DNA from: Paenibacillus sp. cl123
GTDB lineage: Bacteria; Bacillota; Bacilli; Paenibacillales; NBRC-103111
NCBI RefSeq assembly: GCF_900101595.1
Contig: NZ_FMYY01000007.1
Location: 62,001 to 126,000, forward strand
DNA length: 64,000 bases
Direction of reading: 5' to 3'
Positions within the stretch are counted from its first letter, which is position 1. The number at the start of each line of letters is the position of its first letter. The notes beneath the pieces are model-generated. The model was not told where the DNA came from. It did not search any database and saw only the letters and a list, made by a program, of their open reading frames with translations. The position numbers and the translations under genes were made by a program. Positions 1-64,000 of this stretch are shown in pieces.

Positions 1-1577
1 AGACCGTGAATGAGCAGATCGTCGAATGGCATACGATCCGTAAATTCCAGCGAGCTGAAAATCATCCGCGACACCCAGAACGGAATAATGTCATAGCCCG
101 TTACCAGCAGGCTGTTCGGGAAGTAGCGCTTCAGGTCGTCAGTCTCTTCCGGCCACCCCATGGTGGAGAAAGGCCACAGAGCGGAGCTGAACCACGTGTC
201 GAGCACGTCGTTGTCCTGCTGCAGGCGAGAGCCTCCGCAATGCCCGCAGCCCTTCGCATCCTCCATGGATACGGTCAATTCGCCGCAATCCTCGCAGTAC
301 CAAGCCGGTATCCGATGGCCCCACCACAGCTGGCGGGAAATACACCAGTCACGGATATTCTCCATCCAGTGCAAATAGGTTTTCTCGAAGCGGTCGGGCA
401 CAAATTTCACACCGTCTCCGGACTTCTGCAAATTGACAGCCCGCTCGGCCAGCGGCTTCATGGCGACGAACCATTGTGTGGACAAATAAGGCTCCACGAC
501 GGCGCCGCTGCGCTCGCTGTGGCCGACCTGATGCACATGCTCCTCGATCTTCAGCAGCACGCCCTGCTCCTTCATGTCGGCGACGATCTGCTTGCGGCAT
601 TCGAACCGGTCGAGTCCGTTGTACTTGCCGGCATTTTCATTCATCTTGCCGGATTCGTCCATCACCAGCACCTGCGGCAGATCATGGCGGCTCCCTACCT
701 CGAAGTCGTTCGGATCGTGAGCCGGCGTAATTTTCACCGCGCCGCTGCCGAACTCCTTGTCCACGTATTCATCCCCGACGATCGGAATCTCGCGGCCGAT
801 AATAGGCAGCACCAGCGTCTTGCCGATCAGATGCTTGTAGCGCTCATCCTCCGGATGGACGGCTACCGCCGTATCGCCCAGCATCGTCTCGGGGCGGGTC
901 GTCGCAACAACGATAAACTCGCCGCTGTCCTTTACCGGGTACCTAAGATGGTAGAGAGCGCCCTGCACTTCCTTGTATTCGACTTCAATGTCGGAGAGCG
1001 CCGTCCGTGCGGCAGGATCCCAGTTAATAATCCGTTTGCCCCGGTAAATGAGCCCTTTCTCGTACAGCCGCACGAATACTTCCCGAACGGCTTTGGAGAG
1101 CCCTTCATCAAGCGTGAACCGCTCGCGGGAATAATCCAGCGACAAGCCCATCTTCGCCCATTGCCCGCGGATCGTGCCTGCGTAGTGGTCCTTCCACTCC
1201 CACACCTTCTCCAGAAACTTCTCCCGCCCGAGATCGTAGCGGGTGAGCCCTTCTTCCCGCAGCTTCTGCTCCACGCGGGTTTGCGTCGCAATGCCCGCAT
1301 GGTCGGTGCCCGGCAGCCACAGCGCATCGTAGCCCTGCATCCGCTTGAAGCGCGTCATAATATCCTGCAGCGTGTTGTCGAGCGCATGCCCGATGTGCAG
1401 CATGCCCGTCACGTTCGGCGGAGGGATGACGATCGTGTAGGGCTCGGCGTCCGGACGCTTGCCTGCTTGAAAGTATTGACCCTCCAGCCAGAAGTCATAC
1501 CATTTCTTCTCGCTTTCCTTCGGATCATAGGTGGTGGGCATCGTCGTCTCCGGCGCTCCTTGTTTCATCTCTTCCAT
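1..1577 (-). CDS. valS: Valine--tRNA ligase, N-terminal part (cut by window edge)
   Basis: Charges tRNA-Val with valine in the cytoplasm. About 525 codons are visible on the minus strand and the 3' part lies beyond base 1. The class I HIGH signature is at residues 61-64, after PPPNVTGML. The middle region holds the editing-domain segments typical of ValRS ([27 protein letters not shown]). The KMSKS loop falls just outside the window. I chose the ATG at 1577 (MEEMKQ) because GAGGAG lies about 9 nt upstream; ATGs at 1583 and 1568 are possible. A T-box leader lies directly upstream. As in Bacillus, valS sits next to spoVID and the hem genes. Confidence 0.97.
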
Positions 1578-1734
1578 CCTCATTCACTCCTCGGTAAGTG
1601 TAATAACAACGCTACTTTTAAAAATCCGGTGAACAACGCGCGGCCCGCGGCCGATCGGGGCTTCCACTCGCCGTTTCCACTCCCCGTCGGCTCTCCGGCC
1701 TCTTGCTCAACAGACGTTTAAGTCCCTTAAACAA

Positions 1735-2022
1735 TGAAAAAAGCCTGTCGCCGCAAAGGACGAAGGCTTACGCTTCCGTGGTACCACCTTTATTCCGCAT
1801 GCCTGACGACTAACCGGAACGTTCCCGGCCGCCTGTATGCATACGGCTCTTAGACAGATAACGGCTGTGACCGGCCGAATCTAAGCATTCCGCTTCAATC
1901 CGGCAACTCCGGGGCGACTTCAACAGGTACGTCCTGCAGAACCTCTCAGCATGTAGCCGGCTCCGCTCTCTGAAGGATTCGCTGCTTACTACTCCCTTTC
2001 CACGTTATTACAGCTTCTTATG
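1735..2022 (-). ncRNA. T-box riboswitch leader of valS
   Basis: The valS leader carries the conserved T-box antiterminator core AAGGTGGTACCACGG (minus strand, 1776-1790). It is followed by an intrinsic terminator with arms AAGCCT/AGGCTT (1741-1769) and a T run. Upstream bulges and GAGAG/AGTA-like elements fit stem I. GTA or GTC triplets near 1926-1932 could be the specifier, but I could not fold stem I confidently. Uncharged tRNA-Val would favour antitermination and raise synthetase expression. Confidence 0.92.
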
Positions 2023-2028
2023 CCTACT

Positions 2029-2057
2029 ATGATAAACAATCCCGGGGTCAGAGTCAA
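2029..2057 (-). promoter_or_regulatory. SigA-type promoter of valS
   Basis: On the minus strand, -35 TTGACT (2052-2057) and -10 TATCAT (2029-2034) are separated by exactly 17 nt. They lie immediately upstream of the T-box leader. Confidence 0.7.
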
Positions 2058-2150
2058 TATGAGGCGGGGACATCGGGCCTTTCGGCACGAAAAAAAGGCT
2101 TCGGAAGGCGATTGCCGAATTTCATCGGGAGCTTATACCCTCCGAGATTT

Positions 2151-2192
2151 GCAAAAAAATCCGGATAAGCCTTTTGTCAGGCCATCCGGATT
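2151..2192 (-). terminator. Intrinsic terminator after spoVID
   Basis: On the minus strand, 9-nt arms AATCCGGAT/ATCCGGATT enclose a GGCC..GGCTT inner pairing and are followed by seven T. It starts about 12 nt after the spoVID stop. Confidence 0.85.
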
Positions 2193-2204
2193 TCTGTGGA
2201 AGCT

Positions 2205-3293
2205 TTAGCGTGGAATATATACGATTTGGCCGGCTGCCAGCTCGTTGTCCCCCAGCCGGTTGTACAGCACAAGCTCACGCGGGTTCAGCTCGTATTTTTT
2301 GGCGATCGTCTCCAGCGTGTCCTCCTTCTGTACGATGACAAGCCGGACTTTCTTGAATTCCTGCTGGTCTCCGCGCCGCGAAAGCAGCAGATTGCCCCAC
2401 TCCATTCTCTGGGCGGAAGCCGCTTCAGCTGCGGCCTGCGCCTGCGCGGCTTCCTCGGCTGCGCGCGCCTCGGATTTGGACGCGCTGTAATTGATCAGCG
2501 ATGCCAGTCCGAAAGCCCCCGGCTTGGGCGCGGCATTGTCAGCCGCGGCAGCGGGAGGTTCCTCGGCCGGCGCCTTCTTGGCCCCGAAACCTACCTTCAG
2601 CTCCTTCTTCTCCGCTTCAGGAGCCTGCTCGGCTTGAGGCTGCCAGTCGTTCACAGGTTCTTCTAAGGGTGCAGCCTCCGCATCCTCCGGCATCTCCGGC
2701 TCGTTTTCCTCCGCAACCTCCTGAGGCGGCGGCTCCTCCAGCCGGCTGCCGAACGATTCCGCCGTGTCCGCCGCCGGCACCTGAAAAGCCGCCTGATCCT
2801 CTTGACGCTGCCTGACTTGAGCGTCTCCGTCAAACGCTTCGGTCCGCGCATTGGCCGCTTCATGCACGAAGACAACCTCTTCCTCGGTCTCCCGCCAGGA
2901 GGGCTCCTGCTCATCCCGGGAGGCGTTGACCTCCAGCCCGTTCAGCGACAGCACGCCGGTAATATTCAGACTTCTCGGAGACAGCAGGTCCACGTCGAAA
3001 TTTTCGATTTCGACCGCTATCTCCTCCACGCGGGCTACCCGGTTCATCGGCAGCGTAATTTCCACGGGGATCAGATGCTCCAGCCTTTGCGATTCGCGGC
3101 CTAATTCATCCACATAGCTGCCGTTTAATAGCAGATTGCCGCGCAATACAGCTTGTTCCCCCTGAGTAAGCACTTGAATATGAGGTACCAGCTCGACGCC
3201 CTCCAGCTGCTTGATACCGAGCACTTCATCGCTGACGTGCACCCGCTCATAAATATCGAACCGTAATCCGTTTGATGGTGTTGTCAATGTCAT
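2205..3293 (-). CDS. spoVID: Stage VI sporulation protein D-like, LysM at C-terminus
   Basis: Likely spore-coat morphogenetic protein that takes part in encasement of the forespore. The 362-aa product has a SpoVID-type N-terminal domain (about residues 1-130, DIYERVHVSDEV and following). A long acidic Ala/Glu/Pro-rich middle (about 130-300) looks disordered. A C-terminal LysM domain (about 315-362) contains VQKEDTLETIAKKYELNPREL and ends QIVYIPR. The start has GGGAGGA 5-6 nt upstream. Position next to valS and downstream of the hem cluster matches B. subtilis hemL-spoVID-ysxE-valS, although no ysxE-like gene is present here. Confidence 0.9.
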   Translation of the reverse strand: MTLTTPSNGLRFDIYERVHVSDEVLGIKQLEGVELVPHIQVLTQGEQAVLRGNLLLNGSYVDELGRESQRLEHLIPVEITLPMNRVARVEEIAVEIENFDVDLLSPRSLNITGVLSLNGLEVNASRDEQEPSWRETEEEVVFVHEAANARTEAFDGDAQVRQRQEDQAAFQVPAADTAESFGSRLEEPPPQEVAEENEPEMPEDAEAAPLEEPVNDWQPQAEQAPEAEKKELKVGFGAKKAPAEEPPAAAADNAAPKPGAFGLASLINYSASKSEARAAEEAAQAQAAAEAASAQRMEWGNLLLSRRGDQQEFKKVRLVIVQKEDTLETIAKKYELNPRELVLYNRLGDNELAAGQIVYIPR

Positions 3294-3368
3294 GTCCTCC
3301 CTTTCTTGATCCTAAGAGCCCCATTGTCCTATCCCATTTATATGGCTCTTGCGGAAGGAGCATGACAT

Positions 3369-4259
3369 CTATTTTTCAAGCCGCGCTTGCAAGGCCGTCA
3401 AATCCTCGGGCCATGGCGCATCTACGGCGATGGTCTCGCCTGTCAGCGGATGGGGGAAAACAAGCCGTTCTCCATGGAGCGCTTGACGCGCGATCGGGTC
3501 TGCCGGTCCCCCGTATAAAACATCTCCGAGCAAAGGGTGGCCGAGGTGGCTCATATGCACGCGAATTTGATGGGTACGCCCCGTCTCCAGCGTAAGCCGG
3601 ACGAGCGTGGCATGCTTCCACACCTGCAGCCGCTCGTAGCGCGTCACCGCACGATCGCCCGAAGGCGACACTCTTCTTCGCGTCGGATGATGCCTGTCAC
3701 GGCCGATAGCGGCATCTATTCTGCCCTTCGCGCGCGCGACTTGCCCTTGAACGATAGCGACATAAGTCCGTTCAATCCGCTTCTCGCTCATCCATACGTC
3801 CAGACGGCTTTGCACCCAGGCGTATTTGGCAAATAAAACCGGTCCGGTCGTATCCTCGTCCAGCCGGTGGATATGACGGGGACGGCAGGGTCTTCCTTCC
3901 AGATACAGCCGCCGGCTAACCGCTTGGGACAATGCTCCGGTTTCCAGCGGCTCGGTCGGATGCACTTTCATCCCGGCAGGCTTGCCTGCAACCAGGCAGA
4001 AATCATCCTCGTACAGGAGCTCCGCTTCTTCCGGCTCCCCCGATTGTCCGGCCTCCGCCGCTCCATACTGACTCTCCTCCAGTGGGAACAGCTTCAGCCG
4101 CAGCCGGCTGCCCTGCCACAGCAACCCCTCGCTGTGCAGCAAGGTCCGGCTCCACTTGTCGCCAACCAGCGCAGCGGCCGCCTCCCTCGCCTCGTCCCGG
4201 CTGCTTATATCCGTGCGGTGCCGCCATTCCAGCCACTCGCCTTTCCTCAGCCAGCTCAC
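3369..4259 (-). CDS. RluA-family pseudouridine synthase
   Basis: Isomerises uridine to pseudouridine in rRNA or tRNA; the target cannot be told from sequence. The 296-aa protein carries the catalytic motif HRLDEDTTG (about residues 131-139), where the Asp of HRLD is the expected nucleophile, and the C-terminal GRTHQIRVHMSHLGHPLLGD segment. The N-terminal part may be a divergent S4-like region. GTG at 4259 is the likely start because it overlaps the stop of the small upstream gene as GTGA, suggesting translational coupling. It is transcribed towards spoVID, with a 75-nt gap. Confidence 0.9.
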   Translation of the reverse strand: MSWLRKGEWLEWRHRTDISSRDEAREAAAALVGDKWSRTLLHSEGLLWQGSRLRLKLFPLEESQYGAAEAGQSGEPEEAELLYEDDFCLVAGKPAGMKVHPTEPLETGALSQAVSRRLYLEGRPCRPRHIHRLDEDTTGPVLFAKYAWVQSRLDVWMSEKRIERTYVAIVQGQVARAKGRIDAAIGRDRHHPTRRRVSPSGDRAVTRYERLQVWKHATLVRLTLETGRTHQIRVHMSHLGHPLLGDVLYGGPADPIARQALHGERLVFPHPLTGETIAVDAPWPEDLTALQARLEK

Positions 4260-4420
4260 GACGGCTTCGCCTCCCTGCCCGCAGCCTGCTTGTCCAGCCG
4301 CTTCCTCCTGCTGTGCTCATAGAAAGCATAGCCCAGAATCAAGATGAGTCCGAGCGCAAACAACCCGAATACTAGCAGCATCTCCAACGTGATTCCAAAC
4401 AAACTGTATCGCTGCAGCAC
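4256..4420 (-). CDS. Small single-pass membrane protein (54 aa)
   Basis: A short frame starting with GTG at 4420 encodes 54 residues. Residues about 7-32 form one hydrophobic span (FGITLEMLLVFGLFALGLIL), followed by a basic tail rich in Arg/Lys (EHSRRKRLDKQ). Its TGA overlaps the GTG start of the pseudouridine synthase by 4 nt, which is the main reason to believe in it. The ribosome site (GGGGCGAG) is weak. I do not recognise the family. The tail is expected on the cytoplasmic side by the positive-inside rule. Confidence 0.6.
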   Translation of the reverse strand: MLQRYSLFGITLEMLLVFGLFALGLILILGYAFYEHSRRKRLDKQAAGREAKPS

Positions 4421-4617
4421 ATGTCTCGCCCCATTCGTTCATATCTATGTAATATCTGTCATTGTACCAAAGCCGCCGCCTTTCTCAAAGCGATTACATT
4501 GCCAGCGCACCCTTCATCTTACTCTAGCGGTTTCTGTTAAAAACAGTCGATTTATGATAGAATAACCTAAGGTTCATAGACATAATAGGCCTACGTGGGC
4601 CTGTTGTTGGGAGAGGA

Positions 4618-6399
4618 ATGCATTTGAAAGGCAGTTTGCTAGCGATTCGTCAGTGGAGCATTATTAAGAAGACGTTGTTTGTCGTCGCGCTGCTTACTTT
4701 TTGTACATCCAGCTTTCTGTATTTGACGGTACCGGGCGGCAAGATGCGCCAATGGATGGCGGAGACCGTCATCACCACTCAGCACCGCAGCTGGGCATGG
4801 ATTTTCGTCGGCGCCGAGCAGCGCGATCTGATGGTGAAGAAGCTGCAGGACGATATTGAGCTTGCGGCCGCGGAGAAGCATAATCTGGGGCTTGTTTCGG
4901 TGCGTTCCAATACGGAGAAGCACCGGTCTATCGATGAGTTGATTAAGGTCGAGGATATTTCCTCGCAGTTCTACAAGGGCAAGAAGATGTACGTGTACGA
5001 CCCGACGACCATCAAGATCATGACGCCAAGCAAAGTCGGCGAAGGAGAGCGCATCACCTCCATGGTGAGCCGGACCGGCGCGGTCGCAGGCTTGAACGGG
5101 GGAGCTTTCAATGATCCCGAAGGGCTCGGGAACGGTTTCGCCGCACTCGGGATGATTGTCTCCGAGGGTGAAATTATTTTCACTGACCAAGACGGCTCCA
5201 TCCCGCAGCATATTGTCGGATTTACGAAGGAAGGCCGGCTTGTCGTCGGGAAATACGATGCGTTCGAGCTGAGAGATATGGGTGTTACGGAGGCCGTTTC
5301 CTTCTACCCCCGTCTCATCGCCAATGGCAAACCGCTGATTACCAGCGGCGACGGCGGCTGGGGCCGCGCGCCCCGGACCGTGGTCGGCCAGCGCGCCGAC
5401 GGCACGGTCATCTTCATCGTCGTCGACGGACGCCAGACGCATAGCGTCGGCGCTACGCTCAAGGAGATGCAGGATCTGCTGCTGGAGGAAGGCTGCGTGA
5501 TCGCAGGCAATCTGGACGGCGGCGCATCTTCCGAGCTGGTCGTGGACGGAGAGTTGGTTACGAAGCCGTCCAGCCGTTATGGGGAGCGCAGGCTGCCTTC
5601 GGCCTTCCTCGTATACGACAATCCCGCTTCCGTACGGGCTCCCCGCATCTGGGACGGCGTCGACAAGATCGATGCCGGCGGCTCCTACGACCATCCGGAT
5701 TATTTACGGGAGCAGGCCGAGAAGAAAGCGAAGCTGCAGCAAACTCCGCCTGCTTCGACAAGCAAGCCGCCCGTTGAAACGGATAAGACGAAGCAGGGGA
5801 GCGGCAAGCAGGAGAACGGGAAGGCTCCGAGCGGCGGCACAAGCGATCCAGGCAAGACAGGCGCGCCTGCCACTGGCAGCAAAACGCCTTCCTCGCCCGG
5901 AACCGGCGCGAACGGTAAGAACGGTTCGCCGGCAGCTCCGACAGAGAAGGACAAAGCAAGCGGCGGCGGGAACGCAGACTCGGGTTCAGCCAAAGGCGGC
6001 ACCGCTTCGGACGCAGACAAGGAAGGCGGCGCCAAGACGGCCCCCGGCGGTACGCCGACGCCATCAGGAACAGACGGGCAGACGCAACCGGATAAAACGG
6101 GAGCAGGCAGCCCAGCCCCGCCGGACGGGACAGGAGCCGCAGGCTCCTCTCCCCCTTCGGCTGGCGGCCAGCCCGTTGAAGCTCCGGCGAAGGGAACGGA
6201 CAAGCCGCAGGCCAATCCGCCCGCAACCGTGCCGTCAGGAAATACGTCAACGGCCGAGACAAGCTCTTCCGCCAAACCGGCAAAGGATACCCCAACAGAC
6301 GCGGTCAGGCGAGACACAGCCAACCCGGCTTCAGGCACGGCGACTCCGCCGGCCCCAGGGACGACGGCTCCGGCAGACTCACCGGTAAAAGCGCCTTAG
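4618..6399 (+). CDS. Phosphodiester glycosidase family protein with long disordered tail
   Basis: The 593-aa protein has an N-terminal membrane anchor or signal (about residues 17-38). A NAGPA/phosphodiester glycosidase domain (about 110-345) contains GLNGGAFNDP, RTVVGQRADGTVIFIVVDGRQ and GNLDGGASSELVVDG. The family hydrolyses sugar phosphodiesters such as uncovered GlcNAc-1-phosphate linkages; the substrate here is unknown and a wall or exopolysaccharide role is inference. Residues about 370-593 are low-complexity Pro/Ser/Thr/Gly/Lys, likely a wall-spanning linker. GGGAGAGG precedes the ATG. It is a single-gene unit ending in a clear terminator. Confidence 0.88.
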   Translation: MHLKGSLLAIRQWSIIKKTLFVVALLTFCTSSFLYLTVPGGKMRQWMAETVITTQHRSWAWIFVGAEQRDLMVKKLQDDIELAAAEKHNLGLVSVRSNTEKHRSIDELIKVEDISSQFYKGKKMYVYDPTTIKIMTPSKVGEGERITSMVSRTGAVAGLNGGAFNDPEGLGNGFAALGMIVSEGEIIFTDQDGSIPQHIVGFTKEGRLVVGKYDAFELRDMGVTEAVSFYPRLIANGKPLITSGDGGWGRAPRTVVGQRADGTVIFIVVDGRQTHSVGATLKEMQDLLLEEGCVIAGNLDGGASSELVVDGELVTKPSSRYGERRLPSAFLVYDNPASVRAPRIWDGVDKIDAGGSYDHPDYLREQAEKKAKLQQTPPASTSKPPVETDKTKQGSGKQENGKAPSGGTSDPGKTGAPATGSKTPSSPGTGANGKNGSPAAPTEKDKASGGGNADSGSAKGGTASDADKEGGAKTAPGGTPTPSGTDGQTQPDKTGAGSPAPPDGTGAAGSSPPSAGGQPVEAPAKGTDKPQANPPATVPSGNTSTAETSSSAKPAKDTPTDAVRRDTANPASGTATPPAPGTTAPADSPVKAP

Positions 6400-6432
6400 C
6401 AAGCTACATAAGCATAATGCCCGTTCGGCTTG

Positions 6433-6462
6433 AAGCCCGTCCCTCATCGGACGGGCTTTTGA
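6433..6462 (+). terminator. Intrinsic terminator after the glycosidase gene
   Basis: Perfect 10-nt arms AAGCCCGTCC/GGACGGGCTT (6433-6442 and 6449-6458) with a 6-nt loop are followed by TTTT on the plus strand. It may also serve the convergent DUF3231 gene. Confidence 0.85.
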
Positions 6463-6532
6463 GTTTGCCTCGCATTTGCAGACTCCCTGTCCGCGTCAGG
6501 CAAGAACATTATTTTCCGCATCATCTCTGCGC

Positions 6533-7540
6533 CTACGATCTTGTCAGCTTTCTGCGATCCTCCACTTGGGGAGGCTCCTCCAACCATCCGTGCCTGATCA
6601 TAAGCTCTGCGCCTTCTTTCAAAAAAGGCAAAATCTTCTGCGCCGTGTGAGCCATCGCAAGCGGCAAATCGCTGCGCAAACTGAACGCTCCGCCGAGCGC
6701 GTTGCTGCCGAGACCGAAGGCCCCCAGCAGATTGGTAAGATACATCATCAGCTTGTCGGAAAACGGGGCCACCGTTGAATTGGTAGCTTTTCCAGCATGC
6801 GTAGCCGGCGGTTCGATATAGTCGCGACGCAGAAACTCGCCCAGCGTCGTCTCTATGCCTTTGGACAATTCCATCCCTTTGATGAAATAGTTCTTCACAT
6901 CCCGATCATTGGCAACTTGTGCAAAGCCGATCATAAGCTGCATCCCCGTCAGATTCGTTTCAATAGCATGATGGATAAGCGAGATTTCAATGGCATTAAG
7001 CGCTCGTTTCTCTCCTATCCATTTAAATCCTGTCAAATAGCTGTCATCTTTAACAAAACTGACTTCCTTCGGCATGGACATATAGGGCGGGCGCACAAGG
7101 ACGCCTTTGTCGAGCAGAAGCTGCGAGCACCGGTTAAAAATGCTTTGAGAGCTTGCTTCTAATCGCTCATAGAGCTGACGAATGTCTTTGCGGTAAGACA
7201 TCGTAAAATGAAGCGCGAAGAGATTGACTTCTATCTTACTGATCATGTGCAGAAACATAGGCTCGTACAGATAATCAAAAAGCTTTGGAACGCCCGGATG
7301 CACATCTTCGGCTGTAAAGCCAATCGGAACCACAGCCCCGTCAGCTTGAAAAATCTGTGCAATTTCATGGATAAAACTTTTCGTGGCTTCGTAAGCTGAA
7401 TGGATAATGCTTTGAATGTCTGCGTCGTCGGCATGTTCACGCAAATACTCCAAAAATCTTAGAAGCATGGTTTTCTCTTGATAATCCAACCACAGATTCC
7501 CTAATTCGGATGATGTCAAGGGAGTACTGTTTGCTTCCAT
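6533..7540 (-). CDS. DUF3231 family protein
   Basis: The 335-aa, mainly helical protein resembles the DUF3231 family of spore formers. It appears to consist of two related halves (about residues 1-165 and 166-335), each a helical bundle beginning with an LLLRFLEYLREHADD- or ISLIHHAIETN-like helix. Function is unknown; a ferritin-like fold is often proposed for the family but no metal ligands can be asserted from reading. I chose ATG 7540 (MEANSTP) because GGAG lies 8 nt upstream; a longer frame from 7630 adds 30 residues without a ribosome site. Confidence 0.8.
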   Translation of the reverse strand: MEANSTPLTSSELGNLWLDYQEKTMLLRFLEYLREHADDADIQSIIHSAYEATKSFIHEIAQIFQADGAVVPIGFTAEDVHPGVPKLFDYLYEPMFLHMISKIEVNLFALHFTMSYRKDIRQLYERLEASSQSIFNRCSQLLLDKGVLVRPPYMSMPKEVSFVKDDSYLTGFKWIGEKRALNAIEISLIHHAIETNLTGMQLMIGFAQVANDRDVKNYFIKGMELSKGIETTLGEFLRRDYIEPPATHAGKATNSTVAPFSDKLMMYLTNLLGAFGLGSNALGGAFSLRSDLPLAMAHTAQKILPFLKEGAELMIRHGWLEEPPQVEDRRKLTRS

Positions 7541-7673
7541 AGACAACACTCCTTCGTTTTTTATCGTTATTATTTCAATTGCGGGAAATAATATCCACGA
7601 AAAGCATATTGTTTGCAGAATTCGCCCCATTCAGGACTTTCCCCCTAAAGACGACGCCCATGCTGGCGTACAT

Positions 7674-7711
7674 AGAAAAAAGCCTGGCAGACGTGGGTCT
7701 CTGCCAGACTT
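7674..7711 (-). terminator. Intrinsic terminator after hemL
   Basis: On the minus strand, arms AGTCTGGCAGA/TCTGCCAGGCT (7700-7710 and 7681-7691) are followed by six T. It lies about 25 nt past the hemL stop and closes the heme cluster. Confidence 0.9.
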
Positions 7712-7735
7712 TATATCCATTCAACCTATATCAGC

Positions 7736-9037
7736 CTACAGCGAGCGAAGCGCCTCCCGATGAGCCGCGATCGTTGCTTCAATATCTTCCTTGCTATGAG
7801 CGGTCGATATAAAGAAACCTTCGAACTGGGACGGCGGGATGCTGATCCCTCTATCCAGCAGACCGGCAAACACTTGATTAAAGCGCTGCAGGTCGGAGGT
7901 TTTGGCCGATTCGTAGTTGGTCACCGGCTGCTCCGTGTAGAACGGGCATACCATAGAGCCGATGCGGTTGATCGTCAGCGGAATGCCCAGCTCGGCCGCA
8001 TTGGCCCGCAAGCCATCCTCCAGACGGGCGCCGCGCTCCTCCAGCTGTTCATATACGCCCGGCTCGCCGAGCAGCTTGAGCGTCGTATAACCGGCCGCCA
8101 TCGCCAGCGGATTGCCGGACAAGGTGCCCGCCTGATAGATCGGCCCCGCCGGAGCGATGCGCTCCATGATCTCCCGCTTGCCTCCATAGGCTCCGACAGG
8201 CAGCCCGCCGCCGATGACCTTGCCAAGGCATGTCAGATCCGGGGTGATGCCGAACCTGCCCTGCGCACAGTTCAAGCCGACGCGGAAGCCGGTCATGACT
8301 TCGTCAAAGATAAGCAGCGTGCCGGCCGCGCTCGTAATGTCGCGCAAGCCCTGCAGAAATCCAGGCTGTGGCGGAACGACTCCCATATTGCCGGCGACAG
8401 GCTCTACGATAACGGCAGCGATCTCTTCGCCGAACTTCTCGAATGCCACCCGCACCGCTTCCAGATCGTTATACGGCACCGTAATCGTGTTCACGGCAAC
8501 GCTGTCCGGCACGCCAGGGCTGTCCGGCAAACCCAGCGTCGCCACGCCCGAACCCGCTTTGATCAAGAGGGAATCCGCATGGCCATGGTAGCAGCCTTCG
8601 AACTTCAGTATCTTGTTCCGGCCCGTATAACCGCGTGCGAGGCGCAGGGCGCTCATCGTCGCTTCCGTGCCTGAGCTGACCATCCGGACGAGTTCCATCG
8701 ACGGCACGCGCTCAATAACGAGCTTGGCCATCTCCGTCTCCAGCTCGGTAGGCGCGCCAAAGCTCGTCCCGAGCTCTGCTGCCTGCTTGATCGCCTCGAT
8801 AACCTCCGGGCGTGCATGGCCGAGTATGAGCGGCCCCCAGCTCCCGATATAGTCGATGAACTCGTTGCCATCGATATCGTAGACGCGCGATCCTACCCCC
8901 TTGTTCATGAACAAAGGGGTCAGGCCGACTGATTTGAAGGCGCGTACAGGGCTGTTGACGCCTCCCGGAATGTACTGCTTCGCTTCCTGAAAAGCTGCTG
9001 CCGACCGTGTTTCCGATCGTTCGCGGCGTTCGTTCAT
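7736..9037 (-). CDS. hemL: Glutamate-1-semialdehyde 2,1-aminomutase
   Basis: Converts glutamate-1-semialdehyde to 5-aminolevulinate with PLP, the second step after HemA. The roughly 433-aa protein shows the class III aminotransferase signature: [11 protein letters not shown], then [16 protein letters not shown] with the PLP lysine, and [13 protein letters not shown]. The N-terminus [20 protein letters not shown] is typical of HemL. I prefer ATG 9037 (MNERRERS); GTG 9046 is an alternative. It is the last gene of the hem cluster, separated from hemY by about 300 nt that hold a regulator-like fragment. Confidence 0.97.
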
Positions 9038-9059
9038 TCCTCCCACACCTTTCCTGTAA

Positions 9060-9320
9060 TTGTACTTGAATCTGCTAATAAACCGCTATATATTGAGAGA
9101 AGCCGGGCCTATAAGCTTAATTAAGCTCGCCAACAAAAACGGCTTGCGTCACGGCAATCTGATCACATTCCGCACGATGCTGGACTATGATGAAATCTCC
9201 CAGCTCGCCAGCGTTCAGAAGCCTGTGCTTTTGCAGGTCATCCGGGATTTGCAGGAGAAGCGCATCCTGAGCTTCCAGGATAACGCCATGACTCTTCATC
9301 TCGGCAATCTGGCCGATTAA
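9060..9320 (+). pseudogene. Crp/Fnr-like winged-helix fragment, opposite to the hem genes
   Basis: A short plus-strand frame of 86 codons fills the hemY-hemL gap. Its translation reads like the C-terminal helix-turn-helix half of a Crp-type regulator: LIKLANKNGLRHGNLITF, then LDYDEISQLASVQKPVLL and IRDLQEKRILSF. There is no cyclic-nucleotide domain. The frame is closed by a TAA directly before its TTG, and no ribosome site is visible. It may be a decayed remnant, or chance. The similarity is by eye only. Confidence 0.35.
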
Positions 9321-9342
9321 CCCGTCAAACGGTCTGCCCACC

Positions 9343-10794
9343 CTACCGGGCGCCCGTCTTAAGCTGCTTCGCCAGGTCCAGCGCCGATTCCTTCCCTTGG
9401 CGCACGCAGTCGGGCAGCCCTACGCCGTAAAAGGCAGCGCCGGTTACCCGCACGCCGGGCAAAGCGGCGGCAACCGCTTCGCGGACGCGCCGCACTCGCT
9501 CGAGATGACCGACCGGGTACTGGGGCATGGAGCGCAGCAGCGGAGTCATCTCGGTAAACAGCGACTCCGCCGTAACGCCCATGATCTCTTTCAAATCCTT
9601 GCGCACAGCGCGGATCACTTCATCCTCCGTCATATGCAGCCAGCGGTCGTCGCCTGACCGGCCGACGTAGAAGCGAAGCAGCACCTTGCCGCTTGGCGCC
9701 GTATGCAGCCATTTGACGGAGGTCCAGGTACAAGCCGTAATAAATCGTCCTTCCCCGCGCGGGATGACGAAGCCCGAGCCGTCGAGCTTCGCCTTCAGGT
9801 CGCTCTCGTCGAAGGCCATGACGATATTCGCTACGGATACATGCTCGATCGCCTTAAGCTCCGCCGCGGCAGCCGGCGCCGATTCCTCCAGCAGGCCTGC
9901 CATCGCATAGGCCGGCAGCGTCACGATCACGCCGTCGGCTTCGTCCGTTCCGCCATCCTCCCGCACGAGACGGTATCCTCCGTCAGTGGACGTTACGGAG
10001 GTTATCCCGCAGCCCTTCACGAAGCGCACATTGTCCAACGCGTCGATCAGTCCATGAATGATCGTCTCCAGGCCATCCTTGAACGTCAGGAAGGTCGTAT
10101 TTTGAGCAACCTCGGGCAGCGTCCGGCTTTCCTGGCCGCCTTCCTTGCGGTTTTTCATCATGCCGAGGATCAGGCTGCGGTGCTTCTGCTCGATGCTGTG
10201 GAATTGAGGGAACGTCCCCTTCACGCTCAGCGAGTACGTGTCTCCGGCATAGATGCCGGCAAGCAGCGGCTCAGCGATCTGCGAAAGCACTTCGCGGCCC
10301 AGCCTCCTCTCCAGAAACTCGCCGAGCGATTCATCCTCCGTCGATTGCCGCTTCGGCAGAAACAGATCCAGCGCCGCTCTGGCCTTGGCCTTCGGCGAGA
10401 GCAGCCCGGTCCGCATGAACGGTCCGAGCCGTGTCGGAATGCCCAGCATCAGGCCGGGAGGCATGCGGTGAAGCTTGCCGCCCGAGAGAATATACGTCTT
10501 CTTCGCGTTCGGATTCGTGCCGGTCAGATGCTCTTCGAGACCAAGCTCGCGCGCCAGCTCAACTAATGCAGGCTTACGGGCCAGGAACGAGTCCGGCCCC
10601 TGCTCGATGACGAAGCCGTCCCGGTGAAGCGTCTTAATTTTGCCGCCGAACGTTTCGCTTTTCTCATAAACCGTAATCCGATAGGGAATTCCATCCTCTT
10701 CCATCTGCTTCTTCAAATAATAAGCCGCGCTAAGCCCGGTGATGCCGCCTCCGATGATAGCTGTGCGCCTGGGCGATATGTCCATAGCGGTCAT
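9343..10794 (-). CDS. hemY: Coproporphyrinogen III / protoporphyrinogen oxidase (HemY/CgoX type)
   Basis: FAD-dependent six-electron oxidase. In Firmicutes the HemY/CgoX type makes coproporphyrin III in the coproporphyrin-dependent pathway. The 483-aa protein begins with the FAD-binding IIGGGITGLSAAYYL (about residues 13-27). It contains GPDSFLARKPALVELARELGL and ends with the second FAD motif GAAFYGVGLPDCVRQG. The ATG at 10794 overlaps the hemH stop as ATGA, so translation is probably coupled. Order hemE-hemH-hemY is the usual Bacillus trio, here embedded in the larger cluster. Confidence 0.96.
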   Translation of the reverse strand: MTAMDISPRRTAIIGGGITGLSAAYYLKKQMEEDGIPYRITVYEKSETFGGKIKTLHRDGFVIEQGPDSFLARKPALVELARELGLEEHLTGTNPNAKKTYILSGGKLHRMPPGLMLGIPTRLGPFMRTGLLSPKAKARAALDLFLPKRQSTEDESLGEFLERRLGREVLSQIAEPLLAGIYAGDTYSLSVKGTFPQFHSIEQKHRSLILGMMKNRKEGGQESRTLPEVAQNTTFLTFKDGLETIIHGLIDALDNVRFVKGCGITSVTSTDGGYRLVREDGGTDEADGVIVTLPAYAMAGLLEESAPAAAAELKAIEHVSVANIVMAFDESDLKAKLDGSGFVIPRGEGRFITACTWTSVKWLHTAPSGKVLLRFYVGRSGDDRWLHMTEDEVIRAVRKDLKEIMGVTAESLFTEMTPLLRSMPQYPVGHLERVRRVREAVAAALPGVRVTGAAFYGVGLPDCVRQGKESALDLAKQLKTGAR

Positions 10795-11759
10795 TTCCCT
10801 TCGGCGAACGCCTGCGCATGCACCACATCGCTCAAGGTTTCCATATAGAGCGGGTCCGTGTTAAGCGAGCGCGTCCGTTCGAGGTGAAGGCCCAGCTCCT
10901 TGGCCTCAGCTTGCGCTTCGATATCCAGATCGTACAGCACTTCCAGATGATCCGATACGAAGCCTACGGGGCATACGAGCACATGGCTGGCCTGCCGCTC
11001 CACCTTAACCGTCTTCAGCACGTCCAGCAGGTCGGGTCCGAGCCAGGGGACGCCGGTTTGCCCCGCACTCTGCCAGGCGAACTGCCAGCGGGTAATGCCC
11101 GCCTGCGCGGCGACAGCGCGCGATGTTTCCAGCAACTGCTCGGGATACGGGTCGCGCATCTCGATAATTTTCTCCGGCAGGCTGTGGGCTGTGAACAGGA
11201 CCAGCACCTCGTCCTTCGGCGCATCCCCGAAGCGATGCATCGCCTCCTCGACGCGGACCGCGAGCGCTTCGATCAGCTTGGGGTGAAGGTGATAGCTGCG
11301 CACGAAGCTCATCTTCAGGCCCAGCTCATCGGCCTTTTCCTGCGCTCTTTTCATATATCCGCCGACGCTCATCACGGAATAATGCGGGGCCAGTACGACC
11401 CCGACCGCTTCCGTTATCCCGTCCGCCGCCATGCGCTCCACACCGTCTTCAATGAACGGGGCAGCATGCTTGAGCCCTTGATAGCAAACGAAGGTCGCGT
11501 CCGGATATTTTTCGTTCAATCTGTTCTCCAGCGCCTTTACCTGGTTGTCCGTATTTTCGCGGAGCGGAAATACGCCCCCGACGATCGCTTCATAGCGGTC
11601 CGTCAGATCCTTTAGCTGCTCGGGCGACGGGGGATTGCCGCGGCGGATATGCGTATAATAAGCCTCCACCTGCTCGATGCTCTCGGGAGTTCCGTAGGAC
11701 ATGACCAGCACGCCGATTTTCCGTGGGCCCGTCTGGTTAGTAGTGTGATGGCTCATCAT
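10791..11759 (-). CDS. hemH: Ferrochelatase (coproporphyrin type)
   Basis: Inserts Fe2+ into the porphyrin ring; Gram-positive members act on coproporphyrin III. The 322-aa product starts IGVLVMSYGTPES and contains LAPHYSVMSVGGY (His of the active site in PHYS), LFTAHSLPEKI and CPVGFVSDHLEVLYDLD. Length is usual for Bacillus HemH. The start overlaps the hemE stop by 4 nt (ATGA) and its own stop overlaps hemY, so hemE, hemH and hemY form one tightly coupled unit. The terminal coproheme decarboxylase HemQ is not in the window. Confidence 0.97.
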   Translation of the reverse strand: MMSHHTTNQTGPRKIGVLVMSYGTPESIEQVEAYYTHIRRGNPPSPEQLKDLTDRYEAIVGGVFPLRENTDNQVKALENRLNEKYPDATFVCYQGLKHAAPFIEDGVERMAADGITEAVGVVLAPHYSVMSVGGYMKRAQEKADELGLKMSFVRSYHLHPKLIEALAVRVEEAMHRFGDAPKDEVLVLFTAHSLPEKIIEMRDPYPEQLLETSRAVAAQAGITRWQFAWQSAGQTGVPWLGPDLLDVLKTVKVERQASHVLVCPVGFVSDHLEVLYDLDIEAQAEAKELGLHLERTRSLNTDPLYMETLSDVVHAQAFAEGK

Positions 11760-12832
11760 GAAGCGCCGCTCCCCTGCTTAATAGTCGCCCGCTCCTTCAG
11801 CGCTTGCCGGGAGTAGTCGTGGACGAAGTCCGTCAGCTCCTTCAGCTTCTCAAGGGATGCCTCAGGGAACAGGCCGTGGCCCAGATTGAACACATAGCCC
11901 GGCTGCCGCACGCCCTCGTCGATAATCGCTTTGGCCTGCTCCCGGATCACGGGCATCGGCGCGGTGAGCACGTAGGGATCGAGGTTGCCCTGAACCGCAT
12001 ACCGGCCCCCCAGACGCCTTCTGCCTTCCGAGATGGAGACCCGCCAGTCCAGACCGATCACGTCGGCATGCAAGCCCTGCAGATCAGGCAGCAGTTCGCC
12101 TGAGCTTACGCCGGGGAAATAAATCTTCGGCACGTCCAGATGACTCAGCTCACTGAAGATGCGGCGCATCGTCGGCAGCACGTATACCCGGAAGTCCGCG
12201 GGAGAAAGCGCGCCTACCCAGCTGTCGAACACCTGGAAGGCTTTAGCCCCCGAGGCGACATGAGCCTTCAGATACGTAACGACCATGTCCCCGAGCTTGT
12301 CCATGAGCTGGAACCATACCTGCGGTTCGCCGTACATCAGCGACTTGGTGCGGATATAGCTCTTCGAAGGTCTGCCTTCGATCAGGTAGCTGGCGATCGT
12401 GAACGGAGCCCCTGCAAACGTAATGAGCGGCACCTTCAGCTCGGCCGCGAGCAGCTCAATCGTACGCAGGATGTGAGGCAGGTCGGCCTCCACCTGAATC
12501 GGGCGCAGCCGTTCCACATCAGCTGCCGAGCGGATCGGATTATCGATAACCGGTCCGACGTTTTTCACGATATCGAAATCAATGCCTAGCGAGGCTACCG
12601 GGTTCATGATGTCGGAATACAGAATGGCCGCATCGACCCCAAGCTTTTTCACAGGCATTAGGGTAACCTCGGCCGCAAGCTCCGGCTGCTTGCAAATTTC
12701 CAGCAGGCTGTATTTTTCTTTGATCTTCCGGTAATCCGGGTCATATCTTCCCGCCTGGCGCATGTACCAGACTGGCAGCTGGTCGACCGGCTCGCTTTTG
12801 CAAGCGCGAATAAACAAATCGTTATAATTCAT
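11756..12832 (-). CDS. hemE: Uroporphyrinogen decarboxylase
   Basis: Decarboxylates uroporphyrinogen III to coproporphyrinogen III. The 358-aa protein begins MNYNDLFIRACKSEPVDQLPVWYMRQAGRYDPDYR, containing the signature PVWYMRQAGRY, and later has GAPFTIASYLIEG and VFNLGHGLFPEA. I chose ATG 12832 because GAGG lies about 8 nt upstream; the frame extends to 12877. A gap of about 200 nt with a hairpin separates it from hemB, so an internal promoter is possible. Confidence 0.97.
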   Translation of the reverse strand: MNYNDLFIRACKSEPVDQLPVWYMRQAGRYDPDYRKIKEKYSLLEICKQPELAAEVTLMPVKKLGVDAAILYSDIMNPVASLGIDFDIVKNVGPVIDNPIRSAADVERLRPIQVEADLPHILRTIELLAAELKVPLITFAGAPFTIASYLIEGRPSKSYIRTKSLMYGEPQVWFQLMDKLGDMVVTYLKAHVASGAKAFQVFDSWVGALSPADFRVYVLPTMRRIFSELSHLDVPKIYFPGVSSGELLPDLQGLHADVIGLDWRVSISEGRRRLGGRYAVQGNLDPYVLTAPMPVIREQAKAIIDEGVRQPGYVFNLGHGLFPEASLEKLKELTDFVHDYSRQALKERATIKQGSGAS

Positions 12833-12974
12833 CGAAGCATCCTCTTTTCCGCAAACTTCCAAACTTCTACCTACCATTATGCCCTATTTGGATGCAGCTA
12901 ACAACGCATGGCAGCCGGGTTTTCCGACAAATGTTTGACAGTGTCCCCTTGATGCGCCGCTCTGCCGATATGTG

Positions 12975-13015
12975 AAAACGTCCTGCCTCCGGATTAGGAA
13001 AGCAGGACGTTCTTT
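12975..13015 (-). terminator. Hairpin/terminator between hemB and hemE
   Basis: Perfect 10-nt arms AACGTCCTGC/GCAGGACGTT (12977-12986, 13002-13011) with a 15-nt loop. On the minus strand the second arm runs into TTTTC, a modest T run, so it could be a partial terminator that separates hemB expression from hemEHY. Confidence 0.6.
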
Positions 13016-13037
13016 GTGTTGGCCGCTCGCTTAATGG

Positions 13038-14030
13038 CTAGGCTTGAAGCCATCTTACGATATCTTTGGCAAAATACGTAATAATCAGGTCTGCGCCTGC
13101 ACGCTTAAAGCCGGTCATCGTCTCGAGCACAACCGCCTTCTCGTCGATCCAGCCTTGGGCAGCCGCAGCCTTCACCATCGAATACTCGGCGCTGACGTTA
13201 TAAGCGACCAGCGGCAGGTTATAGCGGTCGCGGAGCATGCGCAGCACGTCCATATAAGCAAGCGCAGGCTTTACCATCAGGAAGTCGGCTCCTTCTGCGA
13301 TGTCGCTCTCCGCTTCCCGAAGCGCCTCCCTCGCGTTAGCCGGGTCCATCTGGTACGTCTTGCGGTCGCCGAACTGCGGCGTCGAATGGGCGGCATCGCG
13401 GAACGGACCGTAGAACGAGGAGGCGTATTTGACCGAATACGACATGATCGGCACATGCTCGAAGCCCGCCGCATCAAGCCCTTGACGGATCGCATAAACG
13501 AAGCCGTCCATCATGTTGGATGGCGCAATAATATCCGCGCCGGCCTCCGCCTGGGATACGGCCGCTTTGGCCAGCAGCTCCAGGGAAGGATCGTTCTGAA
13601 TGTCAGCACGGCCCTTAGCCTGATCCGCATGCACAACGCCGCAATGACCGTGATCGGTGAACTGGCACAGACATGTATCGGCCACGACCAGCAGCTCCGG
13701 AGCCCACTGCTTGATCAATCTTGTCGCCTGCTGGACGATGCCGTTGGGATCATAAGCCGAGCTGCCGTGAGCATCCTTGTCATGAGGAACTCCGAACAGA
13801 AGCACCGCCTGGATGCCGAGCGACACTACCTCGCGAATCTCCTCTTCCAGCCGGTCGAGCGACAGATGATAGACGCCTGGCATCGAAGCGATCTCGTCCT
13901 TTACATTCTCACCCACGGTAACGAATATCGGATAGATCAGATCGTTCACCGAGACGGAATGCTCGCGGACCAGATTGCGCATAGCGGCCGTGGAACGCAG
14001 CCGCCGGTTTCGGACGATAGGAAAACCCAT
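13038..14030 (-). CDS. hemB: Porphobilinogen synthase (delta-aminolevulinate dehydratase)
   Basis: Condenses two 5-aminolevulinate molecules to porphobilinogen. The 330-aa protein carries the metal-site stretch [19 protein letters not shown], and both Schiff-base lysine regions are visible ([17 protein letters not shown] and [10 protein letters not shown]). The start is supported by AAGGAGGAG 7 nt before the ATG. It lies 116 nt after the cobA/hemD fusion gene in the same direction. Confidence 0.98.
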
Positions 14031-14146
14031 GATGATGCTCCTCCTTGTCTTGCTGTATAATATTGAACTGAAATTCTAACCTGGAATGGCCGCGCACGAG
14101 TGATGAGCTTTTTCGATCGCTGTTGTCCGCGGATGACGGTACAACT

Positions 14147-15679
14147 CTAGCTCGACTCCTGTATGCTGCGGACCAGAGCGTCCACCGTCGCTTCCTCTGC
14201 GATATAATCGACCGATAAGCCGAGCTTCTGGGCCGTTTGCGCCGTCAGCGGACCGATACAGGCAATCCGGCAGCCCTGCAGCAGCGCGAGCGGTTCGCTG
14301 ACGCCCAACCGCTCAAGCGCCTGCAGCAGGTTCGTTACCGTCGATGAGCTGGTGAACGTCACGATGTGAATCATCCCCTGACGAAGCAGCTCCAGCACCT
14401 CATCGCCGCCCTCCGTCTCCAGCACATTCTCATAGATGTCGATCTTGACGACGTCCATCCCCAGCTCCCTGAGCTTCACCGGAAGAACCGTACGGGCGAT
14501 GTCCGCCGTAGCCAGCAGAATGCGATCTCCCTTCTGCAGCCGGGGAGCCAGCGTTTCGAGCAGCGCATCGCCCTGGAAGACCGGCGGGATTGCCTCCACG
14601 AGCAGCCCTTTGCGCTCAAGGGCCGCAGCCGTCTTGGGGCCGACGGCCACCAGACGAGCTCCTGCCAGGGAGCGAATATCCCGGCGAAGCTCCTTCAGCC
14701 GGTCGAAGAAGGCTTCTACGCCGTTTACGCTTGTAAACACAATCCAGTCGAAGGTGTCCAGATTCTCCAGAGCCTGATCGCGCGCCTCCCGGGCTTCCGG
14801 CCGGCTTGGCGGCTGGGTGCGGATCACCGGAAACTCGACGGCTTCCCCGCCGCGCTCCTCGATCTGATCGACCAGCTCGCTGGCCTGACTGCGTGCGCGG
14901 GTCACCAGAATGCGCCTGCCGAACAACGGCTTTTTCTCGAACCAGGCCAGCTTGTCGCGCAGCCGCACCACCTCGCCAACGATGGTGACAGCCGGAGATT
15001 GAAAGCCTGCCGCTTTGACCTTGCCGGCGATATCGCTCAAGTTGCCGGTGAGCGTCTCCTGCTCCATCCAGGTCCCCCAGCGGATCAGCGCCACCGGCGT
15101 GTCAAGCGATTTCCCGCCTGCCATCAGCTCGGCGCAAATCGTCTCCAGATTGGCAACGCCCATCAGGAATATTAGCGTTCCCGACGCCCCGGCCACATTG
15201 GGCCAATTTACGCTCGAATAGGTTTTATTTTTATATTCATGCCCCGTAACGATTGAGAAGGATGAAGTGAAGTCGCGATGTGTCACAGGGATGCCGGCAT
15301 AGGCCGGCACCGCGATGGCCGATGTAATCCCGGGCACGATCTCAAAGGGAATGCCGTTGTCGGCAAGCAGCTCGGCTTCCTCTCCCACGCGTCCGAATAC
15401 GCTGGGATCGCCTCCTTTGAGACGGGTAACCGTCTTTCCCTGGAGAGCCAGATCGACCAGCAGCTGGTTGATCTCTTCCTGCTTCAGCATATGCTTGTCC
15501 GGCAGCTTCCCCACGAATATTTTCTCCGCTCCCGGCTTCATATGCCGGAGCAGCCGCGGGTTGGCCAGCCGGTCATAGACCACCACATCCGCCCTGCGGA
15601 TAGCCTCCAGCCCGCGCAGCGTAATGAGCTTAGGGTCACCTGGACCCGCCCCTACCAAATAAACGGTCGCCTTGCTCAT
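14147..15679 (-). CDS. cobA-hemD: Fused uroporphyrinogen-III C-methyltransferase / uroporphyrinogen-III synthase
   Basis: Bifunctional 510-aa enzyme. Residues about 1-245 are a SUMT (CobA): VYLVGAGPGDPKLITLRGLEAIRRADVVVYDRL, TRLKGGDPSVFGRVGEEAELL and GVANLETICAELM. It would methylate uroporphyrinogen III to precorrin-2. Residues about 255-510 are HemD, which closes and inverts ring D (RRILVTRARSQASELVDQIE; VTFTSSSTVTNLL). The fusion places the branch point to siroheme on the same polypeptide that makes uroporphyrinogen III, and sirC lies two genes upstream. The start ATG follows GGGGAGAG. Confidence 0.95.
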   Translation of the reverse strand: MSKATVYLVGAGPGDPKLITLRGLEAIRRADVVVYDRLANPRLLRHMKPGAEKIFVGKLPDKHMLKQEEINQLLVDLALQGKTVTRLKGGDPSVFGRVGEEAELLADNGIPFEIVPGITSAIAVPAYAGIPVTHRDFTSSFSIVTGHEYKNKTYSSVNWPNVAGASGTLIFLMGVANLETICAELMAGGKSLDTPVALIRWGTWMEQETLTGNLSDIAGKVKAAGFQSPAVTIVGEVVRLRDKLAWFEKKPLFGRRILVTRARSQASELVDQIEERGGEAVEFPVIRTQPPSRPEAREARDQALENLDTFDWIVFTSVNGVEAFFDRLKELRRDIRSLAGARLVAVGPKTAAALERKGLLVEAIPPVFQGDALLETLAPRLQKGDRILLATADIARTVLPVKLRELGMDVVKIDIYENVLETEGGDEVLELLRQGMIHIVTFTSSSTVTNLLQALERLGVSEPLALLQGCRIACIGPLTAQTAQKLGLSVDYIAEEATVDALVRSIQESS

Positions 15680-15764
15680 AAACGCTCTCCCCTCAATCGC
15701 TTCTCTATATCATCCCGTCCATCCTGCCGCCGCGGATACGGCCCGGGCTGCAGGCATTCGCGCC

Positions 15765-16712
15765 CTATTCCCGGGCAGCATCCAGCAGCTCTGCCGCTCC
15801 CCTGCCGATCAGCGTCTCCGCAACGCTGAGGCCAAGCAGCTCAGGGTCCGAGCCGGTCATCGTTTCCTTCAGCATCGTTTGGCCGTCCGGCGAACCGACC
15901 ATGCCCGTCAGCTCGATACGCGGACGGCCATCGCCGCCCTGCTCCCCCGTCAGCTTGGCATAAGCCCCGATCGGCACCTGGCATCCGCCGTTCAGCTTCC
16001 CGAGAAAGGCCCGCTCCGCCTCGACCGCAAGCGTCGTCGGCTCATGACGGTAATAGGAGAGCAGCTTCAGGATGAACTCGTCATCCCCGCGGCACTCGAT
16101 GCACAGCGCCCCTTGTCCGACCGCAGGCAGACAAAGCTCAGGCTCCAAATAAGCGGAGATTCTATCCTGCCAGCCGATGCGGTGCAGCCCGGCTCCCGCC
16201 AGAAGAATCGCATCGAAGCCTTCCGTCTCCAGCTTGCGCAGCCTGGAATCGATATTCCCCCGCACCGGCTCGATCTTGAGATCGGGACGATAGTGCTGCA
16301 GCTGACTGGCACGGCGCAAACTGCTGGTTCCCACCTTGGCGCCTTTGGGCAGATCATCGATCCCGTATCCGCTTCGCATGATCAGACAGTCCCGCGGGTC
16401 CTCGCGCTCAGGCACAGCGCCAACGACCAGGCCGTCCGGCAGCTCGAAGGGCATATCCTTCATGCTGTGGACAGCAAGATCCACCTCGCCATCCAGCAGC
16501 GCCTGCTCGATCTCCTTCACGAACAGCCCTTTGCCGCCAACCTTGGACAGCGTAACGTCCAGTATCCGGTCTCCCTTTGTCACAATCTTCTTTAGTTCGA
16601 ACTCCGCTTCGATCCCGTGCTCGGCGCAAAGCTTACGCAAATGCTCGATCACTTGGCCAGTCTGAGTTAAGGCCAGCGCGCTTTGTCTCGTTCCCACAAC
16701 GATAGTCCGCAT
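15765..16712 (-). CDS. hemC: Porphobilinogen deaminase (hydroxymethylbilane synthase)
   Basis: Polymerises four porphobilinogens to hydroxymethylbilane on a dipyrromethane cofactor. The 315-aa protein begins [15 protein letters not shown] and has [15 protein letters not shown]. The cofactor cysteine is in [11 protein letters not shown] near residue 243. Start ATG 16712 follows GGGAG. It sits 18 nt downstream of sirC in the operon. Confidence 0.98.
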
Positions 16713-16730
16713 GTCTTGATCGCTCCCAGC

Positions 16731-17435
16731 TTATGTATAGTCGTTCTCGGCAAGCCATATCCCGATGCGGCGTATGCCTTCGGGACTCGGGTCCCGGCGC
16801 ACCCGATCCAGCAGCTCCTCCCGCAGCGGCTGCGGTAGGCCGCCCTCGGCACGCATACGCCGCTGCAAATCCCAATCCAGCATCATACGAAACAAGGTCT
16901 GACGCTGCCCGGTATCGGCTACGAGCTGCTGGACAGTCAGCCTCAGCTCCAGCAGCAGGTCCAGGTACGTTTCATACCCGCTGCCCAGCCATTCCCCGAT
17001 CTCGTCGCGGACAAGCTGCGCCAGCCCCGGGCTGGCGCCCGAGGTCGATACCGCGACCGTGAGTCCGCCTTGTCGGAGTACGGCGGGCAGCAGCAAGTCC
17101 CCGTGCTCCCTTGTATCCGCGGCATTGACCCAAATCCCCAAAGCCGCCCCTTCCTCACGAACGGAAGCGTTGACGCCTTCATCATCCGTAGCCGCAAACA
17201 GCAGGGCCGCCTCTTGCACCTCTTGCATCCCCTGCTCATAATGACGCCGGACCAGCCGCAGAAGACCCTGGGCGGCCCAAGTTCCCAGCGCCGCCGTCGT
17301 TCGCGGACTGATGACCGTCACCTCGGCGCCTGCGTCCAGCAAGCCCTGTACCTTGCGCTGAGCCACGCGTCCGCCGCCGATGACACAGCACCGTTTTCCC
17401 TCCAGCTGCAGCATAACCGGATACCATCGTGTCAT
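16731..17435 (-). CDS. sirC: Precorrin-2 dehydrogenase / sirohydrochlorin ferrochelatase-type (CysG N-domain)
   Basis: NAD-dependent oxidation of precorrin-2 to sirohydrochlorin for siroheme; some family members also insert iron. The 234-aa protein starts TRWYPVMLQLEGKRCCVIGGGRVAQRKVQGLLDAGAEVTVISP, a Rossmann NAD site. It contains the family stretch VSTSGASPGLAQLVRDEI. I chose ATG 17435 because GGTGGAG lies 5 nt upstream; a start at 17462 would overlap hemX. Presence inside the hem operon with the CobA domain shows siroheme synthesis is co-expressed with heme synthesis. Confidence 0.93.
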   Translation of the reverse strand: MTRWYPVMLQLEGKRCCVIGGGRVAQRKVQGLLDAGAEVTVISPRTTAALGTWAAQGLLRLVRRHYEQGMQEVQEAALLFAATDDEGVNASVREEGAALGIWVNAADTREHGDLLLPAVLRQGGLTVAVSTSGASPGLAQLVRDEIGEWLGSGYETYLDLLLELRLTVQQLVADTGQRQTLFRMMLDWDLQRRMRAEGGLPQPLREELLDRVRRDPSPEGIRRIGIWLAENDYT

Positions 17436-17452
17436 GGCCGCTCCACCTTTCC

Positions 17453-18277
17453 TTACGACCATTGATGGAAGGTCGAGTAATAGTTAGTCAATATAAAATT
17501 AGCCAGCGTAATCACAAATGCGGCCAGGTTCCACAAGGCCAGCCTGTTCCCGGGCGCTTTGAGCAGCATTCGCTGAAACAGATAAAATACGTAGGCCAGC
17601 AGCACAAACCAGGAATTCAGCACTTTCGGATCAAGGAACAGCGCGTAATCGCCTTGAATCGCGATCCAGACGATGCCCAGCGAGATCGTCATCAGCATGA
17701 GAGGTGCTCCGATCAGAACCGCCACAAACGCGAAGTGGTCCATCCGCTCCAGACTCGGCAGCCGCTGCATGCGCTGCGACCATTGCTTCTCCTTCAGCTT
17801 GCGGTGCAGGAACAAGTACATCCCCGAGAAGACGGCGGATACGACAAAAGCCGCATAGCCGGCTACGGCCAGCGAGATATGAATAAATAATAGCTCGTCT
17901 TGAATATTCCAATGCGAAAGCGCAGGCGACAAGCCCGGCTTGGAGAACATGTTCAGCGCCAGCACGGAAAATCCGAGCACATTGACGAAAAACACAAACA
18001 GCTCTATCCGGAAAAACCGGCTGATCGCCAGCGATACCGTTACCAGCAGCCAAGCGAATATAAACAAGGTCTCGAACATGGAAAACGCCGATAGGCTGGA
18101 GTGAACCGTCAAGCTGGACACCAGATAGCCGGTTTGCAAAACCCATACAAAAAGAAGCAACCCTGTCCCCATCCGTTTGGCGCTTCGGTTCGGATTGCTA
18201 AAATCCGCGAAGTAAAACAGGAGGCTCAGGGCATACATATACAGTATCGCATCATAAAACCAGGTTTGCGTGACCAT
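17453..18277 (-). CDS. hemX: HemX, CcsA-like membrane protein
   Basis: Integral membrane protein of 274 aa with about eight hydrophobic spans and the CcsA-type WNIQDELLFIHISLAVAGYAAFVVSAVFSGMYLFLHRKLK region including a conserved His. In B. subtilis HemX lowers the amount of HemA; the same role is inferred here from position directly after hemA. GGAAAGGA precedes the ATG. It belongs to the cytochrome c biogenesis CcsA/ResC superfamily but is a separate branch found in hem operons. Confidence 0.93.
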   Translation of the reverse strand: MVTQTWFYDAILYMYALSLLFYFADFSNPNRSAKRMGTGLLLFVWVLQTGYLVSSLTVHSSLSAFSMFETLFIFAWLLVTVSLAISRFFRIELFVFFVNVLGFSVLALNMFSKPGLSPALSHWNIQDELLFIHISLAVAGYAAFVVSAVFSGMYLFLHRKLKEKQWSQRMQRLPSLERMDHFAFVAVLIGAPLMLMTISLGIVWIAIQGDYALFLDPKVLNSWFVLLAYVFYLFQRMLLKAPGNRLALWNLAAFVITLANFILTNYYSTFHQWS

Positions 18278-18294
18278 GGTTTTTCCTTTCCGGA

Positions 18295-19692
18295 TCAGGC
18301 CTTGGCCAGTATGTCGCCGGGCACGGCTACACGCACTTTGGCGAGTAATTCCTCTTTGGCGCGCTCCTGCGCCGCCTCCGCTTCCCGCTGCCGCAGCTCC
18401 TGCTCCGCCCGTTTCTGCCCGTCCAACTGCTCTTCCAGAGCAAAAATTTTGGTGAACATATCCAGCGCCTCATCTCCGTGGCGCTCTGCGGCCATTTCTT
18501 TGATGCGAACTATCGGATCGCGCAGCATCTGGTTGACGATGCTCTTCGTCAGCTTGCTGATCACTTTAAGCTCACGTTCATCCAGCTCCGGCAGCTTCTT
18601 CATCAGGCTGTCCATCGTCTCTTCATGAATGACGGATGCCTTGGACTGCAGCGCCTGGATAACCGGGCTGATACCGAGCGTCTTGGACCATTGCTCGAAC
18701 GCCGCCATCTCGTTCTTGATCATGGCTTCGATCTGCACAGCCGCTTTATGTCTTTCTTCCATATGGGCATTCACCAACGATTGCAGATTATCGATATCGT
18801 ACAGGAAAACATTAGGCAGCTCACCCAAACGCGGGTCCAGATCGCGCGGTACGGCAATATCCATCATGAACAGCGGTCGCGACCTGCGCCGCTGCAAAAT
18901 ACAGGACACCTGCTCCGCAGTGAGCACATAACCGGCCGAACCGGTCGAGCTGATCACAATGTCCGCTTCCTCCAGATGAATCCCGAGCTTGTCCATCGTG
19001 CTTGCCACGCCTCCGAAGCGTTCTGCCAGCTCTGCGGCGCGGCTTAAAGTACGGTTGACGACCGTCACCTTGCTGGCGCCGCTGCTGCAGAGATGCTTGA
19101 CGGTAAGCTCGCTCATCTTGCCTGCGCCGATGATCAGCACCTTCTTGTTCTCATAGGTGCCAAAGATCCGCTTGCCAAGCTCGACAGCCGCATAGCTGAC
19201 CGACACCGGATTATCGCCTATCCCGGTTTCGAAGTGCGCGCGCTTCGCCATCGTGACCGCTTGCTTGAACAGCGTATTGAACAGCACGCCCGTCGTCTTC
19301 AGCTGTTGAGCCAGCAGAAAAGCGTCCCGCACCTGGCCGAGAATCTGGGTTTCGCCGATGACCATCGAGTCCAGTCCGCTCGTCACGCGCAGCAGGTGCT
19401 CGATTGCCTGTTCATTCTCATAAATATATAAATGCTTGTTGAATTGCTCTTTAGGCACTTGGAACCATTTCTCTATGAACGTTTTGAGGTGATTGGCGCA
19501 CAACTGCTGCGTATCGACCGCCACATACAGCTCCGTGCGGTTACAGGTGCCCACGATAACACATTCCATCACGCTCCTGGTTGCCTTAAGCTCTTGCAGC
19601 GCCAATGGTAAGTCACCCTCGGCGAATGTAAATTTTTCACGAATAGACACGGGTGCCGTACGATAATTTAAACCCGCGACGACGATATGCAT
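18295..19692 (-). CDS. hemA: Glutamyl-tRNA reductase
   Basis: First committed step: reduces glutamyl-tRNA to glutamate-1-semialdehyde with NADPH. The protein of about 465 aa begins MHIVVAGLNYRTAPVSIREKFTF. The catalytic Cys is residue 50 in VIVGTCNRTELYV, the NADPH domain shows VLIIGAGKMSELTVKHL, and it ends in a helical dimerisation domain. I prefer ATG 19692, with AGGTG 6 nt upstream; GTG 19701 adds three residues. A promoter lies just upstream, making hemA the first gene of the cluster. Confidence 0.97.
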   Translation of the reverse strand: MHIVVAGLNYRTAPVSIREKFTFAEGDLPLALQELKATRSVMECVIVGTCNRTELYVAVDTQQLCANHLKTFIEKWFQVPKEQFNKHLYIYENEQAIEHLLRVTSGLDSMVIGETQILGQVRDAFLLAQQLKTTGVLFNTLFKQAVTMAKRAHFETGIGDNPVSVSYAAVELGKRIFGTYENKKVLIIGAGKMSELTVKHLCSSGASKVTVVNRTLSRAAELAERFGGVASTMDKLGIHLEEADIVISSTGSAGYVLTAEQVSCILQRRRSRPLFMMDIAVPRDLDPRLGELPNVFLYDIDNLQSLVNAHMEERHKAAVQIEAMIKNEMAAFEQWSKTLGISPVIQALQSKASVIHEETMDSLMKKLPELDERELKVISKLTKSIVNQMLRDPIVRIKEMAAERHGDEALDMFTKIFALEEQLDGQKRAEQELRQREAEAAQERAKEELLAKVRVAVPGDILAKA

Positions 19693-19728
19693 CTGGTTCA
19701 CCTGCCCCCTTCTCTGAATTTTAGGTTC

Positions 19729-19761
19729 ATTATATCATAGCGATACGCGGTGCTTCGACAA
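19729..19761 (-). promoter_or_regulatory. Promoter of the hemA operon
   Basis: On the minus strand, TTGTCG (19756-19761) is followed after 16 nt by TATGAT (19734-19739). An overlapping TATAAT (19729-19734) could be the -10 instead. It lies about 40 nt before the hemA start. Confidence 0.6.
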
Positions 19762-19828
19762 AATTTATGAAAACTTTTTTAACGTTCTTAAGGGGACCCT
19801 TGCCATTTTTAGTTCTCATAGTAGTTTT

Positions 19829-19872
19829 TTCTGAAAGCTTCCCTCATATACCTGCTCATAGGCTTTCAGGAA
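19829..19872. terminator. Possible bidirectional terminator between speD and hemA
   Basis: Arms TTCTGAAAGC/GCTTTCAGGA (about 10 nt) enclose a 23-nt loop, with T runs following on either strand (TTTTTT before on plus, AAAAA after). It would insulate hemA from speD transcription. The large loop lowers confidence. Confidence 0.45.
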
Positions 19873-19887
19873 AAATACCGGCAGGAT

Positions 19888-19924
19888 GAAAAGAAATAAC
19901 CCCGGAATGTGACCTCCGAGGTTA
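19888..19924 (-). terminator. Intrinsic terminator after speD
   Basis: On the minus strand, arms TAACCTCGGA/TCCGGGGTTA (10 pairs with one G-T) and an 8-nt loop are followed by TTTCTTTT, about 20 nt past the speD stop. Confidence 0.85.
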
Positions 19925-19942
19925 CCATATGTCAGTCTCTTA

Positions 19943-20344
19943 TTATTTAACCAATTGAGCTTGCTTTAGAACCGGTGTTTCGACTTGCAATTCGCCGATA
20001 CCGCGCACGATTTTCTTCGCGTGTACAGTTTCAGGCTTCAACACAGACAACATGTGCTCGATCGCGAGTTGAGGATCTACCGTTTCGCCGCAAGTATAAC
20101 AATCCAGAGCCGCGAATCCTCTCTCAGGATACGTATGAATGGAGAGATGGCTTTCCGAGAGCAATACAAGAACAGTTGCTCCTTGGGGTTCAAATTGCTT
20201 CGATTGTACCGACATCACAGTTGCTCCGCATGCCTCAGCTGCTTCTACCATTTGCGCCTGTAACCACTCTGCACTGTTGAGAAGGTCGAAGTCGACTCCC
20301 CAAGTGTCTACAGCTACGTGTCTTCCGAAAGTTGAGTATTCCAT
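19943..20344 (-). CDS. speD: S-adenosylmethionine decarboxylase proenzyme
   Basis: Makes decarboxylated SAM, the aminopropyl donor for spermidine. The 133-aa prokaryotic short-form enzyme self-cleaves. The conserved SESHLSIHTYPE gives Ser65 as the pyruvoyl precursor, His70 as the processing residue, and Cys85 in DCYTCGETVDP as the proton donor. GGAAGGGGG precedes the ATG. It is a monocistronic unit between two terminators, with an AT-rich structured leader upstream. No spermidine synthase gene is nearby. Confidence 0.97.
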   Translation of the reverse strand: MEYSTFGRHVAVDTWGVDFDLLNSAEWLQAQMVEAAEACGATVMSVQSKQFEPQGATVLVLLSESHLSIHTYPERGFAALDCYTCGETVDPQLAIEHMLSVLKPETVHAKKIVRGIGELQVETPVLKQAQLVK

Positions 20345-20397
20345 CTTTCGGTTCCCCCTTCCTAGGAATAAAATGTTTTGAAAATTTCATCCGCTAG

Positions 20398-20519
20398 GAC
20401 CTACGTCATTCACTTCTCGAGGGAATAATCTCTCGCAACATTCAATGTCCTGAGTGAATCCTGGTTCCTATTTTGTTTTCAACGAAAATAAAAATAACAT
20501 CTATTGACCAGAAAAGCAA
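20398..20519 (-). promoter_or_regulatory. Promoter and structured leader of speD
   Basis: On the minus strand, TTGCTT (20514-20519) and TATTTT (20491-20496) are 17 nt apart and form a candidate promoter. The transcript would have a leader of about 140 nt. In it, 7-nt arms ATTCACT/AGTGAAT (20408-20414 and 20453-20459) enclose a CGAG..CTCG hairpin. It could be a simple stem or a regulatory leader; I recognise no known riboswitch. Confidence 0.4.
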
Positions 20520-20645
20520 TACTTTTTTTAAAACTATTTTTTTAAAGACTTGAATGTTGTCAGTACATGAGCACAATATGTGGAAAACTTGGCCGATGTG
20601 CTGGCCCGCTGCGGCATCGAAGAATTTTTTTGAGCGGACTCTCGC

Positions 20646-20703
20646 TGTACAGAGAAAACCGCTTTTTTCAGCCGCGGCCGAAAAAAGCGGTTTTCTCTGT
20701 ACA
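20646..20703. terminator. 24-bp perfect inverted repeat, likely bidirectional terminator
   Basis: Two 24-nt arms (20646-20669 and 20680-20703) are exact reverse complements around a 10-nt loop AGCCGCGGCC that is itself GC-palindromic. The arms contain A and T runs, so an intrinsic terminator can form in either direction. It lies just past the stop of the unrecognised gene ending at 20720. Confidence 0.8.
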
Positions 20704-20719
20704 CAAGTCTTGTATGGAA

Positions 20720-21307
20720 TTAAGCTTCGAGTACGAAAAGACGGTGTGTAAGCTTATGCAGGCGGCCGTCGATATGCTCGCGAAGACCATCGTCCTGCAG
20801 TTCATTTCTCAGATCGAGCAAGCTGTTGATCTGCGTGCGGACAGAGGAGATTTCGGCTTCCACTTCGTTTCTGTGGAACAATCTCTCGAGCTGACCGAGC
20901 GTATCGCGGTATTCATACACAACTTTCTCAGAGGTTTCCGTATTTTCCGTAATCTTGACGACAGCGCCTTGTTGGTACGTATAAATCATCGTATAACCTG
21001 CGTAGATTCGGTGAACAACAGCATCGCCTTTGAAGAGGGATACAGCTTTCCGCATAGCGTTGACGATATTTTTGTTATGAATGCGGCAGGTGCCTTGGCA
21101 GACGTACAAATTCATTTGACGCTCGAATGACAGGACGATATCCTCATCCGCGTCATCCTCCAATACCACCTCTTGGTTACCGTTCTCAAGCACTTGCACT
21201 TGCATAGAAGCTCCATGATCCTTGAACATGCGGATAAAGCTGTCCATTTCGGCTTCCGTTAACTGTAGGCAGGTTTTGACGTATACGGTCGCTAACCTAT
21301 TTGCCAT
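20720..21307 (-). CDS. Conserved protein of unknown function (195 aa)
   Basis: I do not recognise a characterised family, but the frame has its own promoter-like TATAAT (21373-21378), a good ribosome site (GAGGGATT 5-8 nt before ATG 21307) and a strong terminator. The product starts MANRLATVYVKTCLQLTEAEMDSF. It has an alpha/beta N-terminal part (residues 1-105, including VQVLENGNQEVVLEDDADEDIVLSF) and a charged helical C-terminus (about 135-195, likely coiled coil). It is soluble with no signal peptide. A longer start at 21325 is less likely. Confidence 0.75.
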   Translation of the reverse strand: MANRLATVYVKTCLQLTEAEMDSFIRMFKDHGASMQVQVLENGNQEVVLEDDADEDIVLSFERQMNLYVCQGTCRIHNKNIVNAMRKAVSLFKGDAVVHRIYAGYTMIYTYQQGAVVKITENTETSEKVVYEYRDTLGQLERLFHRNEVEAEISSVRTQINSLLDLRNELQDDGLREHIDGRLHKLTHRLFVLEA

Positions 21308-21625
21308 AAAAATCCCTCGATTCATTGTTTTCGAACCTTGAAGCCTGCATTCTGATTTGTTGTTCTATATACATTATACTACATATTTATTTAATATTCC
21401 TGCTTGCAAGCCTTTGTATTTCGCCGGAATTCAGAAAAATCCGCTTTTTCCCGGAGTGAGGCCGAAAAAATAACCTGATAACTCGCTATCGCGCACGATG
21501 TTCCAGATTTCCCTGCCTAGCTTGCATGCGGGCTACCTCTATATTCACCCATTCCTCGGGATTTGAAACAGCTGGGGCGGGCTTAAGAAAAGAATCATCT
21601 ATGCGGCGGAATCACCGGAAACCGG

Positions 21626-21668
21626 ATGCAAAAAAGACCCCGTGCGGCTTGCCGACAGCCGGGATCTC
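21626..21668 (-). terminator. Intrinsic terminator after ysxC
   Basis: On the minus strand, AGATCCCGGC pairs with GCCGCACGGGGTCT (with a small bulge), followed by TTTTTT. It is about 32 nt past the ysxC stop. Confidence 0.75.
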
Positions 21669-21699
21669 CTGCTCCATTCACTCTGATTGCTCATTCCGG

Positions 21700-22401
21700 T
21701 TACTCGGCTTTCGGCTCCGTAGGGGGATTGCCCGGCGCCGCTCCGTCCTCCGCAAGCGCTTCAGCCGTCGCCTCCGGCAGCTCTGCGTGAGCTTCCGCCT
21801 CTGCATCGCCTGCGCCGTATCCGATACGCTGCTCGATCAGGCTCCACAGCTCGTCCTTGCCGAGCCCAAGCTCGGAGGAGAACAAAATCATCGGGTCGCT
21901 TTTGTCAGCCCCGAGCGTCTCGCGTATGACTTTGACATGCTTCTGCCACTTGCCCTTGGGGATTTTATCCGCCTTGGTCGTGACGATGCATACAGGCACT
22001 CCGTGATGCTTCAGCCACTCGTACATGGCCTGATCGTCCTTGGACGGCGGATGACGCAGATCGATGATCAGCAGCACCAGCTTCAAAACCTCGCGCCCAA
22101 GCAGATACTCTTCGATGAACTTGCCCCACTTCTCCCGCTCCGTCTTGGACACCTGGGCATACCCGTAGCCGGGAAGATCGACAAAATACAGATCGTTATT
22201 AATCCGGTAATAGTTTAATTGCTGCGTTTTGCCCGGCTTGGAGCTCGTTCTGGCTAAATTTTTGCGGTTGATCATCCGATTGATCAGAGAAGACTTCCCG
22301 ACATTGGAACGCCCTGCCAGAGCTAGCTCCGGCAAGGCATCCTCGGGATACTGATTCGGACGAACCGCGCTGATAATAAACTCAGCTTGGTTGACCTTCA
22401 T
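21700..22401 (-). CDS. ysxC: Ribosome biogenesis GTPase YsxC/EngB
   Basis: Essential GTPase for late 50S assembly. The 233-aa product has G1 GRSNVGKSS (about residues 30-38), G3 [10 protein letters not shown]4 TKADK and SSELGLGK near G5. Family members are usually near 195 aa; this one has an acidic Ala/Glu/Pro-rich C-terminal extension of about 38 residues that looks disordered. It lies 53 nt downstream of lon, the conserved lonA-ysxC order of Bacillus. Confidence 0.95.
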
Positions 22402-22453
22402 TGATGCTCACTCATTTCTGCTTCTCGTTAAAGACGTATTTCACACGCTGCGT

Positions 22454-24784
22454 TTATACCCGGGCAGGCTTTACCAGCGCATGCTCAAGCACCTCATCCA
22501 TATGCGATACCGGATAAAATGTCAGCTCGCGGCGGACGCTTTCGGGAATTTCCTCGATGTCCTTCTCATTATCTTTGGGCAGGATGATCGTGCGGATGCC
22601 GGCCCGATGGGCGGCCAGACACTTCTCCTTAAGCCCGCCGATCGGCAAAACCCGGCCCCGCAAGGTGATTTCGCCGGTCATCGCCACATGGCGGGAGACG
22701 GGAATATTCGTAAGCGCCGAGATCAAGGCCGTTCCCATCGTGATGCCCGCAGACGGACCGTCCTTCGGGATAGCCCCTTCCGGAATATGGATATGAATAT
22801 CGAATTTCTCGTGGAAATCCGGCTGAATCTGGAATTGCGCGGCCCGGGAGCGCGTGTAGCTGAATGCGGCCTGCGCCGACTCCTTCATCACATCGCCCAG
22901 CTTCCCTGTCAGTGTCAGCTTCCCGCTGCCCGGCATCACGGTCACTTCGATAACCAGCGTATCCCCGCCAACCTCCGTCCAGGCAAGCCCTGTCACCGCT
23001 CCGATCTGATCCCGCTCTTCGGCTACGCCGAACCGGAACTTGGGAGGCCCCAGAAACTCCTTCAGGTTGTCCGCCGTTATAGACACGCTCTCCGCTCCGC
23101 CAACGACCTGCTTGGCTGCCTTCCGACAGACGGAGGAGATTTGCTGCTCCAGATTGCGCACGCCCGCTTCGCGCGTATATTCGCGTACCGTCCTCATAAG
23201 AGCGGCCTCTTCGTATACGAGTTGGCCGTCTTGAAGGCCATGATCCCGCTTCTGCTTGGGCAGCAAATAATTGCGGGCAATATTCAGCTTCTCGATCTCC
23301 GTATAGCCCGGGATATGAAGCACTTCCATCCGGTCCAGCAGCGGCCGCGGAATATTGTGAACGACGTTCGCCGTCGTTACGAACATGACGTTCGACAGAT
23401 CGAACGGCACCTCTACATAATGGTCGCTGAATGTCGAGTTCTGCTCGGGATCAAGCACTTCAAGCAGTGCCGAAGCCGGGTCTCCTCGGAAATCCATCGC
23501 CATCTTGTCGATCTCGTCAAGCAGGAAAACCGGATTGCTGGTGCCTGCTGTTTTCATCCCTTGAATGATGCGCCCCGGCATCGCGCCGACATACGTGCGC
23601 CGGTGACCGCGGATCTCCGCCTCGTCCCTGACGCCCCCCAGCGAGATGCGCACGAATTCGCGTCCGAGCGATCTGGCGATCGAACGGGCAATCGACGTTT
23701 TACCGACACCCGGAGGTCCGACGAGACAAAGAATCGGTCCTTTCAGCTTCTGGACAAGCTTCTGAACGGCCAAATATTCAAGCACGCGTTCCTTCGGCTT
23801 CTCCAGGCCATAATGGTCCTCATTGAGAATTTCTTCCGCTTTCTGTATATCCAGATCATCCTCTGTCTTATGCGCCCATGGCAGGCCGAGCAGCCAATCG
23901 ATATAGTTGCGGATAACCGAGCCCTCCGCCGAGGTCGCCGGCATTTTCTCCAGCCGCTCGATTTCCTTCTCAATTCTTTCGCGAACCTTCTCGGGAACCT
24001 CATTCTCGTTCAACTGGTTGCGAAGATCCTCAGCCTCGCCGGCCCGGCCTTCCTTCTCGCCGAGCTCCTTCTGAATCGCCTTCATCTGCTCGCGAAGATA
24101 GTATTCCTTCTGAGTTTTCTCCATCTGCTTCTTGACGCGTTGGCTGATTTTCCGTTCGAGCTCCAGCACTTCCCGTTCATTGTTGAGAATGGCCAGCAGC
24201 TTCTCCAGCCGCTGCTTGACATCCACCGTCTCCAGAATGTCCTGCTTATCTTTAATTTTCAAGGACAGATGACTGCAGATAACATCGGCCAGCCTGCCCG
24301 GCTCATCGATATCCGATACCGCTGCAAGCGTTTCCGGGGTCACTTTCTTGGATAAATTAATATAATGTTCGAATTGCGTCAGCACCGTGCGCATCAGCGC
24401 ATCGATCTCCGGATCGGACGTATCCTGCTCCGGCAGCTCGCGAACGTTTACTTCGTAATATTCTTCATTGGTCAGGAATTCGGCAATTTCCGCCCGGACC
24501 ACACCCTCCACCAACACGCGGATCGTCCCGTTAGGGAGCTTCAGCATCTGGCGTACCTTAGCGATCGTACCGATCCGGTAAATGTCTTCGGTTTTCGGCT
24601 CCTCGATATTTACCTCGGACTGCGAGCACAGCAGAATCATGCTGTCGTCGACCATCGCCTTCTCCAGCGCGCGCACCGACTTTTCCCGGCCGACGTCCAG
24701 ATGCAAAACCATACTCGGGTATACCAGCAGCCCCCTCAGCGGCAGCAGCGGCAACCGTCGCATCTTATGCTTGCTTGGCCCCAT
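22454..24784 (-). CDS. lon: ATP-dependent protease LonA
   Basis: Cytoplasmic AAA+ serine protease that degrades misfolded and regulatory proteins. The 776-aa protein has the N-terminal LON substrate domain ([24 protein letters not shown]), a coiled-coil region, Walker [10 protein letters not shown] (about residues 353-361), Walker [12 protein letters not shown], and the Ser-Lys protease domain with [11 protein letters not shown] and the lysine in [20 protein letters not shown] precedes the ATG. It follows lonB with its own promoter-like sequence between them. Confidence 0.98.
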
Positions 24785-24847
24785 ATCCCGGCACCTCCCG
24801 ACTTTACTGACTTGCAGCTCATTCTTGAGTCACTTACATGCTTCTTT

Positions 24848-24877
24848 ATCTTAGCAAAATTACATGCAAAACACCAA
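24848..24877 (-). promoter_or_regulatory. Candidate promoter of lon
   Basis: On the minus strand, TTGGTG (24872-24877) and TAAGAT (24848-24853) are separated by 18 nt, about 65 nt before the lon start. I see no CtsR-type heptad repeat. Confidence 0.45.
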
Positions 24878-25010
24878 TGAGCCAACCCTGTCCTTAACGA
24901 AGTTTCTCCCAAAGCGCACCCGCGTATAAGTGGAAGTTCAAACAAACCCGTCCGCCGGGTCCTTGAGGATGTCTGCGTATGGGTCATGCTTAAACACTGA
25001 ATAAATATGC

Positions 25011-25035
25011 AAAAAACGCGCTCAATCGAGCGCGT
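25011..25035 (-). terminator. Terminator overlapping the last codons of lonB
   Basis: On the minus strand, arms ACGCGCTC/GAGCGCGT with a 4-nt loop are followed by TTTTTT. The first arm and loop encode the last residues (Asp-Ala-Leu-Asp) and the stop lies inside the hairpin. Confidence 0.85.
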
Positions 25036-26725
25036 CAGCATGCAATATGGCCACGGAAGCCGGAGCGGCGCCGTCTACCGCTATCGTATCCACGTCGGCG
25101 CGTTCGGCCAACTGTAGGCCGAGCGAATGGTGGAGCGCTTCTTCGATGGAATCCACAGGAACGACCTCCAGGCCATGCAGGCCCGCAAATATTTCCTGCC
25201 AGTTTTCCTTCGGAATGATGACCTTGGTAGCTCCGGCCTGGAAGGCTGCCTCCACCTTGGCGATGACGCCGCCCACCGGCTTCACTTTCCCGTGTATGCT
25301 AATTTCACCGGTCATGGCGACATGGTTGTCAACGGGAATCTGCTTGATAGCCGAGGCGATGGCGACCGCCATCGCCACTCCGGCCGACGGTCCGTCGATC
25401 GGGATGCCTCCCGGAAAATTAATATGCAAGTCGTAATCATAGGGACGCAAATTTTTGCGGCGCAGCACGGTCAGCACGTTTTCAACGGAGCCGCGGGCCA
25501 TACTTTTGCGCCGCAGCGTCCGGGAGCCGCCGCCCATCTCTTCCTCATCGACAACCCCGGTAATGGTGAATTGTCCGGCTCCAGGCTGCACAGCCGGGAT
25601 CGCCGTAACTTCGATATCGAGCAGCATCCCCATATTGGGACCGTATACGGCTAGCCCGTTGACGAGTCCGACCTCAGGCCGGTTCTGGATCTTTTTCTCC
25701 GGACGGGGCGAGATTTGCGAGCTGTTGACCACCCATTCGACATCGGACGCCGTCAGCTCTCTGCGCTGATCCGTCAAGGCCAGGCCGGCGGCAAGCTGGA
25801 TCACATTCACGGCTTCCCTGCCGTTTGTCGCATACCGTTTCACCACATCGACAGCAGCCGGATTGTCGGGAAAGCCGATTTTCTTCAGTGCCTTGGAAGC
25901 AATCAGGCCGATCTCGTCGGGAAGCAGCGGACGGAAGAAGATTTCCATGCAGCGGGAACGAATCGCCGGCGGAAGCTCGGACGGGTTGCGCGTCGTGGCT
26001 CCAACCAGCCGGAAATCGGCCGGCAGCCCATTTTGAAACACGTCATGAATATAGCCCGGCACATTGTTGTCTTCCGAATTATAATAAGCGCTCTCCAGGA
26101 ATACTTTCCGGTCCTCCAGCACTTTCAGCAGCTTATTCATCTGATGCGGATGAAGCTCTCCGATCTCGTCGATGAACAAAATGCCGCCATGGGCTTTGGT
26201 TACGGCTCCCGGCTTGGGCTGGGGAATGCCTGCGACGCCCATGGCGCCCGCCCCTTGGTAAATCGGATCATGAACGGAGCCGATCAGCGGATCAGCAATT
26301 CCGCGCTCGTCGAAGCGTGCGGTTGTCGCATCGATTTCCGTGAACTTCGCATCAGGGCGAAACGGCGATTCCGGGTTTTTCTTCGCCTCTTCCAGCACGA
26401 CGCGCGCTGCGGCGGTTTTCCCTACGCCAGGCGGACCGTAGACAATCACATGCTGAGGATTGGCGCCGCATAAGGACGCCTTCAAGGCGCGCAGCCCTTC
26501 TTTTTGTCCGACAATATCGTCCATGTCCTGCGGCCTTGTTTTCTCGGCGAGCGGTTTATTTAAGGAAATCGTCCGCAGCCGACGGAGCTTTTCCAATTCC
26601 TTCTTCGATTCCTTATCCACGGCCGAACGATTGGTTTGTTGGTTGCGGAGCAAATTCCAGAAGTACAAACCGATGACGATGGCAAAAAACAGTTGAATAA
26701 CCATTAAAACCACACTGATATTCAT
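25022..26725 (-). CDS. lonB: Sporulation-type ATP-dependent protease LonB
   Basis: AAA+ Lon-family protease of the LonB type, in B. subtilis made in the forespore under SigF. The 567-aa protein lacks the LON N-domain. An N-terminal membrane-associated segment (residues 4-24) is followed by Walker [12 protein letters not shown] (about residues 96-106), Walker B GGILFIDEIGEL, sensor RLVGATTRNPSELPPAIRSRC, and the protease site IDGPSAGVAMAVA with the lysine in KVKPVGGVIAKV. Order clpX-lonB-lonA-ysxC is conserved, although here an amidase, a deacetylase and ispG lie between clpX and lonB. Confidence 0.96.
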   Translation of the reverse strand: MNISVVLMVIQLFFAIVIGLYFWNLLRNQQTNRSAVDKESKKELEKLRRLRTISLNKPLAEKTRPQDMDDIVGQKEGLRALKASLCGANPQHVIVYGPPGVGKTAAARVVLEEAKKNPESPFRPDAKFTEIDATTARFDERGIADPLIGSVHDPIYQGAGAMGVAGIPQPKPGAVTKAHGGILFIDEIGELHPHQMNKLLKVLEDRKVFLESAYYNSEDNNVPGYIHDVFQNGLPADFRLVGATTRNPSELPPAIRSRCMEIFFRPLLPDEIGLIASKALKKIGFPDNPAAVDVVKRYATNGREAVNVIQLAAGLALTDQRRELTASDVEWVVNSSQISPRPEKKIQNRPEVGLVNGLAVYGPNMGMLLDIEVTAIPAVQPGAGQFTITGVVDEEEMGGGSRTLRRKSMARGSVENVLTVLRRKNLRPYDYDLHINFPGGIPIDGPSAGVAMAVAIASAIKQIPVDNHVAMTGEISIHGKVKPVGGVIAKVEAAFQAGATKVIIPKENWQEIFAGLHGLEVVPVDSIEEALHHSLGLQLAERADVDTIAVDGAAPASVAILHADALD

Positions 26726-26874
26726 TTTCCCTTCACCCTCCTGCTTGCAAACTATAATTGGTAGTATTGCCCTCTGCTGACAGCATTAATCCCTATAGCC
26801 TGCAAAGTTTTTCGGAATGCTAGTCCTATGCGTTCCATACTCTATCCGGAGATCTTCCGGGAAAGGAAGCCACG

Positions 26875-27612
26875 ATGATCTATCCAACCCTTCGAGCATT
26901 AGGACGGATTGCTGCCGCAGCCCTACTCCTGTTCAGCCTGCCGGCTTCTTCCTGGGCGGCGCTGCCGGACTCTTTCTTGCTGCCTGAGATTAAAACCGAT
27001 CACCCCGCCCTTTCCCAGATGGATATCGTTATCGACGTTGGCCATGGCGGGATCGACAGCGGCACCACGCATGGCGGTATTTTGGAGAAGGATATCAATC
27101 TGACGATCGCCAAGCTCACCTACGAGCAGCTTCGGCAGAAGGGCTACCGGGTGCTGATAAATCGAGTGGACGATTATGCGCTCAGCGGCGAAAATATGTG
27201 GTTGAAGTCCAAATCCAGGCATATCAAGGATTTGGCGCAGCGGGCGATGCTTGCCAATGAAGTCAAGCCAAAGCTGGTCATCAGCCTGCATGTGAATGCC
27301 GCCAAACGCGCATCCTCCCGCGGCGCTTTGATTCTGCATCAGAAAGACGAGCGCAGTAAAGCGCTCGCCCTGTCCTTGCAGACCAGCCTCAATGAGATGT
27401 ACGGCATTCCGAACACGCCGGTGTATGGCCGGACCTACTATCTGCTGAATTACTCCAAAAGCCCGACGGTCATCGTGGAGATGGGTTTTCTGACGAATAA
27501 GGAGGACCGGGACTGGTTAACAAGTCAGAAAGGCCAGCAGGCCGTTGCCGACCGGATATGCGCCGGGGTGGCCGGTTATTTGCAGAATCAGCCTTCAGAC
27601 AGCGGCCATTGA
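26875..27612 (+). CDS. N-acetylmuramoyl-L-alanine amidase (CwlD-like)
   Basis: Secreted Amidase_3 zinc enzyme that cleaves the muramoyl-alanine bond of peptidoglycan. Residues 1-28 are a signal peptide. The catalytic domain follows from VIDVGHGGIDSGTTHGG (first zinc His, about residue 57) with the next ligand Glu in ILEKDINL, SLHVNAA (second His) and VIVEMGFLTNKEDRDWL (catalytic Glu). The single-domain size (245 aa) and neighbouring sporulation genes suggest a CwlD role in making muramic-lactam in spore cortex; this is inference. GGAAAGGA precedes the ATG. It diverges from lonB. Confidence 0.9.
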   Translation: MIYPTLRALGRIAAAALLLFSLPASSWAALPDSFLLPEIKTDHPALSQMDIVIDVGHGGIDSGTTHGGILEKDINLTIAKLTYEQLRQKGYRVLINRVDDYALSGENMWLKSKSRHIKDLAQRAMLANEVKPKLVISLHVNAAKRASSRGALILHQKDERSKALALSLQTSLNEMYGIPNTPVYGRTYYLLNYSKSPTVIVEMGFLTNKEDRDWLTSQKGQQAVADRICAGVAGYLQNQPSDSGH

Positions 27613-27635
27613 TTGACTTGGCGGCCCGGCTGCTT

Positions 27636-28424
27636 CTATTGCATCATCTGAGCAATCGGGACAAATACGGCGCCCGATTGCCGGATTGCCGGGATCGCGC
27701 TCCCAAGCACGTCGGCCGTATGCTTGCCGGGAACTCCTACATGCCCGATCACGATCGTGGCTTCGCGGGTATTGGCCAGCTTCTGAAGCTTGACTCCCTG
27801 CTTGGCAATATGGCTCCGGGTGTATACATCATCCAGAAATAAGTTGTTGCTGGCTGTAGGCACCCCCAATTCGCGCGCAAGCTTGCCGATCACACTTTTA
27901 TCCGTCGTGCGGCTGTCCAGCACGAACAGCCCCTTTTCCTTGCACACCGTCAGAATGATTCGCATGATCCGTTCATCAGCCGTCACCTTGGACCCCATAT
28001 GATTGTTGATGCCCGTCGCATAAGGCACATCCTCGATCGCTGCCGTGATCCGCTGGCGCACCTCTTCGTCCGTCAGCTTGGTCGTGATGGCTCCGGGACC
28101 AAGCCATTCAGGCTTGCCCGCATTCGGCTCCATCGGCACATGCACGAGCACCGTATGCCCCTTGCGGTGGGCCCACTCCGCATCCCGCTTCGTCGTCGGC
28201 AGGAAAGGCATGACCGCGGCCGCGAAAGGAACGGGCAACTCCATCATCTGCTCGGTCCCCAGCATATCATTGCCGAAGTCGTCGATGACCAGCGCTACCC
28301 GTCTGACTGCACCGAAATCCGGAGGCTTGAGCGGCGAAGCTGAGGAAGTGTCGGCGGGCACGGCTGCCCCGATAACCATCCCGAGCAGCAGAACTGCTGC
28401 AATCAAAGCCTTTGTTCTATACAT
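27636..28424 (-). CDS. Divergent polysaccharide deacetylase (YibQ family)
   Basis: The 262-aa exported protein has an N-terminal signal sequence (about residues 1-29) followed by a divergent polysaccharide deacetylase barrel. Family motifs visible are VALVIDDFGNDMLGTEQMMEL, VHVPMEPNAGKPEWLGPGAI, GINNHMGSKVTADERIM, FVLDSRTTDKSV and ATIVIGHVGVPGKHT. The substrate is unknown; the neighbouring convergent amidase suggests an envelope or cortex task. TGAGGCGAG precedes the ATG. It is separated from ispG by a terminator. Confidence 0.88.
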   Translation of the reverse strand: MYRTKALIAAVLLLGMVIGAAVPADTSSASPLKPPDFGAVRRVALVIDDFGNDMLGTEQMMELPVPFAAAVMPFLPTTKRDAEWAHRKGHTVLVHVPMEPNAGKPEWLGPGAITTKLTDEEVRQRITAAIEDVPYATGINNHMGSKVTADERIMRIILTVCKEKGLFVLDSRTTDKSVIGKLARELGVPTASNNLFLDDVYTRSHIAKQGVKLQKLANTREATIVIGHVGVPGKHTADVLGSAIPAIRQSGAVFVPIAQMMQ

Positions 28425-28530
28425 GCTCTCGCCTCATCTCTTCTGGAAGTTATACCTCTAAAGCTTTCGCCAAATCTGAGAAATGTATGCAGGGAAAGCG
28501 GTGCTAAGCAGCCGTCTTCTAAAATAATAA

Positions 28531-28570
28531 AAAAGACCGTGAGCTCTGCGGACAGAACGCACGGTCTTTC
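28531..28570 (-). terminator. Intrinsic terminator after ispG
   Basis: Arms AAAGACCGTG/CACGGTCTTT (10 pairs) around an 18-nt loop, then a T run on the minus strand. It is also symmetrical enough to act in the other direction. Confidence 0.85.
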
Positions 28571-28654
28571 ATTATAAACACAATCGCCAAACAGCGCGGG
28601 CTGTGCAAACCGCCCATGCCCGCCGCCTCAGCCGCGGAGCCCGCTGTTCAGGCT

Positions 28655-29764
28655 CTAAACGCCTGCATGATGCTTGCGCCCAGGGATCTCTCCCGTACGC
28701 TCGAAGTGCTCGACAATAACGTCGATCTCCTTCTTCAGCTCGGAGAGCAGATCAGCCTCCGGCACTTTACGGATCATCTCTCCGTACCGGAACAGCATAC
28801 CCTCGCCTCGCGCTCCCGCGATGCCGATATCCGCTTCCCGCGCTTCCCCGGGGCCGTTCACCGCGCAGCCCAGCACCGATACTTTGATCGGCACCTTCAG
28901 CTTCGAGATGTACGCTTCAACTTCATTGGCGATCGAGAACAGATCGATGTCCAGCCGGCCGCAGGTCGGGCAGGAGACAAGCGTAGCCGCATTCGTGATC
29001 AGCCCGAATGACTTCAGCAGCTCGCGGCAAACCTTGACCTCCTCGACCGGGTCAGCGCTCAGCGAGATCCGGATCGTGGAGCCGATGCCCATGCTGAGCA
29101 ATGCTCCGAGACCTGCCGCGCTCTTGACCGTCCCCGAAAACAAGGTCCCGGCCTCGGTGATGCCCAGATGCAGCGGATAATTAAAGGCAGCGGCAGCTTT
29201 CGTATACGCGGCGATCGCCATCGGAACGTCGGAGGCTTTGAGCGACACGATAATATCGCGGAAGTCCAGCTCCTCCAGAATCCCGATATGATAAAGCGCG
29301 CTCTCTACCATCGCTTCCGGCGTCGGGTAGCCGTATTTTTCCAGCAAATGGTTTTCCAGCGAACCTGCATTGACGCCGATCCGGATGGGAATCCCCTTCT
29401 CCTTGCACGCCTTCACGACAGCCTCTACCTTCTCGCGGCGCCCGATATTGCCGGGATTGATCCGGACCTTATCGATGCCGTTCTCGATGGCGAGCAGCGC
29501 CAGCCTGTAGTCGAAATGAATGTCGGCGACGAGCGGGATCGATATCTGCTTCTTGATTTCCTTGATCGCTTCCGCCGCTTCCTTATTGTTTACCGTGACG
29601 CGCACGATCTGGCAGCCCGCTTCTTCGAGACGATGAATCTCGGCCACGGTCGCCTTTACATCCGCCGTCTTGGTCGTGCACATGCTCTGGATGATAACCT
29701 CATTACTTCCACCGATGGTCAGGTTGCCGACTTTAACCGGAATCGTTTCGGTTCTGTGGAACAT
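28655..29764 (-). CDS. ispG: 4-hydroxy-3-methylbut-2-en-1-yl diphosphate synthase
   Basis: Iron-sulfur enzyme of the MEP isoprenoid pathway, converting MEcPP to HMBPP. The 369-aa short bacterial form starts [19 protein letters not shown]. The Fe-S cysteines are in SCPTCGR and [13 protein letters not shown] chose ATG 29764 because GGAGAG lies about 9 nt upstream and the N-terminus then matches the family; the frame extends to 29794. It lies about 120 nt after clpX. Confidence 0.96.
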
Positions 29765-29882
29765 AGATTTCTTCTCTCCCATGATACCAAACATCCTCCG
29801 CTCCGCATGCGGAACTCGCCCTATGAAAAAGGTAGTTCCGTCTGCGGATTGGAGGTGTCCGGGTTTGTTTGTATTCGTGCGC

Positions 29883-31145
29883 TTACGCGCTTTCTTCTTT
29901 TTTCTTTATCGGCGCATCGAGGGCTGTAATAGGCGGAGCAATCTTCTCCTGCACCGCTTCTTTAGTCACAACGCACTTGGACGATTCCGTACGGGAAGGC
30001 GCTTCGTACATGACCTCCAGCATAATGCCTTCGATGATGGCGCGCAATCCCCGCGCTCCCGTGTTGCGCTTGATCGCTTCCTTGGCAATTTCCTCAAGCG
30101 CTTCAGGTTCGAACTCGAGCGTCACATCGTCGATGTCCAGCATCTTCTGATACTGCTTCACCAGGGCGTTGCGAGGCTCGGTCAAGATGCGGATCAAGGC
30201 TGCTTCATCCAGCGGCTCCAGCGTGGAGATGACCGGCAGACGGCCGACAAATTCCGGGATCAAGCCGAATTTGAGCAAATCTTCCGGCAGTACCAGCGAT
30301 AAATACTCGCCCGGCTTCAGATCGGCCTTCTGTCCGTCCGTGCCGAAGCCAATGACCTTCTTGCCGATCCGGCGCTTGATGATCTGTTCGAGGCCGTCGA
30401 AAGCACCGCCGCAAATAAACAGAATGTTGGTCGTATCGATCTGGATAAACTCTTGATGCGGATGCTTGCGTCCGCCTTGCGGAGGAACGGAAGCGACCGT
30501 GCCTTCGAGAATTTTCAGCAGGGCCTGCTGCACGCCTTCGCCCGATACGTCGCGGGTAATGGACGGATTCTCGGACTTGCGGGCCACCTTATCGATCTCA
30601 TCGATATAGATGATGCCGCGCTCGGCTTTCTCCACGTCGTAATCAGCCGCTTGGATCAGCTTGAGCAGGATGTTCTCCACATCCTCGCCGACATAGCCGG
30701 CTTCCGTCAAGGAGGTGGCGTCAGCGATGGCGAACGGAACGTTCAGGATTTTGGCCAGCGTCTGGGCGAGCAGCGTCTTCCCGCTACCTGTCGGGCCGAC
30801 AAGCACGATATTGGACTTCTGCAGCTCAACCTCGTCGTTCTTGCTGCCTTGCGAATTGATCCGCTTGTAGTGGTTGTAAACAGCCACCGACATCGATTTC
30901 TTCGCCTGCTCTTGACCGATTACATAAGAGTCAAGAATGGCGCGGATCTCCTTCGGCTTCGGCACATCCTTCAGATCGAGTTCTTCCTCGTGACCCAATT
31001 CTTCCTCAACGATTTCGGTACAAAGCTCGATGCATTCGTCGCATATATAAACGCCGGGACCGGCGACCAGCTTACGTACCTGCTCCTGCGACTTTCCGCA
31101 GAAGGAGCATTTCAGCTGACCTTTCTCATCGTTAAATTTAAACAT
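29883..31145 (-). CDS. clpX: ATP-dependent Clp protease ATP-binding subunit ClpX
   Basis: AAA+ unfoldase that feeds substrates to ClpP. The 420-aa protein begins with a C4 zinc finger (CSFCGK at about 13-18 and CDECIELC at about 35-42). It shows Walker A GPTGSGKT, Walker [10 protein letters not shown], and the ClpP-docking loop with IGF in KVIGFGTD. It ends with a Lys/Glu-rich tail. It is 15 nt downstream of clpP, so the two are probably one transcript, unlike B. subtilis where clpP is elsewhere. Confidence 0.98.
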
Positions 31146-31160
31146 GGGATCACTCCTTTT

Positions 31161-31751
31161 CTAAGTCAAATCACTGCGAGTGATAACCGCATCAATGAGG
31201 CCGTAAGCTTTCGCATCCTCAGCACTCATGAAGTTGTCACGGTCTGTGTCGCGTTCAATTCTGTCGTAGGGCTGACCGGTGCGCTCTACATAAATTTGAT
31301 TCAGCTTCTGCTTCGTCTTGATGATCCAGTCCGCGTGGATCTTGATATCGGAAGCTTGACCGCGGACACCGCCCAGAGGCTGGTGAATCATCACTTCACT
31401 GTTCGGCAGCGCGAAGCGCTTGCCCTTGGCTCCGGCCGTCAGCAGCAAGGAACCCATGCTCGCCGCCATCCCGACGCAGATCGTGGATACGTCCGGCTTA
31501 ATGAACTGCATTGTATCATATATACCCATACCGGCCGTCACCGAACCGCCCGGAGAGTTAATGTACAAGCTGATATCTTTCTCAGAATCCGTTGCAGCCA
31601 AAAACAGCAGCTGGGCAATCACCAGGTTGGCGACGTCGTCATCAATCGCGCTTCCCAGAAAAATAATACGGTCCTTGAGCAGACGCGAATAAATATCATA
31701 CGATCGCTCGCCCCGACCCTCCTGTTCCACAACCATAGGCACTAGAGTCAA
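31161..31751 (-). CDS. clpP: ATP-dependent Clp protease proteolytic subunit
   Basis: Serine protease chamber of ClpXP/ClpCP. I chose the TTG at 31751 because AAAGGGG lies 8 nt upstream and the product (196 aa, [33 protein letters not shown]) then has the normal ClpP N-terminus and length; the frame runs on to 31832. The catalytic Ser is in VGMAASMGS, His in [10 protein letters not shown], and Asp in the [11 protein letters not shown] region. It is upstream of clpX in the same operon. Confidence 0.97.
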
Positions 31752-31803
31752 ATGTCCCAACCCCTTTACTCCAAGAATGCGCAGCAAAATTTGCTTACCC
31801 TGT

Positions 31804-31833
31804 ATTGTAACATGTTTCACCTTCAAAGTCATA
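31804..31833 (-). promoter_or_regulatory. Candidate promoter of clpP-clpX
   Basis: On the minus strand, TATGAC (31828-31833) and TACAAT (31804-31809) are separated by 18 nt, about 50 nt before the clpP start. No CtsR operator (GGTCAAA repeat) was seen nearby. The rest of the 300-nt gap up to tig holds only the tig terminator. Confidence 0.45.
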
Positions 31834-32069
31834 TCCGCCGGAACCTTGTCTTCTACAAATTTCGGCGCTTGGTCCGCCCTTCCTCGCAGAAAAACGAACG
31901 TTTATGCAGCTCTCATTCATATGTATGTAACCAGTCGAACACCTAAACCTTCTATGTCGTTGTCAGACTTGCCTAAAAATACGCCTTGCCGTAAACCGCT
32001 CCCCGCCGGCTGCGATACGGATGCCGCACCCCTCTACATTACTTGAGGCGCAGCGTTTTGCCGTATCTA

Positions 32070-32108
32070 CAAAACAAAGGCACGCATAAGAATACACGTG
32101 CCCTTGTT
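32070..32108 (-). terminator. Intrinsic terminator after tig
   Basis: On the minus strand, 12-nt arms AACAAGGGCACG/CGTGCCTTTGTT, 12-nt loop, then TTTTG. It starts about 30 nt past the tig stop and insulates clpP. Confidence 0.85.
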
Positions 32109-32137
32109 GTCTATGTCACGCCGCTGAACACGGACGC

Positions 32138-33427
32138 TTAAGCCGTTTTGCTGTTGTCTACGAGGAACTTGACCGTCTTGCGAGCTACAACGTCCTGCAC
32201 GAGCGTGCCCAGCGAGCCGTTTTGTGCGAAGATGCTGCGGATCTCGTTAGCGGAGCGGCCGTACATGCCCGCCAGGTTGTTCAGCTCAGCTTCGATATCC
32301 TCTTCGGAAGCTTCGATTCCCTCAGCCTTTGCAACCGCTTCGAGCACGAGGTTGTTCCGTACGCGCTTCTCGGCGTCGCCTGCCATCTGAGCTTTCAGGT
32401 CTTCCTGCGTCTGGCCGGAGAACTGATAGTACATTTGCAGGTTCATGCCTTGCGTGCGCAGACGGTTTTCGAACTCTTTCACCATTTGCTCGGCCTCGTC
32501 GTCGATCATCACTTGAGGAATTTCCACTTGAGCCGCCGTCGCAACTTTCTCTACGACGTCCGCTTCTTTCTTGCGCTCGTTTTCGGATTGCTTGCGCTCT
32601 CCCAGCTTCGCAGCCAGGTCTGCCTTGTACTCCTCCAATGTCTCGAACTCGCTGACATCTTTGGCGAACTCGTCGTCCAGAGCAGGCAGGTTTTTGCGTT
32701 TGATATCATGCAGCTTGACTTTGAAGACGGCTTCCTTGCCCTTAAGCTCTTCCGCATGGTAGCTCTCAGGGAAAGTAACGTTAACATCCTTCTCGCCGTC
32801 CTTGGCAAGACCCACAACCTGCTCCTCGAATCCCGGGATGAAGCTGCCGGAGCCGAGTTCAAGCGAATAGCGCTCAGCTTGTCCACCTTCGAAAGCAACA
32901 CCGTCGACGAATCCTTCGAAGTCGATCACAACGACGTCGCCGTTTTGCGCTTCGCCTTCCTCGACAGGAACGAGCTCGGCATGACGCTGCTGCAGACGCT
33001 CCAGCTCGGCTGCGATCTCTTCCTCGGACACGCTGGTATCGCCCGCTTCAAGCTCGATGCCTTTGTACTCGCCCAGCTCAACCTCAGGCTTCACGACAAC
33101 CTTCGCTTTGAACTTGAGGATCTGGCCTTTGGCGAATTGCTCAACGTCCACTTCCGGACGGTCGACCGGCACGATGCCCGTTTCCTGAACGGCGGCTACG
33201 TATGCATCAGGCACGATGATGTCCAGAGCGTCTTGATACAAGCTTTCAACGCCGAACTTGGATTCGAAAATCGAACGCGGCACTTTACCTTTGCGGAAGC
33301 CCGGTACGTTCACCTTGGCCACTACTTTTTTGAATGCCTTGTCCAGAGCGGCAGCTACCTGCTCCGCGTCCACTTCAATATCAAGAACTCCAACGTTCTT
33401 CTCTATTTTTTCCCAACTTGCTTTCAT
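32138..33427 (-). CDS. tig: Trigger factor
   Basis: Ribosome-bound chaperone and peptidyl-prolyl isomerase. The 429-aa protein has the N-terminal ribosome-binding domain with the signature NVPGFRKGKVPRSIFESKFG (about residues 42-61), the FKBP-like PPIase domain (about 155-245, NGDVVVIDFEGFVDG), and the helical C-terminal domain. ATG 33427 follows GGAGGGGAAGG; the frame extends 12 residues further. A strong promoter lies upstream. Confidence 0.98.
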   Translation of the reverse strand: MKASWEKIEKNVGVLDIEVDAEQVAAALDKAFKKVVAKVNVPGFRKGKVPRSIFESKFGVESLYQDALDIIVPDAYVAAVQETGIVPVDRPEVDVEQFAKGQILKFKAKVVVKPEVELGEYKGIELEAGDTSVSEEEIAAELERLQQRHAELVPVEEGEAQNGDVVVIDFEGFVDGVAFEGGQAERYSLELGSGSFIPGFEEQVVGLAKDGEKDVNVTFPESYHAEELKGKEAVFKVKLHDIKRKNLPALDDEFAKDVSEFETLEEYKADLAAKLGERKQSENERKKEADVVEKVATAAQVEIPQVMIDDEAEQMVKEFENRLRTQGMNLQMYYQFSGQTQEDLKAQMAGDAEKRVRNNLVLEAVAKAEGIEASEEDIEAELNNLAGMYGRSANEIRSIFAQNGSLGTLVQDVVARKTVKFLVDNSKTA

Positions 33428-33523
33428 TTTATGCCTTCCCCTCCAAAAATGGTCGATAATCAATTTTCACGTTCTGGCCGCCTAGTTCCGCTATGCGGAC
33501 AAGCCCGCCAATATAACCACTAT

Positions 33524-33552
33524 ATTATACCCGTAATGCCTGTAGTTTTCAA
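33524..33552 (-). promoter_or_regulatory. SigA promoter of tig
   Basis: On the minus strand, TTGAAA (33547-33552) and a perfect TATAAT (33524-33529) are separated by exactly 17 nt, about 95 nt before tig. The leader contains a TCCGC-ATA-GCGGA hairpin (around 33490-33502). Confidence 0.8.
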
Positions 33553-33582
33553 GGGTGCTCCCCTATTCGTTATCGGGCCCGG

Positions 33583-34494
33583 CTACAAGCCCCGCCCGAA
33601 CATGGCCGAAGCGAACTGCTGCATGATGCGGTACGCCTGCTCCCACTGGAAGGTCAGATCAGAAGTAATCCCGTACAGCTCAAGCAGCTCTTCCTTGTCT
33701 CCTCCGTCAAACACGCGCTCCAGCAGCGTGAGATGCAGCGCGGCCGCCCAAACGTCCACACAGGCTTCATCCTGGCGCAGCATCTGCCGGTAGGCGGAGG
33801 TGCCGTAGATGTAGGCGAGAAATTCATTCCAGGTTTGCGAGGCAAAATAAGACAATGCGGGATGCTTGATCTCGCTGATTTCCTGCACGCGGGCGATGAT
33901 TTCCTGGATCTGCGACGGGAAACGGTCGAAATCCGCCGGGGTATCCTCAATCTCGCATACCGCGCTTTCGCCGTTTTTATGTAAGGTGACCGAGCCGGTC
34001 ACGCCTCTTTTCTTCAGCGTTTGCAAGGTTTTGAACTGAATCAGCGGGTGAAGCTCTTCCTCGCGGAGCCATCCGGTCAAAGCTTCATCGATTCTCCCAT
34101 GCTCCAGGAAAGCCAGCTGATCCAGCGCCAGCAGCAGCTTGTCGGGCGCCTGCTGGCTGCGGATCGTCTCCAGCAGCCGCTCGGCGTAAGCCTCGCTTTT
34201 CTCCTCCCGGGCAAGCAGGTGGCTGCGCAGCAGCTCGGACTCGGATTGCTCCGGCTCCTCCTCCCCGGACGGCTGGCCGCCGGTCAGATCCGGGAACATC
34301 ATCCGCATCCAGTCCAGCAGAGACTGCCACTCCTCCCGAACGGCGCTGTCGGCCGAATGGCAGCCAAGCAGGAAGACCAGCAGCTCGATGGCCTCGCCGT
34401 ATCGCTCCGCCTCCAGCAGCCGAGTCAGTTCATATTGATAATACTCAACGGTTTTGGGAAACAAAATCACGTTGTCATGAGGCAGCGAACTCAT
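33583..34494 (-). CDS. ysoA: YsoA-like TPR-type conserved protein
   Basis: Mostly helical 303-aa protein without signal or membrane spans. Its content and position directly upstream of tig match B. subtilis ysoA, a TPR-like protein of unknown function. Visible helices include VEYYQYELTRLLEAERYGEAIELLVFLL and LLALDQLAFLEHGRIDEALTGWL, which look like tetratricopeptide units. I chose ATG 34494, with GGTGG upstream; a GTG at 34503 adds three residues. Confidence 0.75.
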   Translation of the reverse strand: MSSLPHDNVILFPKTVEYYQYELTRLLEAERYGEAIELLVFLLGCHSADSAVREEWQSLLDWMRMMFPDLTGGQPSGEEEPEQSESELLRSHLLAREEKSEAYAERLLETIRSQQAPDKLLLALDQLAFLEHGRIDEALTGWLREEELHPLIQFKTLQTLKKRGVTGSVTLHKNGESAVCEIEDTPADFDRFPSQIQEIIARVQEISEIKHPALSYFASQTWNEFLAYIYGTSAYRQMLRQDEACVDVWAAALHLTLLERVFDGGDKEELLELYGITSDLTFQWEQAYRIMQQFASAMFGRGL

Positions 34495-34581
34495 GGTAAC
34501 CACCGCCTTTCATCGGGACTCTTTGACAGCAGTGTACCGGAAATAAGGGGCGAAAGCAAAATTTCCCTTTTGCGTACCGTA

Positions 34582-35742
34582 CTAACGCTCGCTGTATATT
34601 TTATATTTCCCTCCCGATACGATGTGGACCTTTACCTGAATGTCGCGCAAGGAAGCCTCTGTGAGCGGTTCGTCGGCCGCCGCCGCTCTGCCTCTCTCCC
34701 CCGGCAGCATGATAGCCGGCCGGCCGTGAACCTGCAGCTGATACAGGTCCGCTCCAATCTTCACCCCGTATGCGAACGTGCGGCGAATCTCCGCTGCGAT
34801 GGTCTGGCCGGCCTTCTCTTCCAGCTCCTTCTCCGAGATAAACCGCTTCAGCTCGTTGATCGTGCCGTTCACCGTTACCTTGACATCATAGGTCATGGCG
34901 CCGTTCTTATAAGAAGGCAGGATTTTTACCTTCGGATGATGCATACGGATGGCTGCCAGCGGCTTGCCTTCCTCCATAATGCCTATCAGAGCCCGAGTCG
35001 TGTTTTTCTCGAGCCAGCGCAGACCCTGGAGCTTGTCAAGCGCCAAATACCCATGCGGCCGTTTCTCCTTGAAGGTATAAACTCCCGCCACTCTCATGGA
35101 AGTGAACGGCTTGTCGTCTTTACTCCATACTCGGCTCGACAAAGACAGGCAGGGGAGCAGCGCCGTTCTCCGTGTCCCGCTGTACAGCTGGATAAACCGG
35201 TTCAGGCGCAGCGGCTCAACATTCGAGATAATCTCGTAATGAGAGTCCGGAGAATGAAGCTGCGTCGACAGCCGGCTTTTCTCAAAGTTTGGGGAAGCGG
35301 TGAACAGCTTGACCATGTCCTCTCGCGTACAGAAGGTCCACATCGTGTATCGCAGCGAGTAATATCTCATGAACGTCTCCAGCACCTCCGTCAGATTCTG
35401 GGTGCCGGCCATCTCCTCGCCCAGCACCATAGCCGTGACATGGCCCCAGTACAGCTTGCGCTCGGACATGCTGTAGATCTGGTTGATGGCTTCGAGCAGC
35501 GTATCGCCTTTGCCTGTCGCGATCCAGGCCGGCACGGGAGAAGGCTGGGTGCCGCCGGCAGGGTCCTTGGCGATTTTGGAGAAGCTGATCAATTGGAGAT
35601 AGACCCCGTACTGCTTCTCCTTCTGCCGGTATTCGATGCCGACGGCGTTAACGTAATCCTGGTCGTCCACGTCGCTCGAGTTCCAGCAGCCCGTGAGCGG
35701 AAGCAGAACCAGCAAGCACAGTCCAGACAGCAGACGCTTCAC
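34582..35742 (-). CDS. Ger(x)C family spore germination lipoprotein (GerC subunit)
   Basis: Lipoprotein subunit of a nutrient germinant receptor in the spore inner membrane. The 386-aa product has a lipobox LLPLTGCWNSSDVDDQDYVNAVGIEY, with Cys19 as the lipidation site and the typical CW(N/D) start of GerAC/GerKC proteins. It ends in the conserved C-terminal domain (EKAGQTIAAEIRRTFAYGVKIGADLYQL). Its ATG overlaps the gerA-type stop by 4 nt. It is third in a B-A-C operon. Confidence 0.93.
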   Translation of the reverse strand: MKRLLSGLCLLVLLPLTGCWNSSDVDDQDYVNAVGIEYRQKEKQYGVYLQLISFSKIAKDPAGGTQPSPVPAWIATGKGDTLLEAINQIYSMSERKLYWGHVTAMVLGEEMAGTQNLTEVLETFMRYYSLRYTMWTFCTREDMVKLFTASPNFEKSRLSTQLHSPDSHYEIISNVEPLRLNRFIQLYSGTRRTALLPCLSLSSRVWSKDDKPFTSMRVAGVYTFKEKRPHGYLALDKLQGLRWLEKNTTRALIGIMEEGKPLAAIRMHHPKVKILPSYKNGAMTYDVKVTVNGTINELKRFISEKELEEKAGQTIAAEIRRTFAYGVKIGADLYQLQVHGRPAIMLPGERGRAAAADEPLTEASLRDIQVKVHIVSGGKYKIYSER

Positions 35743-37217
35743 GGCTTGTCCTCCCTCTTGACGCCGTCGGAGGAGCTGAGCACCTTATCGCCGAGGAAGG
35801 TCGGTCTTCTGCGCTTGTCCCCGCGCGGGAACCGGATCAGGATAAAGCGGAGAGCGGACAAGCGGAAGGGAGATACCGGGATCAGATAAGGCACGCCGAA
35901 CGATCGCAGATTGGCCATGTAGATCAGGATCGTGATAACGCCGGTAAAGAAGCCGAACAAGCCGAAAAAGGCGGCAAGCAAATAAATATAAAACCGCAGC
36001 ATCGTAACCGCAAGCCCGAACATGCCGCCCATCAGCACAAATTGGCTGGTCATCGTTGCGGCGGCCACGACCAGGGAGGCCGGCGAGGAAAGACCGGCAC
36101 GAATAATCGCATCCCCGATGATGAGTCCCCCGACGACGGATATAGACGGGCCGAAGGTGGAGGGAAGCCTAGCCCCCGCCTCGACAAAGAGCTGAAACAT
36201 GACCAGCATAAGCAGCATCTCGAGCGGCCCCGATATCGGCGTACCCATATTCGCCATCGTGATCGTTGCGAGCAGGGCCAATGGAATCTGGTCCTGATGA
36301 TAAGTAGTCAGGGCTGTCCAGAAGCCCGGGAGCAGCAGCGCTATGAGAAGGCCCGCAAGCCGCATCGCTTTGCCTATGATCAGCACGGGCGCAGGCAGAT
36401 GAGCGTCCTCGGGACTTGCCAGCAGAAAAGAGATTTGCACGGGAGCGATCAGCGCGTTGGGCAGCCCGTCCGTCAGCAGCACGAACCTGCCGGAGGCGAG
36501 GCTTTCGACCACCATATCGGGCCTGGACGTGTTGTACATCAGCGGGAAGAACGCTAAGCCCGGCCGGAGCAGCATGTTCTTCAACTGCTCATTGGTAAAG
36601 ACGATCTCCGGCTTGATGGCGCTCAGTCTATCCCGGATATGCCGCAGAGTGTCCGGATCGAGCAGATCGGTCATGTACAGCAGCGCGATATTCGTCTGGC
36701 TGCGCGAGCCCACCGTGAACATCTCGCAGGCCAGCAGATGGGTCCGCAGACGCTTGCGGACCAGAGCGACGTTCACCTGCACGCTTTCGACGAACGCATC
36801 CTTCGGTCCGTAATTCGTCGGCTCGGTGGTGGAGGCATCCGGCTCCCGCTCAGGCCGCTGGCTGCAGTTGACGCCATAGAGCAAACCGGTCGCCTCCAGG
36901 TACAGCAGGCCCCACCCGGCGAACAGGAGCGCGGACAATTGAGCGGTATCGGCCCAGCTTGAGACGGGGCTTACCTGAAACGGGAGGCAGCCTTCGTCTC
37001 TCCAGCTCTTCGCCTCGTGGGCGACCCTCTTCTCCCAATCGACCCCCAGCACTTCATTCATGCTTTTGAGGCTGCTGAGCCCCTCGGAATACAAGAGGAG
37101 CCCGGCTTGATCGGGCAGCAGGTACTGCTTGACGTCATCGCTTGCCCGGAATAACGACACAAGCCTCTCCCGATCCCAGAGACGCCTGTTTTCTGATGTG
37201 GAAGACGTTTCAGTCAA
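35739..37217 (-). CDS. GerA family spore germination protein (A subunit)
   Basis: A subunit of a germinant receptor. The 492-aa protein starts at TTG 37217, which overlaps the upstream stop as TTGA, with GGGAGGG 9 nt upstream; the open frame extends 91 codons further into the B gene without support. The soluble N-terminal region (1-240) includes DPDTLRHIRDRLSAI. Hydrophobic spans follow from about residue 255 to 430 (IGKAMRLAGLLIALLLPGFW, TPISGPLEMLLMLVMFQLFVEAG). The tail is basic. Confidence 0.93.
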   Translation of the reverse strand: MTETSSTSENRRLWDRERLVSLFRASDDVKQYLLPDQAGLLLYSEGLSSLKSMNEVLGVDWEKRVAHEAKSWRDEGCLPFQVSPVSSWADTAQLSALLFAGWGLLYLEATGLLYGVNCSQRPEREPDASTTEPTNYGPKDAFVESVQVNVALVRKRLRTHLLACEMFTVGSRSQTNIALLYMTDLLDPDTLRHIRDRLSAIKPEIVFTNEQLKNMLLRPGLAFFPLMYNTSRPDMVVESLASGRFVLLTDGLPNALIAPVQISFLLASPEDAHLPAPVLIIGKAMRLAGLLIALLLPGFWTALTTYHQDQIPLALLATITMANMGTPISGPLEMLLMLVMFQLFVEAGARLPSTFGPSISVVGGLIIGDAIIRAGLSSPASLVVAAATMTSQFVLMGGMFGLAVTMLRFYIYLLAAFFGLFGFFTGVITILIYMANLRSFGVPYLIPVSPFRLSALRFILIRFPRGDKRRRPTFLGDKVLSSSDGVKREDKP

Positions 37218-38302
37218 CTTGTCCGTCCCTCCCTTCGGCCGGAAATTAATGCTAGGATGAACAACCAGAGTGTAAGCAGAACTAGGAATGGAAGAGAGAT
37301 CCAAAAATATTGGGTTTTCAGCCATAAATAAAAGCTGTTGTCCGTGAACGGAAGGAGCGCTCCGCAGAGCAGCAGAACAAGCAGGATCAGCAAAACGATG
37401 TCCCTGTACCGGACGCTTCTGCCCTTCCCAAGCAGCTCCACCAACAGGCAAAGCGAAACCGACAGCCGCACGAAGGCGCCGGCATACCATTGATAAATCG
37501 ACAGAAAATCAAGCCGTTCGATGTTATGCGCGATAATGAGCAGCTTCCATTGTTCAAATACCGGGTACCGCTGCTTGACGGCTTCATTGGTTCCGAATTC
37601 GGCGATAGCTCCGGTGATCGGACCCAAGGTCAGCCCCACCAGGATAAGCCCAGTGATTGCCAGGTGGAGGAAGCGGACCCGCGTGGACACATGATGCTGC
37701 ATAAAGAGGAACAAGGTCAGCTCTCCCAAGCCTGCCAATGCCGGTACGCACCCATGCAGCATGGGCAAATACCCCTTCTCCCATATCGGAAATAAAAACG
37801 AATAGTCTTTGTTCGGGCCGTTGCCGATGCCGATGAAAAATCCGAATACGACGATGAACGGAAGCAGAATCCCTGTAAGAATCGCAATGGCTGCAAAGCC
37901 CGAACGCGCGGCAAAGAAGCAGATGAGCAGCAGAAGGACGCATAAGACAAACAAAGGGGTTTCCGGCAAATAAGAATCCTTGGCCCAAAATACCGTATCC
38001 TTCAACGTAATAAACATAACGGCCAGCAAATAGACGCATACCGCCAGGCGGATAATCCGCCCTGTCCATACGCCTCCCAGCCCGCTGATCCAATCCGTGA
38101 TCGGTTTCTGTCCGCTGCGCCTGACGATGAAGGCCAGCATCGCAATCCACAGCAAATAAGGAGGCACGCTGACAAGCGTGGATACCCAGGCGTCCCGCCG
38201 GGCTGCATCCAGCATGACCGGAATGATCAAAACATGGTTCATCAATCCGATGAAGGTCATGATGATCATCACAGCTTGCCCCATCCGTATCGAGCCGGAC
38301 AT
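37214..38302 (-). CDS. GerB family endospore germination permease (B subunit)
   Basis: The 362-aa membrane protein has about ten hydrophobic spans and belongs to the amino-acid permease-like GerAB/GerKB family, thought to bind the germinant. It begins MSGSIRMGQAVMIIMTFIGLMNHV. An excellent AAAGGAGGG site precedes the ATG. It is the first gene of the operon; its stop overlaps the A-subunit start. The ligand cannot be read from sequence. Confidence 0.93.
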   Translation of the reverse strand: MSGSIRMGQAVMIIMTFIGLMNHVLIIPVMLDAARRDAWVSTLVSVPPYLLWIAMLAFIVRRSGQKPITDWISGLGGVWTGRIIRLAVCVYLLAVMFITLKDTVFWAKDSYLPETPLFVLCVLLLLICFFAARSGFAAIAILTGILLPFIVVFGFFIGIGNGPNKDYSFLFPIWEKGYLPMLHGCVPALAGLGELTLFLFMQHHVSTRVRFLHLAITGLILVGLTLGPITGAIAEFGTNEAVKQRYPVFEQWKLLIIAHNIERLDFLSIYQWYAGAFVRLSVSLCLLVELLGKGRSVRYRDIVLLILLVLLLCGALLPFTDNSFYLWLKTQYFWISLPFLVLLTLWLFILALISGRREGRTS

Positions 38303-38369
38303 CCCGGTACCCTCCTTTATCTGCCTGTATAACCCTAGGTTGCCATATTGCCTTTCCCGTTATACGGCA

Positions 38370-38406
38370 GACGGGCGGCCGGGGATCATCTCCCCGGCCG
38401 CCCGTC
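38370..38406. repeat. 16-bp perfect GC hairpin between ger operon and small gene
   Basis: Arms 38370-38385 and 38391-38406 are exact reverse complements (GACGGGCGGCCGGGGA) around TCATC. No T run follows on either strand, so it is a very stable hairpin downstream of the 38418-38759 gene that may slow or stop polymerase or protect a 3' end. Confidence 0.7.
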
Positions 38407-38417
38407 ATGGACTGCAG

Positions 38418-38759
38418 CTATTCCATTTTCATCGCAGCTTGGATCAGCTGCGCTTTAATATTCGGATTCTCGTCGATGAAGGCATACATCCGGTCAACGG
38501 AATCTTTATTTTTCAGATAATCGCGTTCGTTGCGGATCATCTCGTGAGACCATTCGAGAAGAGCTTTCTCGGCTGCTCCGAGGCGGTTCAGAGCCGTGTG
38601 AAGGCCCGTATCCTCCACGAGACGCTCCATCACATTCTGGTCGACTTTGCCAAGCTTCTTCGTCGTCGCGAGCTTTTTCTCAAATGCGCTGTTAGCCGCC
38701 TGGAAAAGCTCTTTCGCTTCTTTATATTCCTTCTGTTGTTCGGACATCGTTTTCTTCAT
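38418..38759 (-). CDS. Small helical protein, similar in look to YlbF-type proteins (113 aa)
   Basis: The product is a charged, all-helical protein (MKKTMSEQQKEYKEAKELFQAANSAFEKKLATTKKLG...) with a likely coiled coil over residues 1-50, no signal and no membrane span. I do not recognise it with certainty; it has the look of a small YlbF/YmcA-like or conserved Paenibacillus protein. ATG 38759 has AAAGGTGG 8 nt upstream. It stands alone between a GC hairpin and a 300-nt intergenic region shared with asnB. Confidence 0.7.
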   Translation of the reverse strand: MKKTMSEQQKEYKEAKELFQAANSAFEKKLATTKKLGKVDQNVMERLVEDTGLHTALNRLGAAEKALLEWSHEMIRNERDYLKNKDSVDRMYAFIDENPNIKAQLIQAAMKME

Positions 38760-38838
38760 GTTGACGGCCACCTTTCTTGTTGCTCCCTAAATGTCGCCAA
38801 GCTTCGTCTTAAGCTATAGGTTGGGACAAAACCGTACT

Positions 38839-38854
38839 TTTCTATGCATAGAAA
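38839..38854. promoter_or_regulatory. Palindrome in the divergent 38.8-39.0 kb intergenic region
   Basis: TTTCTATGCATAGAAA is a perfect 16-bp palindrome about 80 nt upstream of the small gene and 215 nt upstream of asnB. It could be an operator for a dimeric regulator. Nothing else recognisable is in the 38760-39067 gap. Confidence 0.35.
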
Positions 38855-39067
38855 GCCGAATGGAACGGGAGTTTTCCAATAATTCCTTTGCCCCTAGTTT
38901 AGCTTGTCCGCGTCCGTTTGTCCAATTTTTCCCGATCATTCGGCGAGGAAAAGCAGGAGCTTGACCAGACATGAGACGCCGGATCGACGCATACGCTTAA
39001 ACATCTCGCGCCTCGCCTGGAAAAGGCAGGATCAGCCAACACTTGAGACCAGAGAGGATGAAGACCT

Positions 39068-40912
39068 ATGTGTGGCATCACGGGGTGGATCGATTGGAAC
39101 CGAGACTTGACCGGGCATTCCTCCATTTTAATCAACATGACGGATACAATGGCGCTGCGCGGGCCAGACGCTTCAGGCACATGGATTACGCCTCGCTGCG
39201 CCCTCGGACACCGGAGATTGAGCGTAATGGACCCGGCTAACGGCGCGCAGCCGATGATCCGAAATTGCGGGGACAACCGGTTCGCCATCGTATATAACGG
39301 GGAGCTGTACAATGCGCCCGAGCTGAAGAAGGAGCTGGAGTCCCGCGGCCACCGCTTCTCGACCAACTGCGATACGGAGGTGCTGCTCGTCTCCTTCATC
39401 GAGTGGGGGCGCGCCTGCGTGGAGAGACTGAACGGCATTTTTGCATTTGCGGTATGGAACGACGAGGAGCAGACCTTGTTCCTTGCCCGGGATCGCCTGG
39501 GCGTGAAGCCTTTGTTCTACTCGTATGACTCCGGCCGCTTGCTGTTCGGCTCGGAGCCGAAGGCGATTCTGGCTCATCCCGACTTTCCCGCTCAGATCAC
39601 AGGCGAAGGGCTCGCCGAAATTTTCGCGGTCGGTCCCGCACGAACGCCGGGGCACGGCATCTACAAAAACATGAACGAGCTTAAGCCGGGACACGCGATG
39701 GTCATGGATGCAGGAGGCATCCGGATCACCGCTTATTGGAAACTCGAGAGCAAGCCGCATGAAGACGATGTCGAAGCTACGGCAGCCAAGGTTCATGATC
39801 TGCTGAAGGATACGGTCATCCGCCAGTTGGCTTCGGACGTTCCGATCTGCACGCTGCTGTCGGGAGGACTGGATTCCAGCGCCTTGACTTCGTTCGCCGC
39901 CACCTACTATAAAGAACAAGGGCTCGGCCCGCTGCATACGTATTCGGTCGATTACGTCGACAATGACAAGCATTTCAAGGCCAACGCCTTCCAGCCGAAT
40001 TCCGACGCCCCCTGGATTCAGCGGATGACCGACTACCTCGGCACCGTACATCATGACAAAACCTTCGATACCCCCGAGCTTATCGAATCGCTGAAAACCG
40101 TCGTGTTCGCCCGGGATACGCCCGGCATGGCCGATGTCGACGGCTCCTTGTATTTATTTTGCAATGAGATCAAGAAGGACGCGACGGTCGCACTGTCCGG
40201 AGAAGCCGCCGACGAAATCTTCGGCGGATATCCGTGGTTTCACCGCGACGAGGCGCTGAACGCCGACACCTTCCCCTGGTCGCTAGCTACGCCGGAGAGG
40301 GCTGCCTTGCTGTCGCCCGAATTCATAGAGTGGGTAAAGCCGGAGCAATATGTGCAGGACCGGTACCGCCAGGCGTTGTCCGAAGTGCCGCGGCTGGCCG
40401 GCGAAAATCAACAGCAGCACCGGATGAGAGAGATGTCCTACCTCAATATTACGCGCTTCATGCCTACGCTGCTGGACCGCAAGGATAGGATGAGCATGGC
40501 CGTCGGCCTGGAGGTGCGGGTTCCCTTCTGCGATCACCGGCTTGTGGAATATGTCTGGAATATCCCTTGGGAGATCAAAACATCCGGCGACCGGGAGAAG
40601 GGCATTCTCCGCAAAGCCTTGCGCGACGTGCTGCCGGAGGATGTGCTGACCCGCAAGAAGAGCCCTTACCCCAAAACGCATAACCCGGGTTATTTATCGG
40701 CCGTTCGTTCCTGGGTGCTCGACATTCTGGATGATTCCACTTCCCCTCTGCTGCCATTCATTGATGCGAAGAAGATCCGGGCGCTGGCCGAAAACGACAA
40801 TGGACAATTTAATCTGCCCTGGTTCGGGCAGTTGATGACCGGCCCGCAGCTGTTCGCCTATCTGGCCCAGGTGGATACGTGGCTGCGCCACTACAAGGTC
40901 TCGATCCGGTGA
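39068..40912 (+). CDS. asnB: Asparagine synthase (glutamine-hydrolysing), AsnO-like
   Basis: Converts aspartate to asparagine with ATP and glutamine. The 614-aa protein starts MCGITGW, so Cys2 is the glutaminase nucleophile after Met removal. The N-terminal class II amidotransferase domain runs to about residue 200 (LRGPDASGTW, YNGELYN). The synthetase domain has the PP-loop LLSGGLDSSALTS (about residues 264-276) and GEAADEIFGGYPWF. Size and the RMSMAVGLEVRVPFCDHRLVEYVW region resemble B. subtilis AsnO (YisO), which is used in sporulation; the exact paralogue is inference. AGAGAGG precedes the ATG. Confidence 0.95.
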   Translation: MCGITGWIDWNRDLTGHSSILINMTDTMALRGPDASGTWITPRCALGHRRLSVMDPANGAQPMIRNCGDNRFAIVYNGELYNAPELKKELESRGHRFSTNCDTEVLLVSFIEWGRACVERLNGIFAFAVWNDEEQTLFLARDRLGVKPLFYSYDSGRLLFGSEPKAILAHPDFPAQITGEGLAEIFAVGPARTPGHGIYKNMNELKPGHAMVMDAGGIRITAYWKLESKPHEDDVEATAAKVHDLLKDTVIRQLASDVPICTLLSGGLDSSALTSFAATYYKEQGLGPLHTYSVDYVDNDKHFKANAFQPNSDAPWIQRMTDYLGTVHHDKTFDTPELIESLKTVVFARDTPGMADVDGSLYLFCNEIKKDATVALSGEAADEIFGGYPWFHRDEALNADTFPWSLATPERAALLSPEFIEWVKPEQYVQDRYRQALSEVPRLAGENQQQHRMREMSYLNITRFMPTLLDRKDRMSMAVGLEVRVPFCDHRLVEYVWNIPWEIKTSGDREKGILRKALRDVLPEDVLTRKKSPYPKTHNPGYLSAVRSWVLDILDDSTSPLLPFIDAKKIRALAENDNGQFNLPWFGQLMTGPQLFAYLAQVDTWLRHYKVSIR

Positions 40913-40943
40913 CGGCTGGCAGCACCGGTCGCGGCTTCCAAAA

Positions 40944-40992
40944 CAAAGACGCCTTGGGTCCCGCGGTTTCCGTGGGGCTGAAAGCGTCTTTG
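40944..40992. terminator. Terminator between convergent asnB and rdgB
   Basis: Arms CAAAGACGC/GCGTCTTTG (40944-40952, 40984-40992) with an inner GC-rich stem. On the minus strand the second arm runs into TTTTGG, so it serves rdgB best and may also stop asnB transcripts. Confidence 0.7.
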
Positions 40993-41079
40993 TGCAGCAT
41001 TATTTTAGGCGGGGAACGGAGCAGCCTGCGAGTCCCATAACCAGCTCGGGTCAGCCTGCTCCGGCCCGCCCCCGCTCGT

Positions 41080-41742
41080 CTAAGCCTGATCCGCTTGCTT
41101 CAGCACGGTCTGCAGCAAACGCAGAGCCTGGCCGCGATGGCTGATCGCGTTTTTCTCCTCCATCGTCAGCTCCGCCATCGTCTTGCCAAGCTGCGGCAGG
41201 TAGAACAGCGGGTCGTAGCCGAATCCGCCTTCGCCCCGCTGCTCGCCGATGATGGCGCCCCGGCAAGCTCCCTCCACTTGCGCGATCGGCTCGCCCGCCG
41301 CATCGACCAAGGCGATGGCGCACAGAAACTGCGCGCCGCTGAGCGTGACCGGACCATCGCCGCCCTTATCGGGGGCCGGGACTACCCGCTCCAGCTTGCC
41401 CAGCTCGGCAAGCAGCTTGCGGTTGTTGGCCGCATCGTTGGACGGCTCGCCCGCATAGCGGGCGGAGTATACCCCAGGCGCGCCACCCAGCCGATCCACC
41501 GCAAGCCCGGAGTCGTCGGCGATAACAGGCACGCCCAATATGCGCGCTACGGCCCTTGCTTTGATCAGCGCGTTCGCCGCGAACGTATCCCCGTCCTCCG
41601 GAATGTCGGGGATGTCCGGGTAATCCTTGAGGCTCTTGACCTTCGTCCCGTCCTCCCCAAACATCGCGGCAAACTCCTTAACTTTGCCCGCATTGGTAGT
41701 CGCGATAACGACCTCTTCCGTCTTATGGCCGAGCAGGCGCAT
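41080..41742 (-). CDS. rdgB: XTP/dITP diphosphatase (Ham1/RdgB)
   Basis: House-cleaning pyrophosphatase that removes XTP, ITP and dITP. The 220-aa protein starts [23 protein letters not shown] with the substrate-binding TTNAGKVKE, and has [38 protein letters not shown] and SHRGQALR. I chose ATG 41742 because GGGGGA lies 7 nt upstream; the first ATG of the frame would overlap rph by more. Its start overlaps the rph end by 20 nt. The gerM-rph-rdgB order matches B. subtilis gerM-rph-ysnA. Confidence 0.96.
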
Positions 41743-42484
41743 GAGCATTCCCCCTGATTCGGTCTGCAATAGGCCCGAGCGCTTTTTGCTGCTCCCCGAT
41801 CATCGTGCGTATGCCCGATTCGGCCAAGGCCAGCAGCGAATCCAGCTCCTCGCGGGAGAACGGAGCGTCCTCTCCGGTCCCCTGCACCTCGACGAATTTG
41901 CCCAGCCCGGTCATCACGACGTTCATGTCGACCTTGGCTTTGGAATCCTCTTCGTAATTCAGGTCAAGGCAGGCCGCTTCCTGAACGATCCCGACGCTGA
42001 CGGAGCCGAGGAAATCATTGATCGGAAACCGGCTCAAATTTTTCTCCCGCGACACCTTGTCCATCGCGATCGCCATCGCTACGAAAGCGCCGGTAATCGA
42101 GGTCGTGCGCGTGCCTCCGTCCGCCTGAATGACGTCGCAATCCAGCGTAACCGAACGCTCGCCAAGCGCCTCAAGGCTCACGACGGAGCGCAGGGCGCGC
42201 CCGATGAGCCGCTGAATTTCCATTGTCCGTCCGCCCAGTTTGCCTTTCGCAGACTCCCTTTGATTGCGCACGGAAGTGGCGCGGGGCAGCATCGAATATT
42301 CGGCCGTCACCCAGCCCTTGCCCTGGCCCTTCATAAAAGGAGGAACACGTTCCTCGACCGTCGCCGTGCAGATTACCCTGGTTTCTCCCACTTCGATCAG
42401 AACGGAGCCTTCCGCATGTTTCGTATAATTCGTCGTGATGGTTATCGGTCTCGTCTGATCCGCACTTCTCCCGTCGCTTCTCAT
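41723..42484 (-). CDS. rph: Ribonuclease PH
   Basis: Phosphorolytic 3'-5' exoribonuclease that trims tRNA 3' ends. The 253-aa protein starts [16 protein letters not shown] and contains the family stretch [34 protein letters not shown] and [14 protein letters not shown]. The frame extends upstream to 42550, but AAAGGAGG lies only before ATG 42484 (spacing about 13 nt, rather long). Confidence 0.96.
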
Positions 42485-42579
42485 GTACGTCGTTCGTCCT
42501 CCTTTATTCAATCCGTAACCCATTGTACCAAAGGCCCCCGTGAAAACCAAACGCTTGTCCCGGCGCTGACGGCAGGCGA

Positions 42580-42612
42580 AGAAGGACCTGGCTCCCTTGT
42601 CCAGGTCCTTGC
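42580..42612 (-). terminator. Terminator-like hairpin after gerM
   Basis: Arms AAGGACCTGG/CCAGGTCCTT are perfect over 10 nt with a 9-nt loop. On the minus strand the T run is weak (CTTCTTCG), so some read-through into rph is likely. Confidence 0.6.
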
Positions 42613-42623
42613 GTTTGTATGGG

Positions 42624-43667
42624 TTACAGCTTGCCCGGATTCACCGTGGACGGACGGGCGACAGGTTTGGCATAGCTCTGATTGTCCGTTGCGCTTACCT
42701 TCGCATCGCCGTTAACCAGAATTTGCACCTTCTTGCCCGAAGCTTCATTCTCCGTGAGCGACAGAACGACCGCTTTGAGCGCTTCCGCCGGCGCTTTGAG
42801 ATCCGGGCCAAGCATCTTATCGGAGAAATTGACGGTAATGACATCGTCTGTGCTCGTGATCTGGAGCAGTTCGCTGCCGGCGTTCAATACAGCGGCGAGC
42901 CCCTTGCTATCGTCAGGACCGGCGATCAGCTGCTGAACGACCGCCTCGGAGATTTGATCCGTCCGGTTAATTAACCGGGTTACCGGCACATAATAGTGAT
43001 AATCCTCCTGATTGCGGCTGAGGAAATATAAAGTTACCGGCGTTGCCTGGCCGTACTCCACGCTTTCGGGCTTCTCCAGATTGATGCCCATCGCGCGGGA
43101 GAGCGGTTCGTCAAGCGGAGTTCCGCCTACGGGCATCTCCTTGATATCCGCCCCTTCGACGCGGATCCGCACCTTCTCGACGGTCGGATAGCCGGTAAGC
43201 GTCCAGGTGACCGCCTCCAAAATCTTCCGCTCATCCTGCAGGTTATAATCATGGAAAGACTTGGAGAAGTCGACAACCGCCAGCTTCTGATCCGGAATAA
43301 TATTGATGCCCTTGACCTCGGTTCCCTTCGGCAGCAGCGCCCTGAAGCCGGCAGGCATCCGCCCTTCGGCAGGTCCGCCGTCCACCATATACTCCAGCGC
43401 TTTCTTGGCCGTGTCCACCGCCTTCTCGATCTGCACGGTGACCGGAGCGACAAAGCCTTTTTCATCTTTGGCATAAACGGTTAATTGCATCGGATTTACC
43501 AGCTCGGGGACGCTGACATGGCCGCTTGTCGCTTTGGCTTCCACACCGCCCTGGGGAGGATCGATTTGGCGGGATTGTTCCTTCGTCTCCAGCATGGAGC
43601 AGCCAGTCGTCATGACCATGATCAGGCCGGTAACGGCGGCCCACCGGATCGGCTTATTCGGTTTCAT
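42624..43667 (-). CDS. gerM: Spore germination protein GerM
   Basis: Lipoprotein needed for normal cortex and germination in B. subtilis. The 347-aa product has a lipobox [10 protein letters not shown] with Cys23, followed by two GerMN domains (about residues 60-185 and 195-325; each with a VTLYFL- or LTVYAKD-type start and a VDFSKSF or VNFSDKM motif). A mother-cell SigE-like promoter may lie upstream (GCATAAA, 14-15 nt, GTATACAT around 43700-43730). AAGGAGGAAC precedes the ATG. Confidence 0.93.
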
Positions 43668-43793
43668 GTACTTGTTCCTCCTTGGTTTGGGAAGTTGTCC
43701 GTTTACTTATGTATACGGGAACAAGACAAGTTTATGCCTGCTTTTGTCCATTTTCGCAAAGAAAGTAATTTGGTTCTTTAGTTGCATGTCACC

Positions 43794-43823
43794 TTGATTT
43801 AACCAGTACTAAAAGCCTATAAT
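43794..43823 (+). promoter_or_regulatory. SigA promoter of the GGDEF gene
   Basis: TTGATT (43794-43799) and a perfect TATAAT (43818-43823) are separated by 18 nt, 35 nt before the start codon. Confidence 0.7.
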
Positions 43824-43857
43824 ATAGGTGTGTTTTTCCAAAAAGAGGTGATTCCCC

Positions 43858-44736
43858 ATGGAAAACCGTCTGCAGGATTCCTTTCCCGACCGGGTATACC
43901 GAGCCGTGGCTCAGCAATCGCCGGACTGGCTTTGGATCTTCGACGACGCCGGCACGCCGATCGGCATATCCCCCAAGCAATGGGCCGGCCAATCCTTATA
44001 CCGTCTTGTACACGATGAAAATCTTGAGGCTTTGAAACAAGCTTGCCGCGTGCTTCTGCGCGAGCGGCAGCCCTTTCTCCTCATGCTTCAAGCCGTCATG
44101 CCGGACGGCGCCCGCCTCTGGCTCGAGGTACGCGGATTCCCTGTTCATGTGGAAGAAGGGCATGTCGCGGCGGCTGTGTCGGCCAGGGATATCACGCCCT
44201 ATAAGCAGCAGGAAGAACGGCTCACCCGTCTGGCTTATTACGACGCATTGACCGGACTTCCCAACCGGCGATTATTTCAGGATCGCTTCATGCAAGCCAT
44301 GCACATCGCCAAGCGATATCACCATAAACTGGGGATTTTGTATATCGATCTCGATGACTTCAAACGCATTAACGACAAATACGGCCACTCTGTAGGCGAC
44401 GAGCTGCTGACAGCCGCCGCCTCTCGGCTGTCCCACTCCATTCGCGATCCGGACACCGTATGCCGGATGGGAGGCGATGAATTTGTTGTTCTCGTGCAGC
44501 AGGTCGATCAGACGGACGATATGATCAAGATCGGCCGGAGGATCAGCGAGGCGCTGAGACAGCCGTTCGATATAGGAGGCCATCATATTCGGATTTCCAG
44601 CAGCATCGGGGCTGCGCTCTATCCGCAGGACGGCTATGACGGAGAGACGCTGCTCCAATGCGCGGACAACGCCATGTACGCCTCCAAGCAGCTGGGCAAA
44701 AATCAGTTCCGGTTTTTTACGGACCCGGAAGCCTAG
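43858..44736 (+). CDS. PAS domain diguanylate cyclase
   Basis: Makes cyclic di-GMP from two GTP. The 292-aa cytosolic protein has a PAS-like sensor domain (residues about 8-112, ending in AAAVSARDITPYKQQEERL). The GGDEF domain (about 120-290) has the intact motif MGGDEF (GGDEF at 205-209). An allosteric I-site RDPD at 196-199 lies exactly five residues before it, predicting product feedback inhibition. There is no EAL domain. AAAAGAGGTG precedes the ATG; it stands as a single gene. Confidence 0.92.
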   Translation: MENRLQDSFPDRVYRAVAQQSPDWLWIFDDAGTPIGISPKQWAGQSLYRLVHDENLEALKQACRVLLRERQPFLLMLQAVMPDGARLWLEVRGFPVHVEEGHVAAAVSARDITPYKQQEERLTRLAYYDALTGLPNRRLFQDRFMQAMHIAKRYHHKLGILYIDLDDFKRINDKYGHSVGDELLTAAASRLSHSIRDPDTVCRMGGDEFVVLVQQVDQTDDMIKIGRRISEALRQPFDIGGHHIRISSSIGAALYPQDGYDGETLLQCADNAMYASKQLGKNQFRFFTDPEA

Positions 44737-44804
44737 CTCCCGGACAGCGCACAGGCGCTTGCGCTCTGGCGGCGGCTCCTCAAGTTACCGGCTTGCCTGC
44801 ATCG

Positions 44805-44833
44805 TTGACGATCTTTGGCAAATCCCGTATAGT
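44805..44833 (+). promoter_or_regulatory. SigA promoter of the fluoride exporter
   Basis: TTGACG (44805-44810) and TATAGT (44828-44833) are separated by exactly 17 nt and lie just upstream of the fluoride riboswitch. Confidence 0.75.
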
Positions 44834-44847
44834 TAAAGGCAATAATC

Positions 44848-44938
44848 GAAGGCGATGGGGTTCTTGCCTGCCGGTTGCCTTTCAGGCGATAACATGACTC
44901 CTACCAGCGTGCGCTGCACTTGGTAGGAGTCTGTTTTT
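44848..44938 (+). ncRNA. Fluoride riboswitch (crcB motif) with terminator
   Basis: The aptamer shows the crcB-motif hallmarks GGCGATGGGGTTC near 44851 and GATAACATGACTCCTACC at 44888-44905, closely like known Bacillus examples. The last conserved bases, GACTCCTACCA, are also the 5' arm of an intrinsic terminator (3' arm TGGTAGGAGTC, 44921-44931, then TTTTTT). Fluoride binding should therefore prevent termination and switch on the CLC gene downstream. Confidence 0.93.
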
Positions 44939-44983
44939 TGCCTAACGGCTCTTGCAAACGTTAGGAGATAGGAGCGATTGGAT

Positions 44984-46309
44984 ATGAGGCTTCGTTCCAG
45001 GCTTTACCGCTATGCGCAGCAATCGTTGCAGCTGGCCGTTCTGGCCTTCTGCTTCAAATGGTTATGGTACGGCAGTCTCACAGGGATATTGGCAGGCTCG
45101 GCCTCCGCCTTGTTTCTGACCGGTCTTGAAGCGGTTACCGAGCAGCGGCTGGCGCATCCGTGGCTATTGTTTCTGCTGCCGCTGGGCGGGGCGATGATGA
45201 GCTATCTGTATACGAGGTACGGGAATCAGGCGGGCAAAGGAAACAATCTGATTCTGGAGCAAATTCAGCATGGCGGCGAAGCCGTTCCTTTGCGCATGGC
45301 TCCTCTCGTCCTGCTCGGCACTTGGCTGACGCATCTGTTCGGAGGTTCGGCGGGCCGGGAGGGGACGGCCGTGCAGATGGGGGGAAGCCTTGCGGACTTT
45401 GCCGGCCGTCTGCTGCGGGTAGACGAAGCGGACCGCAAGCTGCTGCTGATGTGCGGCATCAGCGCAGGGTTCGGCTCGGTATTCGGCACGCCGCTGGCCG
45501 GCGCCGTGTTCGGGGTGGAGGTCGTCGCGATCGGACTTATCCGGTATCAGGCGCTTCTGCCGTGCCTGATCGCCAGTCTGGCGGGGCATCTCACAACGAC
45601 GGCCTGGGGGGTGCGCCATCTGCCTCTTGCCATCGGGGAGACGCCCGTCTTCTCTGCCTTGGTCATGAGCAAGGTAGTCTTGGCGGCCGCTCTGTTCGGC
45701 TTGGCCGGCTTCGCATTCAGCGAGCTGACCCATGCTTGCAAGCGGCTGCTGACCGGCCTGTTCGGCAATCCGGTTATTCGCGCCTTCGCGGGCGGATTGC
45801 TCGTTATCGCCTTGACCTATCTGTTCGGTACACGGGATTATCTCGGTCTTGGCATCCCCCTGCTTCAGGCTTCATTTACCGACACGGTAGCTCCGCTTGC
45901 CTTCTTGTGGAAAATCTTGTTTACATCCGTGACGCTCGGAGCCGGCTACCAGGGCGGCGAAGTGACCCCGCTGTTCGTCATCGGCAGCACGCTCGGTCAT
46001 TCGCTGGCCGGCCTGCTTCACTTATCCGCGCCGTTTCTGGCGGCTCTGGGCATGGTCGCCGTATTCAGCGGAGCTGCCAATACGCCCATCGCCTGCTTTA
46101 TCATGGGGATCGAGCTGTTCGGCTCGGAAGCGGCCGTTTACTTGTTGACGGCTTGCGTTATCAGCTATTTGTTTTCAGGTCATACCGGCATTTATTCCTC
46201 CCAGCAGATCGGCGTATCCAAATCCCGGCTTCATCCGGTGCCCGAGCTCTCAACCTTGGCCGGCATCAGAAAAAAGCCTGTCCCCTCCCGGGAGAGCGAG
46301 GACGGCTGA
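44984..46309 (+). CDS. eriC: CLC-type fluoride/proton antiporter
   Basis: The 441-aa membrane protein of the CLC family has about a dozen hydrophobic spans. Key positions are GREGT at 124-128 with the gating Glu126, and GKGNNLI near 84-90 in place of the chloride-type GSGIP selectivity motif, as in the fluoride-selective CLC-F branch. The upstream fluoride riboswitch makes fluoride export the likely role. I chose ATG 44984 (GGAG 9 nt upstream); TTG 44978 is an alternative. No CBS domains are present. Confidence 0.92.
   Translation: MRLRSRLYRYAQQSLQLAVLAFCFKWLWYGSLTGILAGSASALFLTGLEAVTEQRLAHPWLLFLLPLGGAMMSYLYTRYGNQAGKGNNLILEQIQHGGEAVPLRMAPLVLLGTWLTHLFGGSAGREGTAVQMGGSLADFAGRLLRVDEADRKLLLMCGISAGFGSVFGTPLAGAVFGVEVVAIGLIRYQALLPCLIASLAGHLTTTAWGVRHLPLAIGETPVFSALVMSKVVLAAALFGLAGFAFSELTHACKRLLTGLFGNPVIRAFAGGLLVIALTYLFGTRDYLGLGIPLLQASFTDTVAPLAFLWKILFTSVTLGAGYQGGEVTPLFVIGSTLGHSLAGLLHLSAPFLAALGMVAVFSGAANTPIACFIMGIELFGSEAAVYLLTACVISYLFSGHTGIYSSQQIGVSKSRLHPVPELSTLAGIRKKPVPSRESEDG
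46266..46307 (-). terminator. Minus-strand terminator inside the 3' end of the CLC gene
   Basis: On the minus strand, AGCCGTCCTC pairs with GAGGGGACAGGCT and is followed by TTTTTT. It lies within the last codons of the convergent CLC gene and would terminate the PgpA-like transcript about 115 nt after its stop. Confidence 0.65.
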
Positions 46310-46421
46310 AGCCGTGCCGGGGGATCGGCCCGGTCGACAGCCGGCGTCCTGTATAAGCGGCGCCCTAACGAAACCGCTGCAGAGGCGGCAGCTCCTTTCG
46401 GATGAAAGAAGGGGATGCTTC

Positions 46422-47384
46422 CTACTGCAGCGGTTTGCTGTACTTGGGCACGTTGTTGTGAGCCAGACGTCCGCAGGCGGCCGCTACGATGCCGCATACG
46501 ATATCATCCATGAAGGTGTTGCATTTGCCTTCCGCATGATCCGAATCCAAATCTTGAATAATGCCCGGCTTGACCTTGTCCAAATAACCGAAATTCGTTA
46601 ACGCGATCGTGCCGTACATCAATGGAATAGCCGTCGCAATGCTTTCATCCACACCGAACAGCCCTTCGTCCTGACCGACGATATGCGTGTACTGCCTGTT
46701 CAATTCGCCATTCTCCACGGCTCTGTCGATTTTGATCGCCAGCTGGATCGTGTGAAAGGTCTGCTGCTTGGCCAGTACGGCTAAAATATGATCTTCGCAC
46801 AAGCTGCGCGGCATATCCGGGTTATAAGGACGCTGCAGCTGATCGAGGATATCAACGAGATCGTCCAGCTTCACTCCCCGGGTGCCCAGCAGCTCCAAAT
46901 TTCTGGCCGCGTAATTTTCCTTGACCTTATCCGAGATGACGACGCTCGTCGCGGAGGCCACAATGGCCGCGATGCCTTTGGAAATAAAGGATTTGGGACG
47001 TTTGGTCGGGAAGAAAAACCTGAACTTGCAATCCACGAAGCCGAACAGGGAGATAGCCCCGCTGCCGTAGAGGCCGCAGATGGACATCGCGATCGTGCGG
47101 TGAACATTGTAGGAAGGGTCCTTCATGCTGGCGAGCAGCTCGGAATCATGCCTCACCATTTGCTGAAGTTCGATCAGCGTAGACATCACATTAAACGTTT
47201 CCGTTTTGCTCAAAACCCCCATCAAGGTAGTCGTGATCGTCTCATGAGGAATTTTTTTAGTTCCTTTGATTTCCACCAGCAGCCGGGCGATCGCTTCTTC
47301 CAGCACGGCCTGAGGATACAGCGCAAACACTTCCTCACGGAATTCGTTAAAAATTTCCACTTTCTCTTTCAGAAACGTTTTCAT
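46422..47384 (-). CDS. PgpA/YutG-like protein with a degenerate N-terminal copy of the domain
   Basis: The 320-aa protein ends in a PgpA/YutG-type domain (about residues 160-310: GLFGVDESIATAIPLMYGTIALTNFGYLDKVKPG, then TFMDDIVCGIVAAACGRLAH). This family includes phosphatidylglycerophosphatase A. Residues about 46-154 look like a second, diverged copy: MGVLSKTETFNVMSTL aligns with LAVLAKQQTFHTIQLA, and CGLYGSGAISLFGFVD with PLMYGTIALTNFGYLD. The N-terminal copy lacks the FMDD acidic motif. ATG 47384 has AAAGGGA 8 nt upstream; the frame extends to 47435. It stands alone. Confidence 0.75.
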   Translation of the reverse strand: MKTFLKEKVEIFNEFREEVFALYPQAVLEEAIARLLVEIKGTKKIPHETITTTLMGVLSKTETFNVMSTLIELQQMVRHDSELLASMKDPSYNVHRTIAMSICGLYGSGAISLFGFVDCKFRFFFPTKRPKSFISKGIAAIVASATSVVISDKVKENYAARNLELLGTRGVKLDDLVDILDQLQRPYNPDMPRSLCEDHILAVLAKQQTFHTIQLAIKIDRAVENGELNRQYTHIVGQDEGLFGVDESIATAIPLMYGTIALTNFGYLDKVKPGIIQDLDSDHAEGKCNTFMDDIVCGIVAAACGRLAHNNVPKYSKPLQ

Positions 47385-47510
47385 GCAGACATCCCTTTCT
47401 GATTCCTCGATGTTCCGACAAGCGTTGAAGAACACCCGTCGGGAGCATCAAGAGGAGACCGCGACGGCGGACTCCTCCTGATGAACAAGCTGCCGCAGGC
47501 CGGCAATATG

Positions 47511-48200
47511 CTACTCAAGCGGGGCCAGCGTCTCGGCGATCGCCTCGATATCCGCGGCTGTCAGCTTCTGGAGCGACCGGAGGGCCAGATAAGCGTCCCC
47601 CACCTTCAGGTACAACGTGGATTTTCCGCCTTCCGTCACCCATTTGCCGCTGCCAATCTTGAGCTGCACCGGCTTCTCCGAGTCCACTTTCCCGGCAGGC
47701 TTCATTTCCTTGGCCGATTCGCTCAGCTCCATGTTTAGATATTGGATCGTAAACGAATCCCCCATGCCCTGAATCTGCGAAACCCGGTCATCCTGCGCCC
47801 CCAGCTTGGGAACGTAGGCCGTTTTCAGACCTTGGGCTTTGGCCAGATCCAGCACCGTTTTTTTGTACATATCGGAAATATCCAGAGCCGCGAGCTTCAC
47901 CGGCTCGGCCGGCGCCGCCGGAGTTCCGCTCTGAGTCCCCCCGGCTGCTGGCGGCTGACCGTTCTGGCCCCCCGGCGTAGTCGGAGCGGGCGTCTGCGGC
48001 TGCTGGCCAGTCTCCCCCGGCGTAGTCGGAGCAGGCGTCTGCGGCTGCTGGCCGGTCTCCCCCGTCGATGCGGCTGGCGGAGTCTCCCCCTGCTGCGGCG
48101 TCTGCTTGGAGCAGGCGGACATGATCGAAGCGGAAGCCAGCAGGATAGCCGCGGCTCCTACCCAAGTTCGCTTCCAGCTTGAATGAGACAAGAATAACAT
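47511..48200 (-). CDS. Lipoprotein of unknown function with duplicated Pro/Gln-rich unit
   Basis: The 229-aa product has a signal peptide and lipobox ASIMSACSKQ. A low-complexity stretch follows with two identical 15-residue units (GETGQQPQTPAPTTP) in tandem, then a globular C-terminal region (about residues 105-229: KLAALDISDMYKKTVLDLAKAQGLK..., KIGSGKWVTEGGKSTLYLKVGDAYLALRSL). I do not recognise the family. ATG 48200 has GGAGGTG 6-8 nt upstream, which lies across the stop of the upstream Ger(x)C-like gene, so the two are probably cotranscribed. Confidence 0.78.
   Translation of the reverse strand: MLFLSHSSWKRTWVGAAAILLASASIMSACSKQTPQQGETPPAASTGETGQQPQTPAPTTPGETGQQPQTPAPTTPGGQNGQPPAAGGTQSGTPAAPAEPVKLAALDISDMYKKTVLDLAKAQGLKTAYVPKLGAQDDRVSQIQGMGDSFTIQYLNMELSESAKEMKPAGKVDSEKPVQLKIGSGKWVTEGGKSTLYLKVGDAYLALRSLQKLTAADIEAIAETLAPLE
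47973..48062. repeat. 45-bp tandem duplication in the lipoprotein gene
   Basis: Units 47973-48017 and 48018-48062 are nearly identical 45-mers, in frame, encoding the repeated GETGQQPQTPAPTTP linker. Confidence 0.85.
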
Positions 48201-48201
48201 A

Positions 48202-49293
48202 TTAAACACCTCCAGGAATATGTACGTCCACGTTCACTTGGACATCGGCTCTCTTCCAAGAGCCCCTCCACCTGTCGGCACTCCAATAGCCCGGAAATTG
48301 CGCGCGGGCCGACTCCCCCCATTCCAGCGGGTCTACGCCCAGCTGCTGCAGATGGCGAATCAGAGAAATAACCTGAGCCTTCAGCCGTTCTTCGTAACGA
48401 ACAACCATTTGCTTGTCCGGCGCCCCGGCAGAAGCTGCGGGATATCCGCTCATGCGCAAGGAAACCTTCATCAGCGGGCGCTTCCAATCGCCGTTCCAGG
48501 CAACTCCTGTGCGGCAGACAACTCCCTGCAGCTCCGCGGGACCTCCGTCCGGCCCTGCGAAGGCGAGCGGGTCTGCAAGCTCCCTCCCGCCCCGCAGGCA
48601 AGCGAAAAGTCGGCTTTCTTCCGCGCTCAGGCGGCCGACAAGCTCTTGTTTCTTAAACAATAACATCTGAATTGAAACAGGCGCAAATCCTCCATCCGAC
48701 CTCGCAGACAACCCGGAAGGGAATAAAGGCAGCGCCTGGTCGGCTTCATATTCCGTCCTCATCTCCCGCAGCGAGTCGCGCACGGCGGTATGGCCGCCCA
48801 TTACATAGCGGCCAAGCTGCGCAGCATCCGGGCGCCGGACGAAGGATTCGGCGGTTCCTTCGACTGCGGCGATCCGGGGCTGGCTGCCGGTGCGCAGACC
48901 GAGACGGCGAAGCTCGGCGACCCAGGATGAGGGGAAGCCGTGACGAGCCACCCAGCGCTCGCTGATGACGACGAGCTGCGGCGGCTGCGTACTGCGCCAG
49001 GGGAGCGACGCATCCGACAGCGAAACGAAGGAGCGGGTTTCCACACCCGCGGCCGCTAACGGCTTGAGGCCGCCTCCCGCCCTCTCGGACGGTCCCCGCA
49101 GAGCTGTAACGCGAATGCCCCCAGCGCCTTCATCAATGCCCGCGATCGCAAGATTCGCTCCTCCCGGAGCCGCCTGGCTTATCCGATAGGATGACTCCTC
49201 CATTTCCCCGGCTGCACAACCCGCACAGCCGAGCGACATCAGCAGCAGCCCCACCGTCAACCCTTTTCTGCGGCTCGATGGCTTTCCGTGCAT
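48202..49293 (-). CDS. Ger(x)C-like lipoprotein (divergent, orphan)
   Basis: The 363-aa exported lipoprotein has lipobox LLMSLGCAGCAAGEME. The C-terminal part (about residues 225-363) resembles the Ger(x)C C-domain: RLKAQVISLIRHLQQLGVDPLEWGESARAQFPGYW followed by a basic patch and VQVNVDVHI. The N-terminal half is diverged (ITALRGPSERAGG, PQLVVISERW). No A or B receptor subunits are nearby, so it may be an orphan with a spore envelope role. GGAGGAGGAGC precedes the ATG. Confidence 0.7.
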   Translation of the reverse strand: MHGKPSSRRKGLTVGLLLMSLGCAGCAAGEMEESSYRISQAAPGGANLAIAGIDEGAGGIRVTALRGPSERAGGGLKPLAAAGVETRSFVSLSDASLPWRSTQPPQLVVISERWVARHGFPSSWVAELRRLGLRTGSQPRIAAVEGTAESFVRRPDAAQLGRYVMGGHTAVRDSLREMRTEYEADQALPLFPSGLSARSDGGFAPVSIQMLLFKKQELVGRLSAEESRLFACLRGGRELADPLAFAGPDGGPAELQGVVCRTGVAWNGDWKRPLMKVSLRMSGYPAASAGAPDKQMVVRYEERLKAQVISLIRHLQQLGVDPLEWGESARAQFPGYWSADRWRGSWKRADVQVNVDVHIPGGV

Positions 49294-49525
49294 GTTGCTC
49301 CTCCTCCGCTTCCACCAGGAACTTATGATGCTTACCTTGAATTCCTACTATTTCCATCCACTGAGCCCATTATGCATAAGAAAAGCTCATGATCGGAGCC
49401 CTTTCGTGGAAACACATGCGTGTTTTAGCGGTAGCTTTTTTGTCGAGCAGAAAGTTCTGCGGCGCTGACTCTTAAAGAATGAGACTACTTAGGTTGTCTC
49501 GAAAGAGATGCCGAGCAGCAACCGG

Positions 49526-49731
49526 AAAATCGCATACACTTGCTCGGCTGGCGGTCAAGCGGAGGGGTTTTGTACGAAAATTCGCATACACTTGCTCGGC
49601 TGGCGGTCAATCGCAGAAGTTTTATACGAAAAATAGCATACTTGCGCCCCACTGACGCTCAAACGTACAGGTTTTATACGAAAAATCGCATACACTCGCT
49701 CGGCTGGCGATCAATCGCAGGGATTTGTACG
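49526..49731. repeat. Tandem repeat, four units of 51-52 bp
   Basis: Units start with AAAAATCGCATACACTTGCT and end with TTTTATACG: 49526-49576, 49577-49628, 49629-49680 (most diverged) and 49681-49731, followed by a partial fifth. The 52-bp unit is not a multiple of three, so it is non-coding. It lies in the gene-free 49294-50304 region. Each unit has the short element GCTCGGCTGGCGGTCAA. Confidence 0.85.
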
Positions 49732-49899
49732 AAAAACCCACTGCTAGGTCCCCCCAATAAAACTAAGCAGGAAGTCGAGGATAAACACCTGACGGCGTCC
49801 TTATGCTCAGACGGATGAGAGGTGGATGGCGCGCATGAAACTGTAAAGGAAATCGTTGTTCCTTAGAGCCGCTTTTCTCACGACCTCACCATCCTGACG

Positions 49900-50021
49900 G
49901 AAATCAGCGACCCTTAGACGGGCAACATGAGCGAAACGGAATCGTTTCGCATTGTAACGGGCTCCGAGTTCCGTAACAAATGGAATGCGGTCGATTTCGT
50001 GCGCTAAGGGTCGCTGACTTC
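49900..50021. repeat. Structured element with 18-bp terminal inverted repeats
   Basis: Outer arms around 49900-49917 and 50004-50021 match as inverted repeats (14 of 14 over TCAGCGACCCTTAG, extended to 18 with one mismatch). Inside is a perfect 8-bp hairpin GCGAAACG/CGTTTCGC. Size (about 120 bp) and no coding content suggest a MITE-like or extragenic palindromic element. I see no target duplication. The rest of 49732-50222 shows nothing recognisable. Confidence 0.6.
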
Positions 50022-50222
50022 GTAAAAACTCCGGACCGCTCCGTACACCCAGCTTTAATACCTTTTCCTTCCGGAAGGGTTATACACTTAGTGCGCTGAC
50101 CTAAGAAATCTTTCTGAGATTTCAAATAAGCTCCATAAAACGGGGAGGTCATTTCGAAACCGGCTCAGATACTTTGCGGTGAGGAAAGGGGCCAGCCCCA
50201 TGTATAAGTTCGATCGCAGACG

Positions 50223-50258
50223 AAAAAGCGCCGTCCGGGTTACCCCGTAACGACGCTT
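50223..50258 (-). terminator. Intrinsic terminator after the MBL-fold gene
   Basis: On the minus strand, AAGCGTCGT..CGGG pairs with CCCG..ACGGCGCTT around GTAA, followed by TTTTT. It lies about 45 nt after the MBL gene stop. Confidence 0.75.
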
Positions 50259-50304
50259 CGGCGAGATGGTCGGCTGCTTGCGGCCCACATATCCGCATAA
50301 GCAG

Positions 50305-51306
50305 CTACCCGCTTTTTTTCGCGAAGCGGATAACGCCCTGCTCCTCCTCGGCCGACAACCGTCCCGCCTCCTGCAGCCAGATCAAATGCGCCAGCGTCTC
50401 CGCCAGCGCAAACCGCAGCTGATGCAGACTGAGGCGGTCGCCGAACATCGACTGGCATACCTCATAGGCGGTCTGCGGCTCCGCCAGCAGGGAGGCCATA
50501 GCTTCCAGACGCTCCTCATGATGAGCGATCAGCTCCCCCGTCCGTTCGGCAAACCGGCTGAACGGCTCACGATGGCCCGGGTAAGCGAAATTTACCTCGT
50601 ACCGGCTCATCTCCTCCAGGCTGCTCAGGTAGCTGTCCAGCGGGTTGGCGTCGATGCGTTCGGTCAAGTAGCTGACATTCGGCGAGATTTGCGGCAGCAC
50701 ATGATCTCCGCAAAACATCACCTTCGTTTCCGCCCGGTAGAAGCAGAGATGGCCCGCCGCATGACCCGGCGTATGAATAGCGCGGTAGACGCGGCCCCCC
50801 AGCGGAATGTCTTCCCCGTCCTCCATCACCGTAACCTCCGGCTGCGGCGATACGGCCGGGACGAAGCCGTCCATATGCTCGCGCATCGGCGCGGTCAGCT
50901 CATCTGGCAGCCCGTGCCGCAGGAACAGCGCCAGCAGTTGATCCGTAAGCGGCGTTCCTGCGCCCCAGAGCAGCTTTACCTGCTCCAGGCCGGTCCGGGA
51001 CAACAGAACCGGCGCATCCGCCAGCTCCTGCATCCAGCCCGCCAGTCCATAATGGTCAGGATGGTGATGGGTCAAGACGATGCGCTCAATCCGCTTCGGC
51101 TCCAGGCCCAGCTCGCCGAACACGGCCTGCCACACCTTCTCGGCTTCGGCGGTGCGGAGTCCCGGGTCGATAATCGTCCAGCCCGTCGGCCCGCCAAGCA
51201 CATAAGCGTTCACCCAGCGAAGCGGGAACGGCAGCGGCACTTTGATCTGATACGCATCCGGATGCTTGACGATCACCTCTTGCCGTGCTGCTCGCGTATT
51301 ACTCAC
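50305..51306 (-). CDS. MBL-fold metallo-hydrolase
   Basis: The 333-aa metallo-beta-lactamase-fold hydrolase has the zinc motif THHHPDHYG (about residues 80-88), then HTPGHAAGHLCFY, FCGDHVLP and AYPGHREPF. A helical C-terminal extension (about 240-333) resembles the winged-helix tail of glyoxalase II/LACTB2-like members. The substrate is unknown. GTG 51306 overlaps the preceding methyltransferase stop by 8 nt and has AGGGGGAGG upstream. Confidence 0.9.
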   Translation of the reverse strand: MSNTRAARQEVIVKHPDAYQIKVPLPFPLRWVNAYVLGGPTGWTIIDPGLRTAEAEKVWQAVFGELGLEPKRIERIVLTHHHPDHYGLAGWMQELADAPVLLSRTGLEQVKLLWGAGTPLTDQLLALFLRHGLPDELTAPMREHMDGFVPAVSPQPEVTVMEDGEDIPLGGRVYRAIHTPGHAAGHLCFYRAETKVMFCGDHVLPQISPNVSYLTERIDANPLDSYLSSLEEMSRYEVNFAYPGHREPFSRFAERTGELIAHHEERLEAMASLLAEPQTAYEVCQSMFGDRLSLHQLRFALAETLAHLIWLQEAGRLSAEEEQGVIRFAKKSG

Positions 51307-52045
51307 CGGCCTCCCCCTTCCTGCCGACAAAAATCATTCGCTTGGAATCGGCGGCCGAATAAGGAGAAGCATCGTAGCCTCCATATACGGCATCCACGAT
51401 AAGGCCGGCCTTGTCCAGCATAACTCGGAACTCCTCCAGCCCGATCAGCTTGACTTTCTCCTCATACACGCGCTTGTCCGCACAATCCGAATCCTGCAGT
51501 ATGATGGTTTTGCACACATAACCACGCTCGATTCTTCGGTTCTCCTCGATCCGCAATCCATCCTCCGTCCGCACGGAATGAGGGACAAGATGGGTGCGAA
51601 CATGCTCCGGATTCAGAAAATCGATTATAAACCGGCCTTCGCTGCTCAGCAGACGGCGGATTTCTCCTAGCACACGCTCATGATCGGCATCCTCCTCGAA
51701 GTAGCCGAAGGAAGTGAACAGATTGACAACAGCATCGTACGGCCCCTCCAGCGGCACCTCGCGCATATCGCCCCGCACCCAGACGACCTCCCCGCCTTCG
51801 TCCAGCTTGCGCGCTTCCGTCAGCAGCACCTCCGACAGATCGACGCCTGTGACCCGAAAGCCGAACCCCGTCAACGCCATCGAATGCCTTCCCATGCCGC
51901 AGCACAAATCCAGTACCTCCGAGCCCTCGGGCAGCTCCAGCCATTCCATCATGGATCTGACTTCCTCATAAGCCCCCTGCATGTCGCGATGTTTATAGAC
52001 GACCAAATAATCGTCTCCGAAACTTTTGGTGTACCACTCCGACAT
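51299..52045 (-). CDS. Class I SAM-dependent methyltransferase
   Basis: The 248-aa cytosolic protein has the SAM-binding signature EVLDLCCGMGRHSMAL (about residues 43-58), followed by VTGVDLSEVLLTEARK and VRGDMREVPLEGPYDAVVNLFTSFGYF. The substrate is not evident; it is of the small-molecule Methyltransf_25 type. AAAGGAG precedes the ATG by 10 nt. It is cotranscribed with the MBL-fold gene. Confidence 0.9.
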   Translation of the reverse strand: MSEWYTKSFGDDYLVVYKHRDMQGAYEEVRSMMEWLELPEGSEVLDLCCGMGRHSMALTGFGFRVTGVDLSEVLLTEARKLDEGGEVVWVRGDMREVPLEGPYDAVVNLFTSFGYFEEDADHERVLGEIRRLLSSEGRFIIDFLNPEHVRTHLVPHSVRTEDGLRIEENRRIERGYVCKTIILQDSDCADKRVYEEKVKLIGLEEFRVMLDKAGLIVDAVYGGYDASPYSAADSKRMIFVGRKGEAGE

Positions 52046-52136
52046 TTGATTCTGCTCCTTTGGTCTAATGGCAATTAACCTTTATTCTACCAGATAGCGC
52101 TTTGGAAAATCTATGGTTAAGCGGCAGACGCTGTAG

Positions 52137-52142
52137 TATAAT
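52137..52142 (+). promoter_or_regulatory. TATAAT -10 element before the ROK gene
   Basis: A perfect TATAAT lies 43 nt before the ROK start. The -35 is weak (TGGTTA, 17 nt upstream). The gap to the divergent methyltransferase gene is about 140 nt. Confidence 0.4.
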
Positions 52143-52185
52143 GAATGCTTGAACAACGCCCTTCCCAAGCGATGGAGGAATCTGT

Positions 52186-53397
52186 ATGAGCCGAGTGCGT
52201 ATCGAACAGCTGATTAACGGACGCAAAGCGAAAGATATATATGAGCACATCCGCAAGCATGGAGTCGTGTCAAAGATTGACCTGCTGGACAGAAGCGGTC
52301 TTACCGGCAGCACGCTCACCCGGACGCTTGAAGAGCTGACGGCCCAAGGGCTGATCGCCGAAGCCGGCTTCGGCGAGTCGACAGGCGGGCGCAGGCCGAT
52401 TCTTTATACGATCAATTCCGATTATGCCTATGTGTTCGGGCTGGATATTTCCCGGATGCACTCCAAATTGATGCTTTTCGATCTGCAGATGAACCGGCTC
52501 GAATCGAAGCGCTGGATCATGAACGAGCGCATGACCCCCCAGAAGCTGCTCGGCGAAATTGCGGCTGAAGCGGAAGACATGCTGGCCCGGCGCCATCTCG
52601 ACCGCTCTCGTGTGCTTGGCCTCGGAATCGGGGCGGTAGGCCCGCTGGACAGGACGACCGGTGCTCTGCTCGATCCGCTGCATTTCCCAGCCCCCGGCTG
52701 GAATCAGGTGGCGCTTACGGATTATATGGAGGAGCGGCTCGGCTTCCCCTGCATGCTGGACAACGGCGCCAATGCCGCGCTGATCGCCGAGTCGTGGTCC
52801 GTCCGCGAGCGGGATTACCGCCATCTGCTGTATGTGCATGTAGGGGTAGGCATCAGGTCGGCCATGATGACGGGGGGACAGCTCGTCTACGGAGCCGTCG
52901 ATATGGAAGGCTCGCTTGGCCAGATGATCATTCAAACCGACGGTCCCCGTCTGTGGGGACAGGGCAACTTCGGAGCGCTCGAGTCGTATGTCTCCATCCA
53001 TGCCCTGGAGCAGCAGGCGCAGGCCAGGCTGAAGCAGGGCAGAGAGAGCCTTCTTCTGCGCCTCGCGCCGGAGCCGGAGAGCGTCCAATTCTCCCATCTT
53101 CAGCAGGCCTTGCAGGAGAATGATCCGCTGACCGTGGAGCTGTTTACGCAAGCGGCCACTTACTTCGGGATCGGGCTGGCCAACCTGCTCAATATTCTTC
53201 ACCCCGAGAAGGTGATTCTCGGCGGAGCGCTGATCAGCAGCCATACCGGTTTTTTCCACACGGCCACCCGGACTGCCATTCAGCGAGCCTATTATTACCC
53301 CAAATACCAGGTCGTCTTCAGCCTTGGCTCGCTGGGCGAAGACGCGCTGGCGACCGGAGCGGCTCTGATGGTCATTAACCGGATGACCGCCGGTTAG
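52186..53397 (+). CDS. ROK family transcriptional regulator
   Basis: The 403-aa NagC/XylR-type protein has an N-terminal MarR-like helix-turn-helix (about residues 15-70: IYEHIRKHGVVSKIDLLDRSGLTGSTLTRTLEEL). The ROK sugar-binding fold (about 80-400) shows VFGLDISRMHSKLMLFDL, GIGAVGPLDRTTGAL and HPEKVILGGAL. The family zinc motif CxCGxxGC(L/I)E is replaced by RLWGQGNFGALE, and the usual DNDAN is DNGAN, so kinase activity is unlikely and zinc binding is lost. GGAGG precedes the ATG. No sugar genes are adjacent. Confidence 0.9.
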   Translation: MSRVRIEQLINGRKAKDIYEHIRKHGVVSKIDLLDRSGLTGSTLTRTLEELTAQGLIAEAGFGESTGGRRPILYTINSDYAYVFGLDISRMHSKLMLFDLQMNRLESKRWIMNERMTPQKLLGEIAAEAEDMLARRHLDRSRVLGLGIGAVGPLDRTTGALLDPLHFPAPGWNQVALTDYMEERLGFPCMLDNGANAALIAESWSVRERDYRHLLYVHVGVGIRSAMMTGGQLVYGAVDMEGSLGQMIIQTDGPRLWGQGNFGALESYVSIHALEQQAQARLKQGRESLLLRLAPEPESVQFSHLQQALQENDPLTVELFTQAATYFGIGLANLLNILHPEKVILGGALISSHTGFFHTATRTAIQRAYYYPKYQVVFSLGSLGEDALATGAALMVINRMTAG

Positions 53398-53452
53398 GGC
53401 GGCTGGAAGCCTCAGCTGTCTCAGCCACCCCAGATTGGAGCCGAACCTGAAA

Positions 53453-53495
53453 CAAGGCTATCCCGAAGATCGTTGGATCCCGCGGAATAGCCTTG
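53453..53495. terminator. Bidirectional hairpin between ROK gene and DGQHR pair
   Basis: Arms CAAGGCTAT/ATAGCCTTG (53453-53461, 53487-53495) with an additional CCCG/CGGG pairing sit between convergent genes. T runs are short on both strands. Confidence 0.65.
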
Positions 53496-53549
53496 ATATT
53501 TGCTTCATTTTGCGTGCTTCATGATTTTACCGCCGCTCCGGTCTTCCGG

Positions 53550-54725
53550 CTACGCCGTCGCTTCATCCTCCGAAGCCCCCGAATCGCCGTGCAGCTCCTG
53601 GAACAACTGAACAAGTCTGCCGTGCTTGCGCAGCGACTTCTCATGAATCAGATTCAGCTTGCCGTTGTCGAGCAGGCCGAACCGTTCGATCAGCTGCTCA
53701 TTCCCTTGCGACCAGTCGAAGCCGTCGAAGATGCGCAGGCATGTCGTCCAGTTTTTCGTATACTGCCCGTCCGTGAACAGGAAGCGATGCGCGAAAAGTG
53801 CGATGCTCTCCTGCATGGCGCGGGCCGAGGAGCTGTACTGCGGCAGTCCCGGCTGCTCCGGCATCAGCGGCAGCAAGGTCGTATAAAACTGATGCAATAT
53901 TTCAATATACATGCTGGGCTCGGACTTGATTTTCCGGGCCAGCTCGTAGGAAGGCTGCATCTTCCCTGTAAACAGCATCGTAGCCGTCGAATACAACCAG
54001 CTGAACGACGTGAAATTTTTGTTGTAGGCAGTCAAATTCGCCCGGCGCTCCACACCTGCTCCCTTGAGGAACATATTGTGGTCGACCACTTGCTGAATTA
54101 CGAGATTAAGCGGATCGATCGAGTCGAACGAATGGCCAAGCTCCTTGCTGACGAGTTGAACCTTCGAGTTGATATCCCCGAACAGCTGCTTCTCTTCTTC
54201 CTCGCTCAGACCGATGTAAATTTGCACCCCGAGCTCGCTCTCCATCAGCTCCAGTCTGCGGCGCTCCAACGCTTCAAGCTGACCGCTAAGCAGCTCCTCC
54301 TCAGTCACCGCTTCCGCGTTTTGCGGATTTTTGCGAATGACGATTTTCAAAGCCGCGAGCTTGCGTTCCAGGCGTCTTGCTTCCTTCAGCAACTGCTCGT
54401 TGACATAGCCAAGCGCCAAAATCCGGTGCTGTCCGTCCAGGATGCTAAGCTTGGAGCCGGGACGCAGCGATAATCCTTCGCTCGTCTTCGCCAGACTGAC
54501 CACATCGCGCAGCGACAGCGTCACCGGTCCGAAGAACACGCGGTCCAGCTCTCTTTCCTGCAAATAATTCGCAATCTTGCGGCGCTGTCCGCTGCTCAGC
54601 TTGCGCTGCACCATCGGGTCGATCGTCGTATAGTTAAGCAAATCCTGCACCTGAATAGGGATCGTCGCCAAGCCGAACCGTTCACAGAACGGATGAATGG
54701 TCATATTTAACCGTAAGCCGTCCAT
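53550..54725 (-). CDS. DGQHR-domain protein, DndB-like (second of pair)
   Basis: The 391-aa protein carries the DGQHR motif at residues 97-101 (LSILDGQHRILAL) and the second family element QLFGDINSKV (about 180-190), as in DndB-type proteins. It is paralogous to the gene directly upstream, with the same length. DndB regulates phosphorothioate modification loci, but no dndA/C/D/E genes are visible here, so the target is unknown. The ATG overlaps the stop of the upstream gene by 1 nt (TAATG). There is no signal or membrane span. The C-terminus is acidic. Confidence 0.85.
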   Translation of the reverse strand: MDGLRLNMTIHPFCERFGLATIPIQVQDLLNYTTIDPMVQRKLSSGQRRKIANYLQERELDRVFFGPVTLSLRDVVSLAKTSEGLSLRPGSKLSILDGQHRILALGYVNEQLLKEARRLERKLAALKIVIRKNPQNAEAVTEEELLSGQLEALERRRLELMESELGVQIYIGLSEEEEKQLFGDINSKVQLVSKELGHSFDSIDPLNLVIQQVVDHNMFLKGAGVERRANLTAYNKNFTSFSWLYSTATMLFTGKMQPSYELARKIKSEPSMYIEILHQFYTTLLPLMPEQPGLPQYSSSARAMQESIALFAHRFLFTDGQYTKNWTTCLRIFDGFDWSQGNEQLIERFGLLDNGKLNLIHEKSLRKHGRLVQLFQELHGDSGASEDEATA

Positions 54726-55900
54726 TAACCGACATCCTCCTTCTCTTGCAGCTCATCCTGCAGCTCATCCATCATATCCGACTCCCGGATCAGGAAAAGA
54801 TGATGCTCCTCATAGAATCCCTTGACATACTGGTAGGCCTTCATAATGCGCGAGCGTCTCGGCAAACGATCCTTCTCGTCGCCCGCATAGATCCCGTTCC
54901 AATCCAGATGCGGCAAAATATGCAGCGCATAATCCAGCGCATACCGGTTGAAGCTTCCGCTCTTGGTCGCCTCGCCGTGGAAGAACATCGCCAGCGCAAT
55001 CTGCAGGTTCTCCGACCAGCAGAGCTCTCCCTTCTCGGGAGCGGGGAGAAAGCGCAGCAGCCCCTCGAAATAATGGGAGGCTATCTCCATCTGCGACTCG
55101 ATATCTTTTTCTTCGAAGTAATAACTATTTCCGCGCGACGCAGATTTCAGCCGTCCTTCTGTGAGCCCGATCAATATTTCAATTAACAGATGATAAGAGA
55201 ACAAGTATTCAGGACCCTTACCCCGTTCCGTATACATATCGACGGGAATCTGTTTCATCACCGGGGCTTCCTCTACCAGCCGGGTAGCCAGCACATGGTA
55301 GAAGCGCCGCTGCTCGCGCAGCACGGCTAGGTTGCCGCCGATCTTGCGGGGCAGCTTATTAATATCCGAGAACAGCTGACGCTCCTGTCTGGCGTTAATA
55401 TCCAGATAAATCATCGTCGACATCGGAAATTGATACAGCTTGCTCAGCTTTTTGCCGATTTCCTCCATACGGTCGTACTCCCGGCGGTCCTTAGCCCGCG
55501 CCATGGCGCTTTGCAGCGTCTCCATCAGGCGTCTGAACGCCGCCAGACGATGCTGGCCGTCCACAACATACAGCTTCTCGATCGCCTGCAGACGGTAAGT
55601 CCCTGACCCGTGGTCATATTCGCCGGCTCCGCGCGCAGACAAAATCAGTCCCGGAAAATAGATGCCCTGCCCATGATCCAGATACAGCATAATGTAATCC
55701 ATCATCCGTGACAAATTTTGAGGAACGATCGCTCTTTGTACCTCCAGGTCAACTTCATAGATAGCAAACAGCTTGCTCATCGGCAGTGTCGTAGACAACG
55801 TCGCTTGACCGAATGTCCTAGAAAGCGCTCCCGGAATTTCGATAAAAGACGCGGCCTTTTGAACCGACAGCAATTCGGATAAGGATGAGATTTGATCCAT
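54725..55900 (-). CDS. DGQHR-domain protein, DndB-like (first of pair)
   Basis: The 391-aa protein has DGQHR at residues 114-118 (YVVDGQHRLAAF) and QLFSDINKLPRKIG (about 181-194). It resembles DndB/DGQHR proteins and its downstream partner. A family role in DNA sulfur modification control is known for DndB, but there is no modification enzyme here. The ATG is preceded by AGGAGG with a long spacing (about 14 nt). A promoter-like sequence lies upstream and the pair forms a two-gene operon. Confidence 0.85.
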   Translation of the reverse strand: MDQISSLSELLSVQKAASFIEIPGALSRTFGQATLSTTLPMSKLFAIYEVDLEVQRAIVPQNLSRMMDYIMLYLDHGQGIYFPGLILSARGAGEYDHGSGTYRLQAIEKLYVVDGQHRLAAFRRLMETLQSAMARAKDRREYDRMEEIGKKLSKLYQFPMSTMIYLDINARQERQLFSDINKLPRKIGGNLAVLREQRRFYHVLATRLVEEAPVMKQIPVDMYTERGKGPEYLFSYHLLIEILIGLTEGRLKSASRGNSYYFEEKDIESQMEIASHYFEGLLRFLPAPEKGELCWSENLQIALAMFFHGEATKSGSFNRYALDYALHILPHLDWNGIYAGDEKDRLPRRSRIMKAYQYVKGFYEEHHLFLIRESDMMDELQDELQEKEDVG

Positions 55901-55949
55901 GATTAAATTGAATTCCTCCTAACTGAGAAAAATAGGTTCATATACTCCC

Positions 55950-55980
55950 AGTATACACTTATTATTCCACAAACATTCAA
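55950..55980 (-). promoter_or_regulatory. Possible promoter of the DGQHR pair
   Basis: On the minus strand, TTGAAT (55975-55980) precedes TATACT (55950-55955) by 19 nt; the spacing is longer than ideal. The rest of 55981-56235 holds nothing recognisable. Confidence 0.35.
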
Positions 55981-56231
55981 GCTCGTCCTTTATTTTCTTT
56001 CTTGTTTTTTTACAATCTATCGAATGATTTTTCTTGAATTATCCCCTCAGGTGGGGGAACTTGCTTCCGAAGCCAGCCCGGGTAAATGACAGGAGAGGCG
56101 AGCAGGCAAATATCTCGGCCGGACCGGACGGCCCCGCCAAGCAGCGAGCAGTGCCCTTGCCCCACCGGCCCCTTCTCCGCAGGCTCTTGCATGGAGCGCT
56201 GGTGTTTGGGGACATTAGATAGGTTTCCGGG

Positions 56232-56280
56232 CAAAAAGAAGCCTTCAAGCCCACTTTAGCGGTGGTTTTGAAGGCTTCTT
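56232..56280 (-). terminator. Intrinsic terminator after the siderophore-binding gene
   Basis: On the minus strand, 12-nt arms AGAAGCCTTCAA/TTGAAGGCTTCT with an inner CCACC/GGTGG pairing are followed by TTTTTG, about 17 nt past the stop. Confidence 0.85.
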
Positions 56281-56295
56281 CGTTTTTAAGCTTCC

Positions 56296-57276
56296 CTACT
56301 TAATAACGCTTTTCAACACATCGTCAATCATCTGGGTATTGGCTATGGTCCCTGTGTACAGCCAGCTTTTCTCGAGTCCGAACTCATAGATCTGTCCGTT
56401 TTTTACAGCCGGGATATTTTTCCACAGGGGACGCTGCAGCTCTTCGGAGGCATCTTTTCCGTTGCTGTTGACCAAGAAAATATAGTCGACATCCATTTCC
56501 GCCAATTTCTCCAGCGAGATCGCATTCCAGTTATTGTTGCTGGTGCTTGTGATCTCCTTCACCACGGCCGGAACCGTAAAACCCAGGTCTTTGTAGAGAA
56601 CATCACCGCTGGACATCTTCTCGTTCACGACATAGAAGTTTTTCTTGCTGTGCCAGACCGCTACCGCCGACTTGGTGCCGATCGCTTTCTGAAGCTTTTC
56701 TTTCGCTTCCTTGACCTTAGCTTCATACGTATCAAGCGCCTGCTTGGCTTCAGCGCTTTTGTTCAGCACTTTGCCGATTTCAAGCAGCTCCTGCCGCCAA
56801 TCGTTATTCTTGTCCATGCCTACCGTATACGTCGGCGCGATCTTGGCGTATTGGGCGTACTTATCACCGGCGACGGTCTCGGCGGAATCGATCAGAAGCA
56901 GATCCGGCTGGAAGCTGGTGACCACTTCGAAGGGCAGGTCGGAAGGAATCAAGGGAACGTCCTTCAAGGCATCCTGCAGGTAGAACTGCACATTCGATTG
57001 TTTAACTGACCATTGAGCGACCGGCTTTACCCCGAGTGCGACCAGATGGTCCTCCAAGTAAGAGGCGATAATCCGCTGCGGCTTGGCAGGAACCTTCACT
57101 TCATGCCCAAGCCCGTCCTTCAGAACGCGCTCAGCTGCGGCAGGCTCGGCGGCCTGCTGGCCGGCCGGAGGCTGGCTTTCCTGGGTGGCGCCCGAATTCG
57201 TTCCGCATGCGCCAAGCAGCAAGGTAAGGCTTAGCAGCAAAGTTAGTACGGTAAATGATGTTGTACGGCTTTTCAT
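56296..57276 (-). CDS. Iron-siderophore ABC transporter substrate-binding lipoprotein, internal start
   Basis: Likely separately translated 326-aa product of the same frame. ATG 57276 has GAAGGGG 8 nt upstream and starts a classic lipoprotein signal with lipobox LTLLLGACGTN (Cys at about 26). The mature part is an FecB/FhuD-type binding protein (RIIASYLEDHLVALGVKPV, FQPDLLLIDSAET, NTQMIDDVLKS). It would bind ferric siderophore outside the cell and deliver it to a permease that is not in the window. It has its own promoter and Fur box between 57302 and 57356. Confidence 0.75.
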   Translation of the reverse strand: MKSRTTSFTVLTLLLSLTLLLGACGTNSGATQESQPPAGQQAAEPAAAERVLKDGLGHEVKVPAKPQRIIASYLEDHLVALGVKPVAQWSVKQSNVQFYLQDALKDVPLIPSDLPFEVVTSFQPDLLLIDSAETVAGDKYAQYAKIAPTYTVGMDKNNDWRQELLEIGKVLNKSAEAKQALDTYEAKVKEAKEKLQKAIGTKSAVAVWHSKKNFYVVNEKMSSGDVLYKDLGFTVPAVVKEITSTSNNNWNAISLEKLAEMDVDYIFLVNSNGKDASEELQRPLWKNIPAVKNGQIYEFGLEKSWLYTGTIANTQMIDDVLKSVIK

Positions 57277-58248
57277 GGTAGATGCCCCTTCACACTTTTG
57301 TTGATAATGATTATCATCCTCGTCAACAGTATAGGGGCGAACCCTTCGCACCGCAATAGAGCTTCTGGCCATAACCGATGGAGGATACGGACGATCCTGC
57401 TCATGCGCATTCTGCTGCTTGTATTGAACAGGGGTGATGCCAGTAAACTTCTTGAACATCCGGCTGAAGTAGTACCGGTCCTGAAAGCCGACCTCCGCTG
57501 CAATCTGCAGCAAGGAAGCATCCGTACACAGCAGCATTTCCTTGGCTTTATCGATGCGGTGCCGGATGAGATAGTCGATGGGGCTGCAGCCTGTCCGGCT
57601 TTTAAACATCCTCGACAGGTGCCGGGGACTGCTGTCCAGCAATCGGGCCAGCTCCTCCAAGGTCAGAGGCTCCGCATAGTGCTCATGGATATAGCGGATC
57701 GCCTGGGCTGCGGCATCCGCCTTCACCAGCGGGACCTTCTGCTCGTGGAGCTGGCGCATCAGTTCATAGATGAACTGATGAAACAAAGCCTTCACATGCA
57801 GACGCTCCAGCCCTGCCTGCCGATGCCAATCGCGGTCCATCAGCTCTAGCTGGCGGAACAACGACAGCGGATGCCGGGGAGCAAACCCGAACTGGCTCTG
57901 AAACGGATTGCACCGTTCCATAAGGCGATGCAGCTCGGGAACCCGCACAGGGGGCAGCACCGCTTTGTAAAAAATCAAATAGTATTCGAATCGCTCCTTT
58001 TCTGCGGCAATATCCAGACAAAAGCCCTTCCCCGCATGCAGAACATGGAACTTCTTCGCCGCATATTCCGTCCCGTCCAGCGAGATCCGAGCCTCGCCGT
58101 TCACCGCGAACAGAAAAGCGCTGGCCGGCAGCCGGTAGGAAAGAAGCGTTTCCCTGGGCAGCAATGTTCCAAGGCGGACATCCAGCACCTTGTGCGAAGC
58201 GTAGGCCCATAAGCGGGCTTGCTCATCTATATTGAAGTCGTTATCCAT
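56296..58248 (-). CDS. AraC-type regulator in continuous frame with siderophore-binding protein
   Basis: One uninterrupted frame of 650 codons. Residues about 1-165 form a cupin-like AraC ligand domain. Residues about 180-290 are the double AraC helix-turn-helix (LTLEELARLLDSSPRHLSRMFKSRTGCSPIDYLI, LLQIAAEVGFQDRYYFSRMFKKFTG). After a linker follows a lipoprotein signal and an iron-siderophore substrate-binding protein (324-650). B. subtilis Btr is a similar AraC-SBP fusion, but without a signal peptide. Start ATG 58248 has GGGAGGA 5 nt upstream. A Fur box overlaps its promoter. Whether the full fusion is made or the lipoprotein is made separately is open. Confidence 0.8.
   Translation of the reverse strand: MDNDFNIDEQARLWAYASHKVLDVRLGTLLPRETLLSYRLPASAFLFAVNGEARISLDGTEYAAKKFHVLHAGKGFCLDIAAEKERFEYYLIFYKAVLPPVRVPELHRLMERCNPFQSQFGFAPRHPLSLFRQLELMDRDWHRQAGLERLHVKALFHQFIYELMRQLHEQKVPLVKADAAAQAIRYIHEHYAEPLTLEELARLLDSSPRHLSRMFKSRTGCSPIDYLIRHRIDKAKEMLLCTDASLLQIAAEVGFQDRYYFSRMFKKFTGITPVQYKQQNAHEQDRPYPPSVMARSSIAVRRVRPYTVDEDDNHYQQKCEGASTMKSRTTSFTVLTLLLSLTLLLGACGTNSGATQESQPPAGQQAAEPAAAERVLKDGLGHEVKVPAKPQRIIASYLEDHLVALGVKPVAQWSVKQSNVQFYLQDALKDVPLIPSDLPFEVVTSFQPDLLLIDSAETVAGDKYAQYAKIAPTYTVGMDKNNDWRQELLEIGKVLNKSAEAKQALDTYEAKVKEAKEKLQKAIGTKSAVAVWHSKKNFYVVNEKMSSGDVLYKDLGFTVPAVVKEITSTSNNNWNAISLEKLAEMDVDYIFLVNSNGKDASEELQRPLWKNIPAVKNGQIYEFGLEKSWLYTGTIANTQMIDDVLKSVIK
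57302..57356 (-). promoter_or_regulatory. Internal promoter and Fur box of the lipoprotein
   Basis: On the minus strand, TTGCGG (57351-57356), 17 nt, TATACT (57328-57333), then a perfect 7-1-7 Fur box TGATAATCATTATCA (57302-57316). It lies inside the AraC-lipoprotein open frame. Iron-bound Fur would block initiation. Confidence 0.85.
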
Positions 58249-58285
58249 CGTTTCCTCCCTGAACTTCCTAAAATGCCCGCTTTTC

Positions 58286-58335
58286 TGAGAATGATTATCA
58301 TTTATTATTTTATAGGAAAAGGCATCCGGCTTCAA
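58286..58335 (-). promoter_or_regulatory. Promoter and Fur box of the AraC gene
   Basis: On the minus strand, TTGAAG (58330-58335), 17 nt, TAAAAT (58307-58312), then the Fur-box TGATAATCATTCTCA (58286-58300; one mismatch to 7-1-7) about 38 nt before the start. Confidence 0.82.
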
Positions 58336-58476
58336 CCGGAAACAGCTCCCCCGTGTTATTCTGCTGTTCGCCAGGGGCCTTAACGGCCAAATAGCCTTCC
58401 CGCCGCTCGTCTCCCGAAGGAGGAGAGCGCCAAGAAGGCTGAATTGTGGTCAGTCGCCGAGTAGCTTTGGTCTGGA

Positions 58477-58569
58477 TCAGATCGTTAGTTCCCCAAGCTT
58501 GATTAATTCCACCACCGCTTGCGAACGTCCTTTTACATTCAGTTTCTGCATGACGTTGGAGATATGTTT
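58477..58569 (-). pseudogene. Truncated LuxR-type response regulator (C-terminal 30 codons)
   Basis: The minus-strand translation KHISNVMQKLNVKGRSQAVV (continuing ELIKLGELTI and a stop) is the second half of a LuxR/NarL-type HTH as found at the end of response regulators such as LiaR or DesR. It is preceded directly by a TGA in frame and by phage sequence, so the receiver domain and first HTH helix are missing. It marks the edge of the prophage. Confidence 0.7.
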
Positions 58570-58584
58570 TCAAGTACGCAAACG

Positions 58585-58860
58585 TCATAAGTATGTCTGC
58601 AAGCGTGCTTGTCCCTCATGATTAATATCACTCGCTTGCCCCTGGAAAGCCCGAGTCACCCCTGTCAAGGTGTTGCTGCTGATCCCGGTGTAAAGGATAG
58701 TTTCCGCCGACTCGTCCGTGCCGATCGTCACCAGATTCGGCGCTGGCGGCAGCAGCGAGGCATTAACCACAGGAACGGTCGTCTGTGTCGCATTAATACC
58801 AGATGGCAATTCTGTTTGCGGTGAATTTACAACCGCGCTATACATAGGTAATTGAGCCAT
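58585..58860 (-). CDS. Phage tail-associated protein, apparently truncated (91 aa)
   Basis: Short protein MAQLPMYSAVVNSPQTEL with the segment APNLVTIGTDESAETILYTGISSNTLTGVTRAFQG. It looks like the N-terminal domain of tail or receptor-binding proteins in Paenibacillus/Brevibacillus-type phages. It ends abruptly after ASDINHEGQARLQTYL, close to the response-regulator remnant, so the C-terminal part was probably lost. AAAGGTAGG precedes the ATG. It is 15 nt after the tail fibre gene. Confidence 0.65.
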   Translation of the reverse strand: MAQLPMYSAVVNSPQTELPSGINATQTTVPVVNASLLPPAPNLVTIGTDESAETILYTGISSNTLTGVTRAFQGQASDINHEGQARLQTYL

Positions 58861-58875
58861 ATGATCCTACCTTTC

Positions 58876-61638
58876 CTAAATCTTTCTGACCGAAAAATTA
58901 TCAATCGCGTCGTTGACTGTAGATGCGCTAAATCCGGCCTTTGTGCCATGTCCTGCAAAGCTAACCCGCTTGTCATAAGCGGCATGCACAAGTACGTCGT
59001 TGATAAGCAGGAACACCGCACTGCCCTGCATGACAACCGTGTATTTGCGCGTTTCCCCCGCCGTCGAAGCTGGTGTAATGGTCGGAGACTCGAAAATGTT
59101 GGCCGTAAACTGGTTATTAATTCGAGTCGATACGCCTGCCCGCAATGAGAAGTTGACGGAAACCATATTTTGCGCGTCCTTAAGTCTCAGGCAAAGCGTA
59201 GGCCCGCCGTTATTCGCAAGCGCCGTATGGGTGACCGTCAATGCATAGTCATCCACGCCAGTCTCGATATATGCAAACTGGTTTGCTCCAGCCGTTCCCA
59301 CGCGCCGTAGTTGGCCGTCCGTGCCGCTCGGGTTGTAAATATCATACCTGTCTGTGCTATTACGCTCCCACGCCTTGGAGCCCTCGACACCAGTCTCAGC
59401 ATCGCCCAATGATGTACTGGATGGCCGGTTAAACGTATCGGATACCAAAAGTGGCAGCGGTGCGGCTGTTTTCGTAACGGCTGCGCTGTCCTGGCTCTCT
59501 ACGTCAAAGAGCGATACGGCCCTAACCGTGTATGTGTAGCTTATGCCAGAGGTCAAGCCGGAGTCGTAGAACAACGGCGTTTTGTAATCAATCGGAGTAG
59601 CCGTTACTTTCGTGCCGTTACGGTATACGTTAAACCCGCTTACGAAAAAGTCAGGCGACTCGTCCCAGGTTAGGAATGCATTCGTCTCCCCGACTGCGGC
59701 CTTGAATCCTGTCGGCTTCGCCGGAATCCGGTCCTCCACCTTGCGGAACGGCTGGAATGCCAATATGCGCTCCATATCTACGGCCTTTCGGATAATCTCA
59801 TGGCCGTACGGGATGGGATGCGTCATGTCGGTCGTGTATGCCGTACTGCGGAATCCACCGTTGCGCGGATTTTGCTTCTCGGTCGGATATGCGCCGTCAA
59901 AATATCCGTCGATTAGGCCATCAGCGTATGGCAGGGTAGATATCCAGTCATTAACCTGATCCCGGACATTACCCGGAGCGTACCATGTGCTGTAGATCGT
60001 ATTGATATTCGTAACGTTACGAGGGAGGATTTTCATTTGGTACACCATGATTTTTGGATTCGCCGCTTTGACCGCTGTAAAGGCGTTGGACAAGTTCGTT
60101 TTCATAGTCGCCAGGGAAGAACCGTTATCGTTAGTCCCGTAGTTGCCGATTGCATGTGTTGCAAACTTGGCTATATTCAGGCGAATAGTATTAAATTGCT
60201 GGAAATCCGCTACACGTTCGCCGCCGATGGAGATGTTTGCAAACGGTAATCCGGCTTCATAGCAGGCCCGCGCCCCGAAACCACGCTGATTCGGTAATTT
60301 TCCTGCAGCCTGATCGTCAGCCGATCCGGAATTGATCGAGTCGCCCCATAGGAGTACAGAAGGCGTTCTCTCTCCGGATTTTTCGACGCCAATGATAGCT
60401 AAAGGCATGAAAGAACCCGCAACGTCGGAGCTGCCCGTCAATACAGGGTTAACCGACTGGTCAAAGTCACAACGATCCTCTCCCACGACTTTGCCCTCTT
60501 GCAGCAGATTGTGCAGCGCTACAGCAGTTTTCGGATATTTTCCGTCTGTTGGAACAGAAATAAAGGACCGAATCCAAAAGTTTTGACCCTTTACGAACTC
60601 CAGTTCCAACGGGTGTGTATATTTGATTTCCCCCGGCTGGAATGTCAGCGATCGTGTACCCCCGGCATCCCAAGTGATCGGGTATCGTGTCAGGGCCTTG
60701 GTCGTAGGGTCCTCTACCTCGATTGCTAACTTAAGCGTCATCGTATTGGGCAAGGCTGATTCGCCACTAGATGCAGAGTAGACAAATTGCATTTTGTTAA
60801 AATTTTTCATCGCCGTGTGCTTGCTGCGAAAAGTTGCAGAAGTCAGCCAAATGCCGCTTGTTGGGTCAGATAAGCTGTTGGATACATAACCCTTATCGGC
60901 CACAAATGACCTTCCTTGGGGGTCCGAAATAGCTCCGTATTCAGTAGTTTGAGAGGGCAAGGTTTTTGCAGTAACCTGTTCGCTCGTTGCAGAAACATTT
61001 CCAGCTGCATCTCGGGCCTTGACAGTGTAAGTGTACGATGTTGCCGGTGAAACAGTATTGTCCGTGTAAGTCGTTGTCGCGCTGTTACTGATCTTAACTC
61101 CATTCCGGTACACATCATATCCAACAACTCCCACGTTATCGCTAGATGCAGTCCAACTAAGTTTGACCTGCGAGGCGGTTACCTCGGTGGCAGATAATCC
61201 CGTTGGTGCTGTTGGCGGCTGCGTGTCAATGGGATCAGGTTTTTCAGTCGGACCTAGATAGCTAATTTGCAGGGTCGGGGATCCCGACAAACCGAATGCA
61301 CGAAAGTCAGCCAGCTGCGCCGCTGATGTTAGCTGGAACTCACTACCCGCCTTACCAAGATGGCCGCTCGTTGAGGTTGGCAACGGAGGAGTTTTACGCC
61401 AGTACCTAATATCACCGGACTCGACACTGATTACTGCTTTCGTCGCATTCGAAGGAATATGTGCTAGTTGGGCAATAGCATTGACCGGTACACTTACTGT
61501 TTCGTTACCAACACCCACTCCCCCGGTATTTCCAAGTGTGTCAAGGACATCCTGAAGCATATCCCCGACATTTACCTTGGTGCCATCCTCCTTGAGGACT
61601 CCACCGTAACTGGGCTGGTAGTTGTTACTATCCACCAC
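58876..61638 (-). CDS. Phage tail fibre/tip protein with FN3 and SGNH hydrolase domains
   Basis: A protein of about 920 aa. The first FN3 domain is near residues 140-226 (PPTAPTGLSATEVTASQVKL), followed by a jelly-roll-like stretch. The SGNH/GDSL hydrolase has GDS at about 432-434, GTND at about 501-504 and Asp/His at about 604/607 (DMTHPIPYGHE). A second FN3 is near 650-720, then a LamG/concanavalin-like C-domain (SDTFNRPSSTSLGDAETG...). It probably binds and deacetylates host surface glycan. I chose GTG 61638 (GGAGGTG upstream); TTG 61653 is possible. Confidence 0.85.
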   Translation of the reverse strand: MVDSNNYQPSYGGVLKEDGTKVNVGDMLQDVLDTLGNTGGVGVGNETVSVPVNAIAQLAHIPSNATKAVISVESGDIRYWRKTPPLPTSTSGHLGKAGSEFQLTSAAQLADFRAFGLSGSPTLQISYLGPTEKPDPIDTQPPTAPTGLSATEVTASQVKLSWTASSDNVGVVGYDVYRNGVKISNSATTTYTDNTVSPATSYTYTVKARDAAGNVSATSEQVTAKTLPSQTTEYGAISDPQGRSFVADKGYVSNSLSDPTSGIWLTSATFRSKHTAMKNFNKMQFVYSASSGESALPNTMTLKLAIEVEDPTTKALTRYPITWDAGGTRSLTFQPGEIKYTHPLELEFVKGQNFWIRSFISVPTDGKYPKTAVALHNLLQEGKVVGEDRCDFDQSVNPVLTGSSDVAGSFMPLAIIGVEKSGERTPSVLLWGDSINSGSADDQAAGKLPNQRGFGARACYEAGLPFANISIGGERVADFQQFNTIRLNIAKFATHAIGNYGTNDNGSSLATMKTNLSNAFTAVKAANPKIMVYQMKILPRNVTNINTIYSTWYAPGNVRDQVNDWISTLPYADGLIDGYFDGAYPTEKQNPRNGGFRSTAYTTDMTHPIPYGHEIIRKAVDMERILAFQPFRKVEDRIPAKPTGFKAAVGETNAFLTWDESPDFFVSGFNVYRNGTKVTATPIDYKTPLFYDSGLTSGISYTYTVRAVSLFDVESQDSAAVTKTAAPLPLLVSDTFNRPSSTSLGDAETGVEGSKAWERNSTDRYDIYNPSGTDGQLRRVGTAGANQFAYIETGVDDYALTVTHTALANNGGPTLCLRLKDAQNMVSVNFSLRAGVSTRINNQFTANIFESPTITPASTAGETRKYTVVMQGSAVFLLINDVLVHAAYDKRVSFAGHGTKAGFSASTVNDAIDNFSVRKI

Positions 61639-61698
61639 TTTGAACACCTCCAAGTCAAATAACCCCGAAACCTGTCGGGGTCTAAAATTGAATATATG

Positions 61699-61707
61699 TG
61701 GTATACT
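61699..61707 (+). promoter_or_regulatory. Extended -10 promoter of the stalk-domain gene
   Basis: TGG-TATACT (61699-61707) forms an extended -10 about 27 nt before the TTG start; no good -35 is seen. It would express this gene separately from the tail operon. Confidence 0.45.
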
Positions 61708-61733
61708 GATGCTAAAAAAAGGAGTTGGTAGTT

Positions 61734-62279
61734 TTGAAAAAAGTAATCATCGCCCTGTCCCTCGGCATGCTGATAGGATCGGCAGCGACGGCCGTAGCCG
61801 CGACGAGCGAGACGGTGCAGGCGACTATCGCCAAGTTCGTTATAAAGGTCAATGGGCAGGAAAAGCAGCTTACTACCTCTCCTATCGTTGTTGATGGAAA
61901 CTCTTATCTCCCTGTGCGCGAAGTCGCCGGTCTGCTTGGGGCCAAAGTAGCATATGACGATGCAACCCGTACGATTTCATTGCAAACACCCGTTCCCGTT
62001 GGTAAGATTGAAGAAAAGAAGGAAGCGGGTGCCGAGAAAATGGAGGATTGGATTTCTCTAGAAACTTTAGTTAAAAACTTTAATGTCGAAGCTTTTGGAG
62101 CATTTGATGGTTTGCTATTAAAGTACGGAAATGAAAGTCTACAAATATCATTGCCGTCAGAGAAAACAGGGGAACAAATTGCCACCAGCGCCAAGGGCAA
62201 TATCAACGTCATGTTTATTGACGGGACTACTTACCTTGATAAATATGACTTAATAAAACTGGGTATTATCCAGAATTAA
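61734..62279 (+). CDS. Secreted stalk-domain (copper amine oxidase N-like) protein in prophage
   Basis: The 181-aa product starts at TTG 61734 with GGAG 8 nt upstream. A signal peptide (residues 1-23, MKKVIIALSLGMLIGSAAT...) is followed by a short stalk domain KFVIKVNGQEKQLTTSPIVVDGNSYLPVREVAGLLGAKVAYDDATRTISLQT (about residues 35-85), a charged Lys/Glu linker and a C-terminal alpha/beta part. It is encoded on the strand opposite to the surrounding tail genes and its stop overlaps the tail gene's stop by 4 nt. A lysogenic cargo gene is likely; function is unknown. Confidence 0.8.
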   Translation: MKKVIIALSLGMLIGSAATAVAATSETVQATIAKFVIKVNGQEKQLTTSPIVVDGNSYLPVREVAGLLGAKVAYDDATRTISLQTPVPVGKIEEKKEAGAEKMEDWISLETLVKNFNVEAFGAFDGLLLKYGNESLQISLPSEKTGEQIATSAKGNINVMFIDGTTYLDKYDLIKLGIIQN

Positions 62280-64000
62280 AAATCTCCGCCCCCTCTAGAC
62301 TGGCAGAACACTTGGGTGTTAATGCTGGCTACGATCCTCCCGAGGCTGTTTGGTATCACCTCAACATTATGCCAGCCTCGGTTTATCTTCCCCCCTCCAT
62401 CCTTTGATAAATAAGGGATGATATCAATATCGTCCGCATTCGTCCCCAAACCCGGAATAACTACCCCATCTACTTTTACCATAATTGCAGAAGGTATTGG
62501 CCCCTCGAAGATTCCATACTCCATTTCGTGATTGTGTGCTGGTATTTCATGTGTATGGTCCATATCATGGGTGTGTGAAGCGATTTGATGCGTATGTTCC
62601 ATGTTATGGACATGGCTTCCTATCGTGTGTGTATGATCCATACCATGAGTGTGGTCAAGGGTAGCATACTTGTGGTAATGGTGAACTAGCCCATGTCTAT
62701 GATTCCCCGATGGAACCCATGTCACATAACCGCCACCGACTGTCATAAGTTGGACACCAGCGCTGATTCCGTGATCATGTAGTCCTGTAAATGACATCAC
62801 GTCCCCTGGCCCATAGTTATAAGTAAAAGGCCAGAAATCCCCTTCTGTAGGAGTTTCCAAATTATTAGCACCACTAGGATTAGTTGTCGTCGTGCTGCTC
62901 GGCCCGCTCGTTGTCGCCCCACCTGCCGCCGTTGTAGTGGCACTGCTTGAGCCGCTCGTCTGCCCGCCGCCGCTCGCTGTGGTTGTCTTGCTGCTTGGCC
63001 CGGAGGAAACCGCAGGAGCCGCTTGGATTGGCCTGTTATATCCTCGAAACGCCTCCGACTTGTACGATAATAGAACCTTGTTAACCCGGACTGCCTGCTC
63101 GTCAATGCGGAAGCGCAGCACGGCAGGATGAGTTGGGTCGCAGTTATCAGCAAAGTCATGGGAGTCTAGGTTGGTAGCTCCTTGAGCGTATACTTCTCCA
63201 ATTCGCTGCCGATTGGCAAGGTCCGCGATGGTTCCAGCAATATCCTGTGGTCGATTGGCAATCTCCAGTTCCACCGCCCCTGGTTGTCCGCGAACGTCCC
63301 GCTTCCTTTTGTTGACAACGCGCGCCGTGAAGTCAATCCCCATTTCCTTATCTTGCACGCGGACCAACGCCCCGCTATAAAACTTGTAGATAGGTGTGTC
63401 TGAGAACCTTCCAATCTCAGAAGCCGCCACCGTGTACGTGATACGAGGCTGCTTAAGCTCGGATAGAAGCGCCTCACAGCGAGCAAGCAGGGTTTCTGGA
63501 TATTCGAACCTCCGATCCGCCATGACGCGGGAAATTACCCCATACTGAGCTTGGGAGGCTGCATCCTCAATATATGGTCGGCCAGCGTTGATCTCTGCAA
63601 ACGTAAGCTGATTGACGCCCTCGCCGTATCCAAGGCCATAGATTCGGTTGCAGAGGTTAGTGGGATCGACAGTCTTTTCTACGCCTTGCATGTTGACGCC
63701 ATACCGGATATACGCCTCTACAAGCTGCGGCGGCTCAACAAGGTTAATGCGCCAAGGGTAGACCGTTGTGTCATAGGTCCATTGGTATTGCTCCGTGAAT
63801 GGCCTTGGGACGCTGATTAGCGCGGCCAGAAGTGTCTCGTTCTCCCAGTTGTACTCAAATTGCCTGCTGATCCCGACCGAACCGAGCTGCCAACGTTTGA
63901 CGGTCTGATTGCTCAGGATATACTGCAGCACATTTGCCGTCGGATAGCCAAGGTTGCCCACCGTGTGGTACTGGAACAGCACGTCATCCAGCAGCGTCGC
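62276..64000 (-). CDS. Phage tail spike/endopeptidase-type structural protein, with His-rich repeats (cut by window edge)
   Basis: The frame is open from beyond base 64000. It reads as a phage minor structural/tail spike protein (ATLLDDVLFQYHTVGNLGYPTANVLQYILSNQTVKRWQLGSVG). In the second half comes a Ser/Gly/Thr-rich linker with SSGPSS units, then a His-rich region at about 62521-62690 (HTH, HVH, HNH motifs such as DHTHGMDHTHTIGSHVH), and a C-terminal knob. HxH motifs can bind metal in trimeric needle tips. The stop overlaps the stalk-protein stop. Confidence 0.85.
   Translation of the reverse strand, partial: ATLLDDVLFQYHTVGNLGYPTANVLQYILSNQTVKRWQLGSVGISRQFEYNWENETLLAALISVPRPFTEQYQWTYDTTVYPWRINLVEPPQLVEAYIRYGVNMQGVEKTVDPTNLCNRIYGLGYGEGVNQLTFAEINAGRPYIEDAASQAQYGVISRVMADRRFEYPETLLARCEALLSELKQPRITYTVAASEIGRFSDTPIYKFYSGALVRVQDKEMGIDFTARVVNKRKRDVRGQPGAVELEIANRPQDIAGTIADLANRQRIGEVYAQGATNLDSHDFADNCDPTHPAVLRFRIDEQAVRVNKVLLSYKSEAFRGYNRPIQAAPAVSSGPSSKTTTASGGGQTSGSSSATTTAAGGATTSGPSSTTTTNPSGANNLETPTEGDFWPFTYNYGPGDVMSFTGLHDHGISAGVQLMTVGGGYVTWVPSGNHRHGLVHHYHKYATLDHTHGMDHTHTIGSHVHNMEHTHQIASHTHDMDHTHEIPAHNHEMEYGIFEGPIPSAIMVKVDGVVIPGLGTNADDIDIIPYLSKDGGGKINRGWHNVEVIPNSLGRIVASINTQVFCQSRGGGDF

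Follow-up and report, generated by a model that had tools for sequence, protein, structure and literature searches.

The window, by which we mean the whole 64,000-nucleotide stretch of Paenibacillus sp. cl123 DNA analysed here, carries on its minus strand two adjacent genes, each starting with ATG and encoding a 391-aa protein of the PF14072 family. The first, upstream gene (P0002; 54725-55900) encodes the motifs DGQHR and FSDIN, and the second (P0001; 53550-54725) the motifs DGQHR and FGDIN. At their junction (54723-54742, minus strand), an AAGGAGG resembling a ribosome-binding site (54742-54736), within the last part of the first gene, is followed by a TAATG stop-start overlap, read as TTAATGG, with the TAA stop at 54727-54725 and the ATG start at 54725-54723; the first gene is preceded by a ribosome-binding-like stretch of its own, containing AGGAGG (55910-55922, minus strand). 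The coordinates, the DGQHR and F(G/S)DIN motifs and the 1-nt coupling reported by the first-pass annotation were all confirmed. PF14072 (Pfam) scored 76.1 and 60.7 bits for the two proteins (cut-off 29.1), and TIGR03187 (DGQHR domain; cut-off 58.85) gave 63.6 bits, above the cut-off, for the second protein and 57.3 bits, just below it, for the first. No third PF14072 protein was found in the genome of the window. The two proteins had also been called similar, a word to be used with caution: their sequences share 21% identity (BLASTP E 6e-9), though their family profiles align with 99% probability over query columns 14-340.

A one-genome-per-species collection scanned with the second protein yielded 57 named loci, from Paenibacillus, unclassified Paenibacillaceae and one Cohnella; copies of the window's own locus (L001, L059-L061, L141, L151 and L154) stand outside this number. 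The first gene lies immediately upstream of the second in all 57, an adjacency beyond chance, and the 1-nt overlap recurs in 56 of them, with a 13-nt overlap in the remaining one. Both motifs are intact in each gene in 57 of 57 relatives. At one locus (L017) a stretch of N in the record covers the start of the first gene and also explains a 2012-codon open frame; a gene fusion at this site was rejected. Within the window's family, one and the same set of 89 genomes out of 104 has both genes, and the remaining 15 have neither; the 22 sampled genera either carry the pair throughout (14) or lack it throughout (8). The 89 include a genome (G023) with both genes in pieces and in different frames; the pair is retained in a 2.4-Mb genome, and contig C19 of genome G017 holds two copies of it about 71 kb apart. 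A search of 240 further genomes of the order, made with the first gene only, found it at full length in one (G657), as a stop-containing fragment in another (G660) and as a weak match in two. The dN/dS ratios ranged from 0.009 to 0.073 in eight comparisons per gene, with dS above 1 in some of them, and as judged from these ratios selection on both genes is purifying and strong.

The phylogeny, a tree of 42 proteins rooted at midpoint and with moderate support, included six DndB-type and nine single proteins from a set of 30 loci, and three more singles from another search; a locus from an IMG/VR contig (L138) stayed outside the tree, and one near copy (L094 of genome G353, close to L092 of G406) was left out of both the tree and the neighbour counts. 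The twelve first-position proteins all grouped together (89/81; recovered in 94% of bootstrap trees). The twelve second-position proteins likewise formed a group of their own (86/88), which also took in the protein of a decayed locus (L102). Both clades reach distant Bacilli and repeat the same three sub-groups, as expected, at moderate support, if the unit duplicated once and has since been inherited together. Single DGQHR proteins of Bacilli (L128, L129, L131, L132 and L134), neither DndB nor pair, make up a further clade of the tree; their genes lie divergently next to apparent small HTH regulators, a label given by eye.

These data bear on the simplest account of the locus, that the second gene arose recently as a redundant tandem copy of the first. 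Membership in the same family, equal length and adjacency are what such an event would leave; however, 21% identity, two clades extending to distant Bacilli and complete co-occurrence across 104 genomes contradict it, and we assign it practically no probability. The first-pass annotation had likewise considered a simple duplication without conserved co-occurrence, and co-occurrence in the 104-genome sample was complete. With 21% identity between its members and adjacency in 57 of 57 named loci, the pair did not arise by casual duplication: it is an old two-protein unit that does not come apart and that most of the window's family has kept.

In public annotation, "DNA sulfur modification protein DndB" is the name given to distant relatives of the two proteins, and the pair shares with DndB (TIGR03233), the regulator of the dnd operon, both PF14072 and the DGQHR motif. 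It differs from DndB in consisting of two different genes, in lacking detectable dnd genes and in its position in the tree, where the six DndB-type proteins (PF14072 E of about 1e-120 or better) form their own group (96/98) with the pair proteins outside. Furthermore, the DndB equivalog model TIGR03233 gave 25.0 and 22.4 bits against a cut-off of 328, so that both proteins fall far below it. The earlier observation that no dnd genes lie near the pair holds, and extends genome-wide for DndC and DndD: no DndC match was obtained in the window's genome, and DndD reached only 20.3 bits (cut-off 245.85). Among the 104 family genomes, DndC exceeded its cut-off in nine, all of which also carry the pair, and any DndC match (E <= 0.001) was seen in 19, of which 17 have the pair. 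Hence 80 of the 89 pair-bearing genomes are without DndC over the cut-off and 72 without any DndC match.

In this context, the pair could be read as orphan DndB proteins that regulate a dnd locus at another place in the genome, as PF14072 membership, the "DndB" product names and the 17 of 89 pair genomes with some DndC match (E <= 0.001; nine over the cut-off) might suggest. The equivalog scores, the separate clade, the 72 pair genomes without a DndC match and the window's own genome, where DndC has no match and DndD does not reach its cut-off, contradict this reading, which we regard as highly improbable and set aside. The idea of a regulator serving a distant dnd locus falls with it, as does the possibility that homologues are always accompanied by dnd genes, given that DndC over the cut-off is missing from 80 of 89. 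The other suggestion of the first-pass annotation, a stand-alone pair outside DNA phosphorothioation, is supported in a genome that has no DndC match, no DndD over the cut-off and no third PF14072 protein. Since 72 of 89 pair genomes lack a DndC match, and 80 have none over the cut-off, the name DndB is very likely wrong for the tandem clade, and because it occurs mostly without sulfur genes the pair probably does something else to DNA.

Upstream of the first gene, a promoter-like element, TGAATGTTT-N12-GTGTATACTGG (55948-55979, minus strand), adjoins a conserved block, ATATGAACCTA (55933-55943, minus strand), which may be an operator. In an alignment of 17 sequences, TGAATGTTT-N12-GTGTATAATGG followed by ATATGAACCTA is conserved across much of the window's clade; a single copy of ATATGAACCTA is present in each of 25 named loci, always upstream of the first gene, and the other 32 of the 57 have no exact copy. 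The promoter-like element has a single match at up to three mismatches in the 7.3-Mb genome, namely the pair's own copy, and a wider regulon was rejected, no second copy being found at that stringency. A generic sigma-70 scan found two sites, against 1.8 expected, and the conserved element was not among them; no LexA box was present upstream in any of 57 sequences (the window and 56 loci) at up to two mismatches, and other sigma-factor patterns, seen in 0 to 8 of 57 sequences in a scan without a control, were dropped. The element is best read as a promoter with a possible operator dedicated to the pair. By analogy with DndB, the pair may regulate itself.

In the window and in 30 of the 57 named loci, the pair is followed by a convergent gene of the ROK family, whose place is taken by other genes elsewhere. 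The flanks within the family differ between clades while the pair stays intact, and there are no fixed neighbours indicating a pathway. Elsewhere in the window, phage-type structural genes identified with PHROGs (58876-63982, minus strand) start some 3 kb upstream of the pair; they include a tail-protein-like/esterase protein and a minor head/tail protein, so a prophage or phage remnant may occupy the window's end; a T-box leader lies at 1753-2011 (minus strand; Rfam RF00230, 103.8 bits).

The structure model of the first protein predicts a ParB/Srx-like N-terminal domain (about residues 30-186) and a helical C-terminal part. A Foldseek search with this model, used since that of the second protein was poor and of low confidence, returned nothing at E <= 0.001; among the best matches, all above that value, were ParB and Noc, and BrxU and a DndI entry, restriction/antiphage proteins by their titles, also appeared. 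Sequence searches of the PDB with either protein or with wider profiles gave nothing credible. The N-terminal, ParB-like domain of GmrSD was a sub-cut-off Pfam match of the pair, and no nuclease domain was found in either protein among Pfam matches up to E = 1. SspE, BrxU/GmrSD and DndI, which have a ParB-like N-terminal domain and act in restriction or defence, are single multidomain proteins, whereas the pair consists of two subunits; moreover, GmrSD/SspE-type enzymes carry a C-terminal nuclease domain of the kind that Pfam found in neither pair protein. From the ParB/Noc CTPase clamps the pair is distinguished as a hetero-pair with a different C-terminal part. DndB itself is assigned to the ParB superfamily in the literature, and DpdB of the Dpd (deazaguanine) system is mentioned in PMC12839542.

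Apart from the core pair, the unit is scattered. The second-gene profile matched 10 of 398 genomes of the class, the window's own included, and tandem pairs whose genes overlap or lie no more than 4 bases apart are present in seven of the remaining nine, two of these seven genomes (G353 and G406) being near copies. In the phylum, a wider second-gene profile matched 10 of 299 genomes, again including the window's own, with one weak match in each of the other nine; no phage record of 50,697 matched the second protein, and two other plasmid records held a single DGQHR gene each. The accessory tandem pairs (Priestia plasmid, IMG/VR contig and other Bacilli) resemble the window pair in being overlapping or closely spaced two-gene units in the same order and, for those in the tree, in falling into the same two clades; they differ in their scattered distribution and in that some lie beside Gabija genes or mobile elements.

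On plasmid NZ_CP059463 of Priestia megaterium (L137), with both genes of the tandem pair annotated as DndB, nearly full-length GajB (a UvrD helicase; E 3e-103) and GajA (an AAA ATPase; E 2e-195) lie on the opposite strand. The pair on this plasmid is immediately followed, on its own strand, by the gene of a DUF4365 protein (9117-10916 of this locus), which had no PADLOC match at E <= 0.001 and may be a third component in this setting. At a second locus (L097), full-length GajA and a truncated GajB covering half of the profile lie 5-6 kb upstream of the pair, with IS21-type genes between the truncated GajB and the pair. A third locus (L102; 8473-11538) is a decayed pair, with a whole second gene and, directly upstream, a first-gene stub resembling first-gene residues of about 3-63 (43-49% identity), and has GajB fragments about 1 kb upstream; its host genome (G087) belongs to the window's family and also carries the core pair. 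On the IMG/VR contig (L138), an ATPase matching Toprim-/PtuA-type models lies about 4 kb from the pair. Among the eight distant pairs, one stands beside complete Gabija genes and one by full-length GajA with a truncated GajB, five others showed no Gabija, and Gabija genes or fragments were present at three of the nine distant loci scanned. Because GajA (E <= 1e-60) was matched anywhere in at least 15 of 289 class genomes, with at most four candidates scored per genome, the presence of full-length GajA within 6 kb of two of the eight distant pairs is unlikely to be due to chance.

The 103 flanking proteins of the nine distant loci matched 118 PADLOC families (E <= 1e-15), many of these being overlapping models of few proteins. 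In eight family loci, 92 flanking proteins, drawn from 169 at 14 loci and leaving out five of the 97 of those eight, matched two families (mad2 and mad3) at the same threshold; these defence-gene counts refer to pair loci only. The proposal of a DNA-defence module has only indirect support: some distant pairs adjoin Gabija genes, but in the window's family the pair looks like a core gene pair inherited vertically, and the eight family loci scanned are almost without defence neighbours. In a stronger form, the pair would be an active anti-phage system in the window's family, with the heteromer sensing invading DNA or a phage-induced nucleotide change and blocking replication, something that the accessory cousins may do as well. 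The Gabija genes of three distant loci (complete, with GajB truncated, and as GajB fragments), the Toprim/PtuA-type ATPase, the rarity of strong GajA matches (at least 15 of 289 class genomes) and the structural matches to BrxU and DndI lend it some weight. We nevertheless consider it unlikely, given near-universal all-or-none presence by genus and dN/dS below 0.08, both unlike a mobile defence system, the two PADLOC families among 92 flanking proteins, the lack of a nuclease domain in either protein and five of eight distant pairs without Gabija.

Two sister loci, L091 and L096, carry the pair directly upstream of comK (10609-11130 and 10270-10872, respectively), and their second proteins differ from that of the window in having DGSKR or DGTQR in place of DGQHR. 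This neighbourhood, together with ParB and Noc among the best structural matches, the core-like conservation under purifying selection and the retention in a 2.4-Mb genome, would suit a housekeeping ParB-/Noc-like DNA-bound switch, acting in replication, segregation, sporulation or competence, of which the defence-side cousins are a separate use. Since the pair is missing from 15 family genomes and, among 240 others in the order, a full-length first gene turned up in just one, the distribution is odd for a basic chromosomal function, and no fixed neighbours point to a pathway; we hold this account to be rather unlikely.

Our preferred reading, to which we give an even chance, is that the two proteins are different subunits of one obligate ParB/Srx-superfamily complex, NTP-switched on DNA, that neither is DndB nor serves phosphorothioation. 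From the sequences compared, the two genes form a single unit whose order does not vary, whose stop and start overlap and which is under strong purifying selection, with an upstream element conserved in its clade. Each subunit would bind a nucleoside triphosphate in a pocket built around DGQHR, and binding or hydrolysis would switch the heteromer on or off DNA. The complex would then be a DNA regulator or surveillance factor without an effector nuclease of its own, perhaps acting at its own promoter, as DndB does. The pair probably shares an ancestor with the accessory pairs, some of them beside defence genes in other Bacilli, and in the window's family it would have turned into core genes of most genera. 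More tentatively, we propose as a possibility an undescribed two-subunit ParB/Srx-fold immune switch, accessory in scattered Bacilli, where it may travel with Gabija-type defence genes, and domesticated in one Paenibacillus-type family as a near-universal core pair under a promoter of its own, acting there in DNA surveillance or regulation unrelated to sulfur.

No description of a tandem DGQHR pair was found in the literature covered, preprint servers and most subscription journals lying outside that coverage; within it, neither the two-gene form nor its fixation in a single family nor the cousins beside Gabija appear to have been described. A DndB-like ParB/Srx protein as a kind is already known. 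If the pair is a core, constrained candidate for an NTP switch with defence-side cousins, it would offer a clean case for the passage of an immune module into housekeeping or the reverse, and would also raise the question of what ParB-fold switches do outside chromosome partition.
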